Source: Siphonodentalium dalli (Eukaryota; Mollusca; Scaphopoda; Gadilida; Siphonodentaliidae). Taken from it: a stretch of DNA of 64,000 nucleotides. The stretch is taken from assembly GCA_032622095.1 (NCBI GenBank), contig CP136067.1, positions 176,486,556 through 176,550,555 of the forward strand, read 5' to 3'. The notes beneath the pieces are model-generated. The model had not been told where the DNA came from and did not search any database. It worked only from the letters and a program-made list of their open reading frames with translations. Positions 1 through 64,000 of the stretch are shown in pieces (the stretch's first letter is position 1; each line of letters opens with the position of its first letter). The position numbers were made by a program, and so were the translations under genes.

Positions 1-545
1 ACCACGGTTGGCAAAACGTTGCTTGCCAACAATCTGCCAACGTTATATAACGCCATCCCCTGAACAATTTGAGAATTTGTATGTCATGGAAAAGCTGTAC
101 GACTACGTTGATAACATGAGATATACTTAAGAAAACATAAAAATTAACTTGAATAATAAGAACATTACCAAGAGCAATAATATATTTAGCATTACGTTGG
201 TAAAGCGTTGTAAAAACCACGGTTGGCAAAGCGTTGGCATTCCAACGTTGATACAACGTTGCTTTGTCAACCACCTGTCAACGTTAACGACTTCTACTGA
301 AAAGTTTGAGAATTAATCATATGGTCAATGTGGAAAGCTGTACAAATATGGTGATAACATGAAGACACTTGAAAAGCAAAGAAATGAACTTGAACCATAA
401 TGAAAATCCAAACGATCTACTATTGTAGCATTATAATTGACATTACGTTGGCAGAACGTTGGAAAACCACGGTTGGAAAATGAACATCTGGCCAACGTTT
501 GCCCAACGTTGGCAACTTAATGCCAACGGTGCCAATATTTTGCCA
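1..545. repeat. Tandem repeat, ~220-245 bp units rich in AACGTTG
   Basis: About two and a half units start near 1, 217 and 460, each opening with ACCACGGTTGGCAAA or a close variant. Each unit then has several copies of AACGTTG and its complement, a stretch with TTTGAGAATT, GGAAAGCTGTAC and GATAACATGA, and an A-rich end. The window starts inside the array. No reading frame crosses it. Confidence 0.8.
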
Positions 546-1285
546 ACATACTATTGTTTTCTGTGGGTACACAGCTTTGGCAAAGGGTTTTGAAATCTCG
601 TTTGAATTGTTTAGTTTTTAGTGTTTAGACTTTCCAATAAAAATTAGAATGAACTGAAAATAAATTGCTGAAGGGCGCTAGAATATCAGTAATACAATTG
701 ACCTGTATCAGCGCCGATGTCAAGCCCTGTGTACCCTTCTGTGCTAAATTTAGGTCTAAGTAAGTGACCCCTTCATCGCAACTTTATGCTTTTAACAATA
801 AACAACCTGATAACTTGAAACTGTCTTGTGGTTTCTGTGATCTTTCCCTTTAAAGTCAATGTGATTGAAGCTGGCTGATTTCCAAAACTCCCAACTATTT
901 GCAGTTTTGCACAGTAAAACCGCAAATATAAGTTCTCAAGTGTGTTATGTGAATCCATTTAGTTCAAAGAGGGTTCCAAAAAACTTATCGCTCCTGCCCA
1001 CCCAACCTCCAGACAAGTACCCACCAGAGGAACTTACCAGGTTGACAGGAAATGGTTTGAATACATTATACATGCCAAGAGTAAATGCACTCAACACTCC
1101 AGTTCAACATTATTCAATAATGCGCAGTAGTTACATGTACAGTGGATAGCAACATGCAATAGGAATTATTAAAATGTGTGGAATTTTCCAATATTGGATT
1201 CGCAAAATAAATTCTACACTATACCAGTTACTTCCTGTCAGACAAGGCGCTCAGATCGCATTGCTCATGGTTTATCGTGTTTGTT
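546..1285. other. Unassigned non-coding stretch
   Basis: No domain, RNA gene or clear repeat was recognised. Short reading frames around 865-1377 have no family features and I treat them as chance. Confidence 0.4.
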
Positions 1286-1527
1286 TAACCCGGTATATAC
1301 TAACTGAATTCTCCCATTCAGTTATAAAAGTATACATTGGAACGGTCGATTATTCATTTGGATGTGTGTTCGGGTAATAAAACCAGACGATAGAAAAAAT
1401 GGAGAAATCAAGAGCATAATAATTCACATTCAAAGATAGGAAAATAGTCTTATGTTGAACTTATTATCTGAACATTTTCTAAGGGAACTTCTCGCCAATG
1501 AGTATTTAGTTTATAAAGGGTTATAGG
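1286..1527. mobile_element. MITE family B, intact copy
   Basis: The ends are TTTAACCCGGTATATACTAA and, inverted, AGTATTTAGTTTATAAAGGGTTA. Inside lies the block CAGTTATAAAAGTATACATT and, near the right end, TTGAACTTATTATCTGAACA. Other copies are at 22485-23493 (interrupted), 45624-45893 (opposite strand), 31980-32080 and 44752-44830 (both partial). The region of 1320-1375 is the uninterrupted counterpart of the site entered by the poly-G element at 22546. No coding capacity. Confidence 0.75.
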
Positions 1528-3187
1528 GGTACTGTACACTAAATTCGGCCATTTATGGGACCATTTCCTATTATGCTCAACATAATACATGCAACAAATG
1601 AATGAATATGAGCCATCTATTAGTGTAAAGTACACCCATGTGCTCCATGAACGATGTAAACATGGTAATTATCCTCCGCCAAATTTAAATTTTGCGGGGG
1701 GTATAGGAATGGGTTCCGTCCGTCCGTCCGTCCGTCCCGAATTTGTAAGTCATAACTTGAACAAATGTCAACGGATTTCAAAGAGTTTTCAGTTTTGGTA
1801 TATGAGTTCACCTGACCATTACTTAGAACTAGTTCGCAAGCCAGGTTCGGCCGGATATTTTTACCGGAGTTATTGGACTTTGTCTATTATTTTTGTCGAA
1901 TTTACAAAATAGCAAATAGACGACGTCACAGGGCTCATTTCCACAAATCTCAACGGATTTCAAAGATTTTTGGTATATGAGTTCACATGACCAGTATCTA
2001 GAACGAGTTCGCAAACCAGGTCCGGCCGGATATTTTGAGCAGAGTTATTGGACTTTGTTTATTATTTTTGGTGCAAATGGACGACTTCACAGGCTCATTT
2101 CCACAAATGTCAAAGGATTTCAAAGATTTTTGGTATATGAGTTCACATGACCAGATTCTAGAACGAGTTCGCAAACCAGGTCCGGTCGGATATTTTCAGA
2201 CGAGTTATTGGACTTTGTTTACTATTTTTGGTGCAGATGGCTAATTTCCACAAATGTCAGTACCTAAAATGAGTTTGCAAGCCAGGCTTTTTGACAAAAT
2301 CCCAACTCTTGTTTAGCACATACTCAGAACGCAAACATTATTGAGAATGCACTTCCACAACTGCACAATTCGGCGGGGGATACCGTCGTCTGCGACTGCT
2401 TGTTATAATGACAAAAGGCCGCTCGGCCACAGTGTCCCCCGAACCGGTGGCTTCATATGGAGCGGAGGCTTTGTAGAAGTATACTATATGGATAAGACAC
2501 TTGTGCATTGTCTCATTACTGACATGCATACAAATAACAAAATCTTTAAAAAAAACTCTTAAAGTCAAAATATAACCTCAAATTGGCACAAAATGAAGAA
2601 AATTACAAGAAAAATTGAATTTTCTAAGTCGAAAAGCCCATAACTCTGAGAAAAATCATCGGTTCAAACTCAAATTCGAACTTGACCTGTATCGTGATAT
2701 GACTGATCCACATAAAAACGGTATTTGCAATTAAAGAATCCAAACTTGAGATATCATCCGGAAACCGAAAAAGTGAGAAATTTTCTAAGTAAAACAAGTT
2801 GAAAAAGGGCCACAACTCTCGCAAAAATGGGCGGAGCATACCCATATTCGAACTTGACCTGTACATAGGGCTGATAAACTCACCTATGAAATTTGCTTTT
2901 GATCTAATAACCGAAACTAAAGTTATCATCCGGAAACCATTTCCGGACGGACGGACACCGGCTTTTTTAATAGTCCCCCGATTTTTTTTTTCGGGGGACA
3001 AAAATGAGTTGATGACTCTAGCCATTAACTCGTTTTCATTATAATTACCATGTTTACATCGTTCATATAGAGCACATGTGTGTATTTTATACACATGCAT
3101 GGCACAAATTCATTCATTTGTTGCATATATTCTGTTGAGTATAACAGGAGATGGTCCCATGATGGTCGGATTTAGTGTACAGTCACC
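1528..3187. mobile_element. MITE family A, palindromic copy split by an insertion
   Basis: The left arm (1528-1670) begins with GTACTGTACACTAAATTCGG and the right arm (about 3010-3187) ends with its complement. The intact copies at 3571-3918 and 31626-31969 show the arms are normally only about 10-40 bp apart. Here they are about 1.3 kb apart because a tandem-repeat element (1671-3000) sits in the centre. The copy directly follows a family B element. Confidence 0.75.
1671..3000. mobile_element. Pearl-like tandem-repeat element with TCCG microsatellite
   Basis: It starts with a small hairpin (CCGCCAAATTT...TTTTGCGG), then a (TCCG)n run at about 1716-1738. Next come roughly two and a half units of 160-175 bp (markers near 1813, 1987 and 2148: TAGAACGAGTTCGCAAACCAGG). 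At 2600-2960 a second set of ~165-bp units runs in the opposite direction (TTTCCGGATGATA read on the minus strand), then a GGACGGACGGAC run and a C5/G5 hairpin at 2974-2999. A core of ~160-bp repeats beside a TCCG/ACGG microsatellite fits what I remember of pearl-type elements in bivalves; that link is from memory. It sits in the centre of a family A MITE. Confidence 0.6.
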
Positions 3188-3570
3188 CTTTAACGGAGAT
3201 GTCTCATTTGAACGTTAAAATATATGTAAACGGTATTTGGTCGATAAATACACGACACATCGTTATATATACGAACTTTATATATGCCAATGTTATCGAG
3301 AATTATCAGCTGTTTAAAATTCCCCGCGCACTGCAATTCGATAAGCGCTCTTTATATTCACCATATCCGGAATAAATTCACAGCAAACGCTCTCTCATGG
3401 TGACGAAAAGTCAGGAATCAGTAGAAAATGGATGGCAAAATCATTTGCCCGTCAGTGCAGCTGAATATGTCATTTTCGCATGGTTTCCAGGATCTCCTAA
3501 ACGTGCAAAAAGACACCAGGATATATCACAGAAAGTCACACAGCATATCAAAATCTCATTTAAAATCGAT
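3188..3570. other. Unassigned non-coding stretch
   Basis: No gene seen. It holds one copy of the recurring motif GCGCTCTTTAT...CACCATATCCGGAA at about 3342-3373. Confidence 0.4.
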
Positions 3571-3918
3571 TTTAAAGGCGTACTGTACACTAAATCAGGC
3601 CATCTTCTTTTATACTCAACAGAATATATGCAACAAATGAATGAATTTGAGCCATAGCTTAGTGTAAAATACACTCACGTGCTCTATGAATGATGCAAAC
3701 AACATGGTATATAAATATAATGAAAATGAATTTATGGCTCGAGTCATAAGTTCCTTTTCGTTATAATTACAATGTTGTTTGTATCGTTCATACGGTAAAT
3801 GAGTGTATTTTGCACTCATTCATGGCTCAAATTCATTCGTTTGTTGCATGTATTGTGTTGAGTATAAAAGGAGATGGTCCCACAAATGGCCGGATTTAGT
3901 GTACAGTACCCCTTTAAA
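3571..3918. mobile_element. MITE family A, intact palindromic copy (348 bp)
   Basis: The element runs from TTTAAAGGCGTACTGTACAC to GTGTACAGTACCCCTTTAAA. The arms are inverted over nearly their whole length, with matching blocks such as AACAGAATATATGCAACAAA and its complement. It is a foldback MITE without coding capacity. The TTTAAA at both edges allows a TTAA target duplication. Confidence 0.85.
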
Positions 3919-4854
3919 TTAGTCACATGTTAATTATTATTGCAATAATTACTTGTTTGTGATTTTCGAGTGAAATTTCATGAATTTAATTGGGTGTTCC
4001 ACCCCCATTCAGTCGCAGACGAACGCGACTTTGAGATCCTGGGTGGCATTTTGCACATTTGGGAGATCATGGTGTCTTTTTGTACAATACAATGCGACAA
4101 TGACCAATGCAGGCGTCAGTGCATGAACCATAAACAAGAACTTGAATATAGACCATTGTTAATCCAACTTAAATACTTCTCACAGGATAAGGAAACTCGC
4201 ATCATCATATTCAATATTAATTCAACATACGATGTATTGTCAGGTTGAATTATTTGAAAATCAATTCTGGAGAAATTTATAACAGTTTGTATACACTAAG
4301 CATCTAAAAATCGCACTTCCGAGTAACGCGTGTACTGTTCTCTATACAAACTATATAGCCAAGACAGTGCTTCAAGAATAGGTCTTCCACTGAAGATTCA
4401 AAGAGCTTCCCGTACATGCAGTTCTCTCATTGTGTTCAGGTTCTGATAATCGTCGCCGATTTAAAGGACTTCTGGTGCAAGAAGTGTGCCTATTGTTTTC
4501 ATAATCATATCACCGATATTCTCATAGGCCATGCATGATCGTGCTGAAACGGGAAATATACCCCCTCAACTTTGGTCGACAATTAACTAATTCACTGAAC
4601 ATTTCTGCCATTTTCTGGGGATTTCCGATAACCGTGTACCGAGTTTCCTGGGCATATATTGCCAAACTTCATTGTTTTTATTTCTATCATTACGCGCATG
4701 CGCATATATACAGACCAACCTGGTGGTAATTAAACAGACACGTCTCACAAGATGTGATTTGTAATATCAGTCTTCTAATCATGTACACTAAGATTGATAT
4801 TGTAAACTTTTCGCTCAGCACAGTATGTTTTAAAAGCACGGGTGGCGTTCGTTG
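3919..4854. other. Unassigned non-coding stretch
   Basis: No gene, repeat copy or hairpin was recognised. An open frame at 3970-4248 has no family features. Confidence 0.4.
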
Positions 4855-5365
4855 CAGAAATATTTATATTTGTTCAAATCGCCATCAACAGAAGGAACAC
4901 CAAAATATATACAGTTCCGCTCATATGCCAAACATAATCAGCGCGTAAACAGTATATTGTCGTCAAGACGTACGATGGTGTACGTAAACAAGAGCCTGCT
5001 CGTGTTACAGAAGTTGTGCTTCTGTTTACACAACACAGCGCAATTCTATGGTTAATCACACACAAATGATATAAACGCTCTTTATTTTTTCCATATCAGG
5101 AAAACAGAAACAAACAACGCTCTTTATGTCTACCATATCCGGATCTAAACAAAAGCCAGGTAACATAACGTTTTTTGCTTTCGTTTACATAACAAAGGGG
5201 GAAAATTGACAATAACATACTGTTAATGCCATATTTCTGACTGGCATAAAAACAAAGTCTGTCTATATCTTACTATTCCTTCTGTTTATGGCGGTTTTTG
5301 ACGGAGGTGAATATTTTAACAGCATACCCACCGCCAACACCGCCCGTATCTTTAATATAAATCGT
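4855..5365. repeat. Dispersed repeat C, copy 1 (~510 bp)
   Basis: It matches 9945-10430 in the same orientation over its full length. Shared landmarks in order are AATATTTATATTTGTTC, CGCGTAAACAG, AAACGCTCTTTAT twice, GACAATAACATACTGTT, ACAAAGTCTGTCTA and ACCCACCGCCAA. No conserved reading frame joins the copies, so it looks like a non-coding interspersed element. Confidence 0.8.
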
Positions 5366-6808
5366 GGTGTTTTGGGCGACGAGATATCGTCCCGGCGGTC
5401 GGCACTGAATGAGTTAACATAAATAAACCAACTCACGACATACACGATGTACGCTCTTTATTATTTGTTTTCGCCGTGGTCCTCGCCATCTAACGGGTAT
5501 AAGTCCACTATGGGTTTATTTCAAAATCATATAAGTCCAATATGAACCTATGTGAATATTTAGGTTCAATGTGTACCTGATTGCACGAGGATATGTTGCA
5601 ATATAAATGTAGAACACATTAAATGGTGCTCACCGCCAGTGAATATAGCTATGTTCAATCCTACTGTAGCATCGAATTTATATACATGTATCGTGTCAAA
5701 ACTACCACAATAATGCTCTCGAAAAAAATAGCATAAACGACAACCACTTACAATGACTTCTTAAAACTTACCTCGTACATGACGATGGGATACACGAAAA
5801 TGGAACGTACGCTCAGCTGGTGAATGGTTATACATATAATACATAGGATATCAAGAAAACCAAGATGAATGCCTTGCAAAAAAAATATTAAAGTGAGCAG
5901 AAAAGACCACCACTTAAACAGCCAATAATCCAAGGATTATATAGCAAACAATATGTTCGCTTCAACTTCGCTATGAGGTATCTGATGATAGTTAATTTTA
6001 GTAACACGTGGTACGAGATGTTCGATTGAATATCAGCATATAGGATATCCTATAATCCCATATACCATAATATGTTAAATATAGCGAATATGTGAAATAT
6101 AGTGAAATAGGAAAAACAGCGAAATTGCGGAATGGGAAATGCAGCCAAATAGCGAAATATAGAAATAGGAAATACAGCGAAATAACGAAATACACTATTA
6201 CATAGCTATTATTACTAGCGAAATATCGGAGATATACGTAGAAGTGTTTTAAAGAGAGTTATATCATTGAAAAAAGTGATCATGAAAAAACCCACTTAAA
6301 TGACCGCATTGAATCCACTTATAACGGGTGACTCTTTTTTAAATTACACCAAACATGACAATGGAGTACACGATGTCAATTTCCGGTTTACTCGATTTAA
6401 ATACACGACCAACGTTATCTCGATGACATAGCATCTGGTGACAATGACATGTCATTCATAAACTACGACCGCAAATGGCCTTTAATTTTGTAGATAATAG
6501 ATCTCCCAGAGATACCAGACTGTCACTCTGAATGTAGTGACAGTGCTTACTTATTGGCTATCCCTCTATCGATATTGTTATTGTCGAGTGCCAATGGCTC
6601 TCATCTGCTCTCACGATGCTTCGACCAATATTTGGTTGTGCCAGCTCCTTCAGTATTTATAAAGTATCGCAGAACCCGTATCGACGTTTGTTGCTTTGCG
6701 GAGTGAAACCATGCAATCATGTTGTTGTGGATACATTTTCTTAATATCTTGAGTTGTAGTTGTAGCTCAAGCAGGTGAGTTCCATGTAGACTATTTGGCA
6801 CCACGCAC
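5366..6808. other. Unassigned stretch with a GAAATA-rich simple region
   Basis: No gene seen. From about 6070 to 6195 the sequence is a degenerate GAAATA/GCGAAATA simple repeat. The region around 6485-6600 is a diverged relative of 10697-10770 and 16395-16530 (TAGATAATAGATCT..., CGATATTGTTATTGTCGAGT). Confidence 0.4.
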
Positions 6809-6949
6809 AGTAATGCCCTAAATAATCGACTCCTTAACCATGGGTGAGAGCTTTTTGATGAATGGCAACAAGCAATATTTCTGACTAAACACTGATAAAT
6901 TACCCATAATTCTGCTGTGGTTAAGGAGTCGATTATTTAGGGCATTACT
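6809..6949. mobile_element. MITE family D, 141 bp with perfect 32-bp terminal inverted repeats
   Basis: The left end 6809-6840 begins AGTAATGCCCTAAATAATCG and is the exact complement of 6918-6949. About 77 bp lie between them. A partial copy with the same interior and right end is at about 32095-32215, but its left terminal repeat is missing. Confidence 0.85.
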
Positions 6950-7235
6950 TTATATCATGCCATGGATCTCTACTCTATCGCTGTGCCCGTAGAAATCATA
7001 CTCCATCAGTACAAAACCTGGGAACTTTTTAAATGTTCAGACAGGGAATATATTTCTTTGTGAATACATGTTCCTCAATATACTTCACAGTTTAGTTGGT
7101 GGTCCCAGTAGTATCTCGCCCTCTCTTTCACTTACGGTGAAATACATTGTTAAGGAACTTATGTCAACTGAGAAATATAGTATGTGTACTGTTTTGTATA
7201 CGCCAGTTTGAAATAACGGTACGTATTATGTAATC
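6950..7235. other. Unassigned spacer
   Basis: No gene. A short block (ACAGGGAATATATTTCTTTGT, then GGTGGTCCCA) resembles 46008-46088. Confidence 0.35.
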
Positions 7236-7960
7236 AGTCTGTCCGCCCGTCGAGACGTCCACCAAGACGTCTGTCCGTCAACATTTTGTTTCCGGATGAT
7301 AACTTTAGTTTGGATTATTTGATGACTTCTAACCTTGGTATGTGGCTCAGTCATGCCAAAATATAGGTCCAGTTCGAATTTGGGTTCGGCCCGATGATTT
7401 TTGCCGGAGTTATGTACCTTTTTTAACTTGGAAAATTCAATCTTTGCGTAAATATTTTGTTTTCCCGGTGGTAACTTGAGTTTGGATATTTATCACAACT
7501 AAACTTGGTATGTGGCTCAGTCATACCAAAATATAGGTAGTGATCGAATTTAGGTTCGGCCAGATGCTTTTGCCGGAGCTATGCACCTTCTTCAACTTGG
7601 ACAATTCAATTTATACGTCAACATTTTGGTTTCCGGATGATAACTTGAGTTTGCACTATTTTATTACAACTAAACTTGGTATGTGGCTCATACCAATACC
7701 AAACACAGGTCAAGTGCGAAGTTGGTTCGAGGAATTTTTTCCCGGAGTTGTGGGCCTATTCGACTAAGAAATGTCAAGTGCGAAGTTTGGTTCGAGGAAT
7801 TTTTTCCCGGAGTTGTGGGCCTATTCGACTAAGAAATGTTCCATATTCTTGCTTTCCTGATGATATTTTGCGTTATTCTGTTGGACTCATATTTTGTATA
7901 TTAGTTTATTATCTCATAATACAGGTCAAATTCGAATTGGGGTTTGGTACCTGATAGCCA
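7236..7960 (+). repeat. Pearl-like ~165-bp tandem units, second locus
   Basis: Three units carry TTTCCGGATGATAACTT or a close variant at about 7286, 7450 and 7626, each with ACTAAACTTGGTATGTGGCT and GCCGGAGTTATG blocks. They match the minus-strand units at 2600-2960. At 7710-7840 a 64-65-bp segment (CAAGTGCGAAGTT...CGACTAAGAAATG) is duplicated in direct tandem. The left flank has CCGTC-rich degenerate microsatellite sequence. Frames through this region come from the repeat. Confidence 0.75.
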
Positions 7961-8274
7961 ATTTTCTTTGGTAGTAACTGACAGATGACTACTATTACGA
8001 TGCAAACGGGCGTATTAAGCCACGCCGGGTGGTGCTCTTGTTCATTATTATAAATTTCCTCACAACTCCAAAAGTTCCCAGGATTTGAACTGATGGATAT
8101 ATGATATCCAGGGTGTAGTTAGAGTAGAGATTCGTGGCGTGGTCTTGGCACCACGAATATATGAATTGGTAATTATGTCATCTTTATCACCGCCGTCGCC
8201 ATCACCAACGCTATCTTCTAACAAGCATTGTGCAAACTGACATCACATTCTTGCATTCCACTCAAGGAAGTGGC
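7961..8274. other. Unassigned spacer
   Basis: Nothing recognised beyond the target site of the hAT-like element that follows. Confidence 0.35.
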
Positions 8275-9167
8275 CACGGGGGCAGGGGCGGAGGAGCCGG
8301 GGCACAGGGGGCACGTGCCCCCCACGTTTTTCCCCAAGTATGGGTACATAATCTTCCAATACTAAATACATTGGAGAAAATAATTTTTGATTCCCAAGAC
8401 AAATGTGTTTAATCTTATCAGTCATGCCACTATGGCTAGCAAGATAGATAGTTAATCCTTGGTCAATATTGACACTGTGTCTGAGTAATTGCCCTCTGGG
8501 AATTTTACTACATACTTTGAGTTCTTTGTAGAACTCAGGTCTTCTGGGGGTACCATCATAGCCATGTCTTGGACCCAGCAACTTGTCTAATTAAAATCAC
8601 ATTCATCATACCAATCAAAGGTTTAAATTTGAGTGTCTTCAATAAAACTGCAAACCTGGGGCTTGGCAGGTATACAATTTCATGCCAAGGAGGTCAAACT
8701 CATGATATGGGATCACTTGCTATATACAATATCAGTATTCATTGGAATAACTTGACTACGAATTTTTATCAACTCAGCTAATTCGTTATTACCGACAAAT
8801 AAGAAGAGTTAGAATAATTATTTTCTACACGAAGTTTACTGTGTACATGCAAGTGTACATATATATTATAGTATTTTTTAATATTCAAAGTAACTTGTGA
8901 ATTTTGTGATTATTGTTTCTTCGATATCAACGCGTGTCGTATGTGGAGTGAATTAGATCATATTGATATAGTATAGTGTATACTAATTTCATCATAACAT
9001 ATATGACAAAGGATGTCGGTTTTGGAAGTTGTGTCAACGTCATCGGTCACAAGTGAGTAGCAGAGTAGCGTCATTTAAACTCTTTCTTCTTTTCTACTTT
9101 CATAATGGTAGCCACGAATAACATTTTACTAAACAATCTTTGCGCTGGCGCCGCCCCTGCACGGGGT
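8275..9167. mobile_element. Non-autonomous hAT-like element (8283-9159) with 8-bp target duplication
   Basis: The element starts CAGGGGCGGAGGAGCC at 8283 and ends GGCGCCGCCCCTG at 9159. The flanking 8-mers are CACGGGGG (8275-8282) and CACGGGGT (9160-9167), seven of eight identical. CAGGGGCGG ends with an 8-bp duplication are typical of the hAT superfamily. At 877 bp with no transposase frame it must depend on another element. The minus-strand frame at 8243-8581 runs through the terminal repeat and is probably not a gene. Confidence 0.8.
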
Positions 9168-9944
9168 GTCTCACTTCCTAACTTTGGTCAAAATTTTCAA
9201 CAGTTGGAAATTTCATACCTGACACAACGCTAGTCAAACAATATCAAATTAGTGAAAATGTTATGATCAGTGTAGTTTGTTTTTATGTGTAAGCAATATT
9301 TGCTAAGTGGGTGTCTGACCAGGTAACACGTTGTCCAGACGTAGTGAACACCAAACCAGGCACACCAGAATGACAAAAACAAGTCAAAGTGAGATGCCGG
9401 CAGGTAGACCAGAGGCCTTTTGGAAAAGACAAATGAGGATAAGAGCAAAAAACGGCTTAAAACATATTTGTCAAATGTTCAACAGTTGTAAATTTCATAG
9501 GATTAAAGCAATAGGTTTCAGTTGTTCTCGTTATTTGATTTTCCAACAATTTATTAGTGGATCGAATTTGTCGTTTTTAGACCGTGACCAACATTAGGTG
9601 GGTGTTAGGTTGGAAATTTCTAACAACTGGAAATCTTGAGGCCAGTCTGGATCCTGGGTTTTTTTTTTACATTTTATGTTTAGATTTCCAAATGTTCTCA
9701 CACCGGGCCGAACCATGTGTCCTGATCCCTCCCCAGTGGCCAGACAAAAATTGATAATTATTTCAAGAAACTCAAATCGGTGTGTGAACATACCTAGCGT
9801 TAGTCCACCATATGTTAGGATTTTGTATGATAATTTCCAATCCACTAGGCATGTACTTATATGGGCAGCCAAACTAACATACATGTATACTCAAATATTT
9901 AGAGATATCTCAAAAATATTTGGAGATTAAAGGCACGTGAGGCC
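9168..9944. other. Unassigned non-coding stretch
   Basis: No gene recognised. Frames at 9331-9930 on both strands have no domain features. Confidence 0.4.
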
Positions 9945-10430
9945 TTAGTTGTCGAAAATATTTATATTTGTTCCAATCACCGTAAACAGAAAAAACAGTA
10001 AAACGCATACAGTTTCGTTCATATATACCATGACCATCGCGTAAACAGCATGTTATCATAAAGACCTACTATATTGTACCTAAGCAAGAGCCTGATTGTG
10101 TTACAGAAGACAGCACAATGCTACTGGCTAATCACACACAAATGGCATAAACGCTCTTTATTAGTTCCATATCAGGAATTCACCGACAAAGAACGCTCTT
10201 TATGTTTACCATCATAATATAAACAAACATCATAAAAGTAACTTTTTATGCTTTTGTTTACATAACAATGGTCAACCATATGACAATAACATACTGTTTA
10301 TGCGATATTTCTTATTTGTATACGGACAAAGTCTGTCTACATTTTGATGTTCTTTCTGTTTGTGGCGGTTTTTGACGGTTGGAAATATTTTCACAGGATA
10401 CCCACCGCCAAGGCCAACCGTACCTTTAAA
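9945..10430. repeat. Dispersed repeat C, copy 2
   Basis: Direct-orientation copy of 4855-5365, with the paired AACGCTCTTTAT motifs near 10152 and 10194 and the ACCCACCGCCAA block near the right end. It is diverged and slightly shorter. Confidence 0.8.
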
Positions 10431-10640
10431 TTAATTGAAGATATCTTCAAATATTAGTAGATATCTCTAAATATTTAGAGATATCTTTCAAATCAATTGA
10501 AGACATCTCTAAATCGACACATATCCATAATTAGTTCTTCAAATTTAACTTCTCTCAAAATGAATTAGAGATATCTAGAAATCATTTGAAGATACATGTA
10601 TATTGTTTTTTTGCGGTTTGCTTTCTTTATTTTTAGTATT
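10431..10640. repeat. AT-rich self-complementary AGATATCT repeats
   Basis: AGATATCT and AAATATTTAGAGATATCT recur in both orientations at 10439-10590. A related pair is just left of repeat C copy 2 (9895-9930). Short palindromes of this kind can extrude hairpins. No coding content. Confidence 0.55.
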
Positions 10641-12293
10641 GTTAGTATTATGTTTTGTATTCTTAGCCTAGAAAAAGGTTGACACGGCCAATAATTGTGT
10701 AGATAATAGATCTTACAGACTGTGATGAATGAAGTGATAGTGTATACATATTAGCCATCCTTCAATCGATTACAAGTGGTTATTATTTGTATAATAATAT
10801 ATACATTGTCCTGATCGCACAATAAGGCGACACAAGTCTAATTTCATGTAACAAATATATAACACTGCGAGTTGTATATAGACCGCACGCAGGAGATATT
10901 TATCTATTTCGTATATCTGTAACAGTTATTATTATCCATCCATTAACTAACATCATTTCCGATTGGGCAAAAGGCCGCCACGTCATAGTCATAGAAAAAA
11001 GTCATATTGGACTCCCGAAAGTCATATTCAGGGCCTGGAACTTACGTCACCCGAAGGGTAACCCTACATCAAAATAACTGTAAATAAAGTTCGACTCGCT
11101 ACTTCGACATCGTTTTTTAAATAAATACAATCGATTTCGATGTAGTATTATAAGCAAAGGAGCTATGCCAACTGCAAATCTCGACAAATACAGAAACCGA
11201 AAATCGTTAAGAATTGCTTATAATGAGAAATTCGCGTTCGAAATTCAAAATCGCGTCCGATTTCCTATTTTCGTGCAGGTGTTAACGCCAACATTTCATG
11301 TTCTCCGCGCCCTAAACTCATTTTAAAACCGTATACATTGAGTTTCGGGATATCATAAATGCTAAAATTTGAATCAATAACAAAAAAATAACTTTCCCGT
11401 GGTTTGTTTGTAAATTTCTTAAGACACAAAGAATTTTTATGAATTTGTCTATTAATGGTAACGCCCACATCGCGTTATCGCTCACATAATATTGGCCTGT
11501 TTGCACTCACAATTGAGTCACCATCCGTATAATTCGGTAGACGAACTATTAACAATCGTTTTCACATATACACACTCAGTTAAATGCGTTACTATACACA
11601 AATGGCTGTTATAGAGATGCCAATATACTATTTGATAATACTATATATAAAGACGAGCATAAATTCATGGCATAATCATTGTTTTTACGTTCTCATTGTA
11701 TATTCGTTAGTTTAATTAAGTGTATGTCATGTCATTCGTTCTCTTATTCCATATTCATTGTAGTATTACTTTGTTATTCCATTCTATTTCCGTTGGTTAA
11801 ATCCATGTTAATTTGTTCATATTTCCAGTTTCGTCTGATAGTTGTCGTTAAAACATTGTCATGCAATAAAGATTTCTTTTAATTATATTCTATTACTAAC
11901 ATTCATTGTTAATTATAATTTACCCATGTTATTGATAATGAATTGAATGTGTTATTCGGTCCAGGAACCTTCGTTGTCAAACAATCTGCATGGTCACGCA
12001 TCAATTATATTCGCAATCCAAAACCAAAACATCGGGATATATGTAACGGATAAATACATTTTCAAACACCCTGTCTCATCATCAGTCAATAATCATAAAG
12101 TATGGTTAGGTACTCAAGTCCCAAAAACTAATTGGTCACATATATATTAACTATAGCAGCTAGGTTATATAGTGAAGTGTGAACATAATATGGTTCCTGT
12201 GGCTGGATATTCAATTAGTTTGGTTATGTTTAACATTATATATTACAAAATTTTATATAAACTGGATATTCCGTTTATTGAATACATTTGCAG

Positions 12294-12713
12294 ACAAAAA
12301 TGATATATACAAGGAAAAAAACCAACTTAAAGTTGAATAGAAGAAAAAAGTACAACAAAAAGAGGCATGTTGTGTCGTCTAAGAGAAGAGAACAACTATT
12401 CTCGCCAGCGACCAAGTGTCGGCGAATATGTATACGACCGAATGTGAGTCCAGTGTGTTCGAGATTTATATATAACACTCCAGAAAAACTCAGAACTCCC
12501 CGATTCCCAAGATCAGACAAGAAGAGGGTTAAACGGTCTCCAACATCGACTAAAAAGGAGACTCGCGTCCGGTTGTTCCCGGTTGAGAGTGATCCGGAGA
12601 ACGAAATGATTAGTCTTATCCCAACCGTGTTGAAAGAACTAAGTCGGTGTGATCTTCAAGATGTGCCGCTGGAATTTTTCAAGCTTGTGGAAAATGGAAA
12701 ATTTCCATTGGAT
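12294..12713 (+). pseudogene. Exon-like basic/acidic coding fragment, interrupted by a transposon
   Basis: A splice-acceptor-like sequence (AATACATTTGCAG, ending 12293) precedes an open frame of about 140 codons. The first half is very basic (Lys/Arg clusters, e.g. KKTNLKLNRRKKYNKK) and would suit nuclear targeting or nucleic-acid binding. The second half has acidic residues and hydrophobic helices ending FFKLVENGKFPLD. There the poly-G element begins, and codons after it are poly-Gly artefact. Across the insertion the frame would run only three more codons (GIA) before a stop, so the locus was probably already decayed or near an exon end. An alternative is a donor GT at 12717. I do not recognise the family. 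It lies inside the inverted-repeat-bounded segment 10996-14830, so it may be the relic of an element's own gene. Confidence 0.45.
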
Positions 12714-14082
12714 CGGTGGGGGGGGGGGGGGGGGGGGGGGGGGGGTCGGAAAAAATTCCAGACACGTATGATCATTTTAATTTTTTCCGGCCTCGGAGGA
12801 CCCACCCACCCAATTTCTTCCGTTTCCGGCATTTTTTTTCCAGGAAATTTTGGACACCCACCCTTTTTTGTCCGTTTCAGGAATTTTTTCCGGTCAGTTT
12901 TGGACACCCACCCCCTAAATTTGAGAAAATTATCAATTGACCAACCAAATAGCTAATTATCCCTGATTATCCTGCATTATCATAGTTTATTGCGCGAGAT
13001 TTTAATAGAATAGTGCATAATGAAGATAACGATACTATTTGAATTTATCATATAAGTGTCATTAATCAAGAAATGTGTCAACATAATCACATTTCTAGGG
13101 ATAGGCAGAGTGCCAAGTTTTTATTAACATTCATTTTCATAATATATAGTCACATGATCTAGTCACATAATCACATTTGAGTATTCTACATACTACATGG
13201 TACAACACATTTCAGATTATTTGATATTTTGATACTTGCTATGTGATATATTGCTTGAACCAAATTGTTTATCAAAACATGTGGAAATACAACTGTTCAT
13301 CCCAGTTTGAAGAATAATGCTAATACCAAACATAACCATGATATACCCGCATGACTCTTCTTGGGGCATCTCATAAACCAGAACTGAGGAAACATGTTAT
13401 ATGAGCATGTAATGGCAGGCTGGTAGCCACTGCTTGAAGTAATAGGCTTCGTAATAATTGGGAATAACATATGGATGGATAGCCAAATCTCACTTCTTTT
13501 TTGCTTACGATATCAGTGACGATAAAATCTTTGTTACTGTGATTAACATTACAAGCTGATCCACATTAACTTGGAAAACAATTTGAAATTGTTCAAGCTG
13601 GCCCGGCTGGCCTTCAATTTATATGTTAAGATTTTATGTTTTACGTTGTCAAAAGTCTATTTTATTCCATTATTTATTATATCTTTATTTCCATGTCACA
13701 TATGGTCAAGTGTGCTTTCATTTTATTGCTTATTTTCAGCTGAGTTCTGCATAGTTATTCTAATTTTGTTGTATCAGTAGATGGAATCCTGATTAAATTT
13801 TATTTTTCCAATAGCGCAGTTTCTTGTTCTATCAAGTTGAATTTGGGTTATTGTTGGCCATTGTACAAACTGATCCAACTTCTGATAACCTCTATATATA
13901 GTATGGCATTGCTATTAACTATATATGACCTGTTTCTGTTCAAAACACATCAAAATAAGACTCAATAGCAGATATGGAAAAATAATTTGGCACATGGAAA
14001 AAAACTGCTTTTCGGACCCGAGAGACACCCACCCACCCCATCATACGTGCCTGGAAATTTGTTCCGACCCCCCCCCCCCCTG
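12714..14082. mobile_element. Poly-G transposon family, copy 1 (1369 bp) with 7-bp target duplication
   Basis: The left end is CGGT followed by about 25 G, then TCGGAAAAAATTCCAGACAC. The right end is GAAATTTGTTCCGACC, a C run and TG. ATTGGAT is present at 12707-12713 and again at 14083-14089, a perfect 7-bp duplication. Subterminal ACACCCACCC motifs recur near both ends (12800-12910 and 14025-14040). It interrupts the exon-like frame that ends at 12713. No transposase frame. Confidence 0.8.
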
Positions 14083-15090
14083 ATTGGATGGCATAGCCTA
14101 ATAATTATATGATGAATCAACCAGAATGAGATTTGGTCTTATTCCCTATAATAATATTGATATATAAAAGGTCATATAATTACTTACTATTTTATTTATT
14201 TATGTCTTGTGATAGTAATTCCGTGAAAAACGTATTAATTAGCCTGCCACAAGTGAATCAGTCTACTTTTGAGCCGATGTATACCGATTCGCCTCGGCAA
14301 TATTCGGGGGATCTTAGCCAGGGAAGAATTATACTCTTGCGCTTCAATAAGTTCAATTAACTGTGAAGGCATACACTACTCACTAGTCCTAAAACTAATT
14401 GTGATATTCGGCAAGTGAAAGAAAGAATTCAGCCAAATTGCCGATTTTGGAATCAAATGTTGATTATATGTAGGCGTTACCATTTATGTCACAATTCCAG
14501 TTTTAAAAGCCAATGTAGGCGTTACCATTTCATAACTCTGAAACATGCCTCGAAAATTGGTGACGGAAACCACCTAAACGCGATAATCTTTACAACCGTT
14601 ACATATATATCTCGGTATAGATGGCTGTGAGCTAGCAAACAATGTTTTACAGCTCATAAGCAATGATTTTTTTAGTGGTGTATGTACATAGTTTGCAAAA
14701 ACGATAAATATTCACTTCGAGTCGCACCGAGCAGCCGCCATTTTTCGGTGAAAAACTTTGTTTTATGACGTAGGTTCCAGGCCCTGATATTGAACTCCCG
14801 ACTGTACAATATAACTTTTTTATTGGGACTCCGTGACGTCACGCATTAACTCTATTGCGAAATGAATCGGTAAAATTGTGATGCGCGCGAAACACTGGTG
14901 GATTTTAGCAGACGTTTCACTTCCGCATTGAGTTTTTCTCACTTCCGTGTTTACTTTTCCAAATCATGCTTTCTGATGATCAAAATACAGGCTTTTTATA
15001 GAGAATTAAGTGCCGACAAATACCAAAAATAACCACAAAAGTTTTATTCCCAAAATTTGGATAAACATACAGATGGATAATAAAAATGTC

Positions 15091-15253
15091 ATTATACAAT
15101 GTTGTGTACAGTATGAGTTTTTCTTGTACTCGTCCAGGTTGTGGTGAAAAGTCATATTGGACTCGACACTGGCAGTGTCGAGTCCAATATGACTTTTCAC
15201 CACAACCTGGACTCGAACAAGAAAAACACATACTGTACACAACATTGTATAAT
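15091..15253. repeat. 163-bp near-perfect palindrome
   Basis: ATTATACAATGTTGTGTACA at the left end is complementary to the right end, and arms of about 80 bp pair with few mismatches around a centre CGACACTGGCAGTGTCG (3-nt loop). The inner arm contains AAAAGTCATATTGGACTC, which also occurs in the inverted-repeat end at 10998-11015. It is either a tiny foldback element or the joined ends of a larger one. Confidence 0.85.
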
Positions 15254-15642
15254 AACTTTATATACTATAATGATCGTGGTTACTATATCTAGACCGGACG
15301 CATGTGATATAGAAACATTACAAAACATTTACGACATTGGACACTGAAATTATTAAATATCATAACATGACCATGTGCGTGTGACATGGCATCGTCACTG
15401 CAATGGAAGTGCCATCGCACGCACAAAACTTACTATATAATGATACGTGTATTATAATGCCCAATTCAATAATGTTCTGTGCACATACGTTGTTTTGTGT
15501 TCTCATATTGTCATGCATACTTATATATGTACATTTTTCGTTTGTATATATGCTCTCCAAATTGATGGAGGTGAACAATAAACTTACTATAAAAATGTTT
15601 GGTATTCTTAGCCTTGAGGTTGACACGGCCTATACGTGTGTA

Positions 15643-16394
15643 CCTTACTCGTATTTAAATTCGCGCAGTACTATTTTTCGCTCAGTTTTGAATTCGCGCA
15701 CTTTGAATTCGCGCACCGTGCTGCGCGAATTCAAAACTGACAAAAATATTTTTGTAAAAGACTTGTATCTGATGATAGTTTCAGTCCCTAATCGTTCCAG
15801 AAGGTACCTGTGTATATTAAAAGACCACCACAATGACAATTAATATCGAATAAATTCTAACTGCATCAACATTTTGTTGAGACGATGGGTGGTTATGTGC
15901 TCAAAATAATCATTCTGACACTCACATGGTTATGGAAATCAATGAAATGAAGTACATCTAAAACAATCGCGTGTATATATGGCTAACTTGAGAGAAAATC
16001 AACATGTGGCTGCGAGTGTTTCAAATAGTTGGTTTGACATATTTAACTCAGACAGCATGACTACGTTGTCACTCCATGGTGTATGGCGATATGCTTTTGT
16101 GTCCATTCGTACGGGAATATGTGTACGTCTTACAAGTATTGCAACATCTAAGACTTTACCATGACTTGCATATGAATAATGATGTTGAGAATGCATGTCC
16201 GCATGTCAATATAATTGTCTATAATACTAATCAGTCCAACTGTCTGTAATGTATGTACATGTAACTCAATATAGCTGATTTCCTCTGTGATTTGGTATAA
16301 ACTCAGGAATCGTACTATTTTTCGCTCAGTTTTAAATTCGCGCACCCATCGGTGCGCGAAAAATAGTACTGCGCGAATTTAAATACGAGTAAGG
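15643..16394. mobile_element. 752-bp transposon with perfect ~41-bp terminal inverted repeats in a TA target
   Basis: 15641-15681 is the exact complement of 16356-16396 (TACCTTACTCGTATTTAAAT as the outer part). TA flanks both ends. The related sequence at 10697-10770 lacks the insert and reads ATTGTGTAGATAATAG with a single TA, so TA is the duplicated target. The subterminal regions repeat TTCGCGCA in both orientations. A TA duplication fits Tc1/mariner-type or other TA-specific non-autonomous transposons. No transposase frame; frames on both strands reflect the TIRs. Confidence 0.9.
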
Positions 16395-17778
16395 TAGATA
16401 ATGGATCTTACAGACTGTGATGAATGGAGTGATGGTGTATACATATTAGCCATCCTTCAATCGATCTTGTTATTGTTGAGTGTCAATGGCTCTCATATGT
16501 TCATGCGATGCTGCGACCAATATTTGTTTTGTACCAGCTGCGGTATTTATAAAGTATCGGAGATCCCAAAATCAATGGTGTGTTTCGTTAAGTGAAACCA
16601 ATTATGTTCTGTTGGAAACATGTTTTTAATAGATGGAATTAATGTTGTGTTTACCTCAATTGGATGAATTCACAATACACTTGCTTGATACGGTATGTCA
16701 TCACAATCACCGATATCATCATCTAATCACCCATAGGATCAAGTCTTACACCATTTAATTAAAACCTCTTGGTTGTTTGAAGTCTGAATTATGCTCGTTT
16801 TTTATATCTTTCATTTCATCTGAAACACCGTATACATCAGTGTGGAGTGACCCCTACCGAATTCTTTTTCACCCGGGGTAAATATTTTATTGTGAAAACT
16901 GAACCATAGCAATGTTACGTGTGTGATTATATACTGATGAATTTACTCTAATAATGTGGTCTCTCTCCTTGTTCTCTTTAAAACATAACATATATGTCGT
17001 ATAAAACGATGGAGTGTGGAAAATAAGATATCTGAAGTTTTCCCATCATACCAGAAATTGTTTTGATATTATGATTATACCAGAAAAATGTGTTGCCAAT
17101 ATCCAGTAATAAAGTGGATGAATCATGAATATGCTTTTTATTGAAAATTGTCAACAATAACTCTGTCGCGATAAAATGAATATTGTTCTTCTCTAAATCT
17201 TATTGCTAATTACTTGTAAGTCGAAGTTATACACCAATACTTAAAGGGGAGAGAATCCACTTTGTTTTGTAACCTCGTAACAATTGTTATATACACGTGA
17301 ATATGTATCTATTATTTATTTCGCTGAGCTAATTAGTCTGAGTTACTCCTTTGTTCCCTTTTTGGTTCGTACCATATCCATATTACATCTCATGGAATAA
17401 TGCGCTATAGATCCATCTTTCAGCAGTAAATATACACGTATAGCTATGTCCTCCCTTTCTTGTAATTATTTCTGACATCCCATTTGCAACATCTTGAATG
17501 TCTTTTAAAAATTAATTTGTTATTGAAATTTGTGCATTTTTTCGGATCTTTTCAGGATAAATTGCACATAATACTGTTCCTCTTTGTCCCATAAATCAGT
17601 ATAGGCTATACAGAATCAATTATAGATAATAAACAGTGACCATGTTAACACTCCCGACCAATATTCATATTCACTGAAATGTGCACCCTCGGGTAAATTG
17701 CTATATCATAAAATACTCACCTTGGACTCTTTTGGGGACTGTTTCGCCTACAAATTCTGTAAAAAAAATCACTTCAGT
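16395..17778. other. Unassigned AT-rich stretch
   Basis: 16395-16560 is the right half of the repeat entered by the TA element and resembles 10700-10770 and 6485-6610. The rest holds no recognised gene or repeat. Confidence 0.4.
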
Positions 17779-18320
17779 CAGGGGGGGGGGGGGGGGGTCG
17801 GAAAAAAAATTCAGGCACGTATGGCATTTTTTCCCTTTCGATCATTTTTTGTACCCACCCACCACCACCGCCAAATTGTTTTCCGTTTTCGGCAGTTTTC
17901 TCCGATCATTTTTTGACACCCACCCCCCTTTTAACACTAAAACAGAGATTTGCGGGGGGAAATTCACGGTAAACAGCTGTATATGAATTTCTGTGCATAC
18001 TATTTATCATGGATGTTAACATGGACGTGTAAATAGGAATGAGTCATTTTGAGGTCATTCGGCCAAAAAAACATGGCTGCCAGCGGCCATCTTGGATTTC
18101 AAAATTTGCAACAAAATACAACACGATAACTGCCTGCAGTCAGTTTACCAGTTAGAATTACATTATTTCTCTCATTCAAAGTGGTTTTGAAGCCCAACTC
18201 ATTGCCAAAACACTAAAAAACAAGCAGGATTTTTTTTTTTAGTTGCGGAAAAAATTGCTTGTTGGTGGCTTTGACCACCCACCCACCCCGGCATACGGAA
18301 ATTTTTCACCCCCCCCCCTG
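17779..18320. mobile_element. Poly-G transposon family, copy 2 (542 bp) with 7-bp target duplication
   Basis: It starts CA plus about 17 G, then TCGGAAAAAAAATTCAGGCA, and ends GGAAATTTTTCACC, a C run and TG. CTTCAGT flanks it exactly at 17772-17778 and 18321-18327. Inside are the same CCCACCCACCACC/ACACCCACCC motifs as in copy 1. It is the smallest of the four copies and non-coding. Confidence 0.88.
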
Positions 18321-18400
18321 CTTCAGTTGTATTTTTTCCATTCGTTTACCCTAATGTTCCTGGACTGCCTGCGCTGGTGTATCTAAAACGACGTGAATAA

Positions 18401-19896
18401 GGGTATGGTTCTCTGTTACGAAGGTTCATTATTCCGAAGGTTCGCTATTCCGAAGGTTCATTATTCCGAAGGTTCCCTATTCCGAAGGTTCCCTATTCCG
18501 AAGGTTCATTATTCCGAAGGTTCGCTATTCCGAAGGTTCGCTATTCCGAAGGTTTTCTATTCTGGGCGTATTTAACCAGAAAAGAACAAAAATTTGCACT
18601 CCTCCCACAAACACCACCAGAGGAATGAAAAATACTATTACGCTAGCATTAACATATACATGTAGTACATTTATACAACCCATTCTAAATCTAAAATTGT
18701 CCCAGATGTCGGTTATTAATAGCAAGAAGATGGTATCAGTTTATCGTTTATTATGGAAAGATGAATACACGATGGCTACATGACTGAAATAAACTACATG
18801 TAAGAGATACAGTCTGTCCGAACTGGCAATCTGTATTTGAAAGAAACATCAACGTTAAAGGCCCACTTAATTTTCGAACCCCCAGATCACATATACAATA
18901 TATGCCATATTATATACCATTTGAAATAGGAAGCTCTCTAACATTTTATTGTCAACTTAACCGGTGCAATAAACTGTGAACATGTTGTTTTTTGTGAGTT
19001 ACCAATGTGTTTTTGTGCTTAAGTTTCATCTGGTTTTGTTGCGCTAAGTGTATTATTTTCAATGGAGAGGGAATAACTCTATATTTTAACGATAGAGTTA
19101 TTCCCCTTCCATTGAAAATACATTTTAAGTTTGAATTATGTTGCATTCTGGGAGCCATAACAGGGGGAATCTTCTTATGATTTCAGCTGTTTTCTATTTC
19201 TCTATGTGCATCTTCTGAGACACAGATGTTTCAAATGGTGATGAATTATAGTATTTTAATAATATTTTATGGCATACATTCTTATTAAAACCGTGCATAA
19301 AGGCACTATAAAACAAATAATCGGTGACTCGAAAATTAAGTGGGCCTCTAAAGTCAATAAAAGTCACAATTGCATTTCGGATAATCTCATACCCGTCTAT
19401 TCAGCGATATTCTGCTATGCAGTATGTTATGGCGCTTCGGTATTCATTAAGCATTATAGCCCCACTGTTATAATCCGCCTTTAGCTGGTCAATTCTTGCC
19501 TCTAAGATTATTGAGATATAACGTCATACGCAATGACATTAAATCGAATGGAAGCATAGCAATAATTATTGTGTGGGCTGCGTGGCGTGAATAGGTGTTG
19601 AGAAATAACGTCATACGTAATCATACGTAATGACATTAAATCTCAAGGAAACCCGCGAAAACAAAACAAAATCACGTTTTAAGTTATTTCCTTAATAAAA
19701 AGAGTCTTCGTGATAGAGAACCCTTTCAGTACTTTAGAAAAACCTTTAAAATAACACAAACCTTCGGAATAGAGAACCTTCGGAATAGAGAACCTTCGGA
19801 CTAGCGAACCTTCGGAATATCGAACATTCGGAATAGAGAACCTTCGGAATAGTGAACCTTCGGAATAGCGAACCTTCGGAATAGAGACATGTCCCC
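18401..19896. mobile_element. Foldback element with 16-bp tandem arrays in its terminal repeats
   Basis: The left end (GGGTATGGTTCTCTGTTACG) and the complement of the right end (GGGGACATGTCTCTATTCCG) match imperfectly. Both lead into arrays of the 16-mer CCGAAGGTTCGCTATT: about nine units at 18417-18558, and about eight in the opposite strand sense at 19757-19890. The interior carries a MITE E copy (18855-19351). Reading frames over the arrays encode only the repeat. Confidence 0.75.
18855..19351. mobile_element. MITE family E, copy 1 (~497 bp)
   Basis: The ends are TTAAAGGCCCACTTAATTTT and, inverted, AAAATTAAGTGGGCCTCTAA. The centre has a hairpin AGAGTTATTCCCCTT / GGGAATAACTCTAT at about 19070-19105. 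A second copy in the opposite orientation is at 20779-21240. It is nested in the foldback element 18401-19896. Confidence 0.85.
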
Positions 19897-20778
19897 ACAG
19901 ATATCTCCGCCTGCACATATATAAAAGGTTAATATTATAGAAACAGAAGGACTAACATGTCAGTCATCAACATTATAATAGTCATATTCAAACATTTTAT
20001 ATAGATATTAAACTGGTAATAAAAGTTAACACTTTAGATATGTATTAGGGGCTCCATACGTTTTGTAATAGCTTATTTGCCAGAACCATATCCATGATAT
20101 TTTGGCATACATTAAGCCGCCAGCCCGCCTGACACCAGTAACATTCATACCAATTACACTAGCCGGTTTACGTCGAAGTAAACTTGGACTACCCGAGGCG
20201 CTCAGCGGAGCTATACATGTAGAGAGCGGGTGTGTGTGTATATATGCGGTCCCTTAGCGTTATTCAACCTATACTGCCTATGACTTGATCAAAGAGCACG
20301 AAAACAATCTTGTAGTGAACCACAATATAATATTGTTCTCCATCGATTAAAAGTTGCTTATTGTTCGTTGGCATCCATAAAAAATTCAACAGACTCTCAT
20401 AGAAAACTAGTTTCCAAAGACACGGCATTGTCCTCTGGCTAGGAAACCCTCAGCAAACTATTAGACGATGAAAGTAAACAACTTATGCAAGCCGATAAGT
20501 CGATAGTCCATATCAGTTGGATGAATATATGGAGTTATGTAGGACACGCGATGTAAGAATTTGATCACACTTCGCAGATAAGCTATTACATGCATGTAGT
20601 TTCTGTGAATGTACGCTAAATATTCGCAGGTACGTGGCTAGAGCGTCTCCGTTGGGGCGTGATGTATACCTTGAAATTTGTAACTGCACCACTGCCCTTG
20701 AATCAGGATATATCGTGTTCGCAAATTTCCATTTTCACCCCCCCCCCCCCATTTGGATTGGAACTTTCAACTGGTACC
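19897..20778. other. Unassigned stretch, with a C14 homopolymer
   Basis: No gene recognised. A C homopolymer near 20740-20753 has no matching G end, so I do not call it a poly-G element. Confidence 0.4.
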
Positions 20779-21240
20779 TTAAAGGCCCACTTAATTTTCG
20801 AGTCACCGATTATTTTTTTTTATAGTGCCTTGATATACGGTTTCAATAACAATCTATGCCATAAAATATGATTAAAATACTATAATTCATCACCATTTGA
20901 AATATCTGTGTCTCGTAATGTGCCCATATAGAGTACAAGAAAATAGCTGAAATTGAAACAGAATTCAAACTAAATATATATATTCAATGAAAGGGGAATA
21001 ACACTATATCTAAATATATAGAGTTATTCCCCTTGCATTGAAAATAATTGACTTTGTTCATAAACATGACCACAGAACAGACGCCAGTTTCTCAATAAAA
21101 ACAACATGTTGACAGTTTATTACGTCGAATAAGTTGAAAATACAATGTTTTGGAGCTTACTCTTTCAAATGGTATATGATATGGCATATAGTTTACATAA
21201 TGTGATCTTGGGGTTCGAAAATTAGCATATGGGCCATTAA
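20779..21240. mobile_element. MITE family E, copy 2, opposite orientation
   Basis: It runs from TTAAAGGCCCACTTAATTTT to GGGCCATTAA and aligns along its length with the complement of 18855-19351, including the central AGAGTTATTCCCCTT hairpin. Non-coding. Confidence 0.85.
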
Positions 21241-21549
21241 ACTTTCCAACAAAATTGACCAAAAGTAGGATGTTAATATTGAGGTAGCGGTGGGGTAAGA
21301 CTGCCGCCACATCCCTGACTATTCTTGGGGCTGTAAATAGTGGTCAGTCGGCGGGAAGCGTGTAGCTTTCAGTGGGTACATCTAAACGTCGTGGGTAGGA
21401 CGCTATTGCATTCCACCTTTGTATGGATATGTTGGGCTTACTAATATGTAATATATTGTTGGGTCTATGCGGCCCGTTAACTGACAACGTTATCACCCAG
21501 CACTTGGCAGAGCGTATAAGAATCAAACGTACATTCAAATAGAGAAATT
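21241..21549. other. Unassigned spacer
   Basis: Nothing recognised. Minus-strand frames across 21092-21559 lack family features. Confidence 0.35.
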
Positions 21550-21726
21550 TGCCTAACATATAGAGGATCTCACATGAGTTTCCATTTTATACGGAATTTA
21601 TCAACCGAGTTCACTAAATTCGATTTGAGCCGAGGTTTACCGAGGCTCAAATAGAATTTAGAGGACGAGGTTGATAAATTACGTATAAAATAGGACGAGT
21701 GTGAGATACCTTTTATCACATGATCA
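21550..21726. mobile_element. Hairpin MITE family F, copy 1
   Basis: Arms TTTTATACGGAATTTATCAA and its approximate complement ending GTATAAAAT surround a GAGGTTTACCGA loop (21585-21690). AGAGGATCTCA on the left and ATACCTTTTATCACATGATC on the right recur in inverted orientation around 37030-37185. Confidence 0.7.
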
Positions 21727-22484
21727 AATAAACCCGAAGCAACGCGAAATATTCATCGAAAACAACAATCATAAACTACAGCGATCGCAAGTTATTTGAA
21801 GAACGCCGTGACGTCATCGCACGCGCTGATATTAAACGTGTCTATTACCGATTATTATGAAACTGCTTTTATGACCAAATTATGTGATAAAAGTAATTCT
21901 CAAACGTTTCCCTCATATAACCTGTTCAAAGCTATGGATGATCGTCTCATGTTATAGAAATATGTTTTGTGAGTAGATCCGTAGTGAGATATTGTACAGT
22001 ATGTCCGCATATATCTTCGTGGTAAATTATTTTGATAGAGTATTCGGTGACTGACAAGATTATTCGAAGAACAAACTATGGCAATCACTGAACGGACGAT
22101 AGCGAAGAACTGGACCAAGATCCTAATGAATACATTGTACTTTGGAAATCTAAAGCACTTTTTATTGAATTACTTTTTCGAGACAATTTCTGGATTTCAT
22201 GAATAAGACAATTCTCCAAACACATGGAAGATCATTGAACTAATAAAGTATTGGTAGACCATAATTTGAACTATCGTGGTTTATTGTCGTCGTAGAATTA
22301 AACAAGCGTTTAATTTAATGTAGTTGTTCGAATTATATTTCTATTCTCGAGCACAACATATCGCCTACTTTCGACTTATGAATTTTGTCCCTTTGATGTC
22401 CAACAGTACATGCAGAATACAGTTAAGATATAGTCAGTTCAAATAACTATGAACTTATAAAATGAGATAAGTGACATCGAGTCT
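21727..22484. other. Unassigned non-coding stretch
   Basis: No gene or repeat copy recognised. Confidence 0.4.
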
Positions 22485-23493
22485 TTTAACTCTATCTATA
22501 TACTAAATGGATTATCCCAGTCAGTTAAAAAGTTATACATTGGAGCGGGGGGGGGGGGGGCAGCAAAAACATTTTTTTCCTGCGACAAATTTGGGATCGA
22601 CCCCCTCTTTTTCCAGGTTTTGTTCACTTATATATGCTTTTTAATAACATATTGACAATTGAAACTGTTTAGTCGTCAACCCTAATGCTGGCTAATGTAT
22701 ATCTCTCAGTAATATAATATTTGATGCAGATAAAGTTATTTCTCTGTTAACCGTGTAGCTTGACAAAGATATTAACTTAGCTAATTTTCAACTAAAATTT
22801 TGATTCAAAATTTAGACAGAGTATTCACCCCTCTTCTACTGTGTTCTATGCTGCTATTGAAAACTTCTTGATTATATATGGCTTCAGATCACTAATGGCA
22901 TTAGCAGTTGAATACTTATCATATCCATCGATCTGCATAAATTGGGTCCTTATTGAGTGGAGCACATCTAGTTGTCACAGCACAACTGATATCATGTTCA
23001 GTATATATTAACAGGATAAGTTTTATATAAATATAATAATATAAATTTATTGCCATATATTTCTCCAGTTAATTATAAATTATTCCATGAAAATAGTATT
23101 GCAACATATATATATTCACCTCCTACATGTAGATGTACCAAAATAGTGTTATTTGGGCTAATGGACAATAGAAGTGTTTGTCTATAATTATAATTATGAA
23201 AAAACCATTAGTAAAACATTTGCAAGCACCGGAAAAAAACATGTTTTCTGGGCTCCCGAACACCCACCCACCCCGGCCCTGTGTATGGATTTTTTTGTCA
23301 GAACGCCCCCTGATCGGAATGATCTACTATTCATTCGGATGGATATTAAAGTGATAAAAGCAGACGACATATGATGAAAGTACAGAAGGAGCGCTATTTA
23401 TTAAGGGAAATGTTCAGATAATAAGTTCAACAAATGTTTGTTTGTTGAACTTATTTTCTGAACATTTCCTGTGGGATAGCTACTCATTAAAGA
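22485..23493. mobile_element. MITE family B copy interrupted by a poly-G element
   Basis: The left part, TTTAACTCTATCTATATACT then CAGTTAAAAAGTTATACATT, and the right part, ATTCATTCGGATGG then a hairpin TGTTCAGATAATAAGTTCAA / TTGAACTTATTTTCTGAACA (23408-23468), together match 1286-1527. Between them lies 22546-23312. This filled site, compared with the empty site at 1320-1375, proves the insertion. Confidence 0.75.
22546..23312. mobile_element. Poly-G transposon family, copy 3 (767 bp)
   Basis: The left end is C plus a G run and then GCAGCAAAAACATTTTTTTC. The right end is CCCACCCACCCCGGCCC ... CAGAACGCCCCCTG. The flanking 7-mers are ATTGGAG and ATCGGAA (5 of 7), and the empty-site relative at 1335-1345 has ATTGGAA. 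It is older or more diverged than copies 1 and 2. Non-coding. Confidence 0.75.
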
Positions 23494-23881
23494 CATATTA
23501 TGGAAGTGTTCGCTTGTGCGTGAAATTTATAAGTTAGTCCTCAGGCGATATGCCAACCTGGGGAATGTAGCATTCTACTAACATCGCCGTTAATGTCAAA
23601 TCGACCGTACCACTTCATAGAAAACATCGTCTGAACTACGCTCAATTATAAATATTTACATCTCGATTCGGGACGCAACTATCGGCGATAAACTAACACA
23701 AATGATTTCGCCATGGAAAGTCATTGCATTTAATTAATATATAAGAATGGTGGAGTGCGATGTCAATTTGGATTAATATTGGTAAAAAATAACTACTTTG
23801 AGCAAGATTATTCTCAATTTCTATTTGATCACCCTACCTGTTTCAGAACACTTTAATTATGCTTTAGTGTAGTGTAGAAAT
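23494..23881. repeat. Stretch partly repeated near 62.1-62.8 kb
   Basis: The AAATCGACCGTACCACTTCATAG and AACATCGTCTGAACT blocks (23599-23640) recur at 62710-62760, and the TTCGCTTGTGCGTGAAA block (about 23508) resembles 62117-62135. No gene. Confidence 0.45.
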
Positions 23882-24360
23882 CCACGGTGGAGAATCACGT
23901 GGTTTCGAGGTTGGTGAATACCACGCATTCAAAATATATAAACGTACAAAAACATAATATATTAGGAACTGACACAAAACATAGCATTTTGACTGTCATA
24001 AGCATATGCTAGTTTATCTTTAAAACAAGTTGATACCTTATTTGTTCGGAAATACTCAGTAGATTTCTAGAACATTCTGACCAAAGTTGCCAGTGTAGTC
24101 CATACATCTAGGAGAATCCTTCGACTGACAACTTTGGTCAGAATGTTAGAGCAAACAACTGTGAGTTTGGACACACATGACGTATCAGCTTGTTTGAAAA
24201 AATAGTGTAGCATATGTTCGTAACTGTCAAAATACTATGTAATATATCATTATCCTATTGTATTATCCCTTTCCTCGTTTCTGGTCGCGTATGCGAACGC
24301 CTCGACCATTTTGAATGCGCGGTACTCATCAACTCGAAACCACGTGATTCCCCATTGTGA
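23882..24360. mobile_element. Palindromic element G (~480 bp)
   Basis: GAATCACGTGGTTTCGAGGT (from 23891) pairs with the complement of AACTCGAAACCACGTGATTC (24331-24350). Further in, ACTGTCATAAGCATATGCTA pairs with 24195-24235. The centre is a stem TTCTGACCAAAGTTG / CAACTTTGGTCAGAA (24075-24145). The symmetry of the whole segment marks a foldback MITE. No coding content. Confidence 0.7.
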
Positions 24361-24459
24361 AATTGTGCTCTCCTTCAGGGTGGAAACATTCACAAGAGCG
24401 TCGCCTGGGTGATTTGGATTTGGATTTGGATTGGCTGTCGATTCTTGAACAAATACATG

Positions 24460-24757
24460 ACTGTTACGATACACCATGTTGGTCAGAAGCAAGAAAAACA
24501 ACAAGGAAAGTATCGTGGACTGCCAAAAAGATTGGATCCACCAGAACATAGCTGAACAAAAGATTCTTTCAGAGCGGCTTGAGTTGCTGCGACGAGAGAG
24601 AACCCAATTCATGATCGACCACACGGATAGATGGAATGATTTGATGAGGGACATGAACATGCAACGCAGACAAAAGGAACGAGAAACACTGGCAACCTCT
24701 GTTAATAAAGGTATGGTACATATAGCAGACCAAGTCTTCTCGGCCCACAACATCTAG
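24460..24757 (+). CDS. Small charged coiled-coil-like ORF, uncertain
   Basis: A frame open from 24460 with ATG at 24476 encodes 93 residues that are rich in Glu, Arg, Lys and Gln. The stretch AEQKILSERLELLRRERTQF, followed by a second charged helix, has heptad-like spacing of Leu/Ile and predicts a coiled coil. Such tails occur in many nuclear and transposon-associated proteins. I recognise no specific family. An overlapping 167-codon minus-strand frame (24250-24753) is equally open but less protein-like in composition. There is no clear splice site or poly(A) signal. Confidence 0.3.
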
Positions 24758-25304
24758 GGATTTCAGTTGGGTTGATGCTGTTTTGGACCGATCCCGCACC
24801 GGTACTCTTTTATAACAGAATTCCATTGGAGAGACGTACACGTACCATATTTACACGTGGAGCCCGGGCATTCACGTGAACTGCTGAATATGACTAATCA
24901 TCTCACATGTTCGCGATTAAACTAATATATAGTCATAATTAAATATCATTTACCGTGATATAAAAAGGTAAAGCGATGATGTTGTCGTTTAATATACTGT
25001 TTACATACATTTTCTGATCGCGCGACAAATCGAAATTCTCTGGACAACAAGGCTTTGTTTCCTTAAAGATCTCAACAGACCTCTGATATAAACATGTTTG
25101 CTATCCTCATGTTCATATGCCAAAACGTCCATTTGAACCGATCCGAATACATTCAAGCAAGATAACTCCGAACCACCATGCTGTGCGTAAAGTCTGTTAT
25201 AGGAAAGTAACGGGGCGGGACTCGGTCTAAACAGTATCAACCCAACCAATATCCCAAGCTGTTGTGGACCGCGAAGACTTGGTCTACGTATATAGATGAG
25301 TCAT
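24758..25304. other. Unassigned non-coding stretch
   Basis: No gene or repeat recognised. Confidence 0.4.
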
Positions 25305-25455
25305 CGGGAACTGGGGTACCTTCTCATTGGGTGGGAATTCATTCGGGAACTGGGGTACCTTCTCATTGGGTGGGAATTCATTCGGGAACTGGGGTACCTT
25401 CTCATTGGGTGGGAATTCATTCGGGAACCGGGGTACCTTCTCATTGGGTGGGGAA
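25305..25455. repeat. 39-bp tandem repeat, ~3.9 units
   Basis: The unit CGGGAACTGGGGTACCTTCT + CATTGGGTGGGAATTCATT repeats almost without change. Because 39 is divisible by three, frames stay open on both strands and give a 13-residue periodic peptide, which is an artefact. Confidence 0.9.
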
Positions 25456-26094
25456 ATGTTCTAACTGCATGGTACATCCAGCTTTTCAACTGTTGTAAAT
25501 TTTCAAACTAAAACCAGCCAAGTACTATATATGGCTGTGAATTTTTCAACTGATTGCATTTAAAATCAATATTTGACAGAAAGTAGGAATTAATTTATTC
25601 GGTATTTGGTCCGAAAACAACACATTTCACCCTAATAGCCATAGTCATACGGGAGCCCGAAATATTAGGGGAGGGGCTGAGACATTTTGCCCCAATTTTG
25701 TGCATGATATATTCATGGTTGTAACACAGGTTTTGTAGAATATACGTTTGGGTGTGGCTGCAGTCCTACCAGCCCCCCCTAATCCCTATTGCTATGCTAC
25801 TAACTGTTGGGGAACTCTAACTACCAGCACCATGTCTACATAGTTTTGGTCTGAACTCTCCAACTGACCACATGGTATATTATCTTATCTTTTTCTTAAT
25901 ACAAAAATATCCCAGAACCCATGTAATATCCACAGGCCCCTGGGGAAATTACTAAAATACCAATATAGACTATACGCTGGTAATTTCCCCAGGGGCCTGT
26001 GGTAAAATCCGACTTATCTACTGTCCGAACCCGATATTAACGTAAAATCTCATGATGAAATTGCATATACATTTTATAGGGGCCCTTGATGATA
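25456..26094. other. Unassigned stretch with a hairpin at 25931-26003
   Basis: CCACAGGCCCCTGGGGAAAT and its complement form a 22-bp stem with a loop of about 29 nt at 25931-26003. No gene. Confidence 0.6.
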
Positions 26095-26926
26095 CCTAGT
26101 GGGGGGCCTTCGGGACAAAAAAAAATAGTTTTGTGCATTTTTTGTTAAAAGCATGAAACTTCACACATATGTAGGCTAAGGTGTTGTGATCAAAATAAGA
26201 GTTGGACCCCAGCCAGAAAATGACCCAGTTCTGAGTTATGACGTCATCATCTCGTAGAGAGCGTTTAGTGATCCGAGATTCCACTTACTAATTTCAATCT
26301 CTTGTGGGCAGATGGATATTAACATATGGGAGGCAATGATTGATGTATTCTATCCAGGAGATGTCTGTCTTTCATTTAAGACGACTGATGGCCATAAAAA
26401 TCCAAGATGGCTGCCAAAATGAGGACCATAATGACTGCCAAAATGGAAAAAATCTATGATTTTTTGCGAAATATTGAAAATCTTCTAATTTTTTTCTGAG
26501 ATTGCTTAGCATATTGGAGATATTTTACTGTCTATCATAAGAACAATCATATAAGAACAATTTGGAGCCATTTGTAAGAAATAAGAGTTGGAAAGAACCG
26601 TACATTTGAAGATGGAATCAACAGGTATGAAAATTGACATATTTCATTAATAATTCTCGATGATGACTTTTGCATCCACTCAGTAATTTCAATCTCTTGT
26701 GAACAGGTGAATATAAACACATGATCAGTAATAATTGATACATTCTATCCAGGGAATATGTATCTTTGATTTAAGATGATTATTGGCCAAAAATAAACAA
26801 AATGCCTGCCGATTGCAAAATGGCTGACATATTGGAAAAAAATTAAGGATTTTTTTTGCGATTTATATTTTTTTTTAACTAAATGTTCTCAGTTTATGAA
26901 GCATATTGTCACTTTCTGATCAGTAG

Positions 26927-28430
26927 TCAACAGTTACACTTGCACAATGGACAGCACTGGAGTCCAGCTTTCAAACAAGAACATAACTTCGTTTTGCAGA
27001 CTTTGGTGCAGCCGCATCTGATAAGCTCACTGCATGAGAGCAAGGTTAACGGGTGGAAGTTCTCCCCAAAAGGGCATTCATCTGCCATCTATTTTCTGCA
27101 ATCAACATAATTCAGGCAAAGGTAGTTCCATGTATTTAGAGAACACCTGCGATAAACAACTTGCATATCGTGAAGCACGTCTGGTATGTTGGAAAGTGAA
27201 TCCCTTGTCGGTGGAATCCGTTCCACAGGACGAATATGTTTGCAGAATAGTTCCCTCCTGGCCCCGTTGACAGTAAGTTGGTCGCTCACTCTGTGATACA
27301 CCAATACAACGAAACGCTCCAAAGTCGGCATGCATATCTCAATATCTCCATTTACATCATGTCAACTGGGTGAATATGTCAGACATTTCTGGAAAATTCG
27401 ACCAGGTTGTAAATGCCTTTTTTTTCCAATAGTAGAAAAGAATGACGTAAAGTCACTTTCCGTGAACAAATGGAACATCAGTATGACCATCGAACGCACA
27501 TATCCCAAGGTGCAGGCTATGGTGTTAATATCAATAAATTTAAAATCATTTCCGGTCCCGAATGCAATGGTTATTTTCATATCTATAACTTTTGTTACAA
27601 CACATATATAGCGATCACGATGATGTCAGTGTCAACTGTTCTGATTAAAATAGAGTTAAGTCCATCAGTCAAACTATGATATGCATGGAGAAAGATGCGC
27701 GTATCTGCTTTTTCGTGGTTGGTCTTTTCCAGCTTTGTGGAATCATTTTGCGGATAGCAAAGGACGGACTCGTTGCAAGTGACAATGATTGATGTGTTTT
27801 CTGGTCGTAGTGTATTATGCACGGAGGTAGCTATGAACTAAAATAGGTCGCGTTTGTTGTTGTCGCTCTGCAGAAAGGATGACCATGTTTTGCCTGTGGG
27901 AGCTATGCTCTCTTCTCTTACCTGTCGTTCTATTCCCGCCCCGCGACCAGACCTTGTACACTGCTTCAGCGAATCCGGGAGATATATATCAAAAATTATA
28001 TCGATCCTTTCAGCACCCTTGGCAAAGTTTTGTACATGTGGAATAAATTTCTCCTTGACCCCCATCAAAGAGTACTGTGGTTATACCAGGTGGTTTTAAA
28101 CATCGGGATTCTTCATCTAAAAGGCATTTGCTAATAAGATCCGACTTGTGACCTTGCCGCAGAACATCACCTGTTGACATCGATGGTTGATTCTGCTGGT
28201 TCTCGTGTTCTAAGAACTCGTCCAGTTGAAAAGACCTGGTCTCACTAGCAATAAACAGTCTTGAGAATAGTTCACAATTATCCTTTAAATTCATCAACCG
28301 ATTTCCCTTTGTCTTGACTTTGTTTTGAATCGTACTAAAGATCATGAACTTATTCTTTACAATTTTCTCAAGGATGATTCCAAAACAACAGCAATGATGA
28401 GGCATACTATAGTGATAACTCAGCGAAACA
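26927..28430 (-). pseudogene. Decayed copy (left arm) of a nuclease-like/CXC-tailed mobile ORF family
   Basis: Read on the minus strand in several frames. 28360-28070 has helical and linker segments, then RQGHKSDLISKCLLDEESRC and TTVLFDG. 28060-27840 has KFIPHVQNFAKGAERIDIIF, DIYLPDSLKQCTR and KTWSSFLQSDNNKRDLF. 27820-27600 has HEKADTRIFLHAY and ILIRTVDTDIIVIAIY. 27600-27470 has ITIAFGTGNDFKFIDI. 27330-27240 has LERFVVLVYHR, then ARRELFCK. The C-terminal IRCGCTKVCKTKLCSCLKAG Cys cluster ends at stop 26927. The order matches a large, unnamed ORF family I recall from many invertebrate genomes. The EADTR, TVDTD and GxD positions resemble PIN/XPG-I nucleases (inference). Frameshifts and gaps show it is dead. 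Confidence 0.65.
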
Positions 28431-28439
28431 CAGAACATT

Positions 28440-30611
28440 TGAACCCGGTCAGATACCTGTGTTGACACTCGACCAACCACTATATACTCTAGCGAAGAAA
28501 ATCCAATGGAACGACCCTTACCAATTCGGTGAAGACAAAATGGTTGTGATGATGGGTGGACTTCACATTGAAATGGCTACACGAGACGCACTCGGAGACT
28601 TTTTATGTGGAAGTGGCTGGACTTTTAGATGAAGAATCCCGATGTTTTAAACCACCTGGTATAACCACAGTACTCTTTGATGGGCGGTGCTGGTTAACAT
28701 ATTGAAGCCTTCTCCTCGAATGACTTTTGTCGCCTATGTCAAGGAGAAATTTATTCCATATGTAAAAAACTTTGCCAAGGTTGAAGCTGAAGCAGTGTAC
28801 ACGGTCTGGTCGCGGGGCGGGAATAGAACGACAGGTAAGATAAGAGAGCATAGCTCCCACAGGCAAAATGTGGTCATCCTTCCTGCGGAGCGACAGCAAC
28901 AAACGTGACCTATTTTCGTTCATATATAAGCTACCACCGTGCATAATACACTACGACCAGAAAACACATCAATCATTCCACAAAAGGATTCCACAAAGCT
29001 GGAAAAGACCAACCATGAAGAAGCAGATACTCGCATCTTTCTCCATGCATATGATAGTTTTTGGCTGATGGACTTAACTCTATTTTAATCAGAACAGTTG
29101 ACACTGACATCATCGTGATCGCTATCTATGCTGTAACAAAAGTTATAGATATGAAAATAACCATTGCATTCGGGACCGGAAATGATTTTAAATTTATTGA
29201 TATTAACACCATAGCCTGCACATTGGGATATGTGCGTTCGATGGTCATACTGATGTTCCATCGTTCACGGAAAGTCACTTTACGTCATTCTTTTCTACTA
29301 TTGGAAAAAAAAGGCATTTACAACCTGGTCGAATTTCCCGGAAATTTCTGACATATTCACCCAGTTGACAAATGATGTAAATGGAGATAGGGGAAACTGT
29401 CGTGGAGTGGGACAGTGGAAACTGTGGGACAGTGGAGATAACTCCACACCATCGATGAGTTGCCTCATCTGTATGGATTAATTTGGTGCTCATAAGATGT
29501 CACCAGCACATATGACATGAATCAAACGTGTAGCAAGCATACTAAACTTTGTATGTGAAAAAAGGATTTTTATGGAATCTGAGCAATTTTTTTCCGAACA
29601 CAACATTTTGAAATTGTCGAAGTACATATGAGAGATATTTTCTTACCGACTCTGAGCTCTGAAACAACTGTGTTTGGGCTTCAAATTGCATATCTGTTTC
29701 AATACCTTAGCATAGGCATGTTGCTAGAATATTGACTCAACCAATACATGACCATGTCGGGGTAGAGTGGGACATGTGGCTTGGTGTACATTGGGACGGT
29801 TAGTTACAGTAATGTAGAGTTGAGCAGATCTTTGGAAAATACCATTCCTGGTTGATTTTATCTTCTACATGTAGAGTTGTAGACACCCAACAGAACGTTT
29901 TTTAATTAGTTTGTCAGATTAGAATTGGGCCCTGTGGGTTGAAACTGTGTCCCACTCCTCCCCGATTGAGTGGAAGTATCAATAAAGCCTTGTTTCAACT
30001 ATATAAATGTGTGTTACCACGAATTTCACTATTTGAATGAATAACTGTTTCAGTTGTTGTTATGGGGTATGTTATTGAATTCCAATGGGTGACCCACTGT
30101 ACCCCATGACCCGGGGAAGTGTGGGACATTTGGGTACCTTGTTAAAAGTTGCCAGCATGGGAAATATATCAAGTTGGCAATGGTATACACAGTCCTATTA
30201 GTTGCGGTAGTCAACTATTTATAAATCGTACAAAAATACAACACTTGTTTATGTGGCACAAATTGAGTTGTGAGCCTTGGAAGAAAAAATGTCCCACTCC
30301 ACCCCAGTCGTCCTGTGGATGGGATTCCACCGACAAGGGATTCACTTGTCAAACATACGAGACGTGCTTCACGATATGCAAGTTGTTTATCGCAGGTGTT
30401 CTCTAAATACACGGAACTTACTTCGCCTGACTTATGTGGATTGCAGAAAATAGATGGCAGATTAATGCCCTTTTGGGGAGAACTTCCACCCGTTAACCTT
30501 GCTCTCCGTGAGCTTATCAGATGCGGCTGCACCAAAGTCTGCAAAACGAAGTTATGTTCTTGTTTGAAGGCTGGACTCCAGTGCTGTCCATTGTGCAAGT
30601 GTAACTGTTGA
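28440..30611 (+). pseudogene. Decayed copy (right arm) of the same nuclease-like/CXC-tailed ORF family
   Basis: It begins at about 28440 with a block absent from the left copy: GQIPVLTLDQPLYTLAKKIQ, then GEDKMVVMMGGLHIEMATRD and LCGSGWTF. It then joins LLDEESRC and VLFDG sequence (about 28622), as if an internal part were deleted. Further on, ILIRTVDTDIIVIAIYAV (29076 on), the FGTGNDF block and a frameshifted region follow. A 0.9-kb insert then splits the gene. After it come PPTRDSLVKHTRRASRYASC and RELIRCGCTKVCKTKLCSCL, ending at TGA 30609-30611. The copy is broken by frameshifts, the deletion and the insert. The two arms keep different N-terminal parts. Confidence 0.65.
29390..30308. mobile_element. 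~0.9-kb insert with GTGGAGTGGGACA inverted ends
   Basis: GTGGAGTGGGACA at 29402-29414 is the exact complement of 30290-30302. Similar GTGGGACA, GAGTGGGACAT and TGTCCCACTC motifs recur inside (e.g. about 29768, 29950 and 30120). The left arm of the giant inverted repeat lacks it and instead keeps about 100 bp (27245-27345) that the right arm has lost, so insertion came with a deletion or replacement. No target duplication found and no coding frame. Confidence 0.7.
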
Positions 30612-31493
30612 CTACTGGTCAGAAAGTGACAATATGCTTCATAAACTGAGAACATTTAGAGAGAATAAATATAAATCGCAAAAAATATCCTTAATTTTTT
30701 TCCAATATGTCAGCCATTATGGCAGGCATTTTGTTTATTTTTGGCCAATAATTATCTTAAATCAAAGATACATATTCCCTGGATAGAATGTATCAATTAT
30801 TACTGATCATGTGTTTATATTCACCTACTCACAAGAGATTGAAATTACTGAGTGGATGCAAAAGTCATCATCGAGAATTATTAATGAAATATGTCAATTT
30901 TCATACCTGTTGATTCCATCTCCAAATATACGGCTCTTTCCAACTCTTATTTCTTACAAATGGTTCCAAATTGTTCTTATATGACTGTTCTTATGATAGA
31001 CAGTAAAATATCTCCAATGTGCTAAGCAATCTCAGAAAAAAATTAGAAGATTTTCAATATTTCGCAAAAAATCATAGATTTTTTTCAATTTTGGCAGTCA
31101 TTTTGGTCTCATTTTGGCAGCCATCTTGGATTTTTATGGCCATCAGTCGTCTAAATGAAAGACAGACATCTCCTGGATAGAATACATCAATCATTACCTC
31201 CCAGGTGTTAATATCCATCTGCCCACAAGAGATTGAAATTAGTAAGTGGAATCTCGGATCACTAAACGCTCTCTACGAGATGATGACGTCATAACTCGGA
31301 ACTGGGTCATTTTCTGGCTGGGGTCCAACTCTTATTTTGATCACAACAACTTAGCCTACATATGTGTTAAGTTTCATGCTTTTAACAAAAAATGCACAAA
31401 AAAGTTGCTAAGTCACCCCACTAACCTGGGGAGAATGACACCAGAAACGCCATGTGCTTATTGTCTTTCTCCCTTTCTACCAGATATATAACA

Positions 31494-31550
31494 AATTACC
31501 ATACCCATTAATTACCATACCCATTAATTACCATACCCATTAATTATAAC
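31494..31550. repeat. Short tandem repeat, ~17-18 bp x3
   Basis: ATTACCATACCCATTA repeats three times, directly outside the giant inverted repeat. Confidence 0.85.
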
Positions 31551-31625
31551 AATTCCTTATGTATTTCCATGTTCAATGTATTTTTAAGTAACAGACATAT
31601 ATATCTGGCGATTAAATAAACAATG

Positions 31626-31969
31626 TTAAAGGGATACTGTATACTAAATCCGACCATTTATGGGACCATCTCCTTTTAAACTCAACAGAATATATGCAAC
31701 AATTGAATAAATTTGAGCCACGGATTAGTGCAATATATACGCGTGTGCTCTATGAACGGTGAAAACAACGTGGTAATTATAATGAAAATGAATAAATAGC
31801 TGAACTCATAAATTAATTTTCATTATAAAGACGATGTTGTTTGCATCGTTCATAGAGCATACGAACGTACTTTGCACTAATTCATGGCTCAAATTTATTC
31901 ATTTGTTGCATATTATGTTGAGTATAAAAGGAGATGGTCCCACAAATTGCCGGATTTAGTGTACAGTGC
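31626..31969. mobile_element. MITE family A, palindromic copy
   Basis: It starts TTAAAGGGATACTGTATACT and ends GGATTTAGTGTACAGT. The arms pair along most of their length around AAATTAATTTTCATTATAAA. Non-coding. Confidence 0.85.
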
Positions 31970-31979
31970 TGATGGATTT

Positions 31980-32080
31980 GTATTAATCAGTGGGAAATGT
32001 TCAGATAATAAGTTGAACTTATTATCCGAACATGTCCTAATGGAACTACTCGTCAATGAGTATTTAGTATAGACAGGGTT
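31980..32080. mobile_element. MITE family B, partial copy
   Basis: The TGTTCAGATAATAAGTTGAA / TTGAACTTATTATCCGAACA hairpin is followed by ACTCGTCAATGAGTATTTAG and a GGGTTAA end. The left part is missing. It abuts a family A copy, as at 1286-3187 and 44216-44830. Confidence 0.65.
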
Positions 32081-32094
32081 AAACAACTTCGCCA

Positions 32095-32215
32095 TATTAG
32101 AGCTTTCCCACTGAGAGATTTCCGATGAATGGCAGCAAGCCATATTTCCGACTAAATCCTGAAAAATTAGCCATAATTTTGCTGTTGTTAAGGAGTCGAT
32201 TATTAGGGCATTACT
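32095..32215. mobile_element. MITE family D, partial copy
   Basis: The interior (GATGAATGGCAGCAAGCCAT) and right end (TTAAGGAGTCGATTATTAGG) match 6850-6949. The left terminal repeat is missing. Confidence 0.7.
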
Positions 32216-33508
32216 GTATATTGAAATTTGATGGGGTGGATGTTAGGTCAACGTGCATGATCTAGGAACGACACCACATCCAAACCTTTCCCACTGTTGC
32301 ATCGTATCTGTTGAAAACGACTGATTACGTTACCTATACGTTCAGTCAAATGTTAGACTGGAATGGCAATCAGTTGGACAATTTCTAATAATATTGGGGG
32401 GGGGATTGTGGAATTATACCAACAAATAGAAGGTTTAAGTTACATGTATCATCTATATACATGTGCATGTAGTATGAGCGATTCAAACCCAATTGGGTTT
32501 AACGGTGTGAATATGAAATTTTGACGCAGGGTTGGGAATTTTTGTTAGGTTCAAGAGTGTGCAGTTGGGACTTCGATATTGGACCCCCCCCCCCCCCAAC
32601 GAAAACCTCTAGCCACGTCCATGGGAGTAGTATGCACCCAAAATACGTCATTTGCGTCGGCTGTCTCGTCTAAAATGATATGTTTCATTCGCATTGACCA
32701 GATCACACACAAAGGCGAACCACATATACTAGTGTATACGTGCGCCGTCCAGAAACTAGATTATGACTTATACACACTCAGCGTCGTGTTCCCTCCACGA
32801 AGAAAGCGGACAAAAGAATTTGCAAGCAGACATAACTTCAAGTTCTGTTATTAAAACTGTTAATGAAAGATCTTATAGCAAGATCAATAATGCTTTAGTA
32901 AACTGATCTCGTTTTAAAAACCGTATGAATATAGACATTTAAAGGTGACGACGTAAAGTACCTTCGCCCCATTCATGAAGGGTGAATTAACGTGCACCAT
33001 TGGCACAACGCTTATAATATGGTGTCTCATTAATCTGCTGATTAAATACATATTCAAAACATCCATATAATTTGTTGAATGTATATTGCATAACCAAAGC
33101 AAGAGCAGAACACAACATACCAACTACACACATTCTGAATTCATATTCGCACGCATTATATGGGTGTATTATAATACGAGTTCTTTGGCATTCTCGTGCA
33201 GCTTTAGTTACCAAGACCTATAATCAGGATATATACGTGGCGAGTCGACATCCAATATGGTTACTTATAAATACATATTTAATCGGAGGGGTGCATGATT
33301 AGATATTGTTTAATATATAATCCCAACCACATGGGACACATGTGTGTGCATGAACTCCATATTAAATCAAGATATACTAAGATATAAGCAAATTTAATTT
33401 TTGAGACAGTGCATATTTGTTTGGGATTGGGTGGGATTTGAACCCCGGCCTGTGACGGCGAGCGCGCCTTGCGACTCAAAGTCCGACATATATATTTGTA
33501 AAATTCGT
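32216..33508. other. Mostly unassigned; possible exon-like frame and a tRNA-derived fragment
   Basis: A + frame from about 32600 to 32854 (SMGVVCTQNTSFASAVSSKM ... PPRRKRTKEF, stop TAA) has protein-like composition with a basic C-terminus, but no recognised domain or start, so it is only a weak exon candidate. Homopolymers G10 near 32396 and C15 near 32583 flank unrelated sequence. At 33430-33490 the minus strand reads GGGGTTCAAATCCC, a good pol III B box, preceded by tRNA-like sequence, consistent with a truncated tRNA-derived SINE. Confidence 0.35.
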
Positions 33509-33910
33509 ATGTCAATTGATACATATTTTAAATAGTGTAGTCTGAGACAGCCGAGTCATCCACCGGTTCGTTAATTAGGTGTTGATCGGTGTGACAGTTT
33601 GCAGTAGGTCCCCTATCTGTGGAGGTGTATTTGCGGAGATCCCGAATTCGCGGAGTTCCCATAAAATGATCGAAAGATGTTGATTTTAATGAGGGAACGG
33701 GTGCGTATATCTCAATTCATACGTATTTTAAAGAGGTTAGTCGGATACAGCCGAGACAGCCACGGTTCGTTAATTGGTGCTGATCGGTGTGACAATTTGC
33801 AGTAGGTCCCTATTTGCGGAAGTCCCCGAATTCGCGGAGGTCCCCTAAAATGGTCGAAATATGTTGATTTTAATGAGGGAACGGGAGCGTATATGTCAAT
33901 TGATACCTAT
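33509..33910. repeat. ~190-bp tandem repeat, two units plus a stub
   Basis: Units start near 33509, 33703 and 33890 at TCAATTGATACATATTTTAA or a variant. Each contains GACAGCCGAG, GTTGATCGGTGTGACA, TTTGCAGTAGGTCCC, GAATTCGCGGAG and TGTTGATTTTAATGAGGGAA. Confidence 0.85.
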
Positions 33911-34120
33911 TTTAAACAAATAACGACACAACCTGTATAATAGTGGTTTGTTCTATCAATCATATCATCATCATCAGCATCATCATAATAATTGCGACTT
34001 TTCGTCCCAATAACATTATTTGCAATGTTTAAATCTATGTATCGTCATTCGATATTTACTTGTGAGTCACTTGAACATATCACTTGTCGTCGAACTCGTA
34101 TTTTATATAATAGAAGAATT

Positions 34121-34245
34121 AGTCTGGTCGATAAACTAAAATTTTAGGGTCAACCTAGAAAAAATTTGGACTAAGTTGGTTTCTATTCCATTTTGAAGAG
34201 GAATATATCCTCTATAACATATCCAAAATCCGCTAAAATCCGCTT
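34121..34245 (+). mobile_element. 3' tail of a non-LTR retrotransposon, copy 1
   Basis: The region from AGTCTGGTCGATAAACTAAA through GGACTAAGTTGGTTTCTATT to AATCCGCTAAAATCCGCT is complementary to 35861-35970, the 3' end of the coding fragment on the other strand. Only the last few codons and the 3' untranslated tail remain, ending in a short AAAATCCGCT repeat instead of poly(A). Confidence 0.75.
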
Positions 34246-35860
34246 TGAGCATTTTCTGTAATACAAGATGGCGTCCGTGATGGCAGTTGGTACAGAAACA
34301 TCCTGAATTTCGGTGGTAGGTGCGCCAACAAATACCAAATTAGTAATAAAATAAAATTCACACAAACAATCCTCAGTCGTAAACCATATCGGTAGAATGT
34401 CTGTTCAAAATGGCAGCCAAAATGGACAAAATCGATTGAAATTTACAATTTGCGGAAAATTTAATAGCTGGTTATACAAGAACGAACAGCCCGTCGAATT
34501 ATACGAGGAAGAATGATTTCAGAGTATAAGGGGAGCTATTAATAATAGTATATAAGAATTCGCTCTAATGTATCTCGCGAGAGAGCAACCGAAAGCCAGG
34601 TCTCATACAACGATTGAATGTGGACTTTTTGGGCGCCAAGAAATAGAAGAATAACGCACTTTTATCTGTACTGTTTATCTTGAATCGTGTAATATATGTG
34701 TATTAAAACAGTTAAATGTGATATAATAGGGATGTACTCATTGTGTGACCTTTTCTAGAAGCAGAAATATATGTAATGAAAACAGTCTCACGAATGTGAC
34801 CGATAATCATTTATTTTTGAATCTACAACACACAGTCTGTCAAAATTCACTATTATAGAACAGTATGAGAGCTATTCATATGGTACTAAGTAAAATGTGT
34901 AGATCCTATTGTCCGTGTCTTAAAATAGTAGTCATAGTTGCCTCCGGTCAAGTGATTAAACACGAATATTTCACTTTTATCACACAAATACATGGTGGTA
35001 TACCATGAACGCAATTTATCAAAATACAAAGGATTACAATAGACTATCTTCAATAAATTCTCAACATAACCCAATTTGCCTACATACTCTATGGCAGAGA
35101 CTGTATTTATACCTGGAAATTATGTGCACTTAAATGCACTAAGGCCACATATACGAGAAACGTACGACCTTTTCTGCAACCGCATCGCCCCGTTTACCCG
35201 TTCTCCCTAATGTTGCACATATCTGCTGCATACAAAACCATAAATAGCAACATTGAGTGAATGGTAAACGCAGAACTAATAACTGTAAACGCTGATGACC
35301 TGATATTTAGCGCAAGTATGTGGGTGGCAATGGTAACATAATTTCAAACAACAATATACTGATAACTAATAGTGTGTATTGCGTGGTACATATTCATGTT
35401 GTAAAGTTCCGATTGAAGTAATTTGAACATAATTGTCTACTAAGAAACCGGTTTGGGAGCACCATGAAAATTAGTACTAAATAAAATGTACGATGTACAG
35501 TCTCTTCGATCTAGTGATATAGGGTACTATTCTGTTGAAGAGATAAGCGTTTCTTGACAGTATAATCAGCATTACGACATACGTGTATGGTTTATTGTCA
35601 CGGAGAGTGTTGAAAATTCTGGAAATATAACTAGTATTTACACAGATAGGGTGGGCACTTCAGTTTCTGCTTTACATTCAATAATTAATCATCATTCCAA
35701 AAGGAAACTACCACGCACTGTGTGAAGAAATATTACTTCGTGTGTTGCATGCCAGAAATAACTGTTTTTGGTCCGACTGTTGGATGTATTCTAATAAGAA
35801 AACCCGAACGTAAATCATTGGGTTAACGTGCGTAGCAGTGATCGATAAATCATTCAGATA
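34246..35860. other. Unassigned stretch between two facing retrotransposon tails
   Basis: No gene recognised. About 34255-34440 has ATGGCGTCCG / ATGGCAGCCAAAATGGACAA phrases like those in the flanks of the giant inverted repeat (26400-26470, 31090-31135). Confidence 0.4.
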
Positions 35861-36405
35861 GATTTTAGCGGATTTTGGATATGTTGTAGAGGAAATATTC
35901 CTCTTCAAAATGGAATAAAAACCAACTTAGTCCAATTTTTTTCTAGGTCAAACCTTTTATCGACCAGACTAAATGAGTCTATGTATATTTTGAATTGATC
36001 GAGTGTTGGAGCCTCAACAGCGAAGTCTGGCAGAGAGTTCCAGCTATTTACCACCCTCTGCGTGAAGAAATATTTTCCTATGGTCTTGTTAACAATGGGC
36101 ATCTGTAGCTTTTTATTATGTCCTCTTGTTCTTCCTGATGAATGTCTTTCTAATAGGTCACAGGCATTGATATTGTAATGACCATTCAACAGTTTATATA
36201 CCTCGATTAGATCTCCTCTAAATCTTCGATATTTTAAAGACATCAGATTGAGTCTTATCGTTCGGTCTCGGTAGCATAGCGTTTTGATTTAACGAACTTG
36301 CTTTCTTTGTATTTCTCTAACACAATGCTTTGATATTTGTGATGTGGGCTCCATGCAGAGTTACAGTATTCAATGATAAGTCTGACCATGCTTATGTAGA
36401 GCGAT
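35861..36405 (-). pseudogene. C-terminal fragment of a non-LTR retrotransposon reverse transcriptase ORF
   Basis: Read on the minus strand from 36405: YISMVRLIIEYCNSAWSPHH, then YQSIVLEKYKESKFVKS, then after a one-base frameshift near 36290 KTLCYRDRTIRLNLMSLKYR, RFRGDLIEVYKLLNGHYNIN, RTRGHNKKLQ and KYFFTQRVVNSWNSLPDFAV, with stop near 35905 and a 3' tail to 35861. This is the characteristic region after the reverse transcriptase domain in jockey/CR1-type LINEs: the EYCxxxWSPH block, the YRxRxxRLNLxSLKYRR block and the FFxxRVVxxWNSLP tail. The catalytic domain is absent, so this is a 5'-truncated dead copy. Its broken end abuts repeat family RA at about 36405-36418. Confidence 0.85.
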
Positions 36406-36850
36406 TAGAACGTGTCGATGTCCAAGTTCGTGAAAGTTCTATTGACTATGCCAACGATTTGAGAAGCTTTATAGTTTTAGGATATTGTATAGGAAGCCTA
36501 ATATGGCCGTGTCAAATTGAGCTTTATCGATGGGATATCTCGCAGGACAACACATTTCGGGTGTTCGTGGGGTGTGTATTCGCTGGATGTCTTATAGTTG
36601 CAGTATGTAATTATTATGACCGCGTTAATTGCTTTCGATGTTTAGGTATGCACAATGCCATGCCTCCGATTTTTGATCCGCATTTAGAAGCTTTCTGGTG
36701 TGGTGAATGAGAAACCTGCAGCAATAAGCCGTAGTTTTTTGTAATAATTCGAAGGATTAGTTGTTTTAACGGAATTCTGAGGCGGTGAATTCATGTAACC
36801 AATTTATTTTATATTATAATTTATATTTATGCCTAATAATATGATCTTGA
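36406..36850 (+). pseudogene. Multi-copy small ORF family RA, copy 1 (5' end lost)
   Basis: From about 36406 a frame encodes roughly 100 residues: VDVQVRESSIDYANDLRSFI, a hydrophobic FIVLGYCIGSLIWPC, then IELYRWDISQDNTFRVFV and a second hydrophobic segment VFAGCLIVAVCNYY, ending at TGA 36708-36710. Downstream GGAATTCTGAGGCGGTG and a TATTTATGCCTAATAATATG block belong to the same repeat. A diverged, stop-containing copy is at 46179-46611 and resumes at 53271. The frame's apparent start further upstream lies in antisense retrotransposon DNA, so the true N-terminus is missing. Possible membrane protein; family unknown. Confidence 0.45.
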
Positions 36851-36889
36851 GGGCGTTACCATTTCTGATTATGGTTTTCTTGTATATAG

Positions 36890-36965
36890 TGTTATCACCG
36901 TTATATAGTCAAAGTACGTTATATATAGTGTTATATATAGTGTTATATATAGTGTTATAACCGTT
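36890..36965. repeat. GTTATATATA short tandem repeat
   Basis: TATAGTGTTATATATAGTG-type units of about 17 bp repeat three to four times. Confidence 0.7.
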
Positions 36966-37029
36966 CCGGATTAGCGTGGATATGCGAGTTTTGTTTTAAC
37001 CCCAGAAGTTTCTAGATCGTTTTTACTTG

Positions 37030-37176
37030 CTAAAATGTTATTATGTGATAAAGAGGATATAAATTCTATACGAAATTTATTAACCTCGTCCACTAAATTC
37101 AATTCGAGCCGAGCTTTAGCGAGTTTAGTGCACTCGGTTAATAAATTTCTTATAGAATTGCGACTCATTGGAGATC

Positions 37177-37213
<37 letters not shown>

Positions 37214-37215
37214 AA
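37030..37215. mobile_element. Hairpin MITE family F, copy 2, plus (AT)n
   Basis: Arms CTATACGAAATTTATTAACC and ATAAATTTCTTATAGAATTG surround GAGCCGAGCTTTAGC. The order is inverted relative to 21550-21726 (ATTATGTGATAAAGAGGAT left, GAGATCCTCTATAT right). It runs into an (AT)n microsatellite at 37180-37211. Confidence 0.7.
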
Positions 37216-37473
37216 GTGATGCGGATCTTGTGGATTCGAGCACCGAAAGCGGTTAGCGAGAATTATTGTCCGTTTTAATTATCCATTGATTTGGAGATGG
37301 TATCAATTAATCGGACATGGCCCGTTCGAAAACCAAACACATAATTTGGTAGCATATATCTCAAATCATCCCTACGCTGAAGATTTCCTAACAAATTCGT
37401 TAACATAACGTTTATGGTATTACATACTTTTGATGATTAAATCGAAGAGAACGCAACTTTTAGATAGTTTCAT

Positions 37474-37971
37474 GTTAAAGGTACTCAATCCGATAAAACT
37501 CCTCCCAATTACTATTTCAATGGCTTCGGGGGTCAAATATATTTGATTCGAGTCGAGGAAGTCACCCATCAAAGCTCAGATTTGTTAGATATCGATTTTA
37601 GAAATCTATTATTTTTCATTATCGGGAATACTTTCTGGCCCAGAACGCAGTCAAAATTGCGTTATTATTACCACTTGATTTTAGAGTTATCCATCCTTGT
37701 CTGTTTGAATAGAGTTTTGGTGTACACATCTCGAACAGGATAACAAATTGACGGCAATTATTAGTACTCATCTCGAGAATATAACAAATTTCTAAAATCA
37801 ATATCTAATAACTCTGAGCTTTGTTTGATGGGTTCCTCGACTCGAATCAAATATTTTTTACCCCCAAAGCCAAAGAAATAGTAATATAGGACCCTCTGAT
37901 CGGATTGTTGTTGTTGGAATCTGTTGAGATGGGGACCCTCTGTTCGGATTGAGTACCTTTAAGAAACGCAA
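37474..37971. mobile_element. MITE family H, intact copy (~498 bp)
   Basis: Ends TTAAAGGTACTCAATCCGAT and GTTCGGATTGAGTACCTTTAA. The arms are inverted over more than 100 bp (TTTGATTCGAGTCGAGGAAG and its complement). This copy is the empty-site reference for the poly-G insertion at 39781. Non-coding. Confidence 0.85.
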
Positions 37972-38212
37972 TATATACATTTTCCGGACATTCCGCTTCC
38001 AGAATTCTAATAATTCCAAATGGCACAGTTTTTGCTCGGGGCCCAGATATTGTGTTTGAAGTTGTATTTTTTATTACTTCAATGCGTCTTTCGTGGACAT
38101 GCATATAATGCTCGTAGAAAAATAGTTCAGGTATTTATCAGCCTATAGCGATACCGGGGAAAAAATCAAAAGCTTAGGAATATTTTGGAGCGCAAATCGC
38201 CATGTGGCTTTA
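37965..38212 (+). pseudogene. Multi-copy small ORF family RB, decayed partial copy
   Basis: GAAGTTGTATTTTTTATTAC, ATGCTCGTAGAAAAATAGTT, AAAAGCTTAGGAATATTTTG and CGCCATGTGGCTTTAA match the 3' half and downstream flank of the frame at 43670-44068, with stops and indels. The 5' part is replaced by the MITE H copy. Confidence 0.6.
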
Positions 38213-38730
38213 AAATGTAGTGCTAATGGGTTGATAATAAAACAAAATGTGACCCGCCATATCAAATCCAGTCGTAAGTCGGGATTTTTTTACCCTGTGC
38301 CAATGCATTCTCTTATATATGCGAGTCGACCATAGGTCGCCTCGCATATATAAGAGAATGCATTGGCCTCACAATTTTAAATAAATGTTTCTTACAATTT
38401 TTAGGACATAAAATAAAAAAACATCCATTACCCTGCAGGGAGCCCCACACATATATATAAGCATATAGAAGAGTGTCGTCTGCTCATGTTTGTCTGGGGC
38501 TCTGTATGGGTGAAATTATAAAATTGTTAAAGAATACAAGAATGTTTTTTTTAAATTGTAAAAAATTGTTAGGCCAATGCATTCTCTTATATATGCGAGG
38601 CGACCTATGGTCGTCTCGCATATATAAGAGAATGCATTGGCACAGGGTAAAAAGAATCCCGACTTACAACTGGATTTGATATGGCGGGTCACAAATGTAT
38701 AGTGCTAATGGGTAGATAATAAAACAAAAT
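38213..38730. mobile_element. GTGACCCGCC element with hairpins inside its terminal repeats
   Basis: Element body 38249-38692. About 128 bp at each end are inverted copies, starting GTGACCCGCCATATCAAATC. Within each arm is an independent hairpin, CCAATGCATTCTCTTATATA / TATATAAGAGAATGCATTGG (38300-38368 and 38575-38643). On both outsides lies the same sequence in direct orientation, AAATGTAGTGCTAATGGGTT... (38213-38248) and 38693-38730, about 36 bp with one substitution and a 2-bp indel. No reading frame. Confidence 0.8.
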
Positions 38731-38772
38731 ACATATCCGGTTGCACATTGTATGTAACGTTATTTTTTTCAG

Positions 38773-39485
38773 ATGATGTATTGTTTAGTGACGGAAATCT
38801 CGAAAGAACTGAAACAAAATATTTCGAAAAACTCCAGGCAGATCTGCGGATGCTGGGGATTCGATCCAAACAGGATCGAGAGCCAGGGGGAAGTAGAAGG
38901 AGGAATCAAGCTGGTCAAGACGTTCGAAATGTCGATATGACGACATCAGATAACGGGAACAAATCGAAAGTGAGGATTGTGGACTCTACACAGAAAGGTG
39001 GGGAACCTAACACCGATTCGTCACGCGACAACGAAAAATCTGAAAAGCTGCGTAAAATAATAACGCAAGATCCTTATCAGATTCAGACAAGATCAAAACT
39101 CTGGGTGAAAAAGATGAATAGGAAGGGTCAATCGGAAAAAGTTCTCAACTTTACGTTCGCGAAAGCTTCTGGTGATGAGAATCCAGCTAATATATGGACT
39201 CAGAAAATGAAACAGAAAAGTCCAGACGTCGCGAAGCGGGAGAGGAAGGATAAGAATTTAGATAGTTTTGAAACGTTGTTAGCCCAGCACAGAGCAACAT
39301 ATACAACGCAACGGTTTCTAGCGGCCGCGTTATCGCTTCCATGTAATAGATCTCACGCAGTTGAACTTGGTCTGGAAAGGTCAAGAACGTTATTCGAGGA
39401 GATGGTTTCTGACAAGGAGACAATTAAGAAACTGCCACAAATACACGAACAAGGAGTGTGGGACAACGGAGGTGCATATGTGTGA
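38773..39485 (+). CDS. Probable terminal exon of an unrecognised protein gene
   Basis: A polypyrimidine splice acceptor (TTATTTTTTTCAG, ending 38772) leads into an open frame of about 237 codons that needs one base from an upstream exon (phase 1). It ends at TGA 39483-39485, and AATAAA follows at 39494-39499. The protein is hydrophilic: acidic FSDDVLFSDG near the start, an Arg/Gly/Ser/Asn-rich linker (REPGGSRRRNQAG), a basic middle (KLWVKKMNRKGQ) and a C-terminal helical part (FETLLAQHRATYTTQRFLAA, then LGLERSRTLFEEMVSDKET). No domain is recognised and no upstream exon is evident in the window. Length, acceptor and poly(A) signal support a real exon, though it sits between transposons. It could also be the last exon of a mobile-element gene. 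Confidence 0.55.
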
Positions 39486-39493
39486 ATTGCATG

Positions 39494-39499
39494 AATAAA
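39494..39499 (+). terminator. Poly(A) signal AATAAA
   Basis: Lies 9 nt beyond the stop codon of the 38773-39485 exon. Confidence 0.55.
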
Positions 39500-39780
39500 C
39501 TAAGTAGGGGTGAATGTTGTGGTTGACTCAATAATTATAGGGGCTGTGTAGTTAAATCGGCATTTAAAGGTACTCAATCCGATCAGGCGCTCCTAAATTA
39601 ATATTTTATTCGAGTCGAGGAACTCACACATCAAAGCTCAGAGTGATCAGATATCGATTTTTGAAGTTTGTTATTTCTCCTGATGTTTAATAATATGTGG
39701 CCCAGAAAGACTTGCTCAAACGGAGAGTCTAAGACAAATTTGCGGATGAAGATGGATAACTCTAAAATCAAGTGGTGATA

Positions 39781-42700
39781 CAGGGGGGGGGCGTAAAAAA
39801 GTTGCGATACGTGGGGGTCTTTTTTTTCCATTTCCATTTTTTTACACCCACCCACCCTTTCTTGCATTTTTTTTCCATAAAATTTTAGACACCCACCCCA
39901 AAACATCAAAGCTTTATGTTGGTCCCCTCTGTAAAAACGACCAACCGCTCTATATTGGTCCCTTCTTTGAAAGACCAAATTAAATGTTACTTCCTATTAA
40001 CAAACATGTGCAAAATTGAACTCTAAGCAATCAACAAAGGTAGAATATTATGTGATTATATTGGTAAATTTATAACCCAGCCTATTCATCTGTGTGAGTA
40101 CAGCTGGTGAGTAGATGAAAAATATGTTGAATCCCCTGGAATGACAACAAAAAATAACTAGGGCCAGTGTTAGGGCTTACAGTAGAATAACAAATTACAC
40201 AAACATAAATTTATCTTTTTTTCAGACATCAACCAGCATCAACTAGTAGGCATAGAGCCTATCGTAATACCAAAAAGGAAAATGTGCATATGAACCAGTG
40301 TACGAATTAACTTTTATGTATGCCTGCCGGACCACCGACCCGACCTCGCATTACGACTTAGAACTAGGCCTAAAATAATGCTTAACCCTTTGAGTTTGAA
40401 CGTTGATGGTCAATTTAGTGCCAAATCCATATACACAGATGTATATTACTGAGATTCATTTGGACAATCAGAGCTGAACTTCGGTCATGTACTGGATGGA
40501 GTTCATGTGCAATAAGAAATTCACACACATTCTGTACATGACCTTTATGTGTGCCTTCAAACTAGACCTCCTTGCATGCACATCATCTTATAAATATACA
40601 ATAATTAAGTAAATTAATTTTACTTCTTTGATAATTTTCAAATTAGCCTGAATTAGACATTAAGTGTCATTTACATACTAGTATATGCAGGTAATTATGG
40701 GATATAATAATTACAAGTGAACAAAACGGTAATGTGTCCTGGGGTCAATACTATGAACAATTTTATACCTGTAAATACAAATTGTATTTATTAATTTGTA
40801 ATTACAAATTTGTGTTAACTATCACAGTGGTTTCATAGTACAGGGACAATTTTGCCGTATTATTGTAATACCTTAGACTGGTCGAGAGGTGAAACCCCTA
40901 AAACGCAGCGGTAAAACTTAGAAAAAACTAACTCACCACTCTGCTCCCATTCACCCGTTATCAGTGTTATCTGAATACCAGTTCAAATTAGACGGACATG
41001 TATATAGAGCTAAAATAACTGACAACAATTTATATGGGGAAGTTACAATGCGTGCTATCATATTGTGATTAGTGATAACGCCGGTACTATGAAACGATGA
41101 GCTAACAAAATCTCGCAAATTTCACAAAGATCTACTGTTGATTATTGTAGATTGCTTACGGGCAAACCTTTGTCCGTGAGTGATTCACAATATATTGAAT
41201 CACGGCAAGCCAAAGTTACAACAGAAATAACCAATCATAAGTTGAGAGGTGATCGCTGATCAGAGCTATCCAATCGGTTCACGGGTTGCTAAGTTGATGA
41301 TCACTTGTCTGCGCAAAGTTAACAAATAAACTGTTCGTTTGTTGTGTGTGTATGTAAGTACAAGTCAGTGTAATAACGAGTACTACAACCAATTTGGTAT
41401 CATTGTTTTTACAAATTTACAATCATTCAGTTTGTGAAAACAAAATATTATTTTGAAGGTATAGCATTATATATATATTGTGACCATCCTATGATTTTTC
41501 AAACTGATCCGCTACTCTTATCATGCCATATTGAGGCAGTAACGTGGCTCTATTTTATCGGGGGGGGGGTGTATCGAAGCAGGGACGTGCTAATGGTCTC
41601 GGTTATAGGAGTTGTGGGGGCCCCGGTGCATGGTCCAATCGGTAGAGTGCCAGGTGAATTACACCGTCACATGCCATCCAGCGCTGACGAAGCTGGTTCG
41701 AACCCCACCATAGGGAGGGTGACCGGAATCGTGTATCTGGGCAAGTTTGTCAGTTGATTTCCGGGGGTCGGTGGTTTCTACACGCAGTGGGACAATTTCT
41801 CGGTGAAATCAAGCCTCTGCGTGGTCTTTCCTCCACCTGTAAAATTGACAACGTCGTGTGTGGCCTAGCGGCTGGAACGACGATAAACCCTAATAAACCA
41901 AACCAAACCAAACCAATAGGAGTGGTGGTCATGTTATAATTTCAAACTGTTTGACACCCTATATAGACATTCTAGACATTCTAGACAAGTTCCTTAACGT
42001 TGTAACTTTCAATAAATAGGGTAATTTCAGTAGTTACAAGGAACACATACTGCTACCTCACATCCAAGCTGACACCCCTAAGGTTTGACAATTTATAAAT
42101 ATAGGCCATTTCAATCCAAACTTTTGACCAAAGGAGGTAAATATGCAAATGTTGGTCTAAATTAAACACATACCCCCTAATAAATTGTTGGAAAAACAAA
42201 ATAACAGAACAAGTTCAACCTATTGTTGTTGTAAAATTTCCAATTCATGTTGTTTCAGGTATAAAATTTCCACCTGGTGAACGTGTTGATAAAATGTTTG
42301 GGGCGAGAAACATAACCCAACCCCCTTGTCACGACGTCCCTGTGGGTTGTACTTGTGATTTCCAGCTGACAAAATATTTTCACGAGGGGGTGAATCGAAC
42401 CCTTGTCGCCACGTCCCTGCGAATCATAGATGGATATATTATCCGGGTTTAGGGTGCGAAAACTGAAAAATTATGTTTCATAGTACTCGAACATTCTTTG
42501 TGATTGGAGATATTTGTAAATACAAAGAACACGTACTATTTGTGATTTATGTTTGTAATCGTAGGTTCATAGTACTGGCGGAATGATAAATTGTTATTTC
42601 TTACAAACAATTGTAGATTCTTACAAAGAAAAAGTTTCATAGTATTGACCCCTGGCCCCTCTTCACATCTAGTTAAATAATATTTTTTATACTTTTCAGA

Positions 42701-43405
42701 AGACTATCCAAGGAAGGTTATATTTTTGTTTCTTTCAATAAATGTTATTAAAACTTTATTTCATGTCTACTTATTTACTTATTGATGGTTGTCGACAACA
42801 CTAAAACAAATAATTTGACAATTCAAATAATGATTTGACAAAAGTATATTTAAAAATCAATTTAGTATACAAACACTGATACAAATATTTAGTTCATACA
42901 TTACACTCATGCATCAACTAACTGTATGAGTAAAGTATAAGAATTATTGTAATATTCTGTCATGAGTTGTTAGCTGATATTGTCAGACTGCATTAAGTTC
43001 ACCCTACCCTAGAGCTATCTGTGGTATATTTTTGTATTGATCTACACCGTGAACTAGACAATTTTCAATATACAAACTGCCAAGCAAGCTGAAACAGACA
43101 CAATACAAAAAAATTGCGCGCAAAAAAAATCAATGAAAATTTTGGGACCCACCCCCACAATATTCACTATTTTTCCATTTTATATCAACTTATGGGGGTA
43201 ATTATAACAATATTGAATGTATTAGTGCTTCTCATATTGCAACAATCCACAACAAATAAACAAATATGTTTAAAACAGTTGAAAATATGTCAATGAAAAA
43301 AAAATGCAAAAAAGGTGGTCAAAAACTGTTTCCGGCCTCGGGTACCCACCCACCCCCCCCCCCCCCCACCTGATGTCTCGTAAAAAAAATTCGCCCCCCC
43401 CCCTG
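39781..43405. mobile_element. Poly-G transposon family, copy 4 (3.6 kb) with 7-bp target duplication
   Basis: It starts CAGGGGGGGGGCG and ends GCCCCCCCCCCTG. GGTGATA flanks it exactly at 39774-39780 and 43406-43412, while the intact MITE H copy has a single GGTAATA. Subterminal ACACCCACCC motifs sit at both ends (39844-39900, 43338-43365). This is the largest copy but I find no transposase frame. It contains a SINE (41610-41917) and otherwise unassigned DNA. At 42370-42410 a GAATCGAACCC stretch looks like a lone minus-strand B box. Confidence 0.85.
41610..41917 (+). mobile_element. tRNA-derived SINE
   Basis: A pol III A-box-like TGGTCCAATCGGTAGAG at 41631 and a B box GGTTCGAACCCC at 41695-41706 are spaced as in a tRNA gene. 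An unrelated body follows, and the 3' end is an (AAACC)n tail (ATAAACCAAACCAAACCAAA, to 41917). SINEs are transcribed by pol III and mobilised by a partner LINE. The 5' edge is approximate. It lies inside poly-G copy 4. Confidence 0.8.
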
Positions 43406-43669
43406 GGTGATATTGTCAAATTTCGTGATACTTTAGTGATAATACGGCCATATTTTATTGAACAAAATGTTGATAAATAACAAGTTTTGGGAAATTTGAT
43501 ACCATAGTTGACAGTGGTTAGCATTATTTTGTTGCAATAAATTGATCCTGATAACTAAAGCGTATTTTGAAGAAATTTTGTTGTTGTTGTTGTATATTGA
43601 TGTTATGGGGACCGTCTGATTGGATTGAGTACATTTAATATATAATACCTGCTTATATATTAAACAGGC

Positions 43670-44068
43670 ATGGCTCATTCGAACCACCAAATTTATTTCT
43701 ACGTAATTTGGAGCGACGGATACGATAGGTCGTTAAATAAACGAACCATTGATATACCGGCTTCATATACTCTGAAAAACACTTGCCAAAGTCACAGCCA
43801 TTTTTTAGCCGTTTTCAACTTTTCGCCAGAAGTCAGACACACGCTCTTTATTTCTACCATATCAGGAATTGACTACCACGAAACGTTCTTTTCTGTTCCA
43901 TATATGTCGCGCGAATGGCTGGTTTGTGTTTGGGACCCAAACACCGTATTCACAGTTGTATTTTTCATTACTTCGATGCGTCTTTTTGGGTTACATAATG
44001 CTCGTAGAAAGGTAGTTCAGATATTTATCGACCTACTTCGATGCAGAGAAAGATTCAAAAGCTTATAA
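43670..44068 (+). CDS. Multi-copy small ORF family RB, open copy (132 aa)
   Basis: ATG at 43670 opens 132 codons ending at TAA. Segments are a polar N-terminus (MAHSNHQIYFYVIWSDGYDR), a middle with HSHFLAVFNFSP and SREWLVCVWDPN, a hydrophobic TVFTVVFFITSMRLFGLHNA and a basic tail ARRKVVQIFIDLLRCRERF. The downstream GAGCGCAAACCGCCACGTGG is part of the repeat. A degraded copy lies at 37965-38212. The hydrophobic stretch followed by LFGLHNA resembles CLGMHNA in family RA, so RA and RB may be distant relatives. I do not recognise the protein. It starts just right of MITE H copy 2. It may be a lineage-specific or element-encoded small protein. Confidence 0.45.
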   Translation: MAHSNHQIYFYVIWSDGYDRSLNKRTIDIPASYTLKNTCQSHSHFLAVFNFSPEVRHTLFISTISGIDYHETFFSVPYMSREWLVCVWDPNTVFTVVFFITSMRLFGLHNARRKVVQIFIDLLRCRERFKSL

Positions 44069-44215
44069 TATTATGAGTATTTTGGAGCGCAAACCGCCAC
44101 GTGGCTTTAATTAGGGATGCATTGCTCCAATATATCGTGATCAAGCTCACAACTCACGGCTTATAATATTAGTTGCAACTATTTGAACAATTTAAGCTTA
44201 TTATCCCGCCTTCAA

Positions 44216-44757
44216 TAGGTACTGTACACTAAATCCGGCCATGCATTTATGCATGGGACCATCTCCTTTTATGTTCAGCAGAATATATGCAACAAATGAA
44301 TTAATTTGAGCCATGGATTAGTACAAAATACACTCATGCGCTCTTAATATCTATGAACGATGCAACAACATGGTAATTATCACAGGTGCGTCTGGTTAAA
44401 ACGAGCAAAAATATAAATTAAAAAATATATCAGATTAAAACGAGCGCCCCACTTTAAAAAAAATGCATCAATAGACAATGTATTATTTACAGATGCATTT
44501 TTTAAAGTCGCGCTATCGTTTTAAACTGATATATTTTTTAATTTATATTTTACTCGACACGGCCCTGTGGTGATTATAATAAAATGAGTTTATGACTCGA
44601 GTCATTTTTATTAGCATGTTGTTCGCATCGTTCATAAAGCACATAAGTGTATTTTGCACTAATCCATGGAAATTCATTGATTTGTTGCAGATATTCTGTT
44701 GAGAATTATAGGAGATGGTCCCATAAATGGCCGGATTTAGTGTACAGTCCCCATTTA
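44216..44757. mobile_element. MITE family A copy interrupted by a 191-bp element
   Basis: The left arm starts GGTACTGTACACTAAATCCG and the right arm ends GGATTTAGTGTACAGT. The centre is expanded by the hAT-like insert 44381-44571. Confidence 0.8.
44381..44571. mobile_element. 191-bp hAT-like palindromic MITE with 8-bp target duplication
   Basis: The ends are CACAGG and CCTGTG. The arms share ATATAAATTAAAAAATATAT. The flanks are GTAATTAT (44373-44380) and GTGATTAT (44572-44579). Other family A copies have a single GTAATTAT here (for example near 31770), which proves the insertion. Confidence 0.85.
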
Positions 44758-44830
44758 ACCCCTTCACTACTAAATGGATTATCCCACCTACTTATAAAAG
44801 TATAAATATTGAAATAGTATATTATTCATT
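44752..44830. mobile_element. MITE family B, partial copy
   Basis: TTTAACCCCTTCACTACTAA then TTATAAAAGTATAAATATTG and TATATTATTCATTTTGGA match the left half of family B. It abuts a family A copy. Confidence 0.6.
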
Positions 44831-45623
44831 TTGGAGAGGTGTTCTATACTATATAGTAATTTAAAGACATGTGGGGTAACTCTTCCTGGCAAGTTTGATA
44901 TAGACTCCAGAGTAGAAAATAATTGATATGAATCGATGACACCTGTCTGAAAAAGCTTCTATCGATTAATAATCAGTTTTATAATTTGTTATCACATTCT
45001 CGCGAAAATTTCAAGGACTATTTTTAGAACATATATCTTGGGAAAATGTTCTGATCATACTTGGAACGTACCAATATTGCTACCTTGTTAGCGTGCTCCA
45101 TCAATGCACATTTCAAATCAACTATAATATATTTCATTGCGAATTACGTTCAGAAATGAACCACTTTATTATGCCTTTATAGAAATATGTAATTTACACA
45201 ATCTTCAGTTTTATCAGCATTCAATTAATTCACAAAAACGTACCATTACATTGTGATGTTGTCAAATATCAAGATATTAAATTTTTCTCCAAATATTTGA
45301 TGCCGTTGCCATGGAAACCTGATTTTATCCCGACACAGGACCCCCAACCCGGGCACCCCCGCCAAAGAGTTTTTCCTATGAATAAGCAACATATCTTTAA
45401 AGTTTCATGCTTTAGTCACTAAAGTCACGATTAAACCCCAAAGGGACTCCACTATCACTTTTATGCGGATACATCGGAATCACCATCACAAAAAACCTAA
45501 CACCGTTGTAACTGCGATGAACGCCGTAGCAACGGAAACACACGCTGCTGTGTCCAAATACACGCCACGACGATTGTACAGTGCAGTGAGATATAATTTT
45601 GCTCCAATTCTGACGCAATTACA
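44831..45623. other. Unassigned non-coding stretch
   Basis: No gene, hairpin or repeat copy recognised. Confidence 0.4.
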
Positions 45624-45893
45624 TTAACCCTTTCTATACCAAATACTCATTGACGAGTAGTTCCCTTAGGAAATATTCAGATAATAATTCGTTTGTTGAA
45701 CTTATTATATGAACATTTCCCACCAACGAATATGAATTCTTCTTCATTAAGTGTGTTGTCTTTTCTTGATACTGTCGTCTGCTATAATGTATTTTGAACT
45801 CCACTCCAATTGAGTAATATACCATTCCAATGTATACATGTATGTCTGAGTGAGAGAGTCCATTTAGTATATAAAGGGTTAATAGCACTGCAT
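45624..45893. mobile_element. MITE family B, intact copy on the opposite strand
   Basis: Ends TTAACCCTTTCTATACCAAA and TTAGTATATAAAGGGTTAA. Contains the hairpin around AATAATTCGTTTGTTGAACT and the ATACCATTCCAATGTATAC block in complement. Confidence 0.8.
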
Positions 45894-46178
45894 ATTGATG
45901 GTTTAGAAAAGAAACATTCGGGTACTCAAACACCAAGGTATTTAATGAAACCCCATTCGATTTTACCTCATATAACTACAAAGCGCATGCATTATTTGGT
46001 GTTCTGACAGGGAAGGCAGGGAATATATTTCTTTGTTAACGCCACCGGTGTATACTGTTCTAAAAAATTTAGAAATCTGTGGTCCCATGAGCATTTTATA
46101 AATAGATAATTGGTTTTTCCGGTTATTTTGGGACGCGTTAAAGTTGTACTGCGACCCCGATCCGATAAAAGCTGTAGA
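45894..46178. other. Unassigned spacer
   Basis: Only a short match to 7030-7120 (CAGGGAATATATTTCTTTG, GTGGTCCCA) was noticed. Confidence 0.35.
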
Positions 46179-46611
46179 TGGAATGTCCAAGTTCGTGAAA
46201 GTTCTATTGACTATGTCGATGATTTGAGAAGCTTTATTGTTTTAGGACGTTGTAGAAAGGCTAATCTGGCCGTGTCAAATTGAGCTATAGCGATGGGATA
46301 TATCGCAGGACAACACATTTATGGTTTTCGTGGGGTGTTTATTCGCTGGATGTCTTATAGTTGCAGTATGTAACTACTATGACCGCGTTAATTGCGTTCG
46401 ATGTTTAGGTATGAACAATGGCTGGGCCATGCACACTTGAAGATTTTATGGCGGGAACACAATTTTTTATCCGCATTTAGAAGCTTTCTGGTTTGGTGAA
46501 TGAAAAACCTGCAGTAATAAGCCGTAGTTGTTTGTAATAATTCGAAGGATTAGTTGTTTTAACGGAATTCTGAGGCGGTGCATTCATGTAACCAATATAT
46601 TTTATATTATA
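46179..46611 (+). pseudogene. Small ORF family RA, copy 2, dead and split by the 6.7-kb array
   Basis: It matches 36418-36820 (TGTCCAAGTTCGTGAAAGTT, AGGACAACACATTTATGG, TTGCAGTATGTAACTACTAT, GGAATTCTGAGGCGGTG) but has in-frame stops and small indels. At TTTATATTATAA the ACTAGCAGG array begins, and the repeat resumes at 53271 with ATTTATATTTATGGCTAATA. Confidence 0.7.
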
Positions 46612-47669
46612 ACTAGCAGGTTAGCCCGCCACTGGCGTGGTTGGTCAGAAACATGACATTTTTAAAATTATTTTTATTCAATGAGTTAATTCTGCCTTTT
46701 TAATTTTTTAATTTAATTTTTGGTTTTTCAATGAGTTAATTCTGCCTTTTTAATCAAGAGAAATGATGGTACCCGTCCCTAAAAGAGGTATGATTTACGG
46801 TACATCGGGCGGAAAAACTGACCCGATGAAAATCTCTCCCTTCCTAGGAACGACAGACATAAGAATCACACAACATGCATTTTTTTTTTTAATTTAAATT
46901 TTTTTTTTCAATGAGTTAATTCTGCCTTTTTAATCAAGAGAAATGATGGTACCCGTCCCTAGGGCGGAAAAACTGACCCCCGATGAAATTGTCCCCCGTC
47001 CCTAAAAGAGGTATGATTCGATGAAAATCTCCCCCGTTCATAGGAACGACAGACATAAGAATCACACGACACGCATTTGTTGTTTTCCAATGAGTTAATT
47101 CTGCCTTTTTAATCAAGATAAATGCATTCCGGTTCCAGTGCGTTTTGCATCCGTAGTTTCGTACGGAGTTTAGCAACGCCGATGACAATAAAGAGCGTTA
47201 CTCGGTTAACAACGCCAAATTTGGTCAATATAAAGAGCGTGACTGTCTTAACCCCCGCAGTGCCGAGGACGGTGATTTTTATGATTGGTGTGGAGAATGA
47301 GTGATCAAAATGCCGCGACGACGATTCCCGTACGATTTTACACTTAGATGGGAAGTTTGAGCTTAATCGAGCCAGCCGTTTTCGAGTATATAGAGGACAA
47401 ATACACACACACATACACACACACACACAACACATATATATATATACGTAGTTCTCAAAATATATAGTAGACTAGCAGGTTAGCCCGCCACTGGCGGCGT
47501 TGGTCCGAAACATGACATTTTTTTGGCTTTTCAATGAGTTAATTGTGCCTTATTAATCAAGAGAAATTATGGTACCCGTCCCTAAAAGATTTAAGGTACA
47601 TCGGGCGGAAAGAACTGACCCGATGAAAAATTGTTTAATCAAGAGGAATTATGATACTCGTCCCTAAAA

Positions 47670-48092
47670 GAGGTATGCCAGCGATGTCGTTGTTGTTGGC
47701 ATTCACGGCTTGGGGCCACCCGAAAATTCTCACATTTCCGTAAAGAGAAATAGCATTGTGTGTTTTCTCGCCAACAAAGTCGTTGTTGTTGGCATTCACG
47801 GCTTGGCGAATCCAACAATGTCGTTGTTGTTGGCATTCACGGCTTGAGGCAGTGGAAGTCCCGTCAGATTCTGGGACGCATCACAGTGCCTCGTATTTAC
47901 TATATTTTAGCAGCCATATAAGCTGCGTTCTCGCAAACGTCGTTGTTGGCATTCACGGCTTGGCGAGTCCAACAATGTCGTTGTTGTTGTTGTTGGCATT
48001 CACGGCTTGAGGCAGTGGAAGTCCCGTCAGATTCTGGGACGTATCACAGTGCCTCGTATTTACTAAATTTTAGCAGCCATATAAGCTGCGTG
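47670..48092. repeat. Tandem GTCGTTGTTGTTGGCATTCA modules
   Basis: TCGTTGTTGTTGGCATTCAC + GGCTTG recurs five or more times. A block of about 80 bp (GGCAGTGGAAGTCCCGTCAG ... ATATAAGCTGCG) occurs twice at 47850-47932 and 48011-48091. A related set is at 52470-52820. Confidence 0.75.
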
Positions 48093-48120
48093 AGTTAGCA
48101 CGAATTGAGGGGATGTAAGT

Positions 48121-48574
48121 TATGGAATCATATTAGGGCCACTTGCTAATGGCGCTTTCGGCGCGATGCACCGAAAGCGACAAAAAGTGCGCCATTAGTA
48201 ACGCGCCGAAAGCGACAAAATATGCGCCGTTACGGCGCACTTTTTGTCGCTTTCGGCGCTTTCGGCGCGCGCCGAAAGTGACAAAATGTGCGATACTAGC
48301 GCATGTTTCGGCGCGCCGAAAGCGACAAAATGTGCGCCGTAACGGCGCACATTTTGTCGCTTTCGGCGCGTTACTAATGGCGCACTTTTTGTCGCTTTCG
48401 GCGTGCGCCGAAAGCGCCATTAGGCATACTTTTAGGTCCACTCCCTAATGGCGCGCGCCGGAAGCGACAAAAAGTGCGCCATTAGAGTATGTTTCGGCGC
48501 GCGCCGAAAGCGCCGAAAGCGACAAAAAGTGCGCCGAAAGCGCCATTAGCAAGTGGCCCTAATAGGATTCCATA
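48121..48574. mobile_element. 454-bp GC-rich multi-palindrome with 6-bp target duplication
   Basis: The ends TATGGAATCATATTAGGGCC and GGCCCTAATAGGATTCCATA continue as inverted ~43-bp repeats. Inside, GCGCCGAAAGCGACAAAAAG and GTGCGCCATTAG modules recur in both orientations, making nested hairpins. GTAAGT lies at 48115-48120 and 48575-48580. Two related uninterrupted sites, 52619-52627 and 52799-52807, read GTGTAAGTTTAGA with one GTAAGT. Frames on both strands come from the palindrome. Confidence 0.9.
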
Positions 48575-50537
48575 GTAAGTTTATAGCTTTAAAATCTGAA
48601 TGTATCGAAAATATACTAAGATTTTCAGCCGTAACAAGAAATGTATATATCAGAAAATTTAAATTCTATATTTTGGAAGGTATTAGCAAGTTTTGGCTCA
48701 ACGGGTTTAGCAGTTTGAAGTGAATATGGATATAAAAATATACATATACAGATATAAAAAATGTAGAGTTACGCCTCTTGGATCGCGAGCGAATCGATAA
48801 CGAAACCCATCGTATCGAAACGAAAGTCGCATTTTAAGGGTCAAGGGGTGCTCAGAGCTCGTCCAAAATGCGACGTCGACGATCCCCGTGTGTGTTTTAC
48901 ACTTATATACGAAATTTGAGCTCGATACGACCAGCCGTTTTCGATTCTATGAAGTACCCACACACACACACACACACATATATATATACACACTAGAAGG
49001 TGACCCGACTTCGTCCGGGCTTTGACCTTGAATTGTCTATTTTGAAGGACAAGGTCAAGTGGGGTCACGATTTGACCCGTCCAAAACACTGCCCGAACAA
49101 AAGTACCCGACAAAAGTACCCGTCGAAATCCATCCTGTTTTACCCGATTTGACCTTGAATTGATCATTTTGAAAATCAAGGTCAGGTCGTGGTCACGACT
49201 CGACCCGTCCAAAACACTCAGTGGACAAAAGTAACCCCACGTATCAAATTTCGTCGAAATCCCATCAAAATTGGCGATATGACCCGATTTCAAGGTCAAT
49301 GTCACGTCGCACGGGCAAATGAATATGCTTATGAGACTCCCCATACGAAAGTACCCCCAGATACCAAGTTTCATCGAAATCCCGTAATATTCGGGCGTTT
49401 GACCTTGAAATGACCCGATTTCAAGGTCAATGTCACGTCGCACGGGCAAATTAATAGGTTTATGCCACTCCCCGGCCGAAGATACCCCTCACATACCAAG
49501 TTTCATCGAAATCCCGTGATATTCGGGCGTTTGACCTTGAAATTACCCGATTTCAAGGTCAATGTCACGTCGCACGGGCAAATTAATAGGCCTATGCCCG
49601 TTCCCGGCCGAAAATATCCCCACATACAAAGTTTCATCGAAATCGGGTCGGCCGTTTTCGAGTTCATCGCGAACACACAGACACACAGACAGACAGATCT
49701 TCCAAAATATATAATAGATATACTAGCAGGTAAGCCCGCCACTGGCGGCATTCGTCTCATGGCTTTGTTTCAGAAACATGACATTTTTTTAATTTAACCA
49801 AATTTCAAGTCGATAGCTCCACCCGTTTCCGAGATCAGGTCTGTGCACGCGCGAAGCTTGCGTCGCACGGGCTCGGCGACCCGATAAAATTCGTATCCGG
49901 AGCAAGATACATTCACATAGGAAATTTCAAGTCGATAGCTCCACCCGTTTCCGAGATCTCGTCTGCGCACGCACTGCACGGGCGTCGCACGGGCTCGGCG
50001 ACCCGATAAAATTCGTACCCGGGGCAAGATACATTCACATACCAAATTTCAAGTCGATAGCTCCACCCGTTTCCGAGATAACGCATTCTTTGTTTTTCAA
50101 TGAGTTAATTCATGGTACCCGTCCTCCCCGTCCTAAACTTCAGAGCGGACAGTCAATTAAACCCGTCGTGAAAGTCGAGATAATTGCATTTCGTCCGCAT
50201 CCGTATTTCGGACGCATGGGGTCAGTCGTTTAGCCACGTCCATTGGAATCCGCATCCGTATTTCGGACGCATGGGGTCAGTCGTTTAGCCACGTCCATTG
50301 CAATAAAGAGCGTTAATTGTTAACACCTCCGTATAAGGTCAATATAAAGATCGATAATGTCTTAACCACCGCAGTGCCGTTTTTTGTGACTGAGATTGGA
50401 GAATGGGTGCTCTGATCTTCTCCAAAACGCGACCACGGCGGTGTCGGTGGGATTTTACACTTATATACTAAATTTGAGCTAAATCTGTACACGCGTTTTC
50501 GATTCTATGAAGTACCCACATACACATATACACACAT

Positions 50538-50577
<40 letters not shown>

Positions 50578-52469
50578 GTAGTTGTCAAATTATATAGTAG
50601 ACTAGCATGTTAGGCCGCCACTGGCGTGCTTGGTCAGAAACATGACAATGTTTTATGTTTTGTTTGTGTTTTTCAATGAGTTAATATTGGGTTTTTCAAT
50701 ATTTTACCCGATTTGACCTTGAATTGATCATTTTCAAGGTCAAGGTCATGTCGGGGTCACAATATATAATTTGTGGGTACCCGTTTGAAGGTTAAGACTG
50801 ACCCGATGAAAACTTCCCCCGTTCCTAGGAACGACAGACATAATAATGTTTCACACAATGCGACGTCGACGATCCCGGTGTGTTATTACACTTATATACG
50901 AAGTTTGAGCTCACCTAGGGCGGAAAAACTTACCCGATCCGCGTTGTTAGGAACACAACACGCTCCGCGATCTTAGGAACACAACACGCTCATGTCTATA
51001 CACACCCAGACCCAGAAGAGGTATGATTTTTTTTAACCTGCCCGTGGCCATTGAGCATTCCCTGACAGAGGTTGTCCACCCTTACGAGATGGTCAATAGT
51101 CCCCGCAAAGTTAATCCCGTCGTGAACCCCATCCTCGCAAAGAGCGGACAGTCAATTAATCTCGTCGTGAACGCCATCACCAACGCGACGTAATTTTGTT
51201 TGGTATCATGTGTTGCGTTCTAAAAATAGGAAAGCACTTGTTCCCGTATACGTTTGCGTAAATACGAAATTGTGAGTGTTGGTTTGCAACCGGGATTTCT
51301 GAGAAGCATTATGCCTATAACTACCCCCCCCCCCCCTAAGCCCTGACCTAAGTGTCATACATACTATAACAATGATGTTGTAATAGTACTATGGCATCCA
51401 ATAAATCTCCCCGCATAGGAAAGCACTCAATGTTCCCGTATATCTCTCTGCAGATGCTAATGACGTTGAATGGTAAACAGACGCTCTTTATAGCGATGCG
51501 TCAAAAACAAACGCTCATTACATTATCACTTGATTAACCCCCGCCGTGCCTTTGCGGTGATTTGGGAGTAGATAAAGGGTGCTCAGAGCTTCGCCAAAAC
51601 GCGACAACTACGGTGTTCGTGGGTTTTTACCATTAGATGGGAAGTTTGAACTCAATCGAGCCAGCCGTTTTCGATTCTATAAAGTACACACACACATATA
51701 TATATATATACGGAAGTCTCAAAATATATAGTACTAGCAGGTTAGCCCGCCACTGGCGGCATTCGTCCCATGGCTTTGTTCGAAAAAGCAATTGCAACAG
51801 GTTCCGAGACACTTGTGCTGCATTTGTACCAAATTTCGTCAGAAACATGACATTTTAAAAATTATTTTGTTTTTATTTATTTTGGTTTTTTATTTTTTAA
51901 TATGAATTTAATGTTTTTTAAATTTAATATATTTTGTTTCTGAATTGATTTTTTATTTTTAAATTTTTTTAATTTTAAATTGTTTTAATTAAATTTTAAA
52001 TTGTTTTAATTAAATTTGTTGTTTCTGGCGGAAAATTTAACCCGTAGAAATCCCCCCTTCCTAGGAACGACAGACAACGCATTCTTTGTTTCGTGAAATC
52101 TATCTAGGTTAACATTGCATTGAATTGAAATTAAATTTTAAAATGTTTTAATTAAATTTTTTGTTTCTGGCGGAAAAATTTTCCCATAGAAATCCCCCTT
52201 CCTAGGAACGACAGACAACGCATTCTTTGTTTCGTGAAATCTCTCTACGATAACATTGCATTGAATTGAAAACAAACGCTTCCCGTCGGGAAATCTGTCT
52301 GCATAATATTTCGAGTCTGCCGTACCCGTCCTACTGTCGTGAAATCTCTCTGCATAATATTTCGAGCGATAACATTGCATTGAATCTGTTGTTGGCATTC
52401 AGGGCTTCGGGTCGTTGGTTGTTGGCACCACGGCTCCCCGAAAAATCTCACATTGCCGAAAACGTGTAT

Positions 52470-52825
52470 TTAGTAATTTTAACTAATTATTTTGTCGCCA
52501 ACAATATCGTTGTTGTTGATATTTACGGCTTGGGGGCTATTTTCTCGCCAACAATGTCGTTGGCGTTCACGATTTGGGGCAGTGTGTATAGCTGCGTCAG
52601 TTAGCAGGAATTGTGGTGTGTAAGTTTAGACTTTAAAATCTGAATGTTTCGGAAATTTTTAACTAATTATTTTCTCGCCAACAATATCGTTGTTGTTGAT
52701 ATTTACGGTTTGGGGGCTATGTTCTCGCCAACAATGTCGTTGGCGTTCACGTTTTGGGGCAGTGTGTATAGCTGCGTCAGTTAGCACGAATCGAGGGGTG
52801 TAAGTTTAGAGCTTGTTTATCTGAA
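52470..52825. repeat. ~185-bp tandem duplication in the last array unit
   Basis: AACTAATTATTTTGTCGCCAAC...GGCAGTGTGTATAGCTGCGT at 52479-52600 repeats at 52661-52785 with few changes. Both units end in the GTTAGCA...GTGTAAGTTTAGA sequence that is the empty site for the 48121-48574 element. Confidence 0.8.
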
Positions 52826-53349
52826 TGTTTCGGAAATAGACTAAGATTTTCAGCCGTAACAAAAAAAGTATACATCAGAAAATGTAAATTCTATATTTTG
52901 CGAGGTATTAGCAAGTTTTGGCTCAACGTGTTTAGCAGTTTGAAGTGAATATGGATATAAAAATATACATATACAGATATAAAAAAAATGTAGAGTTACT
53001 CCTCTTCGATCGCGAGCGAATATCAATTAACCCCGAAGTGCCGATTGCGGTGATTTGGGAATGGAGAAACGGTGCTCTGAGCTTCTCCGAAACGCGACCA
53101 CGGCCGTGTCGGTGTTATTTTACACTTACATACGAAATTTGAGCTCAATCTGAACACGCGTTTTGGATTCCATGAAGTACCCACATACATATATATATAT
53201 ATACACACACACATATATATACGTAGTTCTCAAAGTATATATTAGATACGGAAGTCTCAAAATATATAGGAGATTTATATTTATGGCTAATAATATGATC
53301 TTGGGGGCGTTACCATTTCTGACTATGGTTTTCTTGTTAATACTTGTTG

Positions 53350-54364
53350 CTCTAAATAATCTATTTCACAGCTCGAGATTACATGCTTTGTTGTAACTTT
53401 TTGAGCCGATATCACAATAAGCATTGAATTAATCACCCGGGAGAAATACCATAATTGTAGGCGACTCAAAGCAAAATCGCCCACAAAGTCACATAAATCG
53501 AGCAATTTCAATCTACAGTGAAGTACATTATTGAGGAACAGATAATAGCTAAGAAATATATTACATGCACTGTGTTTTCAAAGCTAGACACTTCCATGTC
53601 ACAGCATCATAAAGTTCACAGGTCTTGTACTGGTAGAGTATGGTCTCATACAAATTGGTTTTTTGTTTGTTGTTCTTTTTTGCAAAGACTGATCGTTATC
53701 TTGATACATACAAATATTGTGTATGAAATGAATATATACGTGCTTGATTTAAACAATATTTATTTGCCTCAATTAATATTACATTTATGATGGACAACAT
53801 TTTGATGACGGAAACATGAGCAGAATAGAAAAGTGGAAGAGGATCTAGCAGCAAGCAGATATCTGCTTAAATTGTTGAGCTATCTCCTCAGACAAGTAGA
53901 AAGATTATAGAAATAAAGAAAGCGCGAATGGCAAGTGGCCGATTTTGAGAAACAATAGGTTTAAGAAGTGATGGTATAATATGTAATTGTACAGACAAGT
54001 TTACAATATGTGTTGAAAGGATAAATAAGCTTATACGTGCTTAAAGTCGGCGATGCCGACATGTGAAAGTTCTTCTGACCACAAGATCCGGTATTTTGGT
54101 TACATTTATTATGATTAGACGCGCACGCATTATCTGGCACACTAGATATGAGAATAATAAGAAATTTAGGCTGATATTATATTACATCACGATTATAAAG
54201 GTGACCATATAACCGAGAAACAGAAGTGGCCAGCGGAGGGCCATTGGTGCACATGCCTATGGTACGTGGTTGTGTGCGCACGTGACCATCGGTGGGCATT
54301 GGTGTTTTCGGATCTATATGTTAATGATCACGTGAAACGTTTGGATATATGTTCTTTATATATT
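53350..54364. other. Unassigned stretch between the two arrays
   Basis: No gene or repeat copy recognised. A short frame at 53518-53790 has no family features. Confidence 0.4.
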
Positions 54365-57300
54365 ACTAGCAGATTAGCCCGCCACTGGCGTGGTTGGTCA
54401 GAAACATGAATTTTTTTTAATTATTTTGTTCAATGAGTTAATTCTGCCTTTTTTAATTTTTTAATTTAAATTTTTTTTTTTTTCAATGAGTTAATTCTGC
54501 CTTTTTAATCAAGAGAAATGGTGGTACCCGTCCCTAAAAGAGGTATGATTTACAGTACATCGGGCGGAAAAACTGACCCGATGAAAATCCCCCCCCTTCC
54601 TAGGAACGACAGACATAAGAATCACACAACACGCATTTTTTGTTTTTCAATGGGGGAGAATTTCATCGGGTCACCTTAAATCATACCTCTTTTAGGGACA
54701 CCTTCCTAAGAACGACAGACATAACAATCAGACAACACGCATTTTTTTATTTTTTGTTAAGAATCACACACACACATTTTTTTGTTTTTCAATGAGTTAA
54801 TTCTGCCTTTCAATTCTGCCTTTTTAATCAAGAGAAATGATGGTACCCGTCCCTAGGGCGGAAAAACTGACCCGATGAAATTCTCCCCCGTCCCTAAAAG
54901 AGGTATGATTCGATGAAAATCTCCCCCGCTCCTAGGAACGACAGACATAAGAATCACACGACACGCATTAGTTGTTTTCCAATGAGTTAATTCTGCCTTT
55001 TTAATCAAGATAAATGCATTCCGGTTCCGGTGCGTTTTGTGATTCCGGTGCGTTTTGTGATTCGATGAAAATCTCCCCCGTTCCTAGGAACGACAGACAT
55101 AAGAATCACACGACACGCATTTGTTGTTTTCCAATGAGTTAATTCTGCCTTTTTAATCAAGATAAATGCACTCCGGTTCCGGTGCGTTTTGCATCCGTAG
55201 TTTCGTACGCATTCGTACGCATAGGTGACCGTTTAGCAACGCCGACGGCAATAAAGAGCGTTACTCGGTTAACAACGCCAAATTTGGTAAATATAAAGAG
55301 CGTGACTGTCTTAACCCCCGCAGTGCCGAGGACGGTGATTTTGATGATTGGGAGTGGAGAATGAGTGCTCAGAGCTTCTCCAAAACGCCGCGACGACGAT
55401 TCCCATGGGATTTTACCAATAGATGGGAAGTTTGAGCTCAATCGAGCCAGCCGTTTTCGATTCTATAGAGGACAAATATACACACACACACATATATATA
55501 TGTATACGGAAGTCTCAAAATATATAGTAGACTAGCATGTTAGCCCGCCACTGTCGGCGTTCGTCCCATGGCTTTGTCAGAAACAAGACTTTGTTTTCAA
55601 TGAGTGAATTCTGCCGTTTTAATCACGAGAAATGATGGTCTCACCATGGACCAACAATTCAAGTAGGCTACAACATTTGGGAATTTTTCCCCACACCAAA
55701 AATACAAACCCAGTTAATCAGGAAATAGTATTTGTTTATGTCTATACATTCATCTAAGAGTTTCTTAATCCATTAATTATCGTTGTTCATTGATTCGTTA
55801 ATTGAACTGAGTTGTCAGAATACAAAACTGAAAACGTGAGGAGACACATGAGATAATCAAAGAGTGAATTCTGCCTTTTTAATCAAGAGAAATGATGGTC
55901 TCACCATGGACCAACAATTCAAGTAGGCTACAACATTTGGGAACTTTTTCCCACACCAATTCAATTTCCAATAAATCTCTCGGCATAATAACGTAAACAA
56001 AAGCCGATTGCAGAATAATGTTGGTAGTGTGAGTTATTCACTCGACCGAATGGCAGTCTTGCTATTCACGAAGGATGAAATGAACTCAAATGTATTGTTC
56101 CCGTATCTTATGACTTCCAATAAATAACGTAAACAAAAGCATAAAGAGCGTTAATCGGTTAACCAAGCCCAATATGGGAAACATAAAGAGCGTTCTGTAT
56201 AAGGCAATTTAGCACTCCTGCCATTGGCGGTGGGGAGTGGATAACGGGTGAAGGAGTCTTCGCACGGGCATGCGAATGATTCGACGACCATTCCCGTGAT
56301 ATTTTACCCTTATATGGGAAGTTTGAGCTCAATCGAGCTAGCCGTTTTCGAGTCTATAGAGGACAAATATACACACACACATATATATATACGTATTTCT
56401 CAAAAAGCAATTGCAACAGCTTCCGAGACACGTATGCTGCACCTAGGTGTAAAATTTCGTCGAAATCCGCCAGTTTTACCTGATTTGACCTTGAATTGAT
56501 CATTTTCAAGGTCAAGGTCAGGTCAGGGTCACAATTTAACCCGTCCATGACACTTCCCGCACAAAAGTACCCGTAGGTAGCATGTTTGAGCTCAATCCGT
56601 TCGAGTCTATAAAGGACACACACATATATATCATTTGTGGGTACTCGTTTCAAGGTGAAGATCACCTCGGTCGGAAAAAGTGACCCAATGAAAATCTCCC
56701 CCGTTCCTATGAAGTCCTAAGTACGTAAGAATCACACAACACGCTCATGTCTGGATACCAGACGTAAGAATGGATACCAGACGCAAGCAACACACTACAC
56801 AAATACGCTATTTATCAACGACACTGCGGATACGAACGCTCTTTAACTATCAACGCGATGAACCCCAAAGTGCCGTTTTTTGTGACTCGGTGTGGAGAAT
56901 GGGTGCTCGGATCTTCTCGAAACCGCCGCGACGACCATTCCCGTGGATTTGTACCCTTAGATGGGAAGTTTGGTCTCGATCGGTGCAGCCGTTTTCGATT
57001 CTATAAAGTATATACACACATACACACACACATATATATATATTTATATACGTAGTTCTCAAAATATATAGTAGACAAGCAGATTAGACCGCCACTGGCG
57101 TGGTTGGTCAGAAACATAACATTTTTTAAATTATTTTTATTCAATGAGTTAATTCTGCCTTTTAATTTTTTAATTACATTTTTTGTTTTTCAATTAGTTA
57201 ATTCTGCTTTTTTAATCAAGAGCGGAAAAACTGACCCGATGAAAATCTGCCCCCCCCCCTTTCCTAGGAAGTTAATTCAGCCTTTTTAATCAAGAGAAAT

Positions 57301-57915
57301 TATGGTACCCGTCCCTAAAAGAGGTATGATTTAAGGTGACCCGATGAAATCCCCCCCCCCTTCCTAAGAACGACAGACATAAGAATCACACAACACACAT
57401 TTTTTTATTTTTTGTTTTTCAATAAGTTAATTTTTAATTTAATTTTTTGTTAAGAATCACACAACACGCATTTTTTTCATTGAGTCAATTCTGCCTTTCA
57501 ATTCTGCCTTTTTAATCAAGAGAAATGATTGTACCCGTCCCTAGGGCGGAAAAACTGACCCGATGAAATTCTCCCCTGTCCCTAAAAGAGGTATGATTCG
57601 ATGAAAATCTCCCCCGTTCCGTTTTCCAATGAGTTTATTCTGCCTTTTTAATCAAGATAAATGCATTCCGGTTCCGGTCAATATAAAGAGCGTGACTGTC
57701 TTAACCCCCACAGTGCCGAGGACGGTGATTTTGATGATTGGGAGTAGAGAATGAGTGCTCAGAGCTTCTCCAAAACGCCGCGACGACGATTCCCGTGGGA
57801 TTTTACCATTAGATGGGAAGTTTGAGCTCAATCGAGCCAGCCGTTTTCGATTCTATAGAGGACAAATATACACACACACACATATATATATACGGAAGTC
57901 TCAAAATATATAGTA
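54365..57915 (+). mobile_element. Second head-to-tail array of ACTAGCAGG elements (three units)
   Basis: Units start at 54365 (ACTAGCAGATTAGCCCGCCA), 55531 (ACTAGCATGTTAGCCCGCCA) and 57075 (ACAAGCAGATTAGACCGCCA). Each ends GTCTCAAAATATATAGTAG or GTTCTCAAAATATATAGTAG. Internal modules match the first array, including AATAAAGAGCGTTACTCGGT, CAGTGCCGAGGACGGTGATT and the CAGCCGTTTTCGA block. Within 54365-55530 the AATGAGTTAATTCTGCCTTT module repeats several times. No coding frame. Confidence 0.75.
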
Positions 57916-58146
57916 GAAGATGTGTCTAAATGTCAAATATGATTTTTTTGACAAATAAATATATGTCTGCATATATACGGGCGTAAACCGGAGTAGATTC
58001 GTGCGCGATCTACGACAGAAATGATGAGATCGTACCCACATGTATGATATCGATGAGATCGTACCTATGATATCGTGCATATGATATCGATGATGGGAAG
58101 TTATGCCAGAAAGAAAACCCCACACCGAAAAAGGGGAGGGGAGGGG

Positions 58147-58250
58147 GCCGCGCGCGCCAATTTTGTTTACATAAGAACAATAACTCTAAAAGAAAAATAG
58201 AGGTACGGACGCGTCAAGTTTATATAATACCGCACCGCATTCTCTAGAAT
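58147..58250 (+). promoter_or_regulatory. Promoter module 1 (upstream of the PC4-like gene)
   Basis: GGCCGCGCGCGCCAATT, then AACTCTAAAAGAAAAATAGA, GGTACGGACGCGT and a TATATAAT box at 58221-58228, then ACCGCACC. The same series of blocks in the same order recurs at 58971-59062 upstream of the next gene. Confidence 0.65.
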
Positions 58251-58362
58251 TAGAAATGAAACGTGTCTGGAACACGTTAATATTATGCATTTTGATTGGT
58301 TGAAAATTAGAATAAACGCGAGTTCATTACACAATATATTCATTACTGCAAAAACATAAGAT

Positions 58363-58854
58363 ATGGAAGGAAAAAAGTTCAGCCATCAACTGGGGAGTAA
58401 AATTTTCGCAAATGTCAGCGAATTTAAAGGCGAAATACGTATTGATATACGTAGTTGGGTTGATGGATTATATCCGGGACTTAAAGGAATGTCCATGGAC
58501 AAGAATCGCTGGTATAACTTTTACTCATTCACTGATGATATGCACTCGGCTATAACAGAGGGGAAATCTGCTGAATTTCATATCTGGAATAAGACATTTT
58601 TATGCTATAGTCAATATTTTCAGATGGTGCATATACGAGACTATTATAAAACTATGGAAGACGTGATGAAACCGTCGAAACGTGGAATCTGTTTGACTGT
58701 TCAAGAATTCCAGAATTTATGTGAACTAAAGAGTGACATTTCAGAGACAATACTCGACTGGACTGAGTTCACACCGTGCTCGTTCAGTCACGACAATCAA
58801 GAATCGTATATGCTATGCGATACGTGTTGCACGGTCAATTTGATGAAATTTTGA
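58363..58854 (+). CDS. Protein with two PC4/p15-like domains
   Basis: ATG 58363 opens 163 codons ending at TGA 58852-58854, without introns. Residues ~5-50 (FSHQLGSKIFANVSEFKGEI, RIDIRSWVDGLYPGLKGMSM) match the PC4/p15 transcriptional-coactivator fold: a variable strand, the K/RxDIR strand and the P-x-KG turn before a tryptophan helix (RW). Residues ~70-125 (AEFHIWNKTFLCYSQYFQMV, HIRDYYKTMEDVMKPSKRGI, LTVQEFQNLCEL) repeat the same pattern, so it is probably a tandem-domain version. The C-terminus has a Cys cluster (CDTCC). PC4 folds bind single-stranded DNA and act in transcription or replication. An ATTAAA signal overlaps the stop. The TATA box is at 58221. A viral or mobile origin is an inference from its compactness. 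Confidence 0.7.
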   Translation: MEGKKFSHQLGSKIFANVSEFKGEIRIDIRSWVDGLYPGLKGMSMDKNRWYNFYSFTDDMHSAITEGKSAEFHIWNKTFLCYSQYFQMVHIRDYYKTMEDVMKPSKRGICLTVQEFQNLCELKSDISETILDWTEFTPCSFSHDNQESYMLCDTCCTVNLMKF

Positions 58855-58859
58855 TTAAA
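58854..58859 (+). terminator. Variant poly(A) signal ATTAAA overlapping the stop codon
   Basis: The last base of the TGA stop is the first base of ATTAAA. Confidence 0.45.
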
Positions 58860-58970
58860 TAATAATTCAAATACGTATGTTTGTTATTCATGTGACCTTA
58901 TACGCGTCATATACAAATGCTCATTAAATTATCACTCGATTAATCAATCCCTACCAAGGATGGTGACAGG

Positions 58971-59062
58971 GGCCGCACGCGCGCCAATTGCTTTTACCTA
59001 AGAACACTAACTCTAAACGAAAAATAGAGGTACGAACGCGTGAGTTTATAATACCACACCAT
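58971..59062 (+). promoter_or_regulatory. Promoter module 2 (upstream of the C2H2 gene)
   Basis: GGCCGCACGCGCGCCAATT, AACTCTAAACGAAAAATAGA, GGTACGAACGCGT and a TATAAT box at 59047-59052, then ACCACACC. It aligns with 58147-58250 along its length. The ATG follows the TATA box by about 70 bp. Confidence 0.7.
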
Positions 59063-59118
59063 ATTCGCTCATCTTTTCGCTCGTATAAGGACGATAGTTC
59101 TTCCCATAATTCGAGACA

Positions 59119-59874
59119 ATGCACGGGTGCCATTTGTGCGGGAAGATATTATCGAAGAACTACAATCTACAAAGACATAAGAATAGTAAACACGGAGTTA
59201 TGTCAGGAACATCATCGAATAACGATACCTTCGGTCGATACGAAGATACTGCGTATGATCGAGAAACGGATATAGATTCGGACGAAGATGAACGGGAAAT
59301 GATATCAGCTAAGAATAGTAAACACGAAGTTATGTCAGGAACACCGTCGAAGAACGATGTACTCAGTCAATACGAAGATACTGAGTAAGATCTAGAAACG
59401 GATATAGATTCCGACGAAGATGAACAGGAAATGATATCAGATTCGTCAGATAATAGCTTCGCCGGTAGTAGTGCGGTAATCGGCTGTAAGAAAGCTGCGA
59501 AATGTGTCAACGAGATGGATACATTCAAAAGTATGTTTCAACGCGTTAGCAACGGCGCGGAAGCGATGGCAGAGTGGTCAGATAAAGTTGATCAACTAAT
59601 GAAAGAAGAGAGCATGCCGGAAGAAGAGGCCGAGGAAAAAGCTCAACTAGAATTCATCGACACAGATTTTGAACTCTTTCTCAAAAGTTACAAACGATTG
59701 ATAGAATACCAGCATCGATTGAAAACATCGCCCATACATAACACTATCATGAAGAAAATGGTCAAGCTGACAAAACTCGGATATAATAATGAATGGGCTG
59801 CGGATGAAGCGATGAGAAAATTCAAGAAACTCTTAGAAATAAATCTAAAGGTTGAAGAGTCAGACGATGATTAA
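59119..59874 (+). pseudogene. C2H2 zinc-finger protein with acidic repeats, one nonsense codon
   Basis: ATG 59119 starts a frame with a C2H2 finger at once (CHLCGKILSKNYNLQRH + KNSKH; Cys-x2-Cys-x12-His-x4-His). Then come two units of about 46-48 codons, each with NSKHxVMSGTxSxND, a tyrosine-GAT stretch and an acidic DIDSDEDE run. In the second unit TAT has become TAA (59386-59388). The same frame continues to 59874: ISDSSDNSFAG, then a helical region (EAMAEWSDKVDQLMKEES, ELFLKSYKRLIEYQHRLKTS, PIHNTIMKKMVKLT) and an acidic end. The Y-K...PIH-x4-K...-helix C-terminus is like that of an unnamed C2H2 family I recall from invertebrate genomes. AATAAA overlaps 59880-59885. Either a recent pseudogene or a polymorphic/sequencing stop. 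Confidence 0.6.
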
Positions 59875-59879
59875 ATTTT

Positions 59880-59885
59880 AATAAA
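59880..59885 (+). terminator. Poly(A) signal AATAAA
   Basis: Five bases lie between the TAA stop of the zinc-finger gene and this hexamer. Confidence 0.55.
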
Positions 59886-59945
59886 CTTCATCAAACTGTT
59901 ATTATCGACTTCGTTATATATTCATATTGGGGTGGGAGCCAAGAT

Positions 59946-60648
59946 GGTTGACTTGCTCTTTTTCCTTCTCCTCATTTGCTCACTTGCTCTTTTCCCCCTC
60001 TCCTCACTTGCTCACTTGCTCTTTTTCCCTCTCCTCACTTGCTCTTTTTCCCTCACCTCACTTGCTCTTATTCCCTCTCCCCACATGCTCACTTGCTCTT
60101 TTTCCCCTCTCCTCACTTGCTCACTTGCTCTTTTTCCCTCTTCTCACTTGCTCTTTTTCCCTCTCCTCACTTGCTCACTTGCTATTTTCCCCTTGCTCTT
60201 TTGCTCTTTTCCACATGCCCACTTGCTCTTTTTCCCTTGGTCTTTTGCTCTTTTTCACTTGCTCACTTGCTCTTTTCCCCTCTCCTCACTTGCTCATTTG
60301 CTCTTTTCTTTTTCCTTCATCTCACTTGCTCTTATTCCCCTCTCCTCAATTGCTCACTTGCTCTTTTTCCCCTGTCCTCACTTGCTCTTTTTCCCTCTCC
60401 TCACTAGCTCACTTGCTCTTTTCCCCTTGCTCTTTTGATCTTTTTCCCTTGCTCACTTGCTCTTTTTCCCTTCGTCGTTTGCTCTTTTGCTCTTTTTCAC
60501 TTGCTCACTTGCTCTTTTCCCTCTCCTCACTTGCTCATTTGTTCTTTTTCACTTGCTCACTTCCTCCTTTCCCTCTCCTCACTTGCCCCTTTGCTCTTTT
60601 CCCCTCGCCTCACTTGCTCAGTTGGTCTTTCCCCCTCTCTATTTAATC
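59946..60648 (+). repeat. ~700-bp pyrimidine-biased satellite
   Basis: Degenerate units built from CACTTGCTCTTTTTCCCTCT and TCCTCACTTGCT. The plus strand is overwhelmingly C and T with few A and G. Three overlapping frames stay open because of the base bias. Not coding. Confidence 0.9.
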
Positions 60649-60654
60649 TTTTCT

Positions 60655-60895
60655 CGATTTTAATTTTTGTTTTATGTTTAAATTTTTGAATAATTTAGAA
60701 TTTTTTGAAGTTTTTGGAAAATTAGATTTTTTGAAAGTTTTTGGAATTTGATTGTTTTTTTGAAAGTTTTGGAAATTTTGAAATTTGTTTTTGATTTTTG
60801 AAATTTTTGAAATTTTTGAAATTTTTTGAATTTTCGAAATTTTTGAAATTTTTGAACTTTTGAACTTTTTCATTTTTTCATTTTTTTTTTTTAAA
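60655..60895. repeat. TTTTTGAAA simple repeat
   Basis: Degenerate TTTTTGAAATTTTTGAA units with interruptions follow the previous satellite without a gap. Confidence 0.85.
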
Positions 60896-60904
60896 GAATA
60901 AAGT

Positions 60905-61312
60905 TTTTCACTGCGAGTGTCACTTTAACATTCATCCACAGTGTGTGCCGTGTGTCACCTTAACAATCATCCACAGTGAGTGCCTAGTGTCCCTTTAAAT
61001 TCACTTTATGAGTACCGAGTGTCCCTTTAACAATCATCCACAGTGAGTGCCGAGTGTCACTTTAACAATCATCCACAGTGAGTGCCTAGTGTCACTTTAA
61101 AACAATCATCGACAGTGCGTGCCTAGTGTCCCTTTTTAAATTCACTTTATGAATACCGAGTGTCCCTTTAACAATCATCCACAGTGAGTGCCGAGTGTCA
61201 CTTTAACAATCATCCACAGTGAGTGCCTAGTGTCACTTTAACAATCATCTACAGTGGGTGCCTAGTTTCCCTTTAAATTCACATTATGAGTACCGAGTGT
61301 CACTTTAACATT
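60905..61312. repeat. ~35-bp tandem repeat with higher-order structure
   Basis: The basic unit is TGAGTGCCGAGTGTCACTTT + AACAATCATCCACAG. Some units have CCTAGTGTCCCTTTAAATTC + ACTTTATGAGTACC instead, in a repeating order, so the array has a higher-order period of a few units. Confidence 0.85.
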
Positions 61313-61463
61313 CAAGACTGAAGCTACTGTTCATCAAGGTCCTCACGTAATATACATGTAGATAATATTCCGTTCATTATACGCGGGTGGACCGAAAGTG
61401 GTGCGGTACAGAACAGGTTCATCCAGCACCTGACCTCAAATAGGTCATGACCTATGATGATCT

Positions 61464-61968
61464 AGGTCAAACTCTCTAGACTGACCCAACTGGGGTACTG
61501 CAGAGAATATAGGTCAAACTCTCTAGACTGACCCAACTGGGGTACTGCAGAGAATATAGGTCAAACTCTCTAGACTGACCCAACTGGGGTACTGCAGAGA
61601 ATATAGGTCAAACTGTCTAGACTGATACCAACTGGGGTACTGCAGAGAATATAGGTCAAACTGTCTAGACTGATACCAACTGGGGTACTGCAGAGAATAT
61701 AGGTCAAACTGTCTTGACTGATACCAACTGGGGTACTGCAGAGAATATAGGTCAAACTGTCTAGACTGATACCAACTGGGGTACTGCAGGGAATATAGGT
61801 CAAACTGTCTAGACTGATACCAACTGGGGTACTGCAGGGAATATAGGTCAAACTGTCTAGACTGATACCAACTGGGGTACTGCAGAGAATATAGGTCAAA
61901 CTGTCTAGACTGATACCAACTGGGGTACTGCAGAGAATATAGGTCAAACTGTCTAGACTGATAACAAC
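61464..61968. repeat. 47/48-bp tandem repeat, about 10 units
   Basis: Unit AGGTCAAACTGTCTAGACTG + ATACCAACTGGGGTACTGCA + GAGAATAT. The first units are 47 bp (ACCCAAC) and the later ones 48 bp (ATACCAAC). The 48-bp period keeps a 16-residue frame open on the minus strand, which is an artefact. Confidence 0.92.
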
Positions 61969-61979
61969 TGGGCGGGGTA

Positions 61980-62100
61980 TCATCACACAGAGCACACTAA
62001 TCCATGGCTCAAATTCATTCATTTGCTGCATATATATTCTGTTGAGTATAAAATGAGATGGCCCCATAAATAGGCGGATTTAGTGTACAATACCCCTTTA
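61980..62100. mobile_element. MITE family A, right arm only
   Basis: AATCCATGGCTCAAATTCAT to TTTAGTGTACAATACCCCTT matches the right arm. The left arm is missing and the 48-bp satellite ends where it should lie. Confidence 0.8.
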
Positions 62101-62184
62101 AAGACATATCATGGACTTATTCGCGTGCGTGAAACTTAGAACTTAGTATTCAGACGCTATGCGAACTGATGGACTGAAGCATTA

Positions 62185-62347
62185 TATAAGGATTAACTGT
62201 CATGTGGACTGTTTTTATGGAGATGTAACGGTGAGGTAAGTGGACATAACTTGTGTAAAACCCGAAGGGTTTTACATACAAGTTATGACCACTTACCTCA
62301 CCGTTACATCTCCATAAAAATAGTCCACATGACAGTTAATCCTTATA
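62185..62347. repeat. 163-bp near-perfect palindrome
   Basis: Arms of about 79 bp, starting TATAAGGATTAACTGTCATG, close on a GGGTTTTAC / GTAAAACCC stem tip with a 4-nt GAAG loop. Only a few mismatches are seen. Confidence 0.88.
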
Positions 62348-63370
62348 TTTATATACATTTAGCGAAAAAGCCACTTTTGTAAATTTATTTAAATCGAAAA
62401 GTGTATCGTGACAAGATCAGCCCAAAATACCCAATAGCACCCTTGGCAAAAGTTAATAGGAACAATTTCTCTTCATATTGAAACCCGATGATGTATTAAG
62501 TCAGTCCTGCGCGAGTCCAAATGCGCCCAAAACATTACGCGTTCGTCTTTCCGACCTAATGACGTATCGATTGTGTTATTAGCTTGGTGTTATGAGGCGT
62601 TGCGCATTCATCGAGAAATAACGGCAACTAGCCACGTGGGCGCCGACCAATCAGAATGCTGGATTTAGTGATGACAACACTTAGTGTGTAAATATACTGA
62701 GATAACCGAAAATCGACCGTAAAACTTCATAGAAAACATCGTCTGAACTTTGTTCAATTGTAAATACTTATAGACCGTGAGCTACCATGTGGCCACCCCC
62801 CCCCCCCCCCCGTGCGGTTTTTTGCCGACTATGTTTTTCCGATAGACGGATATATTTCACACATTTTTCTGCTTGTTTGCCAATCGGGCGTAGGGGCTTT
62901 TCAACAAACAACTGATTTTTTTGCGATAAAATCCTTATTGGTGGTAGGGGAAATATTTCTCTCAAAATTAATACTAAAACTATAGGTATCTTTTCAAACT
63001 CAGTTTCATTCGAACTGCATATAATAAGTGTCTGCATCGATAGCGTTACATGGGTACCTGACTCGATGTTTTTCTTAAAATGACACCGATGATATGATTT
63101 TTATTTATTTTGAAGATATATCTGAAAAAGTACAGTGTGTGAACTTACGCATGCATAACGCAATTAAACTATGAGCAATACCGATGTTTCCATGATTTTC
63201 AAAGAACAAAGATCAGGACAGTTTTCTATAACATTCCAGGAGCACATGGATGTATATAGGTAGTCAATATTCACATGTTTCGAGGCCATTAAATCCAAGA
63301 CGGCCGCCAAAATTGATATATCTGACCTGGTAAATTTTAATTCGCAATCACTCATGGAGTTTATGAGGTG
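62348..63370. other. Unassigned stretch with a C homopolymer
   Basis: 62700-62770 shares AAACATCGTCTGAACT-type sequence with 23600-23650. A run of about 17 C lies at 62795-62811 (not paired with a G end). No gene recognised. Confidence 0.4.
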
Positions 63371-63970
63371 TTAAAGGGGTACTGTACGCCATTTTCAATA
63401 AATTCCCGGTGATAACAACGATCTATTATCGATACTATATAGAAATATAAGTAATTTGAGTCGAAGATGTATTCTGTAAACGCTCAGGTTAATAGGCTAT
63501 CTTAAAATTTAATAATTTAAAAGTTAATAATTTAATATAAATTGATTTTATGGCTCCAGCCATAAAATGGCGTCTCTTAAAATTCGAATTTCCGTGTACA
63601 AAACGTAATCAAATTATAATTGAGGGATACCGGATTAGGAAAACAATTGCACACACGATCGTTTGAAACATTATGCTTATACGGGGAGAAAACCCAAGCC
63701 ATTCATTGACTAGTGACGGTACACTAACTTAAATGAGTATATGGGACTACTAACCATATAATATAATGTTTATTTGATTCATTTGGTTGAAAACTTTACA
63801 AAAATTACTCGACAACGACAATTTGTATTTTTGCATTCCGGTAAATTTGCCATCCGTAACAATACTTCGTACTCAACAAACTTTCAAAAAATTGAAAAGT
63901 TGTTACATTATTCTCCGACTCGGGGATTATAGAAACCAACAACAACATCTTGGGTACAGTACCCCTTTAA
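63371..63970. mobile_element. 600-bp element with TTAAAGGGGTACTGTAC ends
   Basis: TTAAAGGGGTACTGTAC at the left and GTACAGTACCCCTTTAA at the right match the outermost 17 bp of MITE family A, but the interior is different. It is a related but distinct non-autonomous element. TTAA at both edges may be the target duplication. Confidence 0.75.
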
Positions 63971-64000
63971 GTAGTGCGATGTGTCATTATATTGATAATT

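What the first reader, a model, noticed from the sequence alone, without database searches (positions are those of the whole stretch)
58147..59885. Compact two-gene cassette with a duplicated promoter: PC4-like protein and C2H2 protein
Both genes are intronless, preceded by the same ~95-bp promoter module (GC-rich CGCGCGCCAAT, TAGAGGTACG, TATA box), and have a poly(A) signal at or within a few bases of the stop. Such economy is typical of DNA viruses or large self-coding elements, not of ordinary animal genes. The PC4-like protein has two tandem domains. This is the best candidate in the window for an undescribed system; virus or element origin is inference.
Basis: partly seen in the sequence, partly recalled or inferred. 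Interest (0 to 1): 0.75.

Follow-up and report, generated by a model that had tools for sequence, protein, structure and literature searches.

The report
Half of a palindromic virus-derived element
The two small genes are one arm of a mirror-image mobile DNA element that is related to Polinton-type DNA viruses and present in many copies in this genome, and the search also suggests that a doubled PC4 protein is a regular gene of one group of those viruses.

Summary
In detail: two ~100-bp promoter modules (87/104 identical) precede a 163-aa tandem-PC4 ORF and a C2H2 gene. In this copy the C2H2 frame is broken.

In the genome the module has at least 45 matches; 27 of these lie in 12 clusters with a divergent pair. 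Four such clusters were fetched; all are long palindromes. Window 58109-61631 is one such arm. Elements with the shared ends (TGATGATACCC...GGGTATCATCA) have an exact 6-bp target-site duplication in 11 of 13 cases. A 14.4-kb pair of these ends encloses a PolB match; by analogy a divergent PC4 gene was expected about 4 kb away, and an intact one is there. Of 98 PolB places examined, 82 have a divergent PC4 match within 7 kb, none another arrangement. The C2H2 protein matches both ends of a C2H2-ATPase protein.

So the cassette is a decayed arm of a non-autonomous, gene-carrying palindromic relative of Polintons. The virus/element inference is supported; integrase and capsid genes were not demonstrated, and protein functions are inferred.

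The parts
58109..61631 (+). One arm of the palindromic element; the left edge lies at the palindrome centre of full copies, the right part falls short of the true terminus
   Evidence: 86-91% aligned to arms of two complete elements, with gaps; the matches do not extend left of 58109
58144..58245 (+). Promoter module 1 (CGCGCGCCAAT, CTCTA/TAGAG dyad, TAGAGGTACG, TATA box at 58220-58229)
   Evidence: 45 genomic matches, itself included
58363..58854 (+). Tandem PC4-like protein, 163 aa, two PC4 domains
   Evidence: Pfam PF02229 2.5e-20, two stretches; PDB 1pcf 5e-5; at least 151 genomic matches
58854..58859 (+). ATTAAA poly(A)-like signal overlapping the stop
   Evidence: sequence
58969..59069 (+). 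Promoter module 2 (TATA at about 59045-59053)
   Evidence: 87/104 identical to module 1, E 2e-26
59119..59874 (+). C2H2 gene (finger, acidic linker, tail); reading frame broken by TAA at 59386-59388 in this copy
   Evidence: open relatives of 251 aa; two ends match the 581-aa C2H2-ATPase
59178..59440 (+). 132-bp tandem duplication inside the C2H2 gene
59880..59885 (+). AATAAA poly(A) signal
   Evidence: sequence
59951..60640 (+). Pyrimidine-rich minisatellite (CTTGCTCTTTTCCC type), part of the arm
   Evidence: aligned in other copies
60914..61314 (+). 35/141-bp tandem repeat, part of the arm
   Evidence: aligned in other copies
61463..61972 (+). 48-bp subterminal tandem array; the terminal 16-mer of full copies is not found in the window with up to 2 mismatches

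Best explanation
The cassette is one arm of a non-autonomous, mirror-image mobile element related to Polinton/Maverick-type DNA viruses of this 2.23-Gb genome. A full copy is an inverted duplication: terminus, tandem repeats, C2H2 gene, PC4 gene, promoter module, short centre, then the same in reverse, so both genes point outward from a central pair of divergent modules. SHOWN: palindromes in the fetched copies, shared ends, 6-bp target-site duplications, spread over chromosomes, a same-ended 14.4-kb interval with PolB and PC4 matches, and long-term conservation of the PC4 protein. INFERRED: (1) the element is mobilised in trans by the integrase and replication machinery of same-ended Polintons; (2) the mirror form arose when a replicating strand snapped back, giving a genome with two copies of one viral end, both usable for replication and integration; (3) the tandem PC4 protein is the virus's single-strand DNA-binding and/or transcription factor, its two domains mimicking the PC4 dimer; (4) the C2H2 protein is a packaging-ATPase derivative without the ATPase core, a DNA-binding regulator or packaging competitor; (5) the shared module gives both genes the same timing. 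The window copy is a decayed solo arm.
For: Module: 45 matches on 8 of 9 contigs (lower bound, 40 of 300 candidates scored); 12 of 30 clusters hold a divergent pair, and the 3 other close neighbours lie inside such clusters. Palindromes: arms of four fetched copies 94-99% identical, of a fifth 99.86% over 6,878 nt. Both arms of two elements end at the same sequence. Ends: 275 hits of a 16-mer (up to 1 mismatch) against 3 for the reversed control; of the 100 listed, 39 outward pairs under 40 kb against 2 other neighbours. TSD: exact 6 bp in 11 of 13 elements. A PolB match inside a same-ended 14,420-bp pair and an intact tandem PC4 frame at the expected place. PolB and PC4 divergent in 82 of 98, another arrangement in 0. 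C2H2 relatives: 43 divergent, 1 convergent, 5 same-strand neighbours among 150 listed places. PC4 dN/dS 0.18-0.22 at dS about 0.6. C2H2/ATPase collinear match.
Against: No integrase or capsid gene was demonstrated in a same-ended element; the rve search was swamped by other elements and capsid was not searched. 18 of the 30 module clusters are single in the capped list, and one fetched single-module locus, L063, is not a long palindrome. Window-family ends are TG...CA, not the AG-type reported for vertebrate Mavericks. The window PC4 is closest (77%) to Polintons with other ends (E3) and only 22.5% identical to the PC4 in the same-ended PolB interval, so the family looks chimeric and its exact parent is unknown; that interval's own target-site duplication was not read. 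The 14-kb copy that was read is essentially non-coding. Of 13 elements one had no TSD and one is uninformative. Within the window family PC4 dN/dS is 0.45-0.93, near neutral. 16 of 98 PolB places have no listed PC4, and other PolB types showed none (partial lists).
Confidence: 0.84

Rival explanations
1. Host gene family: the PC4 and C2H2 genes are ordinary, expanded, intronless animal genes that were duplicated and inverted by genome rearrangement.
For: Two-domain and single-exon PC4 genes are described as host genes in bay scallop, and PC4 numbers rise to 15-18 in some bivalves (PMC9223095, passages and part of the discussion).
Against: Exact 6-bp target-site duplications at defined ends, dispersal, and divergent linkage to viral-type PolB in 82 of 98 places.
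Confidence: 0.03
2. Foldback-type transposon: a Mutator-like element with long repeat-filled inverted arms captured Polinton genes and is moved by a transposase.
For: Long arms filled with tandem repeats resemble foldback elements such as Tetris (PMC4079207, passages).
Against: TSD is 6 bp, whereas Tetris has 8-10 bp; ends TG...CA suit an integrase (recalled); a PolB/PC4 interval shares the ends.
Confidence: 0.09
3. Multipartite virus: the different palindromes (PC4+C2H2, C2H2 only, C2H2-ATPase, PC4+IAP, PolB core) are segments of a virus population that share replication signals and complement each other.
For: Different genes in or between inverted arms; C2H2 and C2H2-ATPase relatives lie in divergent pairs, 43 and 17, against 1 and 0 convergent; many frames without stops.
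Against: Ends differ between families (TG...CA versus AG...CT), so one set of signals is not shown; palindromy of the C2H2-ATPase pairs was not read; no particles or episomes were examined.
Confidence: 0.12

Closest known systems
Polinton/Maverick elements
   Same: PolB of the DNA_pol_B_2 family, A32/IVa2-like packaging ATPase in a related family, uninterrupted genes, 6-bp target-site duplications; two related families (E3, E4) also have AG...CT ends
   Different: Window family ends in TG...CA; arms of 3.4-7 kb against 46-1,447 bp TIRs in intact vertebrate Mavericks (PMC8097293, passages); genes lie in the inverted arms; a tandem PC4 gene accompanies PolB; the copies read are non-autonomous
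Adintoviruses/adomaviruses with 'Ziftr' zinc-finger genes
   Same: An early-region zinc-finger regulator is reported in a clam adomavirus and Ziftr genes in some adintoviruses (PMC11071296, passages)
   Different: PC4 has 0 occurrences in the main text, nothing on palindromes in the passages seen; relation of Ziftr to this C2H2 protein not tested
Foldback elements (Tetris)
   Same: Long inverted arms filled with tandem repeats, non-autonomous
   Different: Complete Tetris copies have 8-9 bp TSDs (9-10 bp in rearranged ones) and no conserved ORFs (PMC4079207, passages); here 6 bp and conserved viral-type genes
Two-domain PC4 genes of bivalves
   Same: Two PC4 domains in 3 of 5 bay scallop genes, a single exon in 2 of 5 (PMC9223095, passages)
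   Different: Described as host genes; whether they lie in Polinton-like elements was not testable here

Membership tests
Polinton/Maverick | 6-bp target-site duplication | tested here: met
   exact 6 bp in 11 of 13 window-family elements, 1 in an AT microsatellite, 1 none; also E3 and E4
Polinton/Maverick | AG-type termini (5'-AG...CT-3') | tested here: not met
   window family ends TG...CA; the related E3/E4 families do end AG...CT
Polinton/Maverick | DNA polymerase B of the viral type | tested here: met
   not in the cassette; a match (56% to the E3 fragment) lies in a same-ended 14.4-kb pair; E3 fragments match PF03175 at 1.5e-8 (over cut-off) and 9.1e-6 (just under)
Polinton/Maverick | Retroviral-type integrase | tested here: inconclusive
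   rve search scored 150 of 4,228 candidates, many in long frames elsewhere; none listed in the same-ended PolB interval
Polinton/Maverick | Major capsid protein | not tested
   no search made
Polinton/Maverick | Packaging ATPase | tested here: inconclusive
   full ATPase in the E4 family (Pox_A32 1.5e-6, over cut-off); the window family's C2H2 protein matches only its two ends
Foldback (Mutator-type) | TSD of 8-10 bp | tested here: not met
   6 bp
Foldback (Mutator-type) | Long inverted arms with tandem repeats | tested here: met
PC4 protein family | PC4 domain above curated cut-off | tested here: met
   72.2 bits against 25, two stretches
PC4 protein family | PC4 fold | tested here: inconclusive
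   single-sequence model at pLDDT 33 is uninformative

The most novel reading that the evidence does not exclude
Polinton-type viruses of this host have split part of their gene set over a swarm of palindromic, integrated satellites: each satellite carries one or two viral genes in mirror duplicate under a shared promoter module, keeps the termini, and is replicated and spread by full-length relatives. The doubled PC4 protein would be a previously unrecognised core gene of this virus lineage, paired with PolB. The whole would be an integrated multipartite or satellite system, not mere junk derivatives.
Probability: 0.25. Interest if true: 0.88.

Novelty: new variant of a known kind. Interest (0 to 1): 0.72.

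Why it matters
It would give a Polinton lineage a new, regularly placed gene (82 of 98 PolB places examined). It offers a viral explanation, to be tested, for intronless two-domain PC4 genes reported in bivalves as host stress genes. It also documents a large natural population of palindromic, gene-carrying viral derivatives, close in form to defective or satellite genomes of other DNA viruses (recalled), which makes their formation and spread testable in a sequenced genome.

Tried and rejected
Tried without result: relatives of the PC4 protein and of the C2H2 tail in viral contigs, of the PC4 protein in genome contigs and in phages (2 matches, E 5); the 15-mer AAAAATAGAGGTACG in viral contigs gave 20 contigs, not examined, a number I take to be chance; Rfam (0 matches at gathering score); single-sequence structure prediction (pLDDT 33); Pfam on ten other window ORFs (nothing over cut-off). 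Single-strand DNA folding of the module was not unusual (z -1.21). My first reading of the ends as an 8-bp duplication was dropped: searches show that the element is one base longer at each end and the duplication is 6 bp. A 25.3-kb terminus pair taken as a candidate full element was probed by 3.5 kb: it begins with 569 nt of 14-kb-type arm (99%) and its largest stop-free frame is 121 aa, so I set it aside. A MULE-like ORF in L050 (recognised by eye, not tested) was followed into L085 without a link. A PolB gene (C2:698714) 10 kb from one terminus could be chance. Paper searches on PC4 with virus or element words, or on palindromic or satellite Polintons, listed no paper, by title and abstract start, that describes this.

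Rows left out: I used the first 98 PolB rows (202 matches in all, not all listed) and PC4 places typed (47 and 74). The 69 PolB genes (69 of 1,596 candidates scored) were compared only with the first 100 listed termini, and with 53 PC4 places. L066 (broken frame), L064 and L070-L072 were not used; of 7 C2H2 loci tried, L058 and L048 gave only 41 and 43 aa from the frame the script found and were dropped. One search counts use 150 of 259 (C2H2), 77 of 77 (ATPase) and 123 of 151 (PC4) places. The expectation of a PC4 gene beside the same-ended PolB was formed before but not written in the notebook beforehand.

Full report
OBSERVATION. The window (C7:176486556-176550555 of a 2.23-Gb genome in 9 contigs) holds the cassette as described. 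Modules 58144-58245 and 58969-59069 share 87 of 104 positions. ORF 58363-58854 encodes two PC4 domains. Poly(A) signals lie at the stops.

GENOME COPIES. CGCGCGCCAAT occurs 467 times against 63 for the reversed control. The whole module has 45 matches, a lower bound because 40 of 300 candidates were scored; they form 30 clusters, 12 of them with a divergent pair (27 modules) and 18 single. Most of the 30 loci fetched around them carry frames recognisable as the C2H2 and/or PC4 protein (ORFs of 100 aa or more; not counted). Four regions fetched around divergent pairs are long palindromes centred between the modules: L062 99.3% over 6.56 kb, L061 98%, L059 97% and 94%, L060 94%; L063, around a single module, is not. 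The window matches one arm from 58109 to about 61631 and the match does not continue to the left.

ENDS AND INSERTION. Both arms of two elements (E1, 7.6 kb; E2, 8.2 kb) stop at the same sequence. The terminal 16-mer has 275 hits with up to one mismatch against 3 for the control; of 100 listed, 39 form outward-facing pairs under 40 kb, sizes 1.8 to 25.3 kb with 17 of 39 at 13.7-14.6 kb, and only 2 other close neighbours occur. Of 13 elements whose flanks were read, 11 have an exact 6-bp duplication, one lies in an AT microsatellite and one has none; the element reads TGATGATACCC...GGGTATCATCA, with one terminal base different in E1. A 14.0-kb copy is itself a 99.86% palindrome with no stop-free frame of 120 aa or more, its centre holding two modules about 13 bp apart and the start of the C2H2 gene.

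LINK TO POLINTONS. The PC4 protein has at least 151 matches in several subfamilies; among 123 of these places, close neighbours (under 11 kb) are 17 divergent, 17 convergent and 0 on the same strand, with recurring spacings near 8.8 kb and 5.1 kb. Two such elements, E3 (16.0 kb) and E4 (11.5 kb), end in AGCAGCATG...CATGCTGCT with 6-bp duplications gctctc and gccccc; E3 has separate PolB fragments (PF03175, 1.5e-8 and 9.1e-6) and E4 a 582-aa C2H2-ATPase frame (Pox_A32 1.5e-6). A third, L075, has a BIR-RING protein (BIR 3e-17) beside its PC4 gene in 99.9% identical arms. The AGCAGC-type end has 74 hits against 0 for the control, forming 31 pairs of 4.7-20.6 kb, 10 of which contain a listed PC4 match.

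EXPECTATION TESTED. In one search, 32 of 98 PolB places had a PC4 match within 15 kb, 24 of them divergent at 3.7-4.7 kb, and one PolB lay inside a window-family terminus pair of 14,420 bp with no PC4 listed. I fetched 1.1 kb at the place expected by analogy: an intact frame with two PC4 stretches was there (22.5% identical to the window protein, 49% to E4). Searching with it and recounting gave 82 of 98 PolB places with a divergent PC4 match within 7 kb, 0 in another arrangement and 16 without a listed one. Three of these PC4 genes lie 2.5-3.0 kb from a listed window-family end, and a 4.1-kb same-ended element holds a facing pair of them. That the 14,420-bp interval is one intact element, and its target-site duplication, were not checked.

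THE C2H2 PROTEIN. The intact 251-aa form has at least 259 matches (3,792 candidates, 150 scored); among 150 listed, close neighbours (under 8 kb) are 43 divergent, 1 convergent and 5 same-strand. Against the E4 581-aa protein it aligns at the first finger (2-25 with 3-26, weak, E 0.007 to 0.023) and the tail (130-240 with 440-547, 31%, E 5e-9 to 6e-9), in order. I read this as a derivative lacking the ATPase core; independent sharing of end domains is not excluded. The 581-aa protein has 77 matches (5,494 candidates, 75 scored), with 17 divergent, 0 convergent and 2 same-strand neighbours; those pairs were not fetched.

SELECTION AND CHIMERISM. Between five window-family and two E3-type copies PC4 has dS 0.57-0.68 and dN 0.12-0.13, ratio 0.18-0.22; within the window family the ratio is 0.45-0.93 where computable, and 0.69 between the two E3-type copies; C2H2 pairs give 0.23-0.64 (7 PC4 and 5 C2H2 copies). 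The arms of E1 and E3 share only 664 nt around the PC4 gene at 84%, starting just after the module. Thus a PC4 unit related to an E3-like lineage sits behind a module that belongs to the window family, and the module appears to have been doubled when the second gene was added (inference).

MECHANISM. I propose a defective or satellite genome: protein-primed replication with snap-back makes a molecule with two copies of one end, which full-length relatives replicate and integrate. That this PolB type is protein-primed, and that palindromic defective genomes occur in other linear DNA viruses, is recalled, not looked up. The PC4 role (single-strand DNA binding, transcription) follows from the known family; the tandem form may mimic the PC4 dimer (recalled).

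LITERATURE. 'Polinton' with 'PC4' gave 0 papers, with 'transcriptional coactivator' 2 apparently unrelated ones (listing only); palindromic, non-autonomous or satellite Polinton terms gave nothing on point among the 11 and 12 listed. Only open-licence PMC papers are held. Intact vertebrate Mavericks: 6-bp duplications, TIRs 46-1,447 bp, (AG)3 and (AGT)2 end motifs (PMC8097293, passages). Bay scallop: 3 of 5 PC4 genes have two PC4 domains and 2 of 5 a single exon (PMC9223095, passages and part of the discussion); PMC8328476 and PMC4028283 were searched for a few terms only (1 irrelevant passage, 0 hits).

LIMITS. No transcripts, reads or relatives were available. Integrase and capsid genes remain undemonstrated for the same-ended element. 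Counts from the genome search are lower bounds and its lists are capped.

Counts of divergent neighbours were added, the shuffle count was corrected to 6 of 60, and the single-module and non-palindromic cases are now stated; confidence was lowered from 0.85 to 0.84 for the latter.

Noticed in passing
L075:1618-2346 (-) and mirror 8525-9253 (+): BIR-RING inhibitor-of-apoptosis-like gene beside a tandem PC4 gene in 99.9% identical inverted arms; the PC4 gene has many near-identical relatives in pairs about 8.8 kb apart.
   Followed up: partly
L063 and L046 (C2:123355242 module; ORF L046:2110-3099): Single promoter module followed by 32 nt of C2H2-gene similarity and then a different open frame of at least 330 aa with no Pfam match over cut-off.
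   Followed up: partly
L040:59-1225 (-): 389-aa open frame that looks by eye like a beta-1,3-galactosyltransferase close to a module copy; not tested.
   Followed up: no
G000: Other PolB lineages with many similar frames, about 952 and 1312-1330 aa, nearly all without stops; none of 53 PC4 places compared lay within 30 kb of these 69 genes.
   Followed up: partly
G000:C2:88994174-89008177 and six other pairs of 14,003-14,011 bp: Near-uniform size class with window-family ends; the one copy read is an essentially non-coding palindrome with arms 99.86% identical.
   Followed up: partly
window 58257-58304: Short upstream ORF and a small CGTGT/ACACG hairpin in the presumed 5' leader of the PC4 gene (by eye).
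   Followed up: no
window 18407-18562 and 19759-19887: 16-bp GGTTCACTATTCCGAA-type tandem arrays in opposite orientation.
   Followed up: no
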